A stretch of DNA of 42,500 nucleotides from Proteobacteria bacterium CG1_02_64_396 (GTDB lineage Bacteria; Pseudomonadota; MNWR01; CG1-02-64-396). Positions 1 to 42,500 of this stretch are shown here, one piece after another (position 1 is the stretch's first letter; the number at the start of each line of letters is the position of its first letter). Position numbers and translations under genes: made by a program. The notes beneath the pieces were generated by a model that had not been told where the DNA came from, ran no database searches, and saw only the letters and a list, made by a program, of their open reading frames with translations. The DNA is taken from NCBI GenBank assembly GCA_001872725.1, contig MNWR01000008.1, positions 1 to 42,500 on the forward strand. The letters are read 5' to 3'.

Positions 1-843
1 CTGTGTATGCACTACTTCTACTACGGCTGCCTTGAAGAGGCCCTTGAAGATCTCATGGCGGTCGACCGCTCCGAGCTGTGCGACTACAGCGGCATCCTCA
101 CCATGATGGACGCGGCGGTCACCCTGCTGGTCGCCTTCGATTGCCAAAACGATGTGCCCCAGGAGGCGTCGCGCCAAGCCCGCTTCATGCGCGAGATCCG
201 CCCCAAGCTGCGCGGATTTGGCGAACTGCGCTTTGCCCTGCAACTGGCGGCCCGCTACGCCTGGCGCCCCTGGCGGTGGAAACAGGCGATGTTCCTGCTC
301 AAGCGCAAGCGGGAGCTCTTCCCCGATCTGCAACCGGGCCACCACATGGAGGGGGGCAACATGCAGGACCGCACGGTCGTCTTTTCGCGTGCGGTCTGGA
401 AACACTGGGGCGACCGGCAGATGGTGATCCCCGATCTGGCCACCAACGCCGAGAAATTCGTCGAGGCGGTCAAGCGGGGCAACGCGGTGTGTAAGAAATA
501 CTTCCCCTATTACACCCTCTACTGCGTCGGCATCCGGCTACGGGAGGACCACCGTCCCCACTACGAGCTGTCGAGCATTCCCCCTGACGCCCAGGGGTGG
601 GCCTACGGCTGCGAGTTCGAGCCGATGTTCGAGGGGGTGCAGTACAGCCGCGACCAACTGCAATCGTTCAAAAACGAGATCTACGACATCGGGGTCGATA
701 TGAAGACCAGCTACTACCGCTTCGGGGGGATGATGAAGGGGTACATCCGTCGGGCGTTGGGGGATGAGGTGGTCGAGCGCCATTTGAAAATGAAGAAAAA
801 GGCCGATCCGAGCATGATTCTCAACCGGGACACGATCTTCTAA
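1..843 (+). CDS. FAD-linked oxidase-like protein, C-terminal part (5' end outside window)
   Basis: The reading frame is open from base 1 to the TAA at 841-843, so the gene very probably starts upstream; the ATG at base 7 has no credible ribosome binding site visible. The last ~65 residues resemble the C-terminal end of FAD-linked oxidases of the D-lactate dehydrogenase/vanillyl-alcohol oxidase fold: an arginine- and glycine-rich stretch followed by a HLKMKKKADPSMILN-type ending, comparable to the family's 'lK..lDPngilnPG' tail. The FAD-binding PP-loop domain would lie upstream and cannot be seen. The stop codon overlaps the start of the next gene (iron-sulfur protein) by one base, so the two are almost certainly co-translated, and an oxidase passing electrons to an Fe-S protein is the obvious inference. 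The substrate is unknown. The family call is moderately uncertain. Confidence 0.5.
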   Translation: MCMHYFYYGCLEEALEDLMAVDRSELCDYSGILTMMDAAVTLLVAFDCQNDVPQEASRQARFMREIRPKLRGFGELRFALQLAARYAWRPWRWKQAMFLLKRKRELFPDLQPGHHMEGGNMQDRTVVFSRAVWKHWGDRQMVIPDLATNAEKFVEAVKRGNAVCKKYFPYYTLYCVGIRLREDHRPHYELSSIPPDAQGWAYGCEFEPMFEGVQYSRDQLQSFKNEIYDIGVDMKTSYYRFGGMMKGYIRRALGDEVVERHLKMKKKADPSMILNRDTIF

Positions 844-1508
844 TGGCCGCCACTTATTCAAACTGCCACGGCTGTTCCCTGTGTCTGCTCTCGTGCCCGA
901 TGTGGCTGCAAAAGCGGGATGTCACCTTCAGCGCCCAGGGGATGGCTCGCGCTCTGCAAAACGGCGCCCAGCCCCAGGATTTGGCCGAGCCGCTGCTGTC
1001 GTGTCTGCTCTGCGGCATTTGCGATCTGATCTGCCCCGAGAAGATCGACCTGCGTGGCATGATCGAAAACGGCCTGCGGCGGCTCGATCCCGATCTGGTC
1101 GCCCGACGGGCCGCCGCCTGCCCCGCCGAAGATCGCTTCGACGCCAGCCGCGATCCGGTTTTGCTCCAATTGCTGGGGCCGGACGATTTTTATGTGATTG
1201 AGCCACGCTCCTTTCATGCCCACCACGTCGAGCGGGTCGCCCATTACGAGGCGCTGCGCCGTCGCACCGGGTGCGGCATGAACCTCGATCTGCATCGCAT
1301 GGCCATTCCGACCGGTATCGAACACTTGGGGGAGGGGCAGGTGCAGAAGCTCGACGTGAAGCAGCAAATTCAGTGGCTACTCAAGGGGCGGACGTTCGCC
1401 CGTATCGTGGTCGAAAGCCGGTGCGATCAAGCCCTGTTGGCCGAAATCACCGGCAAGCCGGTCGTGCATATCAGTGAATTAATTGGAAGTGAGAACGCCC
1501 ATGCGTAG
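843..1508 (+). CDS. Two-[4Fe-4S] cluster electron-transfer protein, HdrC/GlpC-like
   Basis: The 221-residue protein has two complete ferredoxin-type cluster motifs: C8-x2-C11-x2-C14-x3-C18-P and C54-x2-C57-x2-C60-x3-C64-P. The spacing of about 36 residues between clusters is typical of the HdrC, GlpC, GlcF and LutA group rather than small bacterial ferredoxins. No CCG domain (the second half of GlpC/GlcF) is present; instead the C-terminal ~150 residues form an uncharacterised domain with a few isolated cysteines. It is probably cytoplasmic or membrane-associated through partners and shuttles electrons between flavoproteins. The gene starts at the ATG overlapping the upstream stop (TAATG) and its own end overlaps the downstream flavoprotein gene by 8 bases, so the three genes form one operon. 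The cluster motifs are certain; the physiological partner is inferred from position. Confidence 0.75.
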   Translation: MAATYSNCHGCSLCLLSCPMWLQKRDVTFSAQGMARALQNGAQPQDLAEPLLSCLLCGICDLICPEKIDLRGMIENGLRRLDPDLVARRAAACPAEDRFDASRDPVLLQLLGPDDFYVIEPRSFHAHHVERVAHYEALRRRTGCGMNLDLHRMAIPTGIEHLGEGQVQKLDVKQQIQWLLKGRTFARIVVESRCDQALLAEITGKPVVHISELIGSENAHA

Positions 1509-2715
1509 CACCGACGTAGTGATCGTCGGGGCCGGTTTGGCCGGCGCCGCCACCGCCAAGCGGTTGGTCGATGCCGGTCTTGAGACGGTGATCCTCGAAA
1601 AGCAAAGCCTGCCCCGCCACAAGATTTGCAGCGGCATCCTCTCGCCGCGCGGCTACCGCTTTTTGATCGAGAACTTCGGCCCGCTCCCCCGCGAGGCGCT
1701 GCACGAGCCGACCTACACCCGGGGGGTGACCTTCCACTTCCCCAGCATGGTGTCGATGTCGATGGATTTCTTCGGCGGCACCACCCCCCACCTGCATCGC
1801 AAGTACGCCGACCATTGGGCGGTGCTGCAAAGCGGGGCCGAGATCATGGACGAGACCTCGTTTTTGGGGCTGGAGCAGCATCCCGACCATGTGGTGGTCA
1901 CCGCCCGGCGCAAGGGGGGGGAGCGGTTTCAGATCAAGGCCAAGTACGTGGTTGGGGCCGACGGTCCAGTCTCCCCGGTCATCAAGGCGCTCTATCCCGA
2001 CTACCACAACCGGATCCCCATGTTTTTCGTGGGGCAGAAATTTCACGAGATCATCGACTGCCCCCTGGACGAGGAATACTTCCATTTCTGGTTTCACCCC
2101 GAGCTGGGCCACTACACCTGGAGCCACGCCCGGGATGGGCGGCAGATCGTCGGGGTCGGCTTCAAGATCGGCGACAGCTTCCACGACCGCCACCGCTTTG
2201 TGGCCGACTACTTCGAGAAGAAACACGGGGTGAAGCTGGGGCCGGCCGACGAGGACCACGAGGGGACCGCCGAGAACTTCGGCCCCTCGCTCATCAACCG
2301 TTACGTCTTCGGCAAGGAACGGGTGTTGATTACCGGGCAGGCGACCGGGTTTTTGAACATGATCGGCGAGGGGATGAGCTGCGCCCTGCATTCGGGGGCG
2401 ATTGCGGGGGAATCGATCGTCGATGCAATCCTGCGCGACCTGCCGGTACAAGATGTCTACCGCCGCGCCATCGCTTCAGAGGTCAGGCGAACCACCGACC
2501 AGTGGAACCCCCTCAAAATTGCCTTCGACAAACCCCACGAGGCCGACTTCCCCAAGGCGCTGATGGCGCTGTCGCCGGGCGATCGCATCAAGGTGCTGCG
2601 CGACATCTGGAAATTCCTGGTCCTCTACAAAGAGTTCAAATGGGGGCGGAAAATTGCGGCGCTCAGCATGCAGCGTTTGCTGCGCGGTGATTATTCGCAG
2701 AAAAACTGGTTGTAG
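1501..2715 (+). CDS. Geranylgeranyl reductase family FAD-dependent oxidoreductase
   Basis: The 404-residue flavoprotein starts with a Rossmann dinucleotide fold (VVIVGAGLAGAATAKRL, about residues 6-22) ending in an acidic residue at the second beta strand. It also has a GADG motif near residue 155 and a C-terminal FAD-binding segment with GQATGFLNMIGEGMS near residues 280-295, the pattern of the geranylgeranyl reductase/FixC/p-hydroxybenzoate hydroxylase superfamily. Members saturate isoprenoid double bonds (chlorophyll phytol, archaeal lipids, menaquinone side chains) or oxidise other lipophilic substrates. I chose the ATG at 1501 over the TTG at 1483 because GGAAGTGAG lies just upstream at a suitable distance and the first residues then begin directly with the fold. 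The upstream two-cluster Fe-S protein is a plausible electron donor. The substrate cannot be read from sequence. Confidence 0.8.
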   Translation: MRSTDVVIVGAGLAGAATAKRLVDAGLETVILEKQSLPRHKICSGILSPRGYRFLIENFGPLPREALHEPTYTRGVTFHFPSMVSMSMDFFGGTTPHLHRKYADHWAVLQSGAEIMDETSFLGLEQHPDHVVVTARRKGGERFQIKAKYVVGADGPVSPVIKALYPDYHNRIPMFFVGQKFHEIIDCPLDEEYFHFWFHPELGHYTWSHARDGRQIVGVGFKIGDSFHDRHRFVADYFEKKHGVKLGPADEDHEGTAENFGPSLINRYVFGKERVLITGQATGFLNMIGEGMSCALHSGAIAGESIVDAILRDLPVQDVYRRAIASEVRRTTDQWNPLKIAFDKPHEADFPKALMALSPGDRIKVLRDIWKFLVLYKEFKWGRKIAALSMQRLLRGDYSQKNWL

Positions 2716-2782
2716 GTTTCGGGCTTGGTGGGGGTGTTTTCTCGTATTTAAGGGAGCCTCCCAGCCCATCCCTGGACTGCTC

Positions 2783-2808
2783 GGAAGCGCCATTAAATCA
2801 GCGCTTCC
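2783..2808 (+). terminator. Hairpin, probable terminator of the redox operon
   Basis: There is a perfect 8-bp stem, GGAAGCGC (2783-2790) and GCGCTTCC (2801-2808), with a 10-base AT-rich loop. A T-run follows only after eight more bases (GGTTTTTAG), so it is an imperfect intrinsic terminator. It lies 68 bases after the flavoprotein stop codon. Confidence 0.45.
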
Positions 2809-3018
2809 CTAAAGGTTTTTAGAGATGCCCTCTATTTTGCCGTGTGGAAGAGACGTAAGTGGTTCGTTGCCGAATGGGCGATGGCGATCCGGTGGTACGG
2901 CAGGGAAAGACGGACGCAACGAAAAGCCCGGTTGAGAAGTCATTCCGGTCGCTCCGAAACAGGCTTGGAAGCCAAGTCCTCCTTGCCTCGGAACCCCCTC
3001 AAAGAGTTCAAAAAAACC
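2809..3018. other. Intergenic stretch without a convincing gene
   Basis: With the terminator hairpin and promoter on either side, this forms a 379-base gap between the flavoprotein gene and the tRNAs. Short open frames exist (for example 2842-3033, 63 codons) but they lack a good ribosome binding site, are rich in Arg/Lys/Ser, and resemble no family I know. I see no RNA gene or repeat here. Confidence 0.4.
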
Positions 3019-3046
3019 TTGACCTACCCTTGACGTTGCCTATGAT
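3019..3046 (+). promoter_or_regulatory. Promoter of the tRNA-Phe/tRNA-Glu unit
   Basis: A -35 element TTGACC (3019-3024) is separated by 16 bases from a -10 element TATGAT (3041-3046), close to the sigma-70 consensus. Transcription would start about 40 bases before tRNA-Phe. The GC-rich stretch GCGCCCCTCGCGG directly after the -10 box could act as a stringent-type discriminator, which is usual for tRNA promoters; that part is inference. Confidence 0.7.
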
Positions 3047-3094
3047 TCGCGCCCCTCGCGGAGGTGGCCTCGCTGCCTCCCGTCGGGAGTGTGG

Positions 3095-3170
3095 GCCCAG
3101 GTAGCTCAGTCGGTAGAGCAGGGGACTGAAAATCCCCGTGTCGGTGGTTCGATTCCGCCCCTGGGCACCA
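3095..3170 (+). tRNA. tRNA-Phe (anticodon GAA)
   Basis: The cloverleaf is complete: acceptor stem GCCCAGG (3095-3101) pairs with CCTGGGC (3160-3166), the D-arm contains GCTCAGTCGGTAGAGC, the anticodon stem GGGGA/TCCCC encloses the loop CTGAAAA with anticodon GAA, and the T-arm carries GGTTCGATTC. The discriminator A and CCA are encoded (3167-3170). It is 76 bases long and sits six bases before tRNA-Glu. Confidence 0.98.
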
Positions 3171-3176
3171 CTCTTT

Positions 3177-3252
3177 GTCCCCATCGTCTAGAGGCCTAGG
3201 ACACTGCCCTTTCACGGCGGCAACACCGGTTCGAATCCGGTTGGGGACGCCA
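3177..3252 (+). tRNA. tRNA-Glu (anticodon TTC)
   Basis: Acceptor stem GTCCCCA (3177-3183) pairs with TGGGGAC (3242-3248). The anticodon loop CTTTCAC carries anticodon TTC, the T-arm contains GGTTCGAATCC, and CCA is encoded at 3250-3252. The D-arm with GTCTAGAGGCCTAGGAC is typical of bacterial glutamate tRNAs. It is co-transcribed with the preceding tRNA-Phe. Confidence 0.98.
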
Positions 3253-3265
3253 CGACTCCACAGCG

Positions 3266-3301
3266 ACGGCTCCATCGTGTCACCGCGATGGAGCCGTTTT
3301 T
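3266..3301 (+). terminator. Intrinsic terminator of the tRNA unit
   Basis: A 12-bp perfect stem, ACGGCTCCATCG (3266-3277) with CGATGGAGCCGT (3286-3297), an 8-base loop and a run of T directly after it make a strong rho-independent terminator. Confidence 0.93.
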
Positions 3302-3339
3302 GTTTGGTTGTATGCCCATTCGCGCCTTGGGGGTGAACG

Positions 3340-4698
3340 GTGTTCGATCAGCTAACCGAGCGTTTTGACGGGATTTTCAAACGGATTCGCGGCCGTGGTG
3401 CGCTCAACGATGAGAACATCGCCGACGCCCTGCGCCAGGTACGCATGGCGCTGCTTGAGGCCGACGTTGCCCTGAGTGTGGTGCGCGACCTGCTCGACAA
3501 GGTGCGCGAGCGGGCGTTGGGGCAAGAGGTTGTTGGCTCCCTGAATCCCGGCCAGGTCTTCGTCAAGATCGTCCACGAAGAGCTGACGGCGGTGATGGGG
3601 CAAGCGGTCCCCCTCGAACTCAAGGCGCAGCCCCCCGCCGTGGTGATGCTGGTCGGTTTGCAGGGTTCGGGTAAAACCACCACCGCTGCCAAGCTGGCCA
3701 AGTTGCTCGGGGCCGATAAAAAGAAGGTGGCGATGGTCTCGGCCGATATCTATCGGCCCGGCGCCATCGAACAGTTGGCCAGCGTCGGCGCCCAGGTTGG
3801 GGCCGAGGTGATCCCCTCCTCCAGCGATCAAAAGCCGGTCGACATCGCCCGACGCGGACTCGATGCGGCGCGCAAGATGGGGGCTGACGTTCTGCTCCTG
3901 GACGCTGCCGGACGATTGCACGTCGACGAAGCGATGATGGAGGAGATCGTTCAGGTCGCCCAGGCGGCTCAGCCGGTCGAAACCCTGCTGGTGGTCGATG
4001 CCATGACCGGCCAGGACGTGGTTAAGGTGGCGCAGGCGTTCCAAGCCCGGCTCAACCTGACCGGCGTAGTGCTGACCAAAACCGACGGCGATGCCCGCGG
4101 GGGCGCGGCGCTGTCGCTGCGCCATGTGACCGGGCTGCCGATTAAGTATTTGGGCACCGGCGAAAAGCTCGACGGCATCGCCCCCTTCCATCCCGAGCGG
4201 ATGGCGGGACGCATCCTCGGCATGGGCGACGTAGTCTCCTTGGTCGAAAAGGTGCAGGGTCAGGTCGACGCCAAGAAGGCCGAGCAGCTCGCCAAGAAGC
4301 TCAAGAAGAAGGGGCTGGACCTCAACGATCTGCGCGATCAGCTGGCTTCGCTGCGCAAAATGGGCTCCCTGCGTGACATGGTGGGGATGATCCCCGGCGC
4401 CGGAAAGTTGATGGGGCAGATCGCCGACGAGGATGCCGAAAAGCAGATGAAGCGGATGGAGGCGATCCTCTCGTCGATGACGATGAAGGAGCGCGAGCGG
4501 CCCGAGATCATCAATCCCAGTCGCAAACGGCGCATCGCCGCCGGGTCGGGCACCGCCCTTCCCGAGGTGAATCGGCTGCTCAAACAGTTCGATCAGATGC
4601 AAAAAATGATGAAAAAAGCCGGCAAGATGGGTAAGCGCGGCGGGATGGGAATGCCTGGAATGCCCCGGATGCCCGGGGGGGGTTTTCCTTTCCGTTGA
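3340..4698 (+). CDS. ffh: Signal recognition particle protein Ffh
   Basis: The 452-residue SRP GTPase binds 4.5S RNA and signal sequences of nascent inner-membrane proteins and docks with FtsY. The N-domain (about residues 1-90) is followed by the NG GTPase domain with P-loop GLQGSGKTT (about 106-114), [10 protein letters not shown] and [10 protein letters not shown]. The C-terminal M-domain ends in a methionine- and glycine-rich tail ([18 protein letters not shown]), as expected for the signal-binding groove. The start is GTG with GGGGGTGA upstream; length matches the family. It lies between the tRNA terminator and the rpsP operon, a classic arrangement; a terminator directly at its stop codon partly separates it from rpsP. 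Confidence 0.97.
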
Positions 4699-4726
4699 GG
4701 TCGTGCACAATCCGCGACCTTTTTTT
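4698..4726 (+). terminator. Intrinsic terminator after ffh
   Basis: Stem AGGTCG (4698-4703) pairs with CGACCT (4715-4720) and is followed by an uninterrupted T run (4720-4726). It begins at the last base of the ffh stop codon, so it ends or attenuates transcription from ffh into rpsP. Confidence 0.75.
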
Positions 4727-4744
4727 CCCCCGACCGGGGAAACC

Positions 4745-4762
4745 CTCGAAAAGTCTTTCGAG
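4745..4762 (+). promoter_or_regulatory. Hairpin in the rpsP leader
   Basis: A perfect 7-bp stem, CTCGAAA (4745-4751) and TTTCGAG (4756-4762), with loop AGTC sits 77 bases before the rpsP start and has no T-run. It may stabilise the leader or take part in regulation; no known ribosomal-protein leader motif is recognised. Confidence 0.4.
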
Positions 4763-4838
4763 ATGCTTTGGGGAATCTCGTGGGGTCCATTGGGGCCTTG
4801 CGTTTCGAACTCTTTGGGAAGCAAGAGGTTTTTGCAGC

Positions 4839-5090
4839 ATGGTCAAAATCCGTATGGCCCGCGGTGGCTCCAAGAAGCGTCCTTTCTACCGGATCGTCGT
4901 CGCCGACGTGCGTTCGCCTCGCGACGGTCGCTTCATCGAGCAGCTGGGGTTCTACAACCCCGTTGCCACCCCCAAGGCCGTGAAAATCGACTTGGTCAAG
5001 TACGACGCCTGGATTGCCAAGGGTGCGCAAGCCACCGAGACCGTCGCCCGTGTGGCCGGTCAGCTGCGGTCGGGCGGCGAATCTGCCTGA
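4839..5090 (+). CDS. rpsP: 30S ribosomal protein S16
   Basis: The 83-residue protein matches S16 from its first residues ([20 protein letters not shown]) through [14 protein letters not shown]16 binds 16S rRNA in the body of the small subunit and is important for its assembly. The ATG at 4839 is chosen over longer upstream extensions because conserved sequence begins exactly there and AGAGG lies ahead of it. It is the first gene of the rpsP-rimM-trmD-rplS-rnhB cluster, which combines ribosomal proteins with factors that mature the ribosome or tRNA. Confidence 0.97.
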
Positions 5091-5115
5091 TCCCGGGTCT
5101 TTGGCAGTGTGCGAC

Positions 5116-5634
5116 ATGCAGGCCGAGGTGACCGACTGGTTGCAGATCGGCAAGGTCGTCGGTGTCTTCGGGGTCAAGGGGGCGGTCAAGGTGTTTTCCC
5201 TGACCGATCCCCCCGAAAACGCCCTGGCCTATCGCCCCTGGCGCTTGGTCAACGGTCTGCAGACCCGCGAAATCCCAAAGCCGAAGGGCGGCTGGCGCGG
5301 CAAACATCTGGTGGTCGAGATCGACGGGGTGACCACTCCGGAGCAGGCCCATGGCCTGATCGGCTGGCAGATCGAGGTCCCGCGGACCGCCCTTGAGCTG
5401 GACGAAGACGAGTTCCTTCTTTCCGATCTGCCAGGGTGGCGGGTGGTGGATGAAACCGGATACGACTACGGGGTGGTGACCGCCTGGTTTGAAACCCCGG
5501 CCCATTGGCAGATCGTGGTGCTGGGTCAGGCGGGGGAGCAGGTGATCCCCTGGCTCGACGAGGTGGTCCTTCACGCCGATCCCGACCAGCGCCAGCTGGT
5601 GGTGGCCTGGCACCCCCCCGTCGAGGGGGCATGA
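5116..5634 (+). CDS. rimM: 16S rRNA processing factor RimM
   Basis: A protein of about 172 residues with the two beta-barrel domains of RimM: the N-terminal RimM domain starts with [18 protein letters not shown], and a PRC-barrel-like C-terminal half ([16 protein letters not shown]...) follows. RimM binds S19 and helps mature the 3' head domain of 16S rRNA. The exact start is uncertain: ATG 5116, GTG 5107 and TTG 5101 are in frame and none has a strong ribosome binding site; ATG 5116 leaves a normal N-terminus. It overlaps trmD by four bases (ATGA). Confidence 0.93.
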
Positions 5635-6347
5635 TGCAGCCCGAAAAGCGGGGGCTCAGGATTGAGGTTTTGACCCTGTTCCCCGAGTTTTTTGCCTCTC
5701 CCCTGACGGTGTCGATACCCAAACGGGCCATCGACAAAGGGGTGATGGAGGTGGTGACCACCGACATCCGAAACTGGGGGGTGGGGCGGCATCGGGCGGT
5801 GGACGATACCCCCTACGGCGGCGGCCCCGGCATGGTAATGCGGCCCGAGCCGGTCGCCGATGCGGTCCGCCAAGCACGGGCCGGTTATCCCGACGCCCCG
5901 GTGATTTATCTGTCGCCCCAGGGGCGGCGGTTCGATCAGGCCCAGGCACAGCGGCTTTCCGAGTTGCCCGGGTTTGTGCTGCTCTGCGGTCGTTACGAAG
6001 GGGTCGACGAGCGGGTGATCGCCCAAGAGATCGACGAGGAGCTCTCCGTTGGCGATTTCGTGCTTTCGGGGGGCGAGCCTGCTGCGCTGGTGGTGATCGA
6101 CGCGGTAGCGCGGCTTCTGCCCGGCGCGTTGGGAAGCCAGGAATCGGCCGAACAAGATTCATTCAGTGACGGGCTGCTCGATTGCCCCCACTTTACCCGT
6201 CCCCCGGAATGGGAGGGGTTAGCGGTCCCCGATGTTTTGCTTTCGGGCGACCACGGCGCCATCGCCCGCTGGAGGCGGGAGCAGGCGCTGGAGCGTACCC
6301 GCAGTCGGCGGCCCGATTTGCTGACTGAGACTACGGCGAAGTGCTGA
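5631..6347 (+). CDS. trmD: tRNA (guanine-N1)-methyltransferase TrmD
   Basis: The 238-residue SPOUT methyltransferase makes m1G37 in tRNAs, preventing +1 frameshifts. Visible hallmarks are the N-terminal [11 protein letters not shown], the YGGGPGMVM loop, the knot segment [13 protein letters not shown] and [25 protein letters not shown], plus the C-terminal segment YTRP-equivalent (HFTRPPEW). The ATG at 5631 overlaps the rimM stop (ATGATG; the second ATG at 5634 is also possible), implying translational coupling. Longer upstream in-frame starts only read through rimM in a wrong frame. Confidence 0.97.
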
Positions 6348-6389
6348 ACGCCAGCGCTTCCATCAACAAGCCAACATCCGATTGATAGC

Positions 6390-6408
6390 GTGGGCCACAA
6401 CGGTCCAC
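6390..6408 (+). promoter_or_regulatory. Hairpin in the rplS leader
   Basis: Stem GTGGGCC (6390-6396) pairs with GGTCCAC (6402-6408; one G-T wobble) around loop ACAAC. It ends five bases before AAGGAGAAGG, the ribosome binding site of rplS, so it could influence rplS translation. I do not recognise it as a described L19 leader. Confidence 0.4.
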
Positions 6409-6427
6409 CGGTTAAGGAGAAGGTCCG

Positions 6428-6778
6428 ATGAAGAACGCGATCATCGCCAAAATCGAGGCAGAACAAGCCGAGCGCAAGCAGATCCCCGAGATCCGCATTG
6501 GTGACACCGTTAAGGTGCATGTGAAGGTGACCGAGGGCAACCGCCAGCGGATCCAGGTTTACGAAGGCCTGGTCATCGCCCAGAAACGCGGCGGTCTGAA
6601 CGCCGCCGTCACCGTGCGCAAGATCTCCTTCGGCGAAGGGGTGGAGCGGGTGTTTCCCCTCCACAGCCCCCTGGTCGAGAAGATCGAGGTGGTGCGCCAC
6701 GGCGTCGTGCGCCGCGCCAAGCTCTACTACCTGCGCGCCCTGCGCGGTAAGGCTGCCCGTATCCGCGAGCGTCGCTGA
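6428..6778 (+). CDS. rplS: 50S ribosomal protein L19
   Basis: The 116-residue protein has L19 signatures: [20 protein letters not shown], then [17 protein letters not shown] and [16 protein letters not shown]19 lies at the 30S-50S interface. The ATG is preceded by a strong AAGGAGAAGG site. It is separated from trmD by 80 bases, the largest gap in this operon, containing a hairpin (6390-6408). Confidence 0.98.
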
Positions 6779-6789
6779 GCATTGCTGCC

Positions 6790-7431
6790 GTGATCGAGGC
6801 GTCGTGGGGGGCTTGGCCCGACCAGGAGCGTCTCGAAGGGGAGCTAACCCTTGGGTGGCCGGTGGCCGGAATCGACGAAGCTGGACGCGGCCCCTGGGCC
6901 GGTCCGGTGACCGCTGCGGCGGTGATTCTCGATCCGCCCCGGCCGCTCTCAGGGCTCGACGATTCCAAGAAGTTGACGGCCCGGCGTCGCCAAGTCTTGG
7001 AGGTCGAAATCCGCGCCAAGGCACACGCCTGGGGGGTGGGTTGGGCTGGTGCCGACGAGATCGATGCCCTGGGGATTCTCCAGGCGACCTTCTTGGCGAT
7101 GGACCGAGCGGTTGCGCAGCTGTCGAGCCCTCCCCATGCGGTTTTGGTGGATGGTCCCCTGATACCTCGGTTTTCGAGGGGATTTGCCGGGGGGATCCAC
7201 CCCATGGTCAAGGGTGATGCGCGCTCTTTGAGTATTGCAGCGGCTTCGATTTTGGCCAAGGAGGCCCGTGATCGCTGGATGGCTGAAATCGAGGTGATCT
7301 ACCCCGGCTACGGTTTTGCCGTACACAAGGGGTATGGCACGGCGGCGCACCAAAAGGCGTTAAAAGAATTGGGGCCTTGCCCCATTCATCGCCGTTCGTT
7401 TCGGCCCGTGGCCGTAGCGGCGGGTCTATAG
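6790..7431 (+). CDS. rnhB: Ribonuclease HII
   Basis: The 213-residue enzyme cleaves the RNA strand of RNA-DNA hybrids, including single misincorporated ribonucleotides. The motif [15 protein letters not shown] (about residues 26-40) carries the catalytic Asp-Glu pair; DDSKKL, the [22 protein letters not shown] segment and the C-terminal HRRSFRPV motif are all present. The start is GTG, 11 bases after the rplS stop. The position downstream of rplS is conserved in many proteobacteria. The N-terminus is somewhat longer than in E. coli. Confidence 0.95.
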
Positions 7432-7443
7432 CAATTTCTGCAA

Positions 7444-7510
7444 GACCTTGCTCCAGGCGTTCGACCTGGGGCTGAGCTCCACTGTTGGAGCATCATCCGT
7501 AAGGGGGACC
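7444..7510 (+). promoter_or_regulatory. Candidate S6:S18 autoregulatory leader of rpsF
   Basis: Two consecutive hairpins (CCAGG 7453-7457/CCTGG 7465-7469; GCTCCA 7476-7481/TGGAGC 7486-7491) are enclosed by a possible outer pairing of CCTT (7446-7449) with AAGG (7501-7504), the latter being part of the rpsF ribosome binding site. An unpaired CCG (7497-7499) sits next to the closing helix. The described S6:S18 leader motif presents a bulged CCG mimicking the 16S rRNA site, so the arrangement fits. The fold was drawn by eye. Confidence 0.45.
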
Positions 7511-7518
7511 ATCGTCTC

Positions 7519-7926
7519 ATGTCGTTTTATGAATTGACCTATCTGATCAAACCCGAGGTCGACGCCGAAGGGCGTGATGCCATCAAGGGGATCGTTGCCG
7601 ATGTTGTCGCGGCCAACGGTGGCGCCATCGCCAAGGAAGAGAACTGGGGGCTGCGCGAGATGGCCTACCCCATCGCCAAGATCAACCGCGCCTTCTACAT
7701 CCACTTGGTCTTCGAGACTTCGGGTCAGGCGATTGCCGAGATTGAGCGTCGTCTGCGTTTGAACGAGCAGGTGCTGCGTTTCATGCACGTGCAGATCGAC
7801 GCCATCCCCGAAGAGGCCAGCCCTCTGGCCCGTCCCGCCGATGTTCGTCCCGCCCCCAAGGCTTCCGACGAGGAAGTGGTTGAGGACGATGGGGACGAAG
7901 ATTCCGACGAGGACGGGGAAGACTGA
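7519..7926 (+). CDS. rpsF: 30S ribosomal protein S6
   Basis: The 135-residue protein has S6 features: N-terminal MSFYELTYLIKPEV, ENWGLREMAYPIAK, and FYIHLVFETSG with INEQVLRFM-type ending. S6 pairs with S18 in the platform of the 30S subunit. The C-terminal tail is strongly acidic (residues ~115-135, almost all D/E), longer than the short glutamate tail that RimK modifies in E. coli but of similar character. AAGGGGGA precedes the ATG. First gene of the rpsF-priB-rpsR-DUF2232-rplI unit. Confidence 0.97.
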   Translation: MSFYELTYLIKPEVDAEGRDAIKGIVADVVAANGGAIAKEENWGLREMAYPIAKINRAFYIHLVFETSGQAIAEIERRLRLNEQVLRFMHVQIDAIPEEASPLARPADVRPAPKASDEEVVEDDGDEDSDEDGED

Positions 7927-7940
7927 CCTACAGCCCCTCT

Positions 7941-8279
7941 ATGCCGACCGCCAACCGGTTGGTCCTTGAAGGTGTAGTACAAGCCCCGGTGCAGGAACGG
8001 GTCACCCCTTCGGGCCGCCAAGTCGTGGTCTTCACCCTGGAGTACACGGCACAGGCCGAACTTTGGGGGCAGGAGCGGCAGGAGGAGCTTCAAGTCGAAA
8101 TCACCCTTCCCGAACCGTTTGATCGGCGTCAGCCCCCCCGGCCCGGCAGCAAGGTCCGAATCGAGGGGCGCTTGATCCAAAATGTTTGGACGCGGGATGG
8201 GGAGCGACGCTTCGGTCGCATCATGGTGATGGCCGAAACGTTGATTCCCCTGCCCCCTTCCGAGGAGAGAAAGTCATGA
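7941..8279 (+). CDS. priB: Primosomal replication protein N (PriB)
   Basis: A 112-residue single OB-fold protein ([23 protein letters not shown]..., [25 protein letters not shown]). PriB is an ssDNA-binding homodimer that links PriA to DnaT/DnaC during replication restart. The sequence is divergent, but its OB-fold pattern and exact position between rpsF and rpsR, as in E. coli, support PriB rather than general SSB. Its stop overlaps the rpsR start by four bases (ATGA). It is a few residues longer than the E. coli protein. Confidence 0.85.
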
Positions 8280-8557
8280 GCGAATCCACCGAAAAGAAAA
8301 CCGAAGGCGCACCCAAGGGTGGCCCCCGTCGTCGTCCCGTGTTCCGTCGCCGCAAGGTCTGCCGGTTCTGCGTCGACAAGTCGATCCCCGACTACCGCGA
8401 TGTCGAGATGGTCAAAAGCTTCATCACCGACCGCGGCAAGATCGTTCCTTCGCGGATCACCGGGACCTGCCAGAAGCATCAGCGCCGTCTGACCATCGCC
8501 ATCAAGCGTGCTCGGATCTTGGCCCTGATTCCCTTCACGGCGCTGCACCGCCGCTGA
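8276..8557 (+). CDS. rpsR: 30S ribosomal protein S18
   Basis: A 93-residue protein: a 20-residue polar N-terminal extension is followed by the S18 core ([18 protein letters not shown], then [23 protein letters not shown] and [11 protein letters not shown]). The CxxC pair plus another cysteine in GTC suggest the zinc-type (C+) form of S18. The ATG at 8276 follows GAGGAGAGAAAG and overlaps the priB stop; longer in-frame starts inside priB are rejected. Confidence 0.97.
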
Positions 8558-8571
8558 TTCGTCCAGACTCC

Positions 8572-9516
8572 GTGGACGATGCCAAACCGGGAATCCCCCC
8601 CGTTCTGAACGGGGCAATTCCCAAATGGGTCGACCGGATTGCCCGGTTCCCCCTTGCGGGGGTGCTGGCCGGTTTGCTGATTGCCCTAACGGCGGTGATG
8701 CCGGCGCTGTTGCCGGTGGCTGCGGCGTTGTTGTACCTGGCTGGACGGCGCGATGGTTTGCGTGGCGGGGCCTTGGCGGTGGCAATTGCCGCTGTTGTGG
8801 CCGCGCTGCTCAGCCCCATCGGCTGGGTTTTAGCCCTGTTGTTGGGACTGCCCAGTCTGTGGATCGCACTGCAACATTGGCAGGGCCACACGGTCATGTC
8901 GGGGCTGCCTTGGCTGGCCGGTGGATTAACGGTGATGTTGGCTTTGTGGGGATTTGCGGTGGGTGATCCCGCCGCGTTTATTCACGAGGCACTGGCCCCC
9001 ACCTTCGCCGCTGCGGAGGCAGCCTTTCGCAAGGCGATCAGCGAGCCTGCAGCGCTGGCCCAGGCGCTGCGAACGCTGGCTGAATGGCGGGATTTGTTCG
9101 ACACCCCGATTTTGCCCGGTATTTTGGCGATCTCCTGGGCGTCGATCATTGGGGTGGGGGTGTTGTTGGCCCTGATGGTGATGCGGGCGCTCGATTTTGC
9201 CCGTTTTGCTCAATACCGGATGTCGCCCAATCTGGTGTGGTGGATCGTCGTACTGGGATTTGCCGCTTGGCTGGGTAGCGGGCCAATGGGATTTGCCGGA
9301 ATCAACGGCCTGATGCTTTGGTCGCTGCTCTACTTCTTGGCGGGTCTGGCCCTGGTGCAGTGGTTTTTTGAACGTCGTCAAACGCCGGTTGGAATGCGGG
9401 CACTGTTTTATATTGCAGCCGCGATTTTCTTCCCGCTGGCGCTCTTCATCGCCCTTCTGGGGCTGTTCGATACTTGGTTCCATTTGCGTGAGCGCGCGTC
9501 TTCCAGCGCTCAATAG
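8572..9516 (+). CDS. DUF2232 family multi-pass membrane protein
   Basis: The 314-residue protein is dominated by hydrophobic segments, roughly eight predicted by eye (for example residues 27-58, 64-100, 110-130, 180-205, 220-245, 250-270, 278-305). It matches the YybS-like DUF2232 membrane proteins that are found in the rpsR-rplI interval in several proteobacteria. Their function is unknown, although the family is distantly related to membrane components of vitamin transporters. The start is GTG, 14 bases after rpsR and 23 bases before rplI, so it is in the ribosomal operon. The domain assignment rests partly on location. Confidence 0.75.
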   Translation: MDDAKPGIPPVLNGAIPKWVDRIARFPLAGVLAGLLIALTAVMPALLPVAAALLYLAGRRDGLRGGALAVAIAAVVAALLSPIGWVLALLLGLPSLWIALQHWQGHTVMSGLPWLAGGLTVMLALWGFAVGDPAAFIHEALAPTFAAAEAAFRKAISEPAALAQALRTLAEWRDLFDTPILPGILAISWASIIGVGVLLALMVMRALDFARFAQYRMSPNLVWWIVVLGFAAWLGSGPMGFAGINGLMLWSLLYFLAGLALVQWFFERRQTPVGMRALFYIAAAIFFPLALFIALLGLFDTWFHLRERASSSAQ

Positions 9517-9539
9517 CACGCCTTGAAGGAGAGACAGCC

Positions 9540-9983
9540 GTGCAAGTCATTCTGCTCGAAAACATCGATAAACTGGGTACCGTGGGCGAAGAAATCCGTG
9601 TTCGCGACGGGTTCGGCCGCAACTTCCTGGTTCCCCAGGGCAAGGCGCTGGTCGCCAACAATGCCAACCGCAAGGCCTTCGAGGCCCAGCGTCGCCGCTT
9701 TGAGGAGCGCGCCGCCGCCGCCCTGGCCCAGGCCAAGGCGACCGCCGAGCAGCTGGCCACCCTTGAGCTCAAGGCCCAACATGCCGCCGGTAACGAAGGC
9801 AAACTCTTCGGTTCGGTCACCAGCCACGAGTTGGCCGAGATGATCGAGGCGGCCGGCGTGGTCGTGGATCGTCGCTTGATTCACTTGGCCAACCCCATCC
9901 GCAACGTTGGCGAGCACACCTTCACCATCCGTCTCCACCCTCAGGTGGTGATCGATCTGACGGTCGTGGTCGAAGCGCTTTAA
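9540..9983 (+). CDS. rplI: 50S ribosomal protein L9
   Basis: A 147-residue protein with the complete L9 N-domain signature (QVILLENIDKLGTVGEEI, VRDGFGRNFLVPQGKA), a long helical connector rich in Ala/Glu/Lys, and a C-terminal RNA-binding domain (LFGSVTSHELAEMI ... GEHTFTIRLHPQV). L9 binds near the base of the L1 stalk and affects reading-frame maintenance. The start is GTG with GAAGGAGAG upstream. A strong terminator follows its stop by three bases, so it ends the operon. Confidence 0.98.
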   Translation: MQVILLENIDKLGTVGEEIRVRDGFGRNFLVPQGKALVANNANRKAFEAQRRRFEERAAAALAQAKATAEQLATLELKAQHAAGNEGKLFGSVTSHELAEMIEAAGVVVDRRLIHLANPIRNVGEHTFTIRLHPQVVIDLTVVVEAL

Positions 9984-9986
9984 TGG

Positions 9987-10027
9987 AAAATCGCTCCCCC
10001 GGCCCACTGGGTCGGGGGAGTGATTTT
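9987..10027 (+). terminator. Intrinsic terminator of the rpsF-rplI operon
   Basis: A stem of 15 positions, AAAATCGCTCCCCCG (9987-10001) with CGGGGGAGTGATTTT (10013-10027; one wobble), around an 11-base loop. A-rich and T-rich ends make it potentially bidirectional. Confidence 0.93.
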
Positions 10028-10150
10028 CAGGCGTGGCGCGACGCCATGCCGATGGGTTGGATGATCCCCGTGGTTATCCCCTTCCGAGGCGGCGCCTCTT
10101 CTGATCCGCTCCCCAAGCGGTTCCCGGAATAACGCAGCTGGGAGGTTCCC

Positions 10151-11536
10151 ATGTCCTCCGACGCCCTGCGCGTCCCCCCCCATAATGTCGAAGCGGAGCG
10201 GGCGGTCCTCGCCGCGGTCCTGCTCGACAACAGCGCCCTGGATCGTATCGGCGGGCGGCTGAACCCTGGCGATTTTTACGTTCCCGCCCACCGCGAGCTC
10301 TTCAAGGCCTACCTTGAGCTGACCGACCGCTCACAACCCATCGATGCGGTGACGGTGAGCGAAGCGCTGGAGGAACGCCATCTGCTCGAACAGATCGGCG
10401 GCCACGGCTACCTGCTCGACCTCATCAACGAATTCCCCACCTCTGCCAACGTTCGCGCCTACGCCGACATCGTGCGCGACCGCTCGATCCTGCGCGACAT
10501 CATCCGCTCCGGCACCAAGGTCATCGAAACCGCCTACCAAACGGAAGGGGGGGAGGCGATGTCGGCCCTCGATGTGGCCGAGGGGACGATGTTCGAGGTT
10601 GCCCAGCGGTATCGTGGCGACGGCACTACCGCCGGGTTGGAGGGGGTGCGTACCGTGTTGGGGCGCGCCTTCGACCATCTAGAGACCGTGGCCAAAACCC
10701 AGGGGGGCATCACCGGAATCTCGACCGGCTTTACCGACCTCGACACCGAAACCGCCGGGTTGCAACGGGGCGATCTCATCATCGTGGCCGGACGTCCCTC
10801 GATGGGTAAAACCTCGTTCGCGATGAACATCGCCGAGCACATTGCGGTGCAGCAGAAGGGGACCGTCGCGGTCTTTTCGCTGGAGATGCCCAAGGAGCAT
10901 CTGGTGCTGCGTATGCTCGCCTCGATGGCACGGGTCAACGCCGGCAAGATGCGCAGCGGCCAGCTCGAAAGCATCGATTTCGAACACCTGACCGACGCCG
11001 CCGGCAACCTGGTCGACAGCCGCCTGTTCATCAACGATTCGATGGATGTGACTTTGATGGACCTGCGCAGCCAGTTGCGGCGGATGCGCCGCGAAGGGCC
11101 GGTCGATCTGGTGGTGATCGATTATCTGCAGCTGATGCGCGGCCGCGCCGACCTGGACAACCGCGCCCAAGAGATCAGTGAAATCTCCCGCGGTTTGAAG
11201 GGGCTGGCCAAAGAGATGGACTGCCCGGTGATCGCCCTGTCCCAGCTCAATCGCTCACTCGAACAGCGCACCAACAAGCGGCCCATGCTTTCGGATCTGC
11301 GTGAATCGGGGGCCATCGAGCAGGACGCCGACGTGATCTTTTTCGTTTACCGCGAAGAGGTTTACCTGCGCAACGACGAAAGCGCCAAAGGCAAGGAGCG
11401 TTACAACGAGGTCAAGGGCAAGGCCGAGATCATCATCGGCAAGCAGCGTAACGGTCCGGTTGGTGCGGTGGCCATGGCATTCCAAGGGGAATACACCCGT
11501 TTTGCCAACCTGATCCAAGAGGATTTCTACCGTTGA
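10151..11536 (+). CDS. dnaB: Replicative DNA helicase DnaB
   Basis: The 461-residue hexameric 5'-3' helicase unwinds DNA at the replication fork. The N-terminal DnaB domain (LRVPPHNVEAERAVLAAVLLD, about residues 5-25) is followed by a linker and a RecA-like ATPase with Walker A GRPSMGKT (about 214-221), VFSLEMPKEHL, the Walker B strand LVVIDYLQLM, and SQLNRSLEQR with the arginine-finger region. No intein is present. AGGAGG-like GGGAGG precedes the ATG. The gene follows the ribosomal operon and overlaps alr (TTGA). Confidence 0.98.
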   Translation: MSSDALRVPPHNVEAERAVLAAVLLDNSALDRIGGRLNPGDFYVPAHRELFKAYLELTDRSQPIDAVTVSEALEERHLLEQIGGHGYLLDLINEFPTSANVRAYADIVRDRSILRDIIRSGTKVIETAYQTEGGEAMSALDVAEGTMFEVAQRYRGDGTTAGLEGVRTVLGRAFDHLETVAKTQGGITGISTGFTDLDTETAGLQRGDLIIVAGRPSMGKTSFAMNIAEHIAVQQKGTVAVFSLEMPKEHLVLRMLASMARVNAGKMRSGQLESIDFEHLTDAAGNLVDSRLFINDSMDVTLMDLRSQLRRMRREGPVDLVVIDYLQLMRGRADLDNRAQEISEISRGLKGLAKEMDCPVIALSQLNRSLEQRTNKRPMLSDLRESGAIEQDADVIFFVYREEVYLRNDESAKGKERYNEVKGKAEIIIGKQRNGPVGAVAMAFQGEYTRFANLIQEDFYR

Positions 11537-12576
11537 GCGAGCAGCCGCCACGTCGCACCTGGATCGAACGGAATGCCGGGGCGCTGCGCCACAACGCCGC
11601 TTTGCTCAGCGAGCGGGCGGGGGGGGTGAGCCTGCTGGCGGTCATCAAAACCAACGCCTATGGCCACGGCATGACCTGGGCCGCCGAAACCCTGAAGGGG
11701 CAGGTACCCGGTTTTGCGGTAGCGACGGTGGAGGAGGGGATCGAGGTGCGGGCGGTGGCGCCCGATCACGAGATCGTTGTCCTCGGCGGAGCGATTCCGG
11801 GGCAGGAGGGGGTTGCTGCGGCGCACAACCTTCGGCTGACGACCTTCGATGGCCTAGGGCTGGATCGGGCGGTCGCTGCTGGGGTGAAAACGGCGATCAA
11901 GGTCGATTTGGGCATGCATCGCCTTGGTTTTGCGCTGGACGATCTGCCCGAGCAGCTCCCCGAGGGGGCCTGGTTGATGGGGCATCTGCCTCGCGCCGAC
12001 GATGGCGATCCGGAACAATCCCAGCCGTTGATCGCCACCATGAAGAGGCTGACCCACCGCTATCCCCACCACCCCGCCAGCCTGGCTGGTAGCGCCGCAT
12101 TGATTCGCTTTGCCCAAGCGCGACAGGAATGGGTCCGTCCGGGACTATCGCTCTACGGCGTCGAGCATTTCGCGGGGGAGGGGGCCATCGGAGTCAAACC
12201 GGTGTTGTCGTGGTACGCCAGAGTATTGCAGGTGCGCGACGTTGCCCCACTGGAATACGTTGGCTACGGACGCCACCACCGTCTGCTCACCGCCAGCCGG
12301 ATCGCCGTGGTTGGCGCCGGATACGGCGATGGTCTCTCCCGCCGTCTTGGCGGGCGGGGCGAAGTGGTCATTGCAGGCAAGCGTTATCCGGTGGTGGGGG
12401 TGGTTTGTATGGATTTACTCATGGTCGATGTGGGCCATGACCCGGTCAAACCAGGGGCGACCGCCACCTTGATCGGCGCGGGGATCCCCGTTGCCGACAT
12501 GGCCCTGGCGCTCGGCACCATCCCCTACGAAGTCCTCACCGCCATCCGCAGCCGGGTTATCCGGCTGGATCGGTAG
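11533..12576 (+). CDS. alr: Alanine racemase
   Basis: The 347-residue PLP enzyme interconverts L- and D-alanine for peptidoglycan. The PLP lysine lies in AVIKTNAYGHG (Lys39) and the catalytic tyrosine in VGAGYGDGLSRR (about residue 263). The start is TTG overlapping the dnaB stop (TTGA), with AAGAGGA upstream; no alternative ATG or GTG keeps the conserved N-terminus. It is a little shorter than the E. coli enzyme. It supplies D-Ala for Ddl and MurF in the dcw cluster further downstream. Confidence 0.95.
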   Translation: MSEQPPRRTWIERNAGALRHNAALLSERAGGVSLLAVIKTNAYGHGMTWAAETLKGQVPGFAVATVEEGIEVRAVAPDHEIVVLGGAIPGQEGVAAAHNLRLTTFDGLGLDRAVAAGVKTAIKVDLGMHRLGFALDDLPEQLPEGAWLMGHLPRADDGDPEQSQPLIATMKRLTHRYPHHPASLAGSAALIRFAQARQEWVRPGLSLYGVEHFAGEGAIGVKPVLSWYARVLQVRDVAPLEYVGYGRHHRLLTASRIAVVGAGYGDGLSRRLGGRGEVVIAGKRYPVVGVVCMDLLMVDVGHDPVKPGATATLIGAGIPVADMALALGTIPYEVLTAIRSRVIRLDR

Positions 12577-12585
12577 GGAAAGGCC

Positions 12586-13356
12586 ATGCGCCGCGTTGTC
12601 GAGGGGGTGGGGGCAACGGTATTGCGTGTGTTGACCGCGACCGGCTCGATGGCTCGGCTGCTTGGGCAGGTGCTGCGTTTAAGTCTCAAGCCGCCGCTGC
12701 GTTGGCGGCTGTGGGTGACCCAGATGGAGCGGGTCGGGGTCGACTCCTTACCGGTGGTGATTCTTACCGCCACCTTCACCGGGATGGTGCTGGCACTGCA
12801 AAGCTACGACGGATTTGCCCGCTTTGGCGCCGAGGGGATGGTGGGGACGGTGGTTTCGCTCTCGATGACCCGCGAACTCGGCCCGGTGCTGGTGGGACTG
12901 ATGGTGGCCGGGCGGGTCGGCGCCTCGATGGCGGCCGAGCTGGGGACGATGCGGGTGACTGAACAGATCGATGCCCTCTACACCTTGGCGACCCACCCGG
13001 TCCACTACCTGATTGTTCCCCGCTTTTGGGCCTGCGTCGTCATGTTGCCGGCCTTGGTCGTGCTGGCCGACGGCATCGGTATCGGCGGGGGCTTTTTGGT
13101 TTCTGTGCTCTGGCTCGATACCAATCCGGTCAACTACATGGAGCGGACCTGGCAATACCTGGAGCTTTTCGATCTCTATTCGGGGCTCATCAAAGCGGCC
13201 TTGTTCGGGGGGATCGTCGCCTGGGTCGGTTGCCACCAAGGGTTTTTCGCGGGCGGGGGGGCGGAGGGGGTAGGGTTGGCGACCACCCGGGCCGTGGTGA
13301 CCGCTTCGATCTTGATCTTGCTCGCCAACACGATGGTGACGGCGCTGTTTTTCTGA
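12586..13356 (+). CDS. mlaE: MlaE-family ABC transporter permease
   Basis: The 256-residue integral membrane permease has the family signature SMTRELGPVLVGLMVAGRVG followed by AAELGTMRVTEQIDAL (about residues 85-125) and about five hydrophobic segments. In the Mla system MlaE pairs with ATPase MlaF and substrate-binding MlaD to move phospholipids between inner and outer membrane. Unusually, no mlaF or mlaD gene follows here; the next gene (ubiG) is on the other strand. It sits nine bases after alr and ends the dnaB-alr-mlaE unit. The symbol is by family, not proven orthology. Confidence 0.88.
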   Translation: MRRVVEGVGATVLRVLTATGSMARLLGQVLRLSLKPPLRWRLWVTQMERVGVDSLPVVILTATFTGMVLALQSYDGFARFGAEGMVGTVVSLSMTRELGPVLVGLMVAGRVGASMAAELGTMRVTEQIDALYTLATHPVHYLIVPRFWACVVMLPALVVLADGIGIGGGFLVSVLWLDTNPVNYMERTWQYLELFDLYSGLIKAALFGGIVAWVGCHQGFFAGGGAEGVGLATTRAVVTASILILLANTMVTALFF

Positions 13357-13394
13357 CGAGGCGGTGGAGGGCGGGCAAGGTGGATGCGCTGCGC

Positions 13395-13403
13395 TTATCC
13401 ACA
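13395..13403 (+). promoter_or_regulatory. Single consensus DnaA box
   Basis: TTATCCACA, the high-affinity DnaA box sequence, occurs in the short convergent gap between mlaE and ubiG. It partly overlaps an imperfect hairpin (GTGGAT 13380-13385 with ATCCAC 13397-13402). One nine-base match can occur by chance, so binding is unproven. Confidence 0.35.
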
Positions 13404-13420
13404 TTCTGTCGCCGTTCTGT

Positions 13421-14128
13421 TCACTCGGGCCGCCGTGCGCACCCCAAATAATTGACGTCCAGATCGTGGGATAGACTGTAACGGTTGCCCAGGGGGCTAT
13501 AACTCATGCCGCGCAGATCCTGGGGTGCGAAACCGGCCTCTTCAAGCGCCCCGATCAATTCCGACGGTTTGATGAAGCGCTCCCATTGATGGGTGCCGCG
13601 TGGCAGCCAATTCAAGATGTACTCGGCCCCTACAATCGCCATCAGGTACGACTTCATCGTGCGGTTGAGGGTGGCGAAGAAAAGGGTTCCCCCCGGTTTG
13701 AGCAACCCATGCATGGTGCGCAACAGGTCGGGCACGTCAGGGACGTGTTCGAGCACCTCTAGGCAGGTGATGGCGTCGAAGGGCTCGGGATCGGTTGCCG
13801 CCAGTTCTTGGGCGCTGCTCAGCCGGTAATCGACCACGACGCCAGAGACCGAGCCGTGCTGCCTCGCCACCGCTAGTGCCTTTTCGGAGCGGTCGATTCC
13901 GGTGACCTGGGCGCCGCGCCGAGTGAGCTCTTCGCTCAAGATTCCCCCGCCGCAACCGACATCGAGCAGCCGCGCCCCCTCCAGCACCACCGTGTCGGCA
14001 ATGTATTGCGAGCGCAGTGGGTTGATCTGGTGCAGAGGAGCAAAGCGCCCTTTGGGGTCCCACCATTCGGCGGCGATGCGGTCGAATTTGGCGATCTCTT
14101 TCGGGTCGGCGTGCAGGGTTTGGCTCAT
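13421..14128 (-). CDS. ubiG: Ubiquinone biosynthesis O-methyltransferase UbiG
   Basis: The 235-residue class I SAM-dependent methyltransferase catalyses both O-methylations in ubiquinone synthesis. Visible are the N-terminal KFDRIAAEWWDPKGRFAPLH, motif I LLDVGCGGGILSEELTRRGA (about residues 55-74), CLEVLEHVPD, and the GTHQWERFIKPSEL membrane-interacting segment of UbiG. I start at the ATG whose complement is at 14126-14128 because CAGGAG lies six bases ahead; an in-frame ATG ten codons upstream has no such site. It is the only minus-strand gene in the window and diverges from cysM. Confidence 0.95.
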   Translation of the reverse strand: MSQTLHADPKEIAKFDRIAAEWWDPKGRFAPLHQINPLRSQYIADTVVLEGARLLDVGCGGGILSEELTRRGAQVTGIDRSEKALAVARQHGSVSGVVVDYRLSSAQELAATDPEPFDAITCLEVLEHVPDVPDLLRTMHGLLKPGGTLFFATLNRTMKSYLMAIVGAEYILNWLPRGTHQWERFIKPSELIGALEEAGFAPQDLRGMSYSPLGNRYSLSHDLDVNYLGCARRPE

Positions 14129-14204
14129 AACGGGCTCCTGTCGAAAATGAAACCCCATCTTAGCGGTCCGGCTTGGATACTATAAACAACAAAAAAAATA
14201 TGTT

Positions 14205-14223
14205 TGTTGAAAATAATTCAACA
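14205..14223. promoter_or_regulatory. Palindromic operator candidate in the AT-rich ubiG-cysM divergent region
   Basis: A perfect inverted repeat TGTTGAA (14205-14211) and TTCAACA (14217-14223) separated by AATAA lies in a markedly AT-rich 100-base stretch (about 14170-14250). Its surroundings contain TATAAA-like and TTAATATTAGATATT runs suitable for promoters in both directions. It is shaped like a dimeric repressor or activator site; the factor is unknown. Confidence 0.5.
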
Positions 14224-14277
14224 GATTAATATTAGATATTACGCTGCCCGTCTTTCACCGTGCCGTTAGGATCTCCC

Positions 14278-15231
14278 ATGATGAGTCTGGACCAATTCGA
14301 TCAAGACCCCCTATTCGGTCTGGTTGGCAACACCCCATTGCTCCCGTTGAGCCGCACCACCGGTCATCTGCCAGAGGGGGTGCGCATTTCAGCCAAGATC
14401 GAGCGCAACAATCCGGGCGGTTCGGTCAAGGATCGCGCCGCGCTGCGCATGATCCGCCAAGGGCTTGCCGAGGGGCGACTACGCGAGGGATTGACGATTC
14501 TCGACTCGACCTCGGGGAATACCGGCATTGCACTGGCCTGGATCGGGGCTCGATTGGGGATGCCGGTTCATTTGATCATGCCAGCCAATGTCAGCGAGGA
14601 GCGGAAACGGATTATCGGCGCCTTCGGGGCAACGGTAACCCTGACCGATCCGATGGAGGGCTCCGACGGGGCGATGCGGGTTGCCGACGAGATGTACCAC
14701 CGGGACCCCAACCGTTTCTTTAAGCCCGACCAGTACCACAACCCCGAAAACCCGATGGCCCACACCGACACCACCGCGCAAGAGATTTGGCAGCAAAGTC
14801 AGGGGACGGTGACCCATTTTGTTGCTGCGTTGGGGACATCCGGGACCGCCATGGGGACAACCCGGGGTTTGAAGGGGATCGCCCCGGCCATTCAGTGCTT
14901 CGGCGCCATGCCCTCCGAGCCGTTTCACGGCATCGAGGGGCTCAAACATATGCCCAGCTCGATCAACCCCACCATCTATCATCCGTCGGAACTCGACGGT
15001 ATCGTCGAGGTGGGAACCGAAGCGGCCTATCGCATGGCCCAGCGTCTGGCCCGCGAAGAGGGGATTCTGGTCGGTCAATCCTCCGGCTGCGCCCTGGCCG
15101 CTGCCCTTGAACTGGCTCGGCGGGTCGAACCGGGGCAAACGGCCCACATCGTCACCGTCTTTCCCGATGGGGGCGAAAAGTACCTGACCACTCGGATGTG
15201 GGAATCATTAGGGGGCGGCGATGGCATCTGA
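14278..15231 (+). CDS. cysM: Cysteine synthase CysM-type (PLP-dependent beta-replacement enzyme)
   Basis: The 317-residue fold-type II PLP enzyme has the PLP lysine in NNPGGSVKDRAALRMI, the substrate loop STSGNTGIALA, the phosphate-binding loop ALGTSGTAMGTTRGL and the serine contact GQSSG near residue 265. It makes cysteine from O-acetyl- or O-phosphoserine and a sulfur donor. The ATG at 14278 (AGGA six bases ahead) is preferred to GTG 14260. The downstream gene overlaps by 11 bases and encodes a JAMM peptidase, the partner seen with the mycobacterial CysM that uses a thiocarboxylated carrier protein. That makes a carrier-dependent role plausible, though ordinary sulfide-using synthase activity is not excluded. 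Confidence 0.92.
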   Translation: MMSLDQFDQDPLFGLVGNTPLLPLSRTTGHLPEGVRISAKIERNNPGGSVKDRAALRMIRQGLAEGRLREGLTILDSTSGNTGIALAWIGARLGMPVHLIMPANVSEERKRIIGAFGATVTLTDPMEGSDGAMRVADEMYHRDPNRFFKPDQYHNPENPMAHTDTTAQEIWQQSQGTVTHFVAALGTSGTAMGTTRGLKGIAPAIQCFGAMPSEPFHGIEGLKHMPSSINPTIYHPSELDGIVEVGTEAAYRMAQRLAREEGILVGQSSGCALAAALELARRVEPGQTAHIVTVFPDGGEKYLTTRMWESLGGGDGI

Positions 15232-15661
15232 GTCTCGGCTGATTGTCTCGGCCCAAGCACAAAAGGTGATGCAGGAGCAGGCCGAACAAACCTACCCTCA
15301 CGAATGCTGCGGCTTGTTGGTGGGGCGTTCCTCAAAGGGGGTGATCGAGGCGTTCCAAGCCTGCCCGGTCGATAACCTCAACAACGAACGGGCGCACGAC
15401 CGTTTCGACCTCGATCCGCAAGGGTTTCAGCGGGTCGACCGTCAGGCGCGTGCCGAAAAACTTGAAATTGTCGGCGTCTACCACAGCCATCCCGACCATC
15501 CCGCCCGTCCTTCCGAGACCGACCGGCAGAGCGCCTGGGAGGGGTATGCCTACTGGATCGGCAGGGTGACGCAGCAGGGGCTGCAGGAGGGGCGCGCTTA
15601 CCTACTGTGGGAAGATGGGGCTGGCTTTGACGAGATTGCGGTCGAGGTCTCAGCCGACTGA
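15221..15661 (+). CDS. JAMM/MPN+ zinc metallopeptidase, Mec+-like
   Basis: A 146-residue single MPN+ domain with the complete zinc motif: an upstream Glu in YPHECCGLLVG (residue ~23) and HSHPDHPARPSETD, which fits H-x-H-x7-S-x2-D. In actinobacteria the homologue Mec+ removes newly formed cysteine from the carboxyl terminus of the small sulfur carrier CysO; other members deconjugate ubiquitin-like or ThiS/MoaD-like proteins. The ATG lies within the 3' end of cysM, so the two are translationally coupled. No CysO-like carrier gene is encoded nearby, so the carrier would have to be elsewhere. Confidence 0.88.
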   Translation: MASESRLIVSAQAQKVMQEQAEQTYPHECCGLLVGRSSKGVIEAFQACPVDNLNNERAHDRFDLDPQGFQRVDRQARAEKLEIVGVYHSHPDHPARPSETDRQSAWEGYAYWIGRVTQQGLQEGRAYLLWEDGAGFDEIAVEVSAD

Positions 15662-15742
15662 CCCCCCAGGTTGCCAGCCCCCACCCCCTCCTTCATGCTT
15701 CGGCCAGGCTCGTTTGTTCGAATTTTGCACGGGAGAAAACCC

Positions 15743-17170
15743 ATGATTGGTGTTGTGTTGGCGGGGGGGTCGGGTAGCCGACTTTGGCCGTTGAGTCGTG
15801 AAAGCACCCCAAAACAGATCCTCTCCTTGCAAGGGGAGGAGTCGCTGCTGCAAGACACATTGACCCGATTGAAGCCGTTGACAAGGCAACGGGTGGTGGT
15901 GACTTCGGTTGAGTTGCAGACCGCGGTTCGGCGGCAATTACCGGGGAATGTTGAGGTGTGGTCCGAGCCTTTCCCCCGCGACACCGCAGCCGCTATCGGT
16001 TTAACCGCTTTGCGCTTGCGACGTGCAGATCCCAATGCGGTGATGTTGATTTTCCCCGCCGATCACCACATTCAAGATCAGGATCGTCTTAACGCGGCGG
16101 TCCAGCAGGCCGAAGCGGCGGCCACATCGGGCGATTTGGTTGTTTTCGGCATCACCCCGACCTCGCCTCATACGGGGTACGGCTACATCGAGGTCGAGGC
16201 CCCCCCCGAGCAAGCCCCCCCCGCCACCCTGTCGGTGCGTCGTTTTGTCGAAAAACCCGACCGCCCTACTGCCGAGCAATACCTCAAAAGCGGGCGCTTC
16301 TATTGGAATGCCGGGATGTTTGTCTGGCGTGCCGACGCCATTCTGCAGGCTATTGAGGCTTACATGCCGGATCTGGCGCGGGGGTTGCAAACCATCGCCG
16401 CCGTGCTGGGGAGTCCTGATGAAGACAAGGTCACCCGCGAGGTCTTCGTTGATCTGCCCAAGGTCTCCATCGACTTCGGCATTCTCGAAAAGGCCAACAA
16501 CGTCCGGGTGGTGACCACCGATTTTCGCTGGACCGATCTGGGTAATTTCGACGCCCTATATGAGATCAGCGACAAAGACGATGCCGGCAACGTCATCTCC
16601 GGCGATGTGGTGGCCTTGGGGGCGAGCGGCTCCCTGATTCAGTCGAACAGCCGTTTGGTGGCCGCCATCGGCGTCGAGAACATGGTGGTGATTGAAACCC
16701 CCGACGCGGTGTTGGTGGCCAGCCGGGATCGTAGCCAAGATGTGAAGGCGGTGGTCGAGGCCCTAAAAAAACAGGGGCGTGACGAGGTTTTTCATCCCCG
16801 TCAGGAGGATCGTCCCTGGGGCTGGTTCGGAGTACTCGACGAGGGGCCGACCTATAAAATCAAGCGGATCAAGGTTTTTCCCGGCGCGACCCTAAGCCTG
16901 CAATTGCATCACCATCGCTCCGAGCATTGGGTGGTGGTGCGGGGCGCGGCCGAGGTCGAGGTCGACGGCAAGGTTCAGGTTTTAACCGCCAACCAGTCGG
17001 TTTATGTACCCTCAAACACCAAACATCGCCTGGCCAATCCCGGCGTGGTGCCCCTGGAGCTGATCGAGGTGCAGTGCGGCGAATACCTGGGTGAGGACGA
17101 CATCGTCCGTTTTGAAGACCGTTATGGCGCGGTGGGCACAGTCCCCGACGTAATCGATGCAACGATGTGA
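15743..17170 (+). CDS. manC: Mannose-1-phosphate guanylyltransferase / mannose-6-phosphate isomerase
   Basis: The 475-residue bifunctional type II enzyme provides GDP-mannose for surface polysaccharides. The N-terminal nucleotidyltransferase has the pyrophosphorylase signature VVLAGGSGSRLWPLSRESTP and FVEKPDRPTAEQYL. The C-terminal ~120-residue cupin isomerase has the metal-binding LSLQLHHHRSEHWVVVRG and VPSNTKHRLANPG. ATG 15743 is chosen because GGGAGAAAA precedes it and the signature begins immediately. It is 81 bases downstream of the JAMM gene and 31 bases before trxB, so shared transcription is possible, without an obvious functional link. Confidence 0.95.
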   Translation: MIGVVLAGGSGSRLWPLSRESTPKQILSLQGEESLLQDTLTRLKPLTRQRVVVTSVELQTAVRRQLPGNVEVWSEPFPRDTAAAIGLTALRLRRADPNAVMLIFPADHHIQDQDRLNAAVQQAEAAATSGDLVVFGITPTSPHTGYGYIEVEAPPEQAPPATLSVRRFVEKPDRPTAEQYLKSGRFYWNAGMFVWRADAILQAIEAYMPDLARGLQTIAAVLGSPDEDKVTREVFVDLPKVSIDFGILEKANNVRVVTTDFRWTDLGNFDALYEISDKDDAGNVISGDVVALGASGSLIQSNSRLVAAIGVENMVVIETPDAVLVASRDRSQDVKAVVEALKKQGRDEVFHPRQEDRPWGWFGVLDEGPTYKIKRIKVFPGATLSLQLHHHRSEHWVVVRGAAEVEVDGKVQVLTANQSVYVPSNTKHRLANPGVVPLELIEVQCGEYLGEDDIVRFEDRYGAVGTVPDVIDATM

Positions 17171-17201
17171 ACAACCCATTCTGTGAATGCCGGAGTTTTT
17201 C

Positions 17202-18149
17202 ATGAGCCAAACGATTCACCACCATGTCCTGATTATCGGTTCCGGTCCCGCCGGGTACACCGCCGCCATTTATGCCGCCCGGGCCAACCTCAAGCCGGGG
17301 ATCGTGGCGGGGATGCAGCCGGGTGGACAGTTGACCATCACCACCGATGTCGAGAACTTCCCCGGTTTCCCCGATGGGATTCAGGGACCCGAATTGATGT
17401 TGATGATGCAGCAGCAGGCCGAACGTTTTGGCACCATCATCCATACCGACATCATCGTCGAGGTCGACTTCTCCAGTCGCCCCTTTAAGGCTATCGGCGA
17501 TAGCGGCGTCGTTTATACCGGCGACGCGGTGATTGTTTGCACCGGCGCCTCGGCTCGGTGGTTGGGTTTGCACGACGAAAAACGTTTGATGGGGTATGGG
17601 GTGTCGGGCTGCGCCACCTGCGACGGTTTCTTCTATCGCGGCGAAGAGATCGCGGTGATCGGTGGCGGCGACACGGCGATGGAGGAGGCCAACTACCTGA
17701 CCAACTTCGCCAGCAAGGTGACTTTGATCCACCGTAGCGAGAACTTCCGCGCCTCCCGTGTGATGTTGGAGCGGACCCGGGCCAATCCGAAGATCGAAAT
17801 CCTGACCAACAAGGTTATTCAGCACATCCTTGGCGAACCCAACCAGGGGGGGGTCCAGGGGTTGGAGCTGAAAGACACCGTCACTGGCGCCATCGAGACC
17901 TTGACCGTCAAGGGGGTCTTCATCGCCATTGGCCACACCCCCAACACCAAGATCTTCAAGGATGTGATCCACCTGGACGATCATGGCTACATCTTGCGCA
18001 AACCCGACTCGACCGCGACCAACATCGAGGGGGTTTTTGCGGCGGGGGACGTGGCCGATGCGATCTACCGCCAGGGTGTGACCGCTGCTGGAATGGGGTG
18101 TATGGCCGCCATCGAGGTGGAGCGCTGGTTGGCGACTCAACGCGGTTAG
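17202..18149 (+). CDS. trxB: Thioredoxin reductase
   Basis: The 315-residue FAD/NADPH enzyme has the FAD fold LIIGSGPAGYTAAIYAAR (residues ~10-27), the redox-active disulfide motif GCATCDGFF (about residues 135-143), NADPH-binding VIGGGDTAMEEA and the FAD-contacting GVFAAGDVAD. It reduces thioredoxin in the cytoplasm. The ATG at 17202 with CGGAG six bases upstream is preferred over ATG 17187. It is the last gene of this run; a short hairpin follows. Confidence 0.97.
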   Translation: MSQTIHHHVLIIGSGPAGYTAAIYAARANLKPGIVAGMQPGGQLTITTDVENFPGFPDGIQGPELMLMMQQQAERFGTIIHTDIIVEVDFSSRPFKAIGDSGVVYTGDAVIVCTGASARWLGLHDEKRLMGYGVSGCATCDGFFYRGEEIAVIGGGDTAMEEANYLTNFASKVTLIHRSENFRASRVMLERTRANPKIEILTNKVIQHILGEPNQGGVQGLELKDTVTGAIETLTVKGVFIAIGHTPNTKIFKDVIHLDDHGYILRKPDSTATNIEGVFAAGDVADAIYRQGVTAAGMGCMAAIEVERWLATQRG

Positions 18150-18164
18150 CGGGGAAACGCTGGA

Positions 18165-18183
18165 AAAAGGCAGCCTGCCTTTT
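18165..18183 (+). terminator. Possible terminator after trxB
   Basis: An 8-bp perfect stem, AAAAGGCA (18165-18172) with TGCCTTTT (18176-18183), around a three-base loop. The T-tract is contained in the stem and the tail is short, so termination may be weak. Confidence 0.55.
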
Positions 18184-18222
18184 ACAGCGACGCTTCGCAA
18201 AAAGGGTGGTTTTTGTTTCGCA

Positions 18223-18256
18223 GCCAAAACCCATTGCGAACAGCCCTGGTTTTGGC
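18223..18256. repeat. Inverted repeat upstream of the HU-like gene
   Basis: GCCAAAACC (18223-18231) and GGTTTTGGC (18248-18256) are perfect 9-base arms with a 16-base spacer. It could be a protein-binding site or an RNA hairpin; no T-run follows. Confidence 0.4.
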
Positions 18257-18323
18257 GAGCTGTCTCTGGGTCGCAAACAGGCGCCAAATCAATCGGCGTT
18301 TGCCTTGCCCCATCGTTTTTTCG

Positions 18324-18376
18324 TTGTCCTTCAGCGCTTTGGATGATTAGATGCCACCCGTGCATGGACGCACGGG
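18324..18376 (+). promoter_or_regulatory. Candidate promoter and 5' UTR hairpin of the HU-like gene
   Basis: A -35-like TTGTCC (18324-18329) is followed after 17 bases by TTAGAT (18347-18352), a modest sigma-70 match. Immediately downstream, a perfect 7-bp hairpin CCCGTGC (18357-18363)/GCACGGG (18370-18376) lies in what would be the leader, ahead of AGGAGG at 18401-18406. A start site around 18359 would cut into the first arm, so promoter and hairpin may not both act as drawn. Confidence 0.35.
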
Positions 18377-18411
18377 GCGTCCATCAAACCCAAAGGAATC
18401 AGGAGGGCATC

Positions 18412-18750
18412 ATGAAACGATTTGTGATCGCAGCGGTGCTGGCGTTGGGATGGGCGCAGGGAGCAGGGGCGGTGGGCGAGCAGGAGCTTGCCGGAATGAT
18501 CGCCAAGCAGACCGGAGCCGAGCAGGCCCAGGTGGTGGCGATACTCGGCGCTCTCAAGGGGCAGATCGTCCAGAGCCTCAAGGCGGGTCAGGAGGTTCGC
18601 CTGAACGAGTTCGGCCGGTTCTACCTAAAGCACGTCCCAGCCCATGAGGCAAGAAACCCCAAAACGGGGGCGACGGTTCAGGTTCCCGACCGTGACTACT
18701 TGCGGTTTAAAGCCTTCGATTCGGGTCAGGAGGCGGTTAACGCCGATTGA
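18412..18750 (+). CDS. HU/IHF-fold DNA-binding protein with a signal peptide
   Basis: The 112-residue protein begins with a clear Sec signal peptide: MKRF, a hydrophobic core (VIAAVLALGWA), and AGA-V as a likely cleavage site around residues 20-22. The rest is an HU-type domain: two N-terminal helices (ELAGMIAKQTGAEQAQVVAIL), then VRLNEFGRFYLKHV and the RNPKTGATVQVP arm that in HU inserts in the DNA minor groove. HU itself is cytoplasmic and lacks any leader, so export to the periplasm or beyond is implied. AGGAGG sits six bases before the ATG, fixing the start. Monocistronic, with its own terminator. Function outside the cytoplasm is unknown; extracellular DNA binding or an adhesin-like role are possibilities. 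Confidence 0.85.
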   Translation: MKRFVIAAVLALGWAQGAGAVGEQELAGMIAKQTGAEQAQVVAILGALKGQIVQSLKAGQEVRLNEFGRFYLKHVPAHEARNPKTGATVQVPDRDYLRFKAFDSGQEAVNAD

Positions 18751-18770
18751 TCGACATAACTTCGAACAAC

Positions 18771-18798
18771 AAAAGGGGCGCCGTGGCGCCCCTTTTTT
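18771..18798 (+). terminator. Intrinsic terminator after the HU-like gene
   Basis: AAAAGGGGCGCC (18771-18782) is complementary to GGCGCCCCTTTT (18785-18796), followed by further T. It is a strong GC-rich stem with an A-rich 5' and T-rich 3' side, 21 bases after the stop codon. Confidence 0.93.
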
Positions 18799-18959
18799 GT
18801 GACCTGAGTACCAGCGTGCCACCCCCATCCGACCCCCTGCACGTCGTCTACACCACCCCCCAGAAACGAATCCCCTTTGTCTGCCCGAGAATTAGCCCCC
18901 TTAGCTGAAGGCATGCTTCAACACGGGATCGCGCAAGTCCTTGTTTTTACAAAAGGTTC
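18799..18959. other. Gap between HU terminator and dcw promoter, no gene seen
   Basis: Together with the terminator and the dcw regulatory region this is a gap of about 305 bases. It holds no convincing reading frame or RNA gene; the only visible features are a C-rich run (18820-18900) and a T-rich stretch (TTGTTTTTAC) just before the promoter. Confidence 0.4.
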
Positions 18960-18989
18960 TTGACCTTCGGGGGGCATAGGCCTTAGTCT
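18960..18989 (+). promoter_or_regulatory. Candidate dcw (mraZ) promoter
   Basis: TTGACC (18960-18965) is a good -35 element; the best -10 match at suitable distance is TAGTCT (18984-18989, 18-base spacer), which is weak. Its location just upstream of the MraZ boxes is as expected for the cluster promoter. Confidence 0.45.
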
Positions 18990-19000
18990 GCCTCAAACGG

Positions 19001-19030
19001 TGGGGAATTGTGGGTGATTGTGGGGAATCG
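19001..19030 (+). promoter_or_regulatory. MraZ operator: three tandem 10-bp TGGG repeats
   Basis: Three consecutive 10-mers, TGGGGAATTG, TGGGTGATTG and TGGGGAATCG, each start with TGGG at exact 10-base spacing. MraZ is known to bind such TGGGN repeats separated by 5 bases in front of its own gene, repressing dcw transcription. The repeats lie 26 bases before the mraZ start, in the 5' leader if the promoter above is right. Confidence 0.88.
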
Positions 19031-19055
19031 TGTTCATCGCGTGGGGGCGGGGCGC

Positions 19056-19499
19056 ATGTTTCGAGGGGTGGCACAAATTGGCATCGACGAGAAGGGGCGG
19101 ATGGCTATTCCTGCCCGCTTCCGGGATGTGCTTGCCTCCTTCGGAGACGACACTCTGGTGGTCACCGTCAACCCCTCCCGCTGTCTGATGGCCTTTCCCC
19201 TTTCGCAGTGGACCGCAATCGAGAACCGAGTGGCCGACTTGGGCATGAGCTCCAAGGCGGTTGAGGCGTTTGAGCGGTTCTACGTGGCCAATGCGGTCGA
19301 CGTCACCCCCGACAAACAGGGCCGCATCCTCATTCCCCCCCCGTTACGAAAATTTGCCAGTCTCGACGGCGAGGCGATCGTCAGTGGTCGGCTCAAGAAA
19401 TTCGAGATTTGGACCCCCGCCCAGTGGGAAGCCCAGCAGGAGCAAAACATGGCGGTCTTGGCCGAAGCCGGTCCCGAGCTGGCGGCGTTGGGGCTGTGA
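19056..19499 (+). CDS. mraZ: Transcriptional regulator MraZ
   Basis: The 147-residue protein has the two SpoVT/AbrB-type half domains of MraZ: FRGVAQIGIDEKGRMAIPARFRD (residues 2-25) and VDVTPDKQGRILIPPPLRKFA (about 80-105), each with the DxxGR core. It forms ring-shaped oligomers and represses the division/cell-wall cluster from its TGGG boxes. The ATG at 19056 is used because longer frames would read through the operator. It is the first gene of the dcw cluster, two bases ahead of rsmH. Confidence 0.96.
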   Translation: MFRGVAQIGIDEKGRMAIPARFRDVLASFGDDTLVVTVNPSRCLMAFPLSQWTAIENRVADLGMSSKAVEAFERFYVANAVDVTPDKQGRILIPPPLRKFASLDGEAIVSGRLKKFEIWTPAQWEAQQEQNMAVLAEAGPELAALGL

Positions 19500-19501
19500 C
19501 G

Positions 19502-20440
19502 ATGGGGGAGGGTTACCACATCCCCGTTTTGGCCGGGGATGTGGCCGAGATGCTCGACCCCCGTTCGGGGCAGTGCTGGTTCGACGGCACCCTGGGTGGG
19601 GGCGGCCACGCTGAATTGATTCTGGGGCGGATTACCGCAGGCGGCGCCCCAGGGCGACTCTGGGCCAGTGATCGCGATCCCGAAGCGGTCGCCTTTGCCG
19701 CAGCGCGGCTGGCCCGGTTCGGTTCGGCGCTCACGATTTGGAACATCCCCTTCAGCCAGGCGGCAACCCAACTGGAGGCGTCTGTTCCCGAGGGACTTGA
19801 CGGGGTGCTGCTTGATTTGGGGATCTCCAGCCATCAGATCGACGACCCGACTCGGGGCATGACCCTGCGCGAGGATGCACCGCTCGATCTGCGCATGGAT
19901 CCCCGCCAGGGGCGGCCCATGGCGGCCTGCTGGGAGGAATTCGATCAGGGCCGTCTGGCGACCATCCTCAAAGAATACGGCGACCTGCCCCAGGCCGGTC
20001 GGGTGGCGCGGGCGCTGTTGCAGGCCACGCCGCAAACGACACGGGCGCTGCGCGAGACGGTCGACCGGGTCTTGCCCCCCAAGGGGGAGCGCCGTCTGGG
20101 TCATGCCAACCGGGTGGTGCAGGCGCTGCGCATCGAGATCAACGACGAGTTCGGCGAATTGGCACGAGGGGTTCCCGTCCTATTCGAGCGGCTCAAGGTG
20201 GGGGGAAGGATGGGAATCATCACCTTCCATTCGGGAGAGGATCGTTGGGTAAAACGGTTCTTCCGCGACCTGCTGGGGCGCTGCACCTGCCCACCGCAAA
20301 TGCCGGTGTGTGGCTGCGGGGCTCACCCTCAAGCGGTTTTGCTGGGTGAGCGTACCGCCTCACAGCAGGAGCTTGCCCTCAACCCCCGCGCCCGTTCGGC
20401 TCGGCTGCGCGGTGTGCAAAGGGTGGCGCCCCAACCGTGA
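19502..20440 (+). CDS. rsmH: 16S rRNA m4C1402 methyltransferase RsmH (MraW)
   Basis: The 312-residue SAM methyltransferase N4-methylates C1402 in the decoding centre. Hallmarks: HIPVLAGDVAEML, FDGTLGGGGHAELIL, SDRDPEAVA, LDLGISSHQIDDPTRG, ANRVVQALRIEINDE and the C-terminal NPRARSARLRG. The ATG at 19502 is taken; GTG 19496, overlapping the mraZ stop, is also possible. The end overlaps ftsL (GTGA). Confidence 0.96.
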   Translation: MGEGYHIPVLAGDVAEMLDPRSGQCWFDGTLGGGGHAELILGRITAGGAPGRLWASDRDPEAVAFAAARLARFGSALTIWNIPFSQAATQLEASVPEGLDGVLLDLGISSHQIDDPTRGMTLREDAPLDLRMDPRQGRPMAACWEEFDQGRLATILKEYGDLPQAGRVARALLQATPQTTRALRETVDRVLPPKGERRLGHANRVVQALRIEINDEFGELARGVPVLFERLKVGGRMGIITFHSGEDRWVKRFFRDLLGRCTCPPQMPVCGCGAHPQAVLLGERTASQQELALNPRARSARLRGVQRVAPQP

Positions 20441-20757
20441 TCGGCACCATGACCTGGCGGCGCTGGCTCGGGGTGTTGCTGGCCCTGGGGGTGCTGGTTT
20501 TTGCGGCGCTACTCGACATCTGGACCCGCACCGAGACGGTGGGGCTATTGCAATACAAGGCCCAGGTGACCCGAGCGATGAAGGATGAGCGCCATCTGCG
20601 CGACGAACTTGAGGTACAACGGGCCACCGCCCGCGACCTGGGTTCGATCAGCCGCCGAGCTCGGGAGTTAGGGTTAACGGTGCCGCAGTGGAATCAGGTT
20701 AAACCCCACGGCCCAGTGGTCGAGTCGCCCGGTTCTGCCGAAGGGCAGCAACCGTGA
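20437..20757 (+). CDS. ftsL: Cell division protein FtsL
   Basis: The 106-residue bitopic protein has one N-terminal transmembrane segment (about residues 10-28), followed by a helical, charged region likely to form a coiled coil (RAMKDERHLRDELEVQRATARDL) and a short Pro/Gly-rich tail. This is the size and topology of FtsL, which joins FtsB and FtsQ at the septum; sequence conservation in the family is very low, so location between rsmH and ftsI carries much of the call. GTG 20437 overlaps the rsmH stop; ATG 20449 is the alternative start. Confidence 0.85.
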   Translation: MIGTMTWRRWLGVLLALGVLVFAALLDIWTRTETVGLLQYKAQVTRAMKDERHLRDELEVQRATARDLGSISRRARELGLTVPQWNQVKPHGPVVESPGSAEGQQP

Positions 20758-22694
20758 GTTTGGCCCCCTGGGAGGGTTCGGTTCGGTTGGTGCGCCGTCG
20801 GCAGGCGGTGGTCGGCGGATTTTTGGTCGTGTTTGCCCTGTTGGTGCTGCGGGCCATCGAAATCCAGGTGGTGCGTGGCCCCGAGCTGGCCCAGAAGGTG
20901 GCGCGACAAACGGTGCGCGACATCGAGGTGCCAGGGGAGCGGGGCCGGATCTTCGACCGCAACGGTCGTTTGCTGGCGATGAGTATCTCGGTCCCCTCGC
21001 TTTATGCCTTTCCCGATGCGGTGATCGACCCGGCGGGGACGGCGGCGACGGTGGGCAAAATCCTCGGGATCGCTCCGCGCAAACTGGCCAAGCGGTTGGC
21101 CCAGGGGGGCAATTTCGTTTGGCTGGCCCGGCAGATCAACCCCAAGCAGCAGGCCGCCATCGAACGGTTGAATCTGCCGGGGCTGAAATTCATCGAGGAG
21201 CCCAAGCGGTTTTATCCCATGGGGGTCGGCTTCGGGCAAATCCTCGGTTTTGTGGGGATCGACGGCAAAGGGCTGGAGGGGATTGAGTACCAGTTCGACG
21301 CGCTGTTGCAGGGCCGTCCGGGCAAGTACCGGATCCGCCGCGACAACAAGGGGCGTCCCCTGGATGAGATCGAGGTGATCGAGCCCTCCCTGCCGGGGCA
21401 GGATTTGGTGCTCAACCTCGATGCCCGGGTGCAGCAGATTGCCTTGGACGCCCTGGTACGGGGGGTGCGGCGCTGGAAGGCCAAGGGGGGGACGGCGGTG
21501 GCGGTCGAGGTGGAGACCGGCAAGGTGGTGGCGATGGTCAGCCTGCCGCTGTTCAACCCCAACAATTTTGCCGACTCCAGGCCGAGCGATTGGCGCAACC
21601 GGGCGGTGATGGATGCGGTGGAGCCCGGTTCGACCTTCAAAATCGTGACCCTGGCAGCCGCCATCGAACGGGGGGGGGTGACCCCGAAGGATCTGTGGTT
21701 CGCAGAGCAGGGGCGTTACCGGGTCGCCGACCGTTTCATCCACGACGTGCACGGCGAGGGATGGCTAACCACCACCCAGGTGCTGGTCAGCTCCAGCAAC
21801 ATCGGGGCGGTAAAGATCCAACAAAAGATGGGGGTCGAGCCCTTTCTGCAGACGGTGCTCGATTTCGGCTTCGGCAGCAAAACCGGGATCGACCTGCCCG
21901 CCGAATCGTCGGGGTCGGTGTTCACCGCGCCGACACCGGTACAGGCGGCGACCATGGCCTTCGGACAGGGGATTTCGGTGACGGCGTTGCAAATGGCGAT
22001 GACGGCGGCGGCGATTGGGGACGGGGGGCTGCTCAACACCCCTCGGGTGGTGGCGGGCGGCGGCACCCCCCGCCCCCGCCGGGTCCTTGAGGAGGGGACC
22101 GCCCAAACCTTGAAGTCGATGATGGAGCAGGTGGTGATGGAGGGGACCGGCAAGAACGCGATCCTCCCCGGCTACCGGGTGGCGGGTAAAACCGGTACCG
22201 CCCAGAAGGTGGATGCAACCGGGGGGTACAGCTACGAGCACTGGCTGTCGGCCTTCGTCGGCTTGATTCCGGTGAAAAAGCCGCAATACGCCATCGTGGT
22301 CCACATCGACGAACCGACCGGGCGGGCCTTCGGTGGCACCGTGGCAGCCCCGGTGTTTAGAGAGATCGCCGCACGCACCATCCAGGTGCTTGGCATCCCC
22401 CCCGACGATCCGGCGGCTCAGGAGCCTTTGCTCCCCTTGAGCGAACCGGAGGTGGCCCAGGTCGACCTGAGCGGGGGGATGCCCGATTTAACCGGCCTGG
22501 ATCTGCGCTCGGTGTTGGAGCTGCTCGACGGCAGCGGCATCGAGATCGATCCCAAGGGGGTGGGGTTGGTGGTGGCCCAAAGTCCCAAGGCGGGGCAGCC
22601 GTTCCCCGCGCCGGGGGGGAGCATCGCGCTGACCCTGGCTTCGGCCTCGATCACGACCTCGGGCGGGGAGCCCCAACAAAGGAAACAACCATGA
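20754..22694 (+). CDS. ftsI: Septal peptidoglycan transpeptidase FtsI (PBP3) with PASTA domain
   Basis: The 646-residue class B penicillin-binding protein cross-links septal peptidoglycan. A membrane anchor (about residues 20-40) is followed by the dimerisation domain (GERGRIFDRNGRLLAMS) and the transpeptidase with catalytic serine in PGSTFK (about 291-296), SSSN (about 346-349) and KTGTAQ (about 479-484). The C-terminal ~60 residues (MPDLTGLDLRSVLELL... VVAQSPKAGQPFPAPG) form a PASTA domain, absent from E. coli FtsI but common in other lineages. GTG start overlapping ftsL (GTGA). A run of nine G occurs at 21670-21678 without disturbing the frame. Confidence 0.96.
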   Translation: MSLAPWEGSVRLVRRRQAVVGGFLVVFALLVLRAIEIQVVRGPELAQKVARQTVRDIEVPGERGRIFDRNGRLLAMSISVPSLYAFPDAVIDPAGTAATVGKILGIAPRKLAKRLAQGGNFVWLARQINPKQQAAIERLNLPGLKFIEEPKRFYPMGVGFGQILGFVGIDGKGLEGIEYQFDALLQGRPGKYRIRRDNKGRPLDEIEVIEPSLPGQDLVLNLDARVQQIALDALVRGVRRWKAKGGTAVAVEVETGKVVAMVSLPLFNPNNFADSRPSDWRNRAVMDAVEPGSTFKIVTLAAAIERGGVTPKDLWFAEQGRYRVADRFIHDVHGEGWLTTTQVLVSSSNIGAVKIQQKMGVEPFLQTVLDFGFGSKTGIDLPAESSGSVFTAPTPVQAATMAFGQGISVTALQMAMTAAAIGDGGLLNTPRVVAGGGTPRPRRVLEEGTAQTLKSMMEQVVMEGTGKNAILPGYRVAGKTGTAQKVDATGGYSYEHWLSAFVGLIPVKKPQYAIVVHIDEPTGRAFGGTVAAPVFREIAARTIQVLGIPPDDPAAQEPLLPLSEPEVAQVDLSGGMPDLTGLDLRSVLELLDGSGIEIDPKGVGLVVAQSPKAGQPFPAPGGSIALTLASASITTSGGEPQQRKQP

Positions 22695-24130
22695 TCGCTT
22701 GGCGCGATTTGGCCGATATTCCGGTGGCGCTGGATTGGCGCCGTCCCCCTGCCACCGAGGCGGTGGGGCTGATCGCCCTGGATTCGCGCGAGGTGGTGGC
22801 GGGTCGGGGTTTGGTCATCCGCAGCCGCGACCCTGAGCAGGCCAGTGGTTATGCCCAGGCCGCCGCCGACAGGGGGGCCGCCTGGATCATCGCTGCTCCA
22901 GGAGTGCTCGTCCCCGAAACCCTGCCCGGCTCTGTGGCGCTGGCCGAGTGCGACGATCCGGCCCGGTGGGCCGGTTGGGCGGCGCAGCGGCTCGCAGGTA
23001 ATCCCGCCAAGCGGCTGCACCTGGTCGGGGTGACCGGGACCAACGGCAAAAGCACGGTGGTGCATTTGATTGAGCAGGTGGCCCGTCATTTGGGGCGCAG
23101 TTGGGGGCGGATCGGCACCACCGGCCACTTCATTGCCGGACACGACCTGCCGACCCGCCACACCACCCCCGACGCGGTGGCGTTGGCGGGGCTGTTGGGG
23201 CAGGCGGTGCAAGGGGGGGACGAGGGGGTGGCGATGGAGGTTTCCTCCCACGCCCTAATGCAGGGGCGGGTCGCGGGTCTGGAATTCGCGGTGGCGGTGT
23301 GGACCAGCTTTTCGCGCGATCACCTCGACTACCACGGCGACATGGAGGCGTACCGGGATGCCAAGGCGCGGCTGCTGGCCCAGAGTCGTTACCGGATTCT
23401 GAGCCGTGGTACCTGGAGCGACGACCTGCCGGGGGAGGCCCGTTACGGGCAGGACGATCTTGAAGATCTGCGCCAGGAGCGCAGTGGGATGCACTTCACC
23501 GCCAGGGGCCCGTGGGGCGCGGTGGCGGTGCAAACCTCGCTGATCGGGCAATACAACGCCATGAATTTGCTGGCGGTGTTGCATGTGGCCCATGCCCTGG
23601 GCTGGCCGTTGGATCGGGTGGTCGCGGCCTTAAGCAAGGCGACCGGGGCGCCGGGGCGCATGGAGCGGGTGGGCGGGGCGGGACCGTTGGTTCTGGTCGA
23701 TTACGCCCACACCCCCGACGGTCTTGAGGCGGCGCTCGGGGCGGTGATGCAGCTGCCCCACAGCCGGGTGACGGTGCTTTTTGGCGCCGGTGGGGACCGG
23801 GATGCGGGCAAGCGCCCCTTGATGGGGCAGGCGGCCAGCCGAGCCGGGAGGATCGTTCTGACCGACGACAACCCACGCGGCGAGGATCCGGCGGCGATCC
23901 GGGGGCAGATTCGGGCCGGAATCGTAGCCGGGGTTGAGGTGATCGAGATCGACGACCGGGGCACCGCCATCGAGGTCGCCATCGCCCGAGCCGCCGACGA
24001 CGAGATTGTTTTGATCGCCGGCAAGGGGCACGAGACGACCCAGACGGTGGGGGGGCGGGTGCTCCCCTTCGACGACCGGCAGGTGGCGGCTCAAGCGCTA
24101 CTCCATCGTGCCGGGAAAACCCCTTCATGA
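22691..24130 (+). CDS. murE: UDP-MurNAc-tripeptide synthetase MurE (meso-DAP type)
   Basis: The 479-residue Mur ligase adds the third stem-peptide residue to UDP-MurNAc-L-Ala-D-Glu. The ATP loop GVTGTNGKST is at about residues 113-122, the substrate loop TTPDAVAL with MEVSSHAL follows, and LVDYAHTPDGLEAAL is the C-terminal domain signature. DDNPRGEDP near residue 395 carries the DNPR motif typical of enzymes that use meso-diaminopimelate rather than lysine. ATGA overlaps with ftsI before and murF after. Confidence 0.97.
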   Translation: MIAWRDLADIPVALDWRRPPATEAVGLIALDSREVVAGRGLVIRSRDPEQASGYAQAAADRGAAWIIAAPGVLVPETLPGSVALAECDDPARWAGWAAQRLAGNPAKRLHLVGVTGTNGKSTVVHLIEQVARHLGRSWGRIGTTGHFIAGHDLPTRHTTPDAVALAGLLGQAVQGGDEGVAMEVSSHALMQGRVAGLEFAVAVWTSFSRDHLDYHGDMEAYRDAKARLLAQSRYRILSRGTWSDDLPGEARYGQDDLEDLRQERSGMHFTARGPWGAVAVQTSLIGQYNAMNLLAVLHVAHALGWPLDRVVAALSKATGAPGRMERVGGAGPLVLVDYAHTPDGLEAALGAVMQLPHSRVTVLFGAGGDRDAGKRPLMGQAASRAGRIVLTDDNPRGEDPAAIRGQIRAGIVAGVEVIEIDDRGTAIEVAIARAADDEIVLIAGKGHETTQTVGGRVLPFDDRQVAAQALLHRAGKTPS

Positions 24131-25518
24131 GTTCGGGCAATCGGTTGCTGGAGCGGTCGCTGAAAACACTCGGAGTGGCGTTCGCCCCCCCCTTGGGGCA
24201 AACGCCGACCGGGCTGGGGATCGACAGCCGCACCATCGGTCCGAACGAGATTTTTCTGGCCTACCGGGGCGAGCACTTCGACGGCCACGACTTCGTGGCC
24301 CAGGTTGGCCAGCGCGGGGTGGCGGGGGCGGTGGTACGCAGCGATTGGGATGGCCCGAGCCATCTGCCGCTGGCCCGGGCCGACGATCCCAACGCCCTGC
24401 TTGGCCGCTGGGGCGCCGCCCAGCGGCGGATTTGGGGGGGTAAGGTGGTCGGGGTGACCGGCTCCAGCGGCAAGACGACGGTGAAGGATCTGCTGGCGGC
24501 GGGGTTGGCTGATGGCTCGGGTGACACCGTACTGGCGACCCGAGGCAACCTCAACAACCTGATCGGGGTGCCGCTGACCCTGCTGCGTTTGGGTGAAGAA
24601 CACCGGCTGGCAGTGGTGGAGATGGGGATGAACGCCCGGGGCGAAATCGCCCAACTCAGCCGTTGGGCCGCCCCCGATGTGGGGGCGATCGTCAACGTCG
24701 GTGCCGCCCACTCAGGCATGCTCGGCGGTCTCGATGGGGTGCGGCGGGCCAAGCTTGAGATCGCCTCGGGGATCGCCCCCGGCGGGGTGCTGGTGCTGCC
24801 CGAGGGGCTGAACGGCGCCCCGCTTCGCCCCGATCTGAAGGTGTTGCGCTTTGGCGAGGGGGAGGGCTGCGACGTGCAGGTCGTGGCGCGGCGCCCCAGC
24901 GGGACGGGGCAGCACCTTCGCTTGAGGGCAGAGGGGCAAACGGTTGAGGTTGATCTGCCACTGCCTGGCCCCCATCAAGGGGGGAACGTGGCGGCGGCGC
25001 TGGCGGTGGGGCTGGGGTTGGGGCTCGACCTTCAGAGGATGGCCAGGCGATTCGAGGCGATGACCCCTCCCGTGGGGCGGATGAACCGGGCGGGAGACTT
25101 CGGCGCGGTGACCCTTTGGGACGACACCTACAACGCCAACCCCGACTCGGTGCTGGCCGCCTGGCGTGCCATTGAGGAGCAAGCGGCTTTAGGTGGCGGC
25201 GAGCCGGTGCTGGTGCTCGGTACCCTCAAAGAGGTCGATCCCGCCGATCCTGCCTGGGGGCGACTGACCGGAGCGCTGGTCTCGGGCAGGGGCCGGTTGG
25301 TGGTGGTGGGGGACGAAGCGCTGGCCTGCCGTTTTCAAGGGATGGGGTCTCGCTGCCAATCCTTCGCAACCCAGGAGCAGGCGCTGGTGGCGCTGGCCGA
25401 TTGGTGGCCCGAAGCGGGGGCGGTGGTATTGAAAGGCAGTCGGGCCGCCCGGATGGAGCGGCTTTTGGGGGGGGTGCAGGAGCGAATGAATCGGATTGAG
25501 ATGCGGGGCAAAGCATGA
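24127..25518 (+). CDS. murF: UDP-MurNAc-tripeptide:D-Ala-D-Ala ligase MurF
   Basis: The 463-residue Mur ligase adds the D-Ala-D-Ala dipeptide (made by Ddl) to the UDP-MurNAc-tripeptide. The N-terminal domain has GIDSRTIGPNEIFLAYRGEHFDGHDF, the ATP loop is VTGSSGKTTVKDLL (about residues 109-122), and RGNLNNLIGVPLTLL, VVEMGMNARGEI and DDTYNANPDSVLAA are all diagnostic of MurF. Overlaps murE and mraY by ATGA. Confidence 0.97.
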   Translation: MSSGNRLLERSLKTLGVAFAPPLGQTPTGLGIDSRTIGPNEIFLAYRGEHFDGHDFVAQVGQRGVAGAVVRSDWDGPSHLPLARADDPNALLGRWGAAQRRIWGGKVVGVTGSSGKTTVKDLLAAGLADGSGDTVLATRGNLNNLIGVPLTLLRLGEEHRLAVVEMGMNARGEIAQLSRWAAPDVGAIVNVGAAHSGMLGGLDGVRRAKLEIASGIAPGGVLVLPEGLNGAPLRPDLKVLRFGEGEGCDVQVVARRPSGTGQHLRLRAEGQTVEVDLPLPGPHQGGNVAAALAVGLGLGLDLQRMARRFEAMTPPVGRMNRAGDFGAVTLWDDTYNANPDSVLAAWRAIEEQAALGGGEPVLVLGTLKEVDPADPAWGRLTGALVSGRGRLVVVGDEALACRFQGMGSRCQSFATQEQALVALADWWPEAGAVVLKGSRAARMERLLGGVQERMNRIEMRGKA

Positions 25519-26603
25519 TTTACCACTTGGCGATGGCGTTTCAGGACCAAATCAGCGGCCTGAATCTGTTCCGGTACATCACATTCCGGGCAATCGGGGC
25601 GTTGCTTACCGGTCTGGTCATCGCCTTAGCGTTGGGCCCCGCGACGATCCGGCGGCTGGCGCTGTGGCAAGGCAAGGGGCAGCCGATCCGCACCGACGGT
25701 CCCCCCGCCCATCTATTAAAATCGGGAACCCCCACCATGGGGGGGCTGTTGATTTTGCTGGCGATGGTCATGGCCTCTTTGCTTTGGGCTGAGTGGACCA
25801 ACCCCCTGGTCTGGGTGGTTTTGTTGACCACCGCCGGATTTGCCGCCATCGGCTACTGGGACGACTACCTCAAGCTGATCCGCCGCGATCCCAACGGCAT
25901 GCCGTCCCGCTACAAGTTTTTGTTACAGCTCATCGTCGCCTTGATCGCGGCGATGGCGCTCAGCGCCCTGGGGATGGCCGACCGGGCGGGGGGCGATCTG
26001 GTGATCCCCTTCCTCAAGACGGTCCATTGGGATTTGGGCGCCTGGTGGATCCCCTTCGTGGTGCTCGTGGTGGTCGGCACCGCCAACGCGGTCAATCTGA
26101 CCGACGGCCAAGACGGATTGGCGATTGGCCCCGCCATGGTGGCGGCGGTGGTGCTGGCCGCCATCGTCTACCTGTCGGGTCACGCCAAATTCAGTGAGTA
26201 CCTGTTGCTCCCCTACGTGCCGGGAGCGGGGGAGATCGCGGTGATCCTCTCCTCGTTGACCGGGGCGGGACTCGGTTTTCTCTGGTTCAACGCCTATCCG
26301 GCCCAGGTCTTCATGGGTGACATCGGGGCGCTGGCCATCGGAGGGCTGCTGGCGGTGGCGGCGGTGGTGGTGGGGCAAGAGCTGCTGCTGCTGCTGCTCG
26401 GGGGGATTTTCGTGGTCGAGGCGCTCTCGGTCATGGTCCAGGTCGCCTCGTTCAAACTGCGGGGCAAACGGGTGCTGCGCATGGCTCCGATCCACCACCA
26501 TTTCGAACTCAAGGGGTGGGCCGAACCGAAGATCACGGTGCGGTTTTGGATTATTTCGATCGTGTTGGGGCTGCTGGCCCTGGCGACGTTGAAGGTGCGC
26601 TGA
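25515..26603 (+). CDS. mraY: Phospho-MurNAc-pentapeptide transferase MraY
   Basis: The 362-residue polytopic membrane enzyme transfers phospho-MurNAc-pentapeptide to undecaprenyl phosphate, forming lipid I. The conserved cytoplasmic motifs are present: GTPTMGGLLIL, GYWDDYLKL (catalytic Asp pair), NAVNLTDGQDGLA, NAYPAQVFMGDIGALAIGG and the histidine motif MAPIHHHFELKGWAEPK. About ten transmembrane segments are visible. Stop and murD start share TGATG. Confidence 0.98.
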   Translation: MIYHLAMAFQDQISGLNLFRYITFRAIGALLTGLVIALALGPATIRRLALWQGKGQPIRTDGPPAHLLKSGTPTMGGLLILLAMVMASLLWAEWTNPLVWVVLLTTAGFAAIGYWDDYLKLIRRDPNGMPSRYKFLLQLIVALIAAMALSALGMADRAGGDLVIPFLKTVHWDLGAWWIPFVVLVVVGTANAVNLTDGQDGLAIGPAMVAAVVLAAIVYLSGHAKFSEYLLLPYVPGAGEIAVILSSLTGAGLGFLWFNAYPAQVFMGDIGALAIGGLLAVAAVVVGQELLLLLLGGIFVVEALSVMVQVASFKLRGKRVLRMAPIHHHFELKGWAEPKITVRFWIISIVLGLLALATLKVR

Positions 26604-27892
26604 TGCGTGTCGATTGCTGGATCCTGGGGGTGGGAATTTCGGGGGCCGGTTTGGCCCGCGCCTTGAGCGGTCGCGGTCTGACCCTGGCGCTGAGCGACGA
26701 CAAGATGGATCCCGCCACCCTGCAAACCCTAGCTGCTGAACTCGGGGCGCAGGTGTGGCCGGTCGATCCGGCCCTGGTGGCGCAGGCGGCGGCGATCACC
26801 CCCGCCCCCGGCATCCGGCCCGAGCACCCGGTACGGGCGGCGGCGCAGGGGGCGGGCAAGGTGGTGGGCGATGTGGAATGGCTGGCCCGGCTGCGCCCCG
26901 AACGGCTGCTGTGCGCCATTACCGGCACCAACGGCAAGTCGACGATCACCGCCCTGATCGCCCATCTGCTCGGGGTGGCTCCCAGCGGCAACATCGGTCG
27001 GGCGGCGGGGGAGGCGATTGCCGAGGTCGATACCGGCCCGCTGGTGGTCGAGGTTTCGAGTTTTCAGGCCGAGTTGGTCGCGACGGTGAAACCCAAGGTG
27101 GGGATCTACGCCAACCTGGCCCCCGATCATTTCGACCGCTATCCCGATTTGGCCGCCTACCACGCTGCCAAGGGGCGTTTGTTCGAGCGCATGGGATTGG
27201 GCGACACCCTGATCGTCGGGGCGGGGATTCCGACCGATTGGCTGGAGGATCGCCGTCGCGCCGGGGTTGAGGTGGTCGAGGTTGCCGAAAGCGACGATCC
27301 CCTGCTCGGCAGCGGCTTTGAAAATTTGCCGCTCCAACTGATCGGACGCCCCAACCGCTGGAACGTCGCGGTTGCGATTTTGGCGGCGCGGCAGCTCGGG
27401 CTCGACGAGGGGGTGCTCACTCGGCGGTTGTTGAGCTTCGAGCCGCTGCCCCACCGCATGGTGCCGGTGGCCCAAACCGGTTCGCGGCTGTGTGTCGACG
27501 ATTCGAAGGCGACCAACGTGCACGCCGCCGCCGCCGCCTTACGCGGTTGGGCGCGGGGCGCTGGGGCGCTGTGGTGGATCGTCGGGGGGCTGGCCAAGGA
27601 GTACGACTTTTTAGAACTGGCCGCCGCCGCTCAGGGTTTAGAGATCCATCCCCTCTACTTCGGCAAGGATGGCCCCCGCATCGCAGCCCAGCTTCAGCCG
27701 CTGTTGGGGGGTGAGGTGGTCGCCGACATGGCGGCAGCGTTGGATCGGGTCTCAGGGGAGGGGGCGGTGCTGCTCTCGCCGGCCTGCGCCAGCTTCGATC
27801 TCTACACCTCGTTCGGGCAGCGGGGCGATCACTTCGCCGATCTGTGTCGGCAGCGGTTCGGGGCGCCGACGGCGCATCGGGTCGGCGCGTGA
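26603..27892 (+). CDS. murD: UDP-MurNAc-L-alanine:D-glutamate ligase MurD
   Basis: The 429-residue Mur ligase adds D-Glu to UDP-MurNAc-L-Ala. A short Rossmann-like N-terminal domain (WILGVGISGAGLARAL) is followed by the ATP loop ITGTNGKSTITALIAHLL (about residues 104-121), VEVSSFQAELV, LAPDHFDRYPD, and in the C-terminal domain DDSKATNVHAA and LLSPACASFD, all typical of MurD. Starts inside TGATG at the mraY stop; ends with GTGA overlapping ftsW. Confidence 0.96.
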   Translation: MRVDCWILGVGISGAGLARALSGRGLTLALSDDKMDPATLQTLAAELGAQVWPVDPALVAQAAAITPAPGIRPEHPVRAAAQGAGKVVGDVEWLARLRPERLLCAITGTNGKSTITALIAHLLGVAPSGNIGRAAGEAIAEVDTGPLVVEVSSFQAELVATVKPKVGIYANLAPDHFDRYPDLAAYHAAKGRLFERMGLGDTLIVGAGIPTDWLEDRRRAGVEVVEVAESDDPLLGSGFENLPLQLIGRPNRWNVAVAILAARQLGLDEGVLTRRLLSFEPLPHRMVPVAQTGSRLCVDDSKATNVHAAAAALRGWARGAGALWWIVGGLAKEYDFLELAAAAQGLEIHPLYFGKDGPRIAAQLQPLLGGEVVADMAAALDRVSGEGAVLLSPACASFDLYTSFGQRGDHFADLCRQRFGAPTAHRVGA

Positions 27893-29055
27893 GCGTCGCC
27901 CTTCACGGCCACGGCTCCAGTCAGCGCCGACCGCTCCAGGTTTTTGTCGATCCCTGGATGCTCGGGATTGTACTGGCGTTGATTTCGGTGGGGGTGGTGT
28001 TCGTCTTTTCGGCCTCGGTCTGGTGGGCCCAGGCCGACCGGGGCGATCCCTACTTCTACCTGCGCCGCGAGGTGCTCTACGTCCTGATCGGCCTGACCTT
28101 CATGACCCTGGGGTGGGCGGTCGACTACCGGCGGCTGGCGGTGTACCGCAAGTGGATTTTTGGTTTGGCGGTCTTCGGGATGATGGCCACCTTCATGCCG
28201 GGGCTGCGGGTCGAACTCAACAACGCCAACCGCTGGATCGACATCGGCATGGTGACGGTTCAACCCATCGAGTTCGCCAAGATTGCGGTGATCGTCTACA
28301 TGGCCAGCTTCTTCGTGCGACGCCAAGACCGCATTCAGGAGTTCTGGCGGGGGCTCTTCCCCCCCTTGGTGGTCATGGGGTTCATGGTCGCCATCGCCAT
28401 GCGTCAGCCCGATTTTGGCGGGGCGATGATTATGGTGGCGGTCACCGCGCTGCTCTTTGTGATTGCGGGCGCCTCGCTGGTGCAGATGTTCGCCCTGCTG
28501 GCGATTGCCACCTCGTTTGCGACGGTAGCGGTCGGTTGGGCCGGGTATCGACAGGATCGGCTGACCGCGTTTCTCAACCCTGAGGCCGATCCACTGGGCA
28601 GCGGCTACCAGTTGCTGCAATCGCTCTACGCGTTCGGCCACGGGGGCTTAAGCGGGGTGGGGCTGGGGGAGTCGGTGCAGAAGGCCTTCTATCTGCCCGA
28701 ATCGTTCAGCGATTTCATCCTGGCGATTGTGGGTGAAGAACTCGGGTTGATCGGCACCCTGGTGCTGCTGGGGCTGCTGGCGCTGTTTTTCGTGCGGGGG
28801 ATGGTGATCGCCCGTTACGCCCGTGATGAGTTCGGCTACCTGCTCGCCTCGGGATTAACCCTGCTCATCACCGTCGAGGGGGCGATCAACGCCGCCGTGG
28901 TGATGGGGGCGCTGCCGACCAAGGGGCTGACTTTCCCCTTTGTTTCGTATGGCGGCAGCTCCTTGATGATGAGCTGCTTCTTGGTCGGGGTGCTGCTCAA
29001 CATCTACCGGCAAGGGGAGCTGGCCCGGCGCAACCGGGCGGTCGCCGGGGCATGA
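27889..29055 (+). CDS. ftsW: SEDS peptidoglycan glycosyltransferase FtsW
   Basis: The 388-residue protein has about ten transmembrane helices and polymerises lipid II at the septum with FtsI. Signatures: WIDIGMVTVQPIEFAKIAVI, RQPDFGGAMIM, GSGYQLLQSLYAFGHGGLSG, and the C-terminal LPTKGLTFPFVSYGGSSLM. The GTG at 27889 overlapping the murD stop is chosen; a start 15 codons earlier would lie inside murD. Ends with ATGA into murG. Confidence 0.97.
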   Translation: MSVALHGHGSSQRRPLQVFVDPWMLGIVLALISVGVVFVFSASVWWAQADRGDPYFYLRREVLYVLIGLTFMTLGWAVDYRRLAVYRKWIFGLAVFGMMATFMPGLRVELNNANRWIDIGMVTVQPIEFAKIAVIVYMASFFVRRQDRIQEFWRGLFPPLVVMGFMVAIAMRQPDFGGAMIMVAVTALLFVIAGASLVQMFALLAIATSFATVAVGWAGYRQDRLTAFLNPEADPLGSGYQLLQSLYAFGHGGLSGVGLGESVQKAFYLPESFSDFILAIVGEELGLIGTLVLLGLLALFFVRGMVIARYARDEFGYLLASGLTLLITVEGAINAAVVMGALPTKGLTFPFVSYGGSSLMMSCFLVGVLLNIYRQGELARRNRAVAGA

Positions 29056-30134
29056 AAGCGCCGAATCTGGTCATTGCGGGGGGGGGGACCGGCGGTCATG
29101 TCTTCCCCGCCCTGGCGGCGGCCAACGCCTGGATGGCCCGTCACCCCGGCGCCAAGGTGCTCTTCATCGGCGGCGAGCGGGGGCTTGAGAACAAGCTGGT
29201 TCCCGAGGCGGGGTTCGAGCTGATCGCCCTGCCGGTGGCGGCCTGGGTCGGCAAGCGCTGGGGCCATCGCCTCAAGGTCTTGATCGACCTGCCGGTGGCG
29301 CTATGGCGGGCCTACCGGGCGATCCGCCGGGTTGATCCGGTGGCGGTGCTGGCAGTCGGGGGATACGCGGCTCTGGCCGGTGGGGTGGCGGCAAGGGTGG
29401 CGCGGGTGCCGCTCTTGGTCCACGAGCAAAACGGCCGGGTAGGACGCACCAACCGGATTTTGGGGCGGCTCGCCGCCCGGCGGATGACCGGCTTTCCCGA
29501 GGCGGGATGGGGCGTCCCGACGGTGATGGTGGGCAACCCGGTGCGCACGGCGTTGTTCCAGGGCGACGGCCCCCGCGACTGTTTGGCGGTCTTGGGGGGG
29601 AGCCAAGGGGCGCGCAGTCTCAACCGGGGGATTCCGGCGGCGCTGGCCTGGTGGAAGCGCCAGGGGGGGCAGATTCCCCCGGTGCTGCACCAAAGCGGGG
29701 TTAGCGAGGCCGACGAGGTTCGGGGTGCCTACGCGCAAGCGGGGATCGAGGCGCAGGTGCTCCCCTTTGTGGCCGATATGGGCGGTTTTTATGGTCGGGC
29801 GGGGCTCTTGGTGGCGCGCTCCGGGGCGATGACGGTGGCCGAGATCGCCGCCACTGCCACCCCGGCGGTGCTGGTGCCGCTCCCCTGGGCCGCCGATGAC
29901 CACCAGAGCGCCAACGCCGCCGCATTGGCCGATCTGGGGGGGGCGAAGGTTGCCAAGGAACCGCTGGAGGCAGAAACGCTGGGGCGCTTGCTGGCCGAAC
30001 TTTGGGGTGACGAGACGACGCGGCAACACATGGCAGTCCAAGCCCGCACCATGGCCCGACCCGACGCAGCCGCAAGAATCGTGAACGAGATCGAGCAGAT
30101 CGCAGGCATCGAGACCCAACAGGGGCATTCGTGA
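29052..30134 (+). CDS. murG: Lipid II synthase MurG
   Basis: The 360-residue GT-B glycosyltransferase adds GlcNAc from UDP-GlcNAc to lipid I on the cytoplasmic face. The first glycine loop is IAGGGTGGHVFPALAAANAW (about residues 8-27), the second is LGGSQGARSLNRGIP, HEQNGRVGRTNRIL lies at the acceptor side, and VLVPLPWAADDHQSANAAAL is the UDP-GlcNAc signature. The first loop is encoded by ten consecutive G (29078-29087). Overlaps ftsW (ATGA) and murC (GTGA). Confidence 0.97.
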   Translation: MKAPNLVIAGGGTGGHVFPALAAANAWMARHPGAKVLFIGGERGLENKLVPEAGFELIALPVAAWVGKRWGHRLKVLIDLPVALWRAYRAIRRVDPVAVLAVGGYAALAGGVAARVARVPLLVHEQNGRVGRTNRILGRLAARRMTGFPEAGWGVPTVMVGNPVRTALFQGDGPRDCLAVLGGSQGARSLNRGIPAALAWWKRQGGQIPPVLHQSGVSEADEVRGAYAQAGIEAQVLPFVADMGGFYGRAGLLVARSGAMTVAEIAATATPAVLVPLPWAADDHQSANAAALADLGGAKVAKEPLEAETLGRLLAELWGDETTRQHMAVQARTMARPDAAARIVNEIEQIAGIETQQGHS

Positions 30135-31501
30135 ACAACGCAACCAACCTCGACATCGCCGACATGCACCTGCACATCGTGGGGATCGGCGGCATCGGTA
30201 TGAGCGGCATCGCCAAGGTGCTGTTGACCCAGGGGTTCACGGTCAGCGGTTCCGATCTGCGCCGCTCCGAGCCGGTCGAGGCGTTGGAGCGGGCCGGGGC
30301 GCGGGTGTTTATCGGCCACGCCGCCGAGAACATCGAGGGGGCGACTGCGGTGGTGATCTCCTCGGCGGTGAAAGCCGACAACCCCGAGGTGGTCGAGGCC
30401 CGCCGCCGTCGCATCCCGGTGGTGCCGCGCGCCGAGATGCTGGCCGAGTTGATGCGCTTCAAAGCGGGGATCGCGGTGGCCGGCACCCATGGCAAGACCA
30501 CCACCACCTCGCTGGTGGGCTGGCTGCTGGCGCAAGCGGGGCTCGATCCGACCCTCATCATCGGCGGCAAGGTCAACGCCTTCGGCACCAACGCGGTGCT
30601 CGGTCGGGGCAAATACCTGGTCGCCGAGGCCGACGAGTCGGACGGCACCTTCCTCCACCTGACCCCAACAGTGGCGGTGGTGACCAACATCGACCCGGAG
30701 CATTTAGATCACTACGGCACCTTCGAGGCGTTGCAAGAGGCGTTTCATCGCTTCGTGCAGTCGGTCCCGTTTTATGGCCGCGCCGTGGTCTGCGTCGACC
30801 ATCCGGTGGTGCAGCAGCTGCTGCCCGATTTGACCCGTCCGGTGACCACCTACGGATTTTCGGCCGCCGCCCAGATGCGGGCCAAGGCGCTGGGCAGCGG
30901 CCGTTTTCAGGTCACCGCCTTCGGGCAGGACTGGGGCATCTTCGAGCTGCCGTTGCCGGGCAAGCACAACGTTCTCAACGCCCTGGCGGCGTTGGGGGTG
31001 GGGCACTTTCTCAAGCTCGACGTCGAGACGATGCGGGCCGCGCTGGCCAGCTTCGGCGGGGTAGGGCGGCGCTTCGAGCCGGTGGGGGAGCGGGACGGGG
31101 TGACGGTGATCGACGACTACGGCCACCACCCCAAAGAGGTGGAGGCGGCGCTGGAGGCGGGGCGCGAACGTTTCGGCGACCGACGCCTGGTGGTCTGTTT
31201 TCAGCCCCACCGCTACAGCCGCACCCATGATTTGTTCGAGGATTTTTGCCGCGCCTTTAACCACGCCGACTGTTTGCTGGTGATGCCGATCTACGCGGCC
31301 GGGGAGTCCCCCATTGAGGGGATCGACAGCCAGGCGCTGGTTGAGGGGATTCGGGCCCACGGCCACCCCTGCGTCGAGCTGGCGCCGGAGGATCCCCAAG
31401 GGCTGCTCGACGCCACCCTGAAATCGGGGGATGTGCTCATCACTTTAGGGGCGGGCAGTGTGACGCAAGTCGGCAGGCGTTGGGTGGGGGGGCACGCATG
31501 A
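30131..31501 (+). CDS. murC: UDP-MurNAc:L-alanine ligase MurC
   Basis: The 456-residue Mur ligase attaches L-Ala, the first stem residue, to UDP-MurNAc. N-terminal HIVGIGGIGMSGIAKVLLTQ is typical of MurC/Mpl, the ATP loop is GTHGKTTTTSLVG (about residues 117-129), then EADESDGTFL, NIDPEHLDHYGTF and the C-terminal DDYGHHPKEVEAAL with FQPHRYSRT. The start is GTG (GTGA overlap with murG), the end is ATGA with murB. Confidence 0.98.
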   Translation: MNNATNLDIADMHLHIVGIGGIGMSGIAKVLLTQGFTVSGSDLRRSEPVEALERAGARVFIGHAAENIEGATAVVISSAVKADNPEVVEARRRRIPVVPRAEMLAELMRFKAGIAVAGTHGKTTTTSLVGWLLAQAGLDPTLIIGGKVNAFGTNAVLGRGKYLVAEADESDGTFLHLTPTVAVVTNIDPEHLDHYGTFEALQEAFHRFVQSVPFYGRAVVCVDHPVVQQLLPDLTRPVTTYGFSAAAQMRAKALGSGRFQVTAFGQDWGIFELPLPGKHNVLNALAALGVGHFLKLDVETMRAALASFGGVGRRFEPVGERDGVTVIDDYGHHPKEVEAALEAGRERFGDRRLVVCFQPHRYSRTHDLFEDFCRAFNHADCLLVMPIYAAGESPIEGIDSQALVEGIRAHGHPCVELAPEDPQGLLDATLKSGDVLITLGAGSVTQVGRRWVGGHA

Positions 31502-32361
31502 TCGCGCGCCCCAACGAACCGATGGCGCTGCACACCACCTGGCACCTGGGGGGGGCCGCCGATTGGTTCTTGCAACCCGAGACCGTTGGGCAGTGGTTCG
31601 ACTGGTGTCGGGATCACCCGGTGGAGGGTCCGCTGCTGGTGATCGGGCGGGGAAGCAACATCTTGGTGCGGGACGGCGGGGTGGCCGGAACGGTCCTTTC
31701 GACCAAGCAGTGGAAGGGGCTGACGGTTCAGGCCGACGGTCGGGTGCGTGCCGAGGCGGGGGTGGCGGTTGCCTCCTTAAGCCGTGCCGCGCTCGACAAG
31801 GGGCTGACCGGCATCGAGTTTCTGGTCGGCATCCCCGGTTCGGTCGGGGGGGCAATCCGAATGAACGCAGGTGCCCACGGCGGCGAAATCGGCCCCCTGG
31901 TCACCGAGGTGGTGACCTGCGACCGCCACGGCAAGCGCAAGGTGTGGCGGGGCGATGAGATTCAGTGGCGCTATCGCCATTCCTCGATTCCCGAAGATCA
32001 GATCGTGGTTGAGGTGGCGCTGGAGCTACGCCCCGGCGAGGGGGGGGCGATCCGCAGCAAAATGGCGGCGATCATCGAGCGGCGCAACGCCACCCAGCCG
32101 TTGCATCGCCTCAACGCAGGTTCGGTGTTTCGCAATCCCGACGGCGATTATGCCGCCCGGTTGATCGAGGCGGCGGGACTCAAGGGGGCCAAGGTCGGAG
32201 GGGCGCAGGTCGATCCGATGCACGCCAATTTTATTACCCACGAGGGCGACGCCAGCGCCGCCGACGTGGAGCGGTTGATCGCCATGGTGCAAGAACAGGT
32301 TCATGCGAGGTTCGGTGTGACGTTGGTGCGTGAGGTGCAAATCGTGGGGAGGCCGGCATGA
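31498..32361 (+). CDS. murB: UDP-N-acetylenolpyruvoylglucosamine reductase MurB
   Basis: The 287-residue flavoprotein reduces enolpyruvyl-UDP-GlcNAc to UDP-MurNAc with NADPH. The FAD domain shows LVIGRGSNILVRDGG and GIPGSVGGAIRMNAGAHGGE; YRHSSIP and NAGSVFRNPDGDYAARLIE (with the catalytic serine) follow, and ANFITHEGDASAADV closes the C-terminal domain. This is the shorter, second MurB type rather than the E. coli type. Its place between murC and ddl is usual outside the enterics. Start ATG 31498 overlaps the murC stop. Confidence 0.97.
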   Translation: MIARPNEPMALHTTWHLGGAADWFLQPETVGQWFDWCRDHPVEGPLLVIGRGSNILVRDGGVAGTVLSTKQWKGLTVQADGRVRAEAGVAVASLSRAALDKGLTGIEFLVGIPGSVGGAIRMNAGAHGGEIGPLVTEVVTCDRHGKRKVWRGDEIQWRYRHSSIPEDQIVVEVALELRPGEGGAIRSKMAAIIERRNATQPLHRLNAGSVFRNPDGDYAARLIEAAGLKGAKVGGAQVDPMHANFITHEGDASAADVERLIAMVQEQVHARFGVTLVREVQIVGRPA

Positions 32362-33233
32362 AGGTGCTGTTGCTGGCGGGGGGGCGCTCCGTCGAGGCCG
32401 AGGTTTCCCAAACCAGCGGCAACGCGGTCGAGGCGGCGCTGAAAAACCTCGGTTTCGAGGTGGTGCGGGTCGATCCCGAGGCCGACGGTCTAGAGGCGTT
32501 GCTGCGCTGCGAGGCCGAGGTCGCCCTCTTGGTCACCCATGGTCGTTATGGGGAAGACGGCGCCCTGCAGGGGGTGCTGGAGTGGCTGAAGATCCCCTAC
32601 ACCGGCTCGGGGGTCGCCGCCTCGGCCATCGCCATGGACAAAAGCCGCACCCGAATTCTGGCCCAGGCGGTCGGGGTGCGGGTGGGGGAGCAGATCGTGC
32701 CGGGGGCGGGGATTCCCCCCGGACGTTGGGTGGTCAAGCCGCAGCTCGAAGGTTCCAGCGTGGGCATCACCATCAGCGATGATCCCGAAATCTTGATGCA
32801 GGCCCAGGCCGAGCTGCTCGATCAGGGGGTGCCGGTGGTGGTGGAGCGCTTCGTGGCCGGGCGTGAGATCACGGTGCCGGTCTTCGAGGGACGCGCCATG
32901 CCGCCCGTTGAGATCCGGGTCGATCAAGGTTTTTACGACTACACCCACAAATACACCGGCGGCACCCAGTACGACGCCCCGGCGCAGATCGGCGAGGCGG
33001 CGACCGCCGCCTGCCAGCAGGCCGCCGAGGCGACCTATCGGGCGGTGGGGTGCCGGGGATTGGCGCGGGTCGATTTCATCCTGCCCGAGGGGGAGGAGCC
33101 GGTGATGCTCGAAATCAACACCCTGCCGGGCATGACCGGCAAATCGCTGGCCCCCATGTCGGCCAAGGCGATGGGGTGGAGCTTCGATGATCTGATCGCC
33201 CGGCAGTTGGCAGCGGCGCGGCTGGGATCCTGA
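32358..33233 (+). CDS. ddl: D-alanine--D-alanine ligase
   Basis: The 291-residue ATP-grasp enzyme makes D-Ala-D-Ala for MurF. Visible: the N-terminal LLLAGGRSVEAEVSQTSG, the HGRYGEDGALQG motif, TGSGVAASAIAMDKSRTR, VVKPQLEGSSVGI, the omega-loop region YDYTHKYTGGTQY, and LARVDFILPEG followed by LEINTLPGMTGKSL. The first motif is normally GG-x-S-x-E-R-x-VSL, so R and L are replaced here (EAEVSQ), a mild deviation. Slightly short for the family. Shares TGATG with ftsQ. Confidence 0.96.
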   Translation: MKVLLLAGGRSVEAEVSQTSGNAVEAALKNLGFEVVRVDPEADGLEALLRCEAEVALLVTHGRYGEDGALQGVLEWLKIPYTGSGVAASAIAMDKSRTRILAQAVGVRVGEQIVPGAGIPPGRWVVKPQLEGSSVGITISDDPEILMQAQAELLDQGVPVVVERFVAGREITVPVFEGRAMPPVEIRVDQGFYDYTHKYTGGTQYDAPAQIGEAATAACQQAAEATYRAVGCRGLARVDFILPEGEEPVMLEINTLPGMTGKSLAPMSAKAMGWSFDDLIARQLAAARLGS

Positions 33234-33949
33234 TGGGCGGCCAGATGGAGCGGCGTCCCTGGGAACGGTGGGCGGCGCTGGCCGGATTGCTGGCGGTGGT
33301 GGGCGGTGCGGTAACGGTCGGGGCGATGCAACTGCCGACGGCGCGGTTGGAACTGACCGGCCCCGACGATCTGACCGGTCCGGCGCGGGCGGCGGTCGCC
33401 CCGCTGGTGGCGGGTAAAAGCCTGGCCACGGTTGAGCTCGATCCGGTGTTGGGGGCAGTGTTGTCCGATCCGTGGGTCGCCACCGCCAAGATCATGCGGC
33501 GTTGGCCCGACCGGTTGGAGGTCGCTCTGAGTGAAAAACGGGGGGCGGGATTGGCCCATCGTGAGGGGGTGCTGGGGTGGATCGATCCCGATGGGGTCTG
33601 GATCGCCCCCGCCGAGCCCCGCCATCCCCCCGAGGGGGTGGTGCTCGAAGGGGGGGAGGATCCCCAGGGTTGGCGGGCGCTGCTTGCCGCCGAGGCGGCG
33701 TTGCAACAAGTGGCGCCCGGTTTGACCCGCTACGTGGCCCACCTGCATCGGGACGGTCGGGGGCGCCTATCGGCGGTGCTGCGTAGTGGCGGGGTGGTGC
33801 GGTTTGGAAGTGGCGATCCGAGCGCCTCGTGGCAGCGGCTGGAGCGGGTCGCCGCCGACGATCCCAAGGTGCTGCAAAGTCCCCATCTGATCGACCTGGG
33901 GGTGCCCAAGGCGGTGCTGGTTCGCACGCTGCAGGGCAGTACATCGTAA
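33233..33949 (+). CDS. ftsQ: Cell division protein FtsQ
   Basis: The 238-residue bitopic protein has a short cytoplasmic N-terminus, one transmembrane segment (about residues 14-33), a POTRA domain (about 36-105, with LATVELDPVLGAVLSDPWVATAKIMRRWPDRLEVALSEK) and a beta domain. FtsQ recruits FtsB/FtsL to the divisome. Sequence identity in the family is low, but topology, the WPDRLEV-type POTRA ending and position before ftsA are decisive. Starts at the ddl stop (TGATG) and ends 48 bases before ftsA, the first gap in the cluster since mraZ. Confidence 0.92.
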   Translation: MGGQMERRPWERWAALAGLLAVVGGAVTVGAMQLPTARLELTGPDDLTGPARAAVAPLVAGKSLATVELDPVLGAVLSDPWVATAKIMRRWPDRLEVALSEKRGAGLAHREGVLGWIDPDGVWIAPAEPRHPPEGVVLEGGEDPQGWRALLAAEAALQQVAPGLTRYVAHLHRDGRGRLSAVLRSGGVVRFGSGDPSASWQRLERVAADDPKVLQSPHLIDLGVPKAVLVRTLQGSTS

Positions 33950-33997
33950 TTCGACGGGGTTTCAGGCCCCGAGAAGCTGTTTTTACAGGAGGTCGCA

Positions 33998-35254
33998 ATG
34001 GCCAAGACCAATCCCATCGTGGTGGGACTCGACATCGGGACGACCAAAATTGCTTGCCTCGTGGGGGAGGTCACCCCCGAGGGAGAGGTGAACATCATCG
34101 GGGTCGGCACCCACCCCTCTTTCGGTTTACGCAAGGGGGTGGTGGTCAACATCGACAAGACCGTCGCCTCGATCCGTCAGGCAGTAAACGAGGCCTCGAT
34201 GATGTCGGGGGTCGACATCACCAGCGTGGTCACCGGAATCGCCGGTAGCCACATCGCCTCGCTCAACTCGACCGGGGTGGTGGCGGTGAACAATCCCAAA
34301 GAGATCAGCCAGAAGGATGTCGAGCGGGTGCTGGAGGCCGCCTCGACCCACCGTTGGGGGGGCGACCGCCACCTGCTTCATGTGGTCCCCCAGGAGTTCA
34401 TCGTCGACGAACAGGATGGAATCACCGAGCCAGTGGGAATGGCCGGAACCCGCCTGGAAGCCCACGTCCACATCGTCACCGGGGCGGTGACCTCGGTCGA
34501 CAACATCATCAAGTGCTGCCAGCGCTGTAGCCTCGATGTGGAGGACATCGTGCTGGAGCAAAAGGCCTCGGCGATGGCGGTATTGACCGAAGACGAGCGT
34601 GAACTCGGGGTTTGTGTGGTCGACATCGGCGGTGGCACCACCGACATCGCCATCTTCACCAACGGCGCCCTGCGCCACACCGGGGTGAAGGCGGTCGGCG
34701 GGGCGCATGTCACCAACGACATCGCCGTGGGGCTTTCGACTCCGATGCTGGAGGCCGAAAAAATCAAGGTGCAGTACGGCATCGCCACCGTCGAGGGATT
34801 GGGGGAGGGGGAGGACATCGGCATCGAGGTTCCCAGCGTCGGCGATCGGGTCAGCCGGCAGATCTCCCGCCATGTGCTCGCCTCAATCATCGAGGCGCGA
34901 CTGGAGGAGCTTTTCGAGCTGGTCCGCCACGAGATCGAGTCCTCGGGCTATGGCGATTTGATCGCCTCGGGGGTGGTGCTCACCGGTGGCGCCAGCCAGA
35001 TGCCGGGGTGTGTGGAGCTGGCCGAGGATGTCCTGGGTCGTCCGGTGCGTATGGGCAAACCGCGCTACGTCGGGGGGCTTAAGGATGTGGTCAACACCCC
35101 CATCCATGCCACCGGTACCGGCCTTTTGTTACACGCCGCCAAGCAGCGGGCCGCCGAGCAGCAGGCGCTGTTCCCCCGGGGATCGTCGCGGGGACGGCGA
35201 GAAAAAACCGGCCTGATCGGTCGGATGCGGCAGTGGATCGAAGAGCTTTTTTAA
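33998..35254 (+). CDS. ftsA: Cell division protein FtsA
   Basis: The 418-residue actin-like ATPase tethers FtsZ to the membrane. N-terminal VVGLDIGTTKIACLVGEV (phosphate 1), the inserted 1C domain around residues 85-165, phosphate 2 CVVDIGGGTTDIAIF, and VVLTGGASQMPG (adenosine motif) are visible. The last residues (GLIGRMRQWIEELF) form an amphipathic helix, the known membrane-targeting sequence. A strong AGGAGG lies seven bases before the ATG, in contrast to the coupled genes upstream, which suggests separate, higher translation. Confidence 0.98.
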   Translation: MAKTNPIVVGLDIGTTKIACLVGEVTPEGEVNIIGVGTHPSFGLRKGVVVNIDKTVASIRQAVNEASMMSGVDITSVVTGIAGSHIASLNSTGVVAVNNPKEISQKDVERVLEAASTHRWGGDRHLLHVVPQEFIVDEQDGITEPVGMAGTRLEAHVHIVTGAVTSVDNIIKCCQRCSLDVEDIVLEQKASAMAVLTEDERELGVCVVDIGGGTTDIAIFTNGALRHTGVKAVGGAHVTNDIAVGLSTPMLEAEKIKVQYGIATVEGLGEGEDIGIEVPSVGDRVSRQISRHVLASIIEARLEELFELVRHEIESSGYGDLIASGVVLTGGASQMPGCVELAEDVLGRPVRMGKPRYVGGLKDVVNTPIHATGTGLLLHAAKQRAAEQQALFPRGSSRGRREKTGLIGRMRQWIEELF

Positions 35255-35298
35255 ACCGGACCGGAAGAGGCCGGGCAGTTAATCAATAAACCGTTTTT

Positions 35299-35336
35299 GG
35301 CGCTCCCATCGGCGCCGAAGTCTGGGGGAGACCCCC
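35299..35336 (+). promoter_or_regulatory. Two hairpins in the ftsA-ftsZ gap
   Basis: GGCGC (35299-35303) with GCGCC (35312-35316), and GGGGG (35324-35328) with CCCCC (35332-35336), lie in the 112-base gap before the ftsZ ribosome binding site GAGGAGG. They might modulate ftsZ expression or mRNA processing. No T-run follows either. Confidence 0.35.
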
Positions 35337-35366
35337 CGAACAAACGATCGGTAGAGGAGGATCGAC

Positions 35367-36590
35367 ATGGCCATCGAATTCGACAACAGCATCGGGGAGG
35401 CCGACGTTGCACCACGTTCGCCCGCCTGCATTAAGGTCATCGGGGTTGGAGGCGCGGGATGCAATGCCGTCAACACCATGATCGAGCGGGGGGTAATGGG
35501 GGTGGAATTCATCGTCGCCAACACCGATGTCCAGGATTTGCGCCGCTCCAAGGCGGCCAAAAAAATCCACCTGGGCGACGAACTGACCCGCGGTCTGGGG
35601 GCCGGCATGAACCCCGAGGTGGGGCGTAAAGCGGCCGAGGAGGCCAGAGCCCTGATCGCCGACGCGCTGGAGGGGGCCGACATGGTCTTCGTCGCCGCCG
35701 GCATGGGGGGGGGGACCGGTTCCGGCGCCGCCCCCATTGTCGCCGAGGTCGCCCGCAGCCAAGAGGCCCTCACGGTGGGGGTCGCCACCATCCCCTTTGT
35801 CCACGAGGGGGGCAAACGCAACGAGATCGCCAAGCAGGGGATCGCCGATCTTGAGGAGCGGGTCGACACCCTGATTGCCATCCCCAACCAGCGGCTGATT
35901 TCGGTCATGCCCCGCAACGCGACCGTGCGCGATTCCCTGTTTTACGTCGACGGGGTGCTCTTCAACGCGGTGAAGGGGATCGTTGATCTGATTCAGTCCG
36001 AAGGGCATATGAACCTGGACTTCGCCGACGTCCGGGCGGTGATGAAAGACCGGGGCAAGGCGATCATGGGGATCGGTGAGGCGCAGGGTGAGGATCGGAT
36101 GCTCCAGGCCACCATTCAGGCGCTCAAGCACCCTCTGCTCGAAGACATCGACATCAAGGGGTGTCAGGGGGTGCTGTACAACGTCACCGCCAACCCGGAA
36201 TACCTGGGGCTGCACGAATTCAGCGATGCGGTCACCTACATTGAGCAGGCGGCGGGAGGCTCGGCCAAGATTATTCAGGGTCTGGTCTATGACGACACCA
36301 TGCCTCCCGAGTTGGTGCGGGTGACGGTGGTCGCCGCTGGGATCGGTCAGGGGGAGCTGCGTCGCATGCGTCCAGTGACGGTCGAGCGTCCGGCGCCCCA
36401 GCAGGAGCGGGCAACCGGCACCTTTGGTGCCCATCCGGCCCAGCCCAGCATCGACACCCCGACCATCATCCGTCAGGGGGGGACGCATGTCCCTCGGCGT
36501 ACCCGCAGTGGGGCGGTGCACAACAACCCCGAGCTGCCGGTCGAGGATCCCCTGGATGTGCCGACCTTCCTGCGTCGACAAGCCGACTGA
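35367..36590 (+). CDS. ftsZ: Cell division GTPase FtsZ
   Basis: The 407-residue tubulin homologue forms the Z ring. VIGVGGAGCNAVNTMIERG (T1), ANTDVQDL, the GTP-binding T4 loop GMGGGTGSGAAPIVAEVAR, and the T7 region MNLDFADVRAVM with catalytic Asp are present. A ~60-residue variable linker rich in Pro/Arg precedes the conserved C-terminal peptide LDVPTFLRRQAD, which binds FtsA. The T4 loop has Ser where Thr is usual and is encoded by ten consecutive G (35705-35714). ATG with GAGGAGG ahead. lpxC does not follow, unlike in many gammaproteobacteria. Confidence 0.98.
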   Translation: MAIEFDNSIGEADVAPRSPACIKVIGVGGAGCNAVNTMIERGVMGVEFIVANTDVQDLRRSKAAKKIHLGDELTRGLGAGMNPEVGRKAAEEARALIADALEGADMVFVAAGMGGGTGSGAAPIVAEVARSQEALTVGVATIPFVHEGGKRNEIAKQGIADLEERVDTLIAIPNQRLISVMPRNATVRDSLFYVDGVLFNAVKGIVDLIQSEGHMNLDFADVRAVMKDRGKAIMGIGEAQGEDRMLQATIQALKHPLLEDIDIKGCQGVLYNVTANPEYLGLHEFSDAVTYIEQAAGGSAKIIQGLVYDDTMPPELVRVTVVAAGIGQGELRRMRPVTVERPAPQQERATGTFGAHPAQPSIDTPTIIRQGGTHVPRRTRSGAVHNNPELPVEDPLDVPTFLRRQAD

Positions 36591-37096
36591 GGATGGTCGC
36601 GCTTCAGGGTGGATGGACCCTGGAGCGTCCGGTTTGGCTTGAGGCAACCGCGCCCCTCGTGCGAGCGGTTGCAACGTGTGGTGAACCGACGGTCGCGCAA
36701 CCGGCCGGGGGTGATGGCCCCCCTGTCCGGCGGCGCGGCCGATTCGCCAAACGGTTCGTTTCGGTGTTATGCTGCCCCGCAAAGCAGCAAAAGATTTTCC
36801 CTCCTCAAGATGAACAACTCCCGGTTCGAGTGGATTGATCCAGTCCAGCGCGTCATGCGTCAGCCGAACGGGTGCATCCGGGGATGGGGGTAAACCAGCT
36901 GGTTCGATGCCGAGAAGGGGTTCCACAGGTGGCCCTTTTGGACGGCATCCCACAAACATGGGTTGGAACATGATCGGCTGGAGGCCGGTTGGTCCGAACC
37001 GCAAACATTCAATAACCATCAAGGGATCGGTCGTGAAGTCGGTACGCATCGGAGGCGTTCCGTTCGAAGATCGACCCAAGGAAAGAACATCCACGT
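36591..37096 (+). promoter_or_regulatory. Structured 506-base leader/intergenic region before rne
   Basis: No convincing gene is present (the 81-codon frame at 36593 has no ribosome site or family). Hairpins visible by eye are CAGGGT/ACCCTG (36605-36622), CGGTTGC/GCAACCG (36666-36703) and GGGGG/CCCCC (36707-36722); the first may end ftsZ transcription although no T-run follows. TGTTATGCT (36765-36773) could be an extended -10 element, giving a leader of about 315 bases. RNase E genes in enterics carry a long structured leader used for autoregulation, so the same may hold here. Confidence 0.4.
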
Positions 37097-39307
37097 ATGA
37101 CCACCAAAATGCTGGTCCAGGCCGACCCGGAAGAGCTGCGCCTGGCAATCGTCGATACCGAACGCGACGAACTCCTCAACGTTGAAATCGAACCCGCCGA
37201 CCACATCCAGACCAAAGGCAACATCTACAAAGCCAAGGTGGTCCGGGTCGAACCCTCCCTGCAGTCGGCCTTCGTCGAATATGGCGGACGCCGCCACGGT
37301 TTCCTCCCCTTCGGTGAAATCCATCCCTTTTACTACCGCAAGGGGGTCGATCCCAAGAAGCGTCCCCGCATTCAAGAGGCGATTGCCAACGGCACAGAAC
37401 TCTTGATCCAGACGGTAAAAGAGGAGCGGGGGACCAAAGGGGCGAGCCTGACCACCTATCTGTCGCTGGCAGGGCGGTATCTGGTGCTGACCCCCATGTC
37501 GGATCGGGTCGGGGTTTCACGCAAAGCCGAGACCACCGGACAGCGCAAGCGGATGAAAGAGATCATCGCCAGCCTCGAAATCCCCGAAGGCATGGGGATC
37601 ATCGTGCGCACCAACGGGTTGGATCAGCCCGAAAAAGAGATCAAACGCGATCTTGATTACCTGCTGCGTTTATGGCGCGGACTCGAAAAAAACCGGGATG
37701 AAACCAAGGGTGCGGCATTGCTGCACATGGAGTCCTCGCCGGTGATTCGGGCGATCCGGGAGTACTACAACGAGGAGATGGAAGAGATCCTCATCGACGA
37801 CCCGGTGCTCTACCGCGATGCCAAGGACTACATGAAGGCGATCATGCCCAAGGCTGCCAAGGTGGTGCAGCGCTACAAGGGTAATGGGCCGCTATTCCAG
37901 GCATTCGGCATCGAAGCCAAGCTCGATATCATCCACCAACGCACCGTCAAACTCCCCTCAGGCGGCTCCATCGTTTTCGATGCCACCGAGGCGCTCACCG
38001 CCATCGACATCAACTCCGGCAAATCGACCAAGGAACACGGCATCGAGGAGACCGCCTACAAGACCAACCTTGAGGCTGCCAAGGTCATCGCCAAGCAGCT
38101 GCGTATGCGCGACATCGGCGGTCTGGTGGTCATCGACTTCATCGATATGGTGGGCAAGGAGCACATCAAGAACGTCGAAAAAGCGTTGGAAGAGGCCATG
38201 GAGACCGACAAGGCGCGGTTGCAATTCGGCAAGATCAGCGCCTTCGGTTTGCTTGAAATGACCCGGCAGCGTCTGCGCCCCGCCGTGCACGAGGCCCGCA
38301 CCCGCGCTTGCCCCCACTGTCGGGGGACCGGGACGGTTCAAATTCCCGCCGCCCGGGCTTTGGCCCAGTTGCGGGCCATCGAAACCGAGGCCCGTAGCGG
38401 TCGCTATACCCAGTTGACCCTGGCCACCGATGCCGATACCGCCGTCTACCTGCTTAATGAAAAGCGCAGCGAGATCGACCGGATTCAGGAGCAATACGAC
38501 CTGAAATTCCTGGTGGCGGTGGATCCGCATCGCGCCGAGACACACGGCTTCGAAATCGACCGGGAGCGCCGTAGCGGCGTCGTCAACGCCCCCAAAGAGC
38601 GGACCGAACGTCCCGCTGCCGCCAAGGATCAGCCGCAGACTCAAGTGGTCCCCGCAGCCAAGGCCGCAGCCGAAAACCCGGCCCCCGCCGCAGGTCGGCG
38701 TGGAGGACGTTCGGCCCCCATGGCGGCCCCGAGCAACGAGGCCAATCCCGGTGGATTGGGGTTCTTCGCACGCCTGCTGCAAGAGATGGAGATCCCCTCC
38801 TGGGGGATGGAATCCTCGACCGACAAAGCACAGGAACCGGAGCTCTTTGAGCCCGACATCGAAGCGGTGGTCGAAGCGCCCCTTGAAACGAGCCAAGTCG
38901 GCACCGACATCGCAGCAGAGATTGTCGAGAGCACTGCCGAGCCAGAGGCAGCACCCCGCAAACGAGCCCCCCGTCGCCGTAAACCGGCATTGAAGTCCTC
39001 CGAGCGCAAAGAGGAGGCTCCGAAGGAGAATTCCCCCCCCCAAGCGGCCCCCAAGCGGCGGGCACCCAAGAAAGCGCCCGCAAACAAAACGGGAACCGGC
39101 GAAAGCCAACAGGCGACCGAACAAGAGGGGGTTTCGAGCGGAGAGGGTGAAAAGGAGCCGACCAAAGGGGCTCGTCCCCGTCGTCGTCGGGGACGTCGCG
39201 GCAGTGGCAGTTCGGCGGCTGCGGGCGCGGCTGAAACCGGCGGCGGAGCAGGGGCCGCCGAGGCAGCGCCTGCCCCTGTTGCCCCCACCGAGCCGCAAGC
39301 ATCGTGA
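37097..39307 (+). CDS. rne: Ribonuclease E/G family endoribonuclease
   Basis: A 736-residue endonuclease central to mRNA decay and RNA processing. The S1 domain (about residues 38-120, GNIYKAKVVRVEPSLQSAF), the RNase H/5'-sensor region, and the DNase I-like catalytic core with Asp304 (AIDINSGKST) and Asp347 (VVIDFIDMVG) precede the zinc-link ACPHCRGTG (C405 and C408); spacing matches E. coli RNase E almost exactly. After about residue 500 the protein becomes a disordered tail rich in Ala/Pro/Glu with arginine-rich clusters (PRKRAPRRRK, PRRRRGRRGSGSS), typical of the degradosome scaffold and RNA-binding arm of RNase E rather than RNase G. AAGGAAAG precedes the ATG. GTGA overlap with rluD. Confidence 0.95.
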   Translation: MTTKMLVQADPEELRLAIVDTERDELLNVEIEPADHIQTKGNIYKAKVVRVEPSLQSAFVEYGGRRHGFLPFGEIHPFYYRKGVDPKKRPRIQEAIANGTELLIQTVKEERGTKGASLTTYLSLAGRYLVLTPMSDRVGVSRKAETTGQRKRMKEIIASLEIPEGMGIIVRTNGLDQPEKEIKRDLDYLLRLWRGLEKNRDETKGAALLHMESSPVIRAIREYYNEEMEEILIDDPVLYRDAKDYMKAIMPKAAKVVQRYKGNGPLFQAFGIEAKLDIIHQRTVKLPSGGSIVFDATEALTAIDINSGKSTKEHGIEETAYKTNLEAAKVIAKQLRMRDIGGLVVIDFIDMVGKEHIKNVEKALEEAMETDKARLQFGKISAFGLLEMTRQRLRPAVHEARTRACPHCRGTGTVQIPAARALAQLRAIETEARSGRYTQLTLATDADTAVYLLNEKRSEIDRIQEQYDLKFLVAVDPHRAETHGFEIDRERRSGVVNAPKERTERPAAAKDQPQTQVVPAAKAAAENPAPAAGRRGGRSAPMAAPSNEANPGGLGFFARLLQEMEIPSWGMESSTDKAQEPELFEPDIEAVVEAPLETSQVGTDIAAEIVESTAEPEAAPRKRAPRRRKPALKSSERKEEAPKENSPPQAAPKRRAPKKAPANKTGTGESQQATEQEGVSSGEGEKEPTKGARPRRRRGRRGSGSSAAAGAAETGGGAGAAEAAPAPVAPTEPQAS

Positions 39308-40269
39308 GCCGTTACGAGGTTGTTGCCGAAGAGGCCGACGTCGGACGGCGTATCGACGCAGTGTTGGCAGCCCACCTTGAGGCGTTCTCCCGCAGTCGTG
39401 TGCAGGAGCTCATCAAAGAGGGGGCGGTGCTCGACCCATCGGGACAGCCGGTCAAAGGCAGCGTCAAAGTGGCCGAGGTAGGGGAGTCTTGGGTGGTCGA
39501 GGTGCCCGAGGTTCAACCTTGGTTCCTTGCTCCGAGTGATCGCCCCCTCGATATCCTGTATGCCGACGCCGATGTGGTGGTGGTGGTGAAACCGGCCGGG
39601 TTGGTGGTCCATCCCGGCGCGGGACAAGAGATCGACTCCTTAGCCGCCCGCCTGCTTTATTGGGCGCGAAACCAGGGTGGGGGGCTCTCGAACATCGGCG
39701 GTGTCGACCGCCCCGGCATTGTTCACCGCCTCGACCTCGATACCTCGGGGGTGATGGTGGTGGCCCTCAACGATCCGGCCCACCGCAAGCTTTCGCGTCA
39801 ATTTTCAAATCACACCATCGAGCGGCGTTACCTGACCGTGTTGCATGGTGAGGTGCCGGTAATGCGCAAGGTCGATGCCCCCATCGGGCGTCATGCGCTC
39901 GACCGGATGCGCATGACGGTGCGCGAGGATGGCCGTCCCGCCCTGACCACCTTCTATTGTAAAGAGCAGTGGTCGACCGCCGCGCTGGTCGAGGCGGTGC
40001 TGGGCAGTGGCCGGACCCACCAAATCAGGGTGCACGCCCGCTACATCCGACATCCGGTAGTGGGCGATTCGGTGTACGGCTTTGCCCCCCGCATTCCAGC
40101 CAATGCCGACGAGGCGCAGCGCGACCTCATTCAGCACTTCCCCCGCCAGGCCCTACACGCCCAAACCTTGGGGTTCGATCATCCCGTCAGCGGCGAACGC
40201 CTGACCTTCACCGCCCCCCCGCCAGACGATATGGCGCTGCTCATCGAGGTGTTTCGGGCATGTGGTTGA
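39304..40269 (+). CDS. rluD: 23S rRNA pseudouridine synthase RluD family
   Basis: The 321-residue RluA-type pseudouridine synthase has an N-terminal S4 RNA-binding domain (RRIDAVLAAHLEAFSRSRVQELIKEG, about residues 12-40) and the catalytic motif IVHRLDLDTSGVMVVAL (about 138-154) with the essential Asp. The S4 domain plus neighbourhood (pgeF and bamD) indicate RluD, which makes pseudouridines in helix 69 of 23S rRNA. GTG start overlapping the rne stop; overlaps pgeF by 10 bases. Confidence 0.92.
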   Translation: MSRYEVVAEEADVGRRIDAVLAAHLEAFSRSRVQELIKEGAVLDPSGQPVKGSVKVAEVGESWVVEVPEVQPWFLAPSDRPLDILYADADVVVVVKPAGLVVHPGAGQEIDSLAARLLYWARNQGGGLSNIGGVDRPGIVHRLDLDTSGVMVVALNDPAHRKLSRQFSNHTIERRYLTVLHGEVPVMRKVDAPIGRHALDRMRMTVREDGRPALTTFYCKEQWSTAALVEAVLGSGRTHQIRVHARYIRHPVVGDSVYGFAPRIPANADEAQRDLIQHFPRQALHAQTLGFDHPVSGERLTFTAPPPDDMALLIEVFRACG

Positions 40270-41018
40270 CCCACCCCGAGTGGGATCGTCGTGGCTGGGT
40301 GCACGGCTTTACCCAACGCAGTGGTGGCGTCAGCTCATCCCCCTACGAAAGCCTAAATCTGGGGGTGAATACCTGCGACGATCCGCGCAAGGTTCGAGAA
40401 AATCGCCGCTTGCTGGAGGTGCGGATTCCTGGACGGTGGCATCGGGCGCGGCAGGTGCATGGCAATCGGGTGGCGGTGGTGGTGGAGGGGGTTGAAGGCG
40501 ATGATCGGGTTGAAGCCGACGCGTTGGTCAGCGACCGCCCCGACGTGGTATTGGCGGTGGGGGTGGCCGATTGCCTGCCGATCCTGATCGTCTGTCCCGA
40601 TGTTGGGGCGGTGGGGGCGATCCATGCCGGTTGGCGTGGTAGCGTCGCCGGGGTGCTTCCCGAAACCATTCGGGTGCTTTGTGATCGCTACCAAGCTGCC
40701 CCCGAAGCGATGCAACTGCTCATGGGCCCCTCAATCCGTCCCTGTCATTACGAGGTCGACGCCCCGGTGATCGAGGCGGTGACCGGTCTGGGGCTCGATA
40801 CCCCTGATGTTTTACAAGGAGAGGGGCTTCGACGCAGGCTCGACCTCATGATGTTCAATCGGCTGCTGGCCGAACGAGTCGGTGTCGAGTCGGCCCATAT
40901 CGCACGACTCGACCTCTGCACCGTCTGCGAACAACATCGACTCTTTTCGTACCGCGCTCAAGGCCCCGAGACCGGGCGCATGAATGCCTTTATTGGATCG
41001 AAGGGGATCTGCCGATGA
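40260..41018 (+). CDS. pgeF: PgeF/YfiH (laccase-domain, DUF152) purine nucleoside enzyme
   Basis: The 252-residue single-domain protein has the metal ligands of this family: His in RQVHGNRVAVV (about residue 64), Cys in GVADCLPILI (about 108) and His in GAIHAGWRGSVAGVL (about 125), plus MGPSIRPCHYEV. Family members have been described as purine nucleoside phosphorylase/adenosine deaminase-like enzymes and as polyphenol oxidases; E. coli PgeF is proposed to edit peptidoglycan precursors. I place the start at ATG 40260 (GAGGTG eight bases ahead), inside the end of rluD. Ends ATGA into bamD. Confidence 0.93.
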   Translation: MWLTHPEWDRRGWVHGFTQRSGGVSSSPYESLNLGVNTCDDPRKVRENRRLLEVRIPGRWHRARQVHGNRVAVVVEGVEGDDRVEADALVSDRPDVVLAVGVADCLPILIVCPDVGAVGAIHAGWRGSVAGVLPETIRVLCDRYQAAPEAMQLLMGPSIRPCHYEVDAPVIEAVTGLGLDTPDVLQGEGLRRRLDLMMFNRLLAERVGVESAHIARLDLCTVCEQHRLFSYRAQGPETGRMNAFIGSKGICR

Positions 41019-41782
41019 AGCAAAGCAGGTTATGGCTGGCCGCCGGGTTGGTCGCAATAAGTCTGTCAACCGCCTGTTCCCCCCCGCCCCCCCCCGAATC
41101 GCTGAGCGCCGATGAGCTATTTCAACGGGCTCAAGAGCACATGGATTACGCTCGGTGGGAGCCGGGCGCTCGTGCCTTTCAGGACATGATTCGCATCCAC
41201 CCCTATGACGCCAAGGCCATCGAGGCGCAGTTGCGGTTGATCTACTCGCGATACCGCAACAATGAGCCCTTTGCAGCGTTGGCCGAGATCGATGCCTTCT
41301 TGTCCGAACATCCAAGACACCCTTTGGCGCCCTACGCCGCCTACATGAAGGGGTTGATCCACTTCGAGCAACGCTCCACCGCCGACCGGGAGCAGCGCGA
41401 AACCAAGGATGCCCTCTCTGCCTTCCGCGATTTGGTCGGTCGGTATCCCGATAGCCGTTACGAAGCCGACGCTCGGCATCGGATGGCTGAATTGCAGGGG
41501 CTACTGCTTGCCCACGAACTTGAAATTGCCCGTTACTATCAAGTGCGCGAACTTTGGGTTGCAGCGCTTTCCCGCTACATCGGCGTTGTCGACAACTCCG
41601 AAGCCACAGGCGCGACCCTGTTTGCCGCTTGGGAGGGGGCGGCTCAGGCTTATGAAGCACTGGGTCGTAGCGAGCGGGCCCAAGAGGCGCGTGAGGCGGC
41701 TCGACAGGCCAAGGCTCAAGAGGTATTGCAGTGGCAACAGAAAGGGGGCGATCTCTCCACCCCGCCCCAGGCAATCCCATGA
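41015..41782 (+). CDS. bamD: Outer membrane assembly lipoprotein BamD
   Basis: The 255-residue protein begins with a lipoprotein signal (KQSRLWLAAGLVAISLSTAC; lipobox LSTA-C, Cys21), followed by a proline-rich spacer and tetratricopeptide repeats (ELFQRAQEHMDYARWEPGARAF, about residues 33-55, and YVAYMKGL-like AAYMKGLIHFEQR) characteristic of BamD, the essential partner of BamA in inserting beta-barrel proteins. A charged coiled tail and short Pro-rich end follow. The order rluD-pgeF-bamD keeps the neighbourhood known from E. coli but on one strand. Confidence 0.92.
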   Translation: MKQSRLWLAAGLVAISLSTACSPPPPPESLSADELFQRAQEHMDYARWEPGARAFQDMIRIHPYDAKAIEAQLRLIYSRYRNNEPFAALAEIDAFLSEHPRHPLAPYAAYMKGLIHFEQRSTADREQRETKDALSAFRDLVGRYPDSRYEADARHRMAELQGLLLAHELEIARYYQVRELWVAALSRYIGVVDNSEATGATLFAAWEGAAQAYEALGRSERAQEAREAARQAKAQEVLQWQQKGGDLSTPPQAIP

Positions 41783-42105
41783 TTGTGGTCGCCAATCGCA
41801 TTCCGGTCGCCGAGGGGCATGAAGAGGCATTTGTCGAACGTTTCAAAACCAGAGCCGGGGAGGTGGAGCGGCAGCCGGGCTTTATGAGGCTTGAGGTACT
41901 CAAGCCCCTGCAGAGCGACTACCACGTGGTGCTGACCTGGTGGCAGGACGAAGCATCCTTTAAGGCGTGGACAGAGTCCCCCGCTTTCGCTCAAGCCCAT
42001 GCCCGCCGCCCAAAACCCGAAATGTTCGCCGGTCCCAATCAGTTCGAGATGCACGAAATCGTCATCCTTCAAGAACCAAGCCCTTCCCGCGAAGTATCCC
42101 AGTAG
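41779..42105 (+). CDS. ABM-fold monooxygenase (HmoA/IsdG-like)
   Basis: The 108-residue protein has the antibiotic biosynthesis monooxygenase fold: VVANRIPVAEGHEEAFVERF, EVERQPGFMRLEVLKP, YHVVLTWWQDEASFKAW and a terminal EMHEIVIL strand. This subgroup resembles the heme-degrading monooxygenases (HmoA/HmoB/IsdG), which use a ferredoxin-like dimer to open heme and release iron. A heme role cannot be proven here; other ABM proteins act on small quinones. The ATG overlaps the bamD stop (ATGA), so it is co-translated with outer-membrane assembly genes, an unusual setting. Confidence 0.82.
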   Translation: MIVVANRIPVAEGHEEAFVERFKTRAGEVERQPGFMRLEVLKPLQSDYHVVLTWWQDEASFKAWTESPAFAQAHARRPKPEMFAGPNQFEMHEIVILQEPSPSREVSQ

Positions 42106-42143
42106 ATCCTCCGCCTGCGGTCACACTCCTCCAGAGGTCGGCC

Positions 42144-42500
42144 ATGACCCTCTCCCTCGATCCCAAGCAAGAAGTTCGGGTCATGATCGGCGCCAGCGAG
42201 GCCGACGCCGACCTGCTCTACGCATGCCGCATGTTTGTTCCCGATCCGGTGCTCTGCATTGTGCAGGGGGCGACCACCTACCTGTTTCTAAGCGAACTCG
42301 AATACGACCGGGGCACGCGCCAAGCTCGAGGATGCGTGGTTCTGCCGCTGGGTACCTTTGAACAGTGGTGGCGTGAACAAACCGGGGGTGCGAGGCCGAG
42401 TTTGGCGACTCTGGCTGGTAGCCTGATGATGGACCGGGGGATTGGGACGGTCACCGTTCCCAGCCACATGTCCATTGCCGCCGTGCGCGATTTGGAACGA
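42144..42500 (+). CDS. Probable M24-family peptidase (Xaa-Pro aminopeptidase type), N-terminal part
   Basis: The frame is open from ATG 42144 to the window edge (119 codons) with AGAGG seven bases ahead. The visible residues resemble the creatinase-like N-terminal domain that precedes the metallopeptidase domain in Xaa-Pro peptidases: a small ADLLYACRMFVPDPVLCIVQG strand-helix, TTYLFLSELEYDRGTRQ, and later VTVPSHMSIAAVRDL. The catalytic metal-binding domain would lie beyond the edge and is not seen, so the call is tentative. It lies 38 bases after the monooxygenase gene. Confidence 0.6.
   Translation, partial: MTLSLDPKQEVRVMIGASEADADLLYACRMFVPDPVLCIVQGATTYLFLSELEYDRGTRQARGCVVLPLGTFEQWWREQTGGARPSLATLAGSLMMDRGIGTVTVPSHMSIAAVRDLER

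Follow-up and report, generated by a model that had tools for sequence, protein, structure and literature searches.

The window analysed here, a 42,500-nucleotide stretch of contig MNWR01000008.1 from Proteobacteria bacterium CG1_02_64_396, holds a gene for a putatively exported HU-family protein, and the ORF, coordinates and 112-aa product that a sequence-only reading had given for it are correct. The gene stands alone: trxB ends at 18149, leaving a 262-nt gap, and mraZ begins at about 19008 (gene names by eye). The elements of the locus are as follows.

18345-18385, + strand: 5' leader hairpin directly upstream of the Shine-Dalgarno sequence (-20.8 kcal/mol, z -3.3)
18401-18407, + strand: Shine-Dalgarno sequence AGGAGGG for the ATG at 18412 (duplex -12.0 kcal/mol)
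18412-18750, + strand: ORF of the putatively exported HU-family protein, 112 aa, stop codon TGA at 18748-18750
18412-18471, + strand: predicted Sec signal peptide MKRFVIAAVLALGWAQGAGA with type I cleavage site AGA/V, called by rule and by homologous leaders in loci L038, L053 and L039
18472-18747, + strand: mature HU domain, 92 residues, with the HU fold and RNPKTG arm; its first codon, GTG, is a possible internal start
18775-18798, + strand: intrinsic terminator GGGGCGCCGTGGCGCCCC-TTTTTT, a hairpin followed by T6 (z -4.9)

Translation of 18412-18750 (+) gives MKRFVIAAVLALGWAQGAGA/VGEQELAGMIAKQTG...RNPKTGATVQVPDRDYLRFKAFDSGQEAVNAD, the slash marking the predicted cleavage site. Elsewhere in the window, at the contig start (7-2715), HdrB/HdrC-like and geranylgeranyl-reductase-like ORFs were recognized by eye and are suggestive of a heterodisulfide-reductase-like system.

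The protein belongs to the HU/IHF (DNABII) fold family but differs from its orthodox members. The complete HU domain with NEFGRF and RNPKTG elements proposed earlier is borne out by Pfam: PF00216 (Bac_DNA_binding) matches residues 24-110 over profile positions 4-90 of 90 (75.4 bits versus a cut-off of 22.4), and both motifs, the latter forming the beta-arm, are present. An AlphaFold model built on a 4-row alignment adopts the HU fold (pLDDT 84) with an ill-defined C-terminus (pLDDT 39-56), and its top Foldseek matches are HU/IHF structures, including DNA complexes, with E down to 6e-8. In contrast, none of the NCBIfam equivalog cut-offs for HU-alpha, HU-beta, IHF-alpha or IHF-beta is reached (best 47.5 bits versus 111), and whereas those orthodox proteins have no export signal, the window protein has a predicted Sec signal peptide and homologues with matching leaders, falls in a separate clade and carries no net positive charge. 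The window genome (2.94 Mb), the sole representative of its class among the genomes compared, encodes three further PF00216 proteins (100-118 bits), all without a leader.

The hydrophobic leader with a small-residue cleavage site, likewise noted from the sequence, passed a rule with explicit demands on the n-, h- and c-regions, including an AxA cleavage site: cleavage is predicted after residue 20 (AGA/VGEQEL), with a score of 37.2 versus 41.7 for E. coli OmpA. Among control sequences, OmpA, MalE and Lpp pass and E. coli HupB fails; E. coli PhoA was missed, which makes the rule conservative. Counting any start, 9 of the 266 window ORFs of at least 60 aa pass. An upstream in-frame ATG at 18343 was rejected as the start, as it has no Shine-Dalgarno sequence (duplex -1.6 kcal/mol). 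The internal in-frame GTG at 18472, preceded by a G-rich stretch, has a weaker Shine-Dalgarno duplex (-7.4 kcal/mol) than the leader's ATG.

Relatives carrying the leader were sought in 399 genomes of the phylum. One family stood out clearly in match strength: two copies in genome G155 (86 and 85 bits; 44-46%) and one in G083 (75 bits, 41%), the next match being a leaderless HU at 58 bits. The G155 contig, WFMN01000165, is named Mariprofundaceae bacterium S009_29 and therefore belongs to the Zetaproteobacteria, and G083 is placed in that class because it shares the family of G155. The search for homologues with leader peptides that the sequence-only reading had suggested thus yielded three proteins in two Zetaproteobacterial genera, each with a predicted Sec leader at the equivalent junction: MNNGLKTVAIAVALMVASGTASA/MGDKELA, MNNGLKTVAIAVALLVASGTASA/MGDKDLA and MKQGLVIASALLLLSSGSASA/MGDKELA. 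These leaders end in ASA at exactly the junction position of the window protein, and all four proteins share the junction A[SG]A/[MV]G[DE][KQ][ED]LA and the C-terminal motif LRFK[AP]F. Gene neighbours differ, with trxB and mraZ in the window and an Rpn-type nuclease ORF or an ABC transporter in the relatives (names by eye). For the G083 copy, the better Shine-Dalgarno sequence, judged by eye, precedes an in-frame ATG further upstream (MGRRMKQG...).

In S009_29 the two copies lie about 2 kb apart (L085:68-433 and 2376-2741), adjoin an ORF resembling an Rpn-family (PD-(D/E)XK) transposase-like nuclease, and each have TTGACA about 75-80 nt upstream. Their mature parts differ by 20 synonymous versus 4 non-synonymous codon changes, pointing to a putatively exported HU that is apparently under purifying selection.

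A start codon lies exactly at mature position +1 in all four leader-bearing proteins (GTG in the window, ATG in the relatives), and in the alignment mature residue 1 of the window protein is the old HU initiator position. The sequence-only reading had named an alternative start removing the leader as a threat to its claim; this objection is weakened, as the internal codons recur in 4/4 but none has a convincing Shine-Dalgarno sequence (-5.2 and -6.4 kcal/mol in the relatives). Since three homologues carry a similar leader at the identical junction, the view that the leader is real, and not the product of a mis-called start, holds at the level of sequence comparison.

A comparison set of 78 HU-type ORFs was drawn from the retrieved loci, and an upstream hydrophobic leader occurs in these four alone (KD9 at least 2.97; next highest 1.86). 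With the leaders removed, their mature domains form one clade (UFBoot 100/SH-aLRT 99 on 64 rows; SH-aLRT 96 in another tree), separate from the window genome's own HU/IHF proteins, although the window protein has a long branch (1.9) and an odd composition in the leader-removed tree. Judged from these alignments and trees, the leader-bearing proteins are a rare, selected subfamily of putatively Sec-exported HU. Because the closest matches of the window genome's Ffh (signal recognition particle protein) do not include Zetaproteobacteria, the gene may be shared with that class either because it was transferred or because it is ancient and has been lost many times.

Other hits lacked the leader. 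The best HU matches were leaderless both in the principal family of the Zetaproteobacteria and in G136's class, which is probably Magnetococcia and was covered by 48 genomes, and a single-protein scan of genome contigs gave no match. Matches in Bipolaricaulota (L086, L087), on a viral contig (L088), on one phage contig and on plasmids (Rhizobium, Xanthomonas and Salmonella by annotation; Cupriavidus and Pseudoalteromonas by sequence) were ordinary leaderless HU where inspected. The Bipolaricaulota proteins (L086:5031-5363 and L087 about 5007-5351) have the arm SNLWTRQ or CNVWTRQ instead of RNPxTG and a C-terminal extension, and HU proteins from the probable Magnetococcia (L026, L106, L107) have Ala/Lys/Pro-rich, histone H1-like C-terminal tails.

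The gene had also been described as independently regulated, with its own promoter candidate, leader hairpin and strong terminator. The hairpin and terminator are both present and, together with the gap after trxB, support this description, but the promoter was not found: a scan covering the sigma70 type only returned 0 sites for the gene. A consensus terminator scanner did not list the terminator at 18775-18798. The hairpin at 18345-18385 consists of two overlapping, mutually exclusive dyads, CCGTGC/GCACGG and ATGGACGC/GCGTCCAT (the second read from the sequence), which could be a candidate translational control element ahead of the Shine-Dalgarno sequence; Rfam found only two tRNAs over the window, and the hairpin matches no Rfam family.

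The window protein is thus very probably an exported HU, a part of the earlier interpretation that stands on the sequence and, above all, on the predicted Sec leader of the relatives at the same junction. With somewhat less assurance, we favor a Sec-exported HU-family protein that acts on DNA outside the cytoplasm. The precursor would be targeted to Sec by its 20-residue signal peptide and cut after AGA by signal peptidase I to leave a complete HU-fold subunit, which would dimerize in the periplasm and bind DNA through its beta-arms. Of the purposes that such binding might serve, we think it likeliest that it would hold or compact DNA being taken up, in the space from the PilQ secretin to ComEC where ComEA usually sits.

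This role in DNA uptake is put forward tentatively, because the window genome has ComEC and PilQ and no detectable ComEA. G083 also has ComEC and PilQ, and neither genome gave a whole-genome ComEA match with two models, HHH_3 and TIGR00426, apart from one sub-threshold HHH_3 match in a 349-aa frame of G083. This gene pattern is compatible with the hypothesis of an exported HU replacing ComEA, but the genomes are few and two do not fit simply: in G155 (94% complete), which has the putatively exported HU, PilQ was found and neither ComEC nor ComEA was, and G115, of the same family but without this HU, has ComEC and PilQ with no ComEA match. G043, of the Zetaproteobacterial class and also without it, has ComEA and PilQ and no PF03772 ComEC match (L091, L095, L100); this single-contig genome, with ComEA and no ComEC match, is the reverse of its class neighbors G083 and G115. 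It is a doubtful, though conceivable, extension that, during natural transformation, the subfamily might receive or compact DNA in the periplasm of ComEC-positive, type IV pilus secretin-positive, ComEA-negative lineages. The proposed role, that of a small exported DNA binder, resembles those of ComEA and ComH, but HU and ComEA are unrelated in fold. Helicobacter pylori ComH sets a precedent for a DNA-binding protein in the periplasm that is not ComEA, and it has been described as present only in H. pylori (PMC10046745).

The mature window protein has a net charge of 0 (pI 6.9), the lowest of the 78 HU-type ORFs, while the Zetaproteobacterial proteins are among the most basic (+11/+12). The neutral charge and weakly predicted C-terminus argue for weaker DNA binding by the window copy and would also suit an exported HU fold that binds a non-DNA ligand such as polysaccharide, LPS or protein. 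Such a ligand is quite improbable, however, as the RNPKTG arm is fully kept in the window protein and recurs in its strongly basic relatives. Alternatively, an exported HU might stabilize extracellular DNA in the matrix of a biofilm or of a sheath, resembling the DNABII proteins of pathogens but with a dedicated export signal. The biofilm DNABII proteins of H. influenzae and others, which are thought to be active outside the cytoplasm, are orthodox HU/IHF that leave the cell in other ways, and they hold extracellular DNA lattices without a known signal peptide (PMC6011942; PMC9413593). The high charge of the Zetaproteobacterial copies is consistent with a matrix role, but the window copy is not basic and a Sec signal leads only to the periplasm, so that crossing the outer membrane would need a further step; we consider this reading unlikely.

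Two further alternatives turn on the start codon. The codon at mature +1 in 4/4 proteins and the G-rich stretch before the window GTG could reflect dual targeting, in which a long ATG form is exported and a short form remains cytoplasmic as ordinary HU. Weak internal Shine-Dalgarno sequences in the relatives speak against this, and the codon may instead simply be left over from the joining of a signal peptide to the front of an HU gene, leaving dual targeting with a low probability. That an ordinary HU begins at the residue right after the leader could even mean that the leader arose by chance as an extra N-terminal stretch on a protein that works in the nucleoid. This is highly improbable: the strongest Shine-Dalgarno sequence belongs to the leader's ATG, and similar leaders with the same junction occur in two other genera and in none of the 74 other HU ORFs. 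Export of an HU able to act on DNA outside the cytoplasm remains the reading we prefer.

The apicoplast-targeted HU of Plasmodium and Toxoplasma also bears an N-terminal targeting signal, but there the signal serves eukaryotic import into a genome-holding plastid, not bacterial export. A literature search that covered only a minority of subscription journals turned up no account of a Sec signal peptide on a bacterial HU. Many biofilms are held together by extracellular HU/IHF, and the way in which these proteins get out of the cell with no leader is still under debate. The gene described here would offer a clean genetic handle through deletion, leader mutation and mutation of the internal start. 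A Sec signal dedicated to an HU that is kept as a clade of its own across separate lineages would show that exporting a histone-like protein can be a selected trait.
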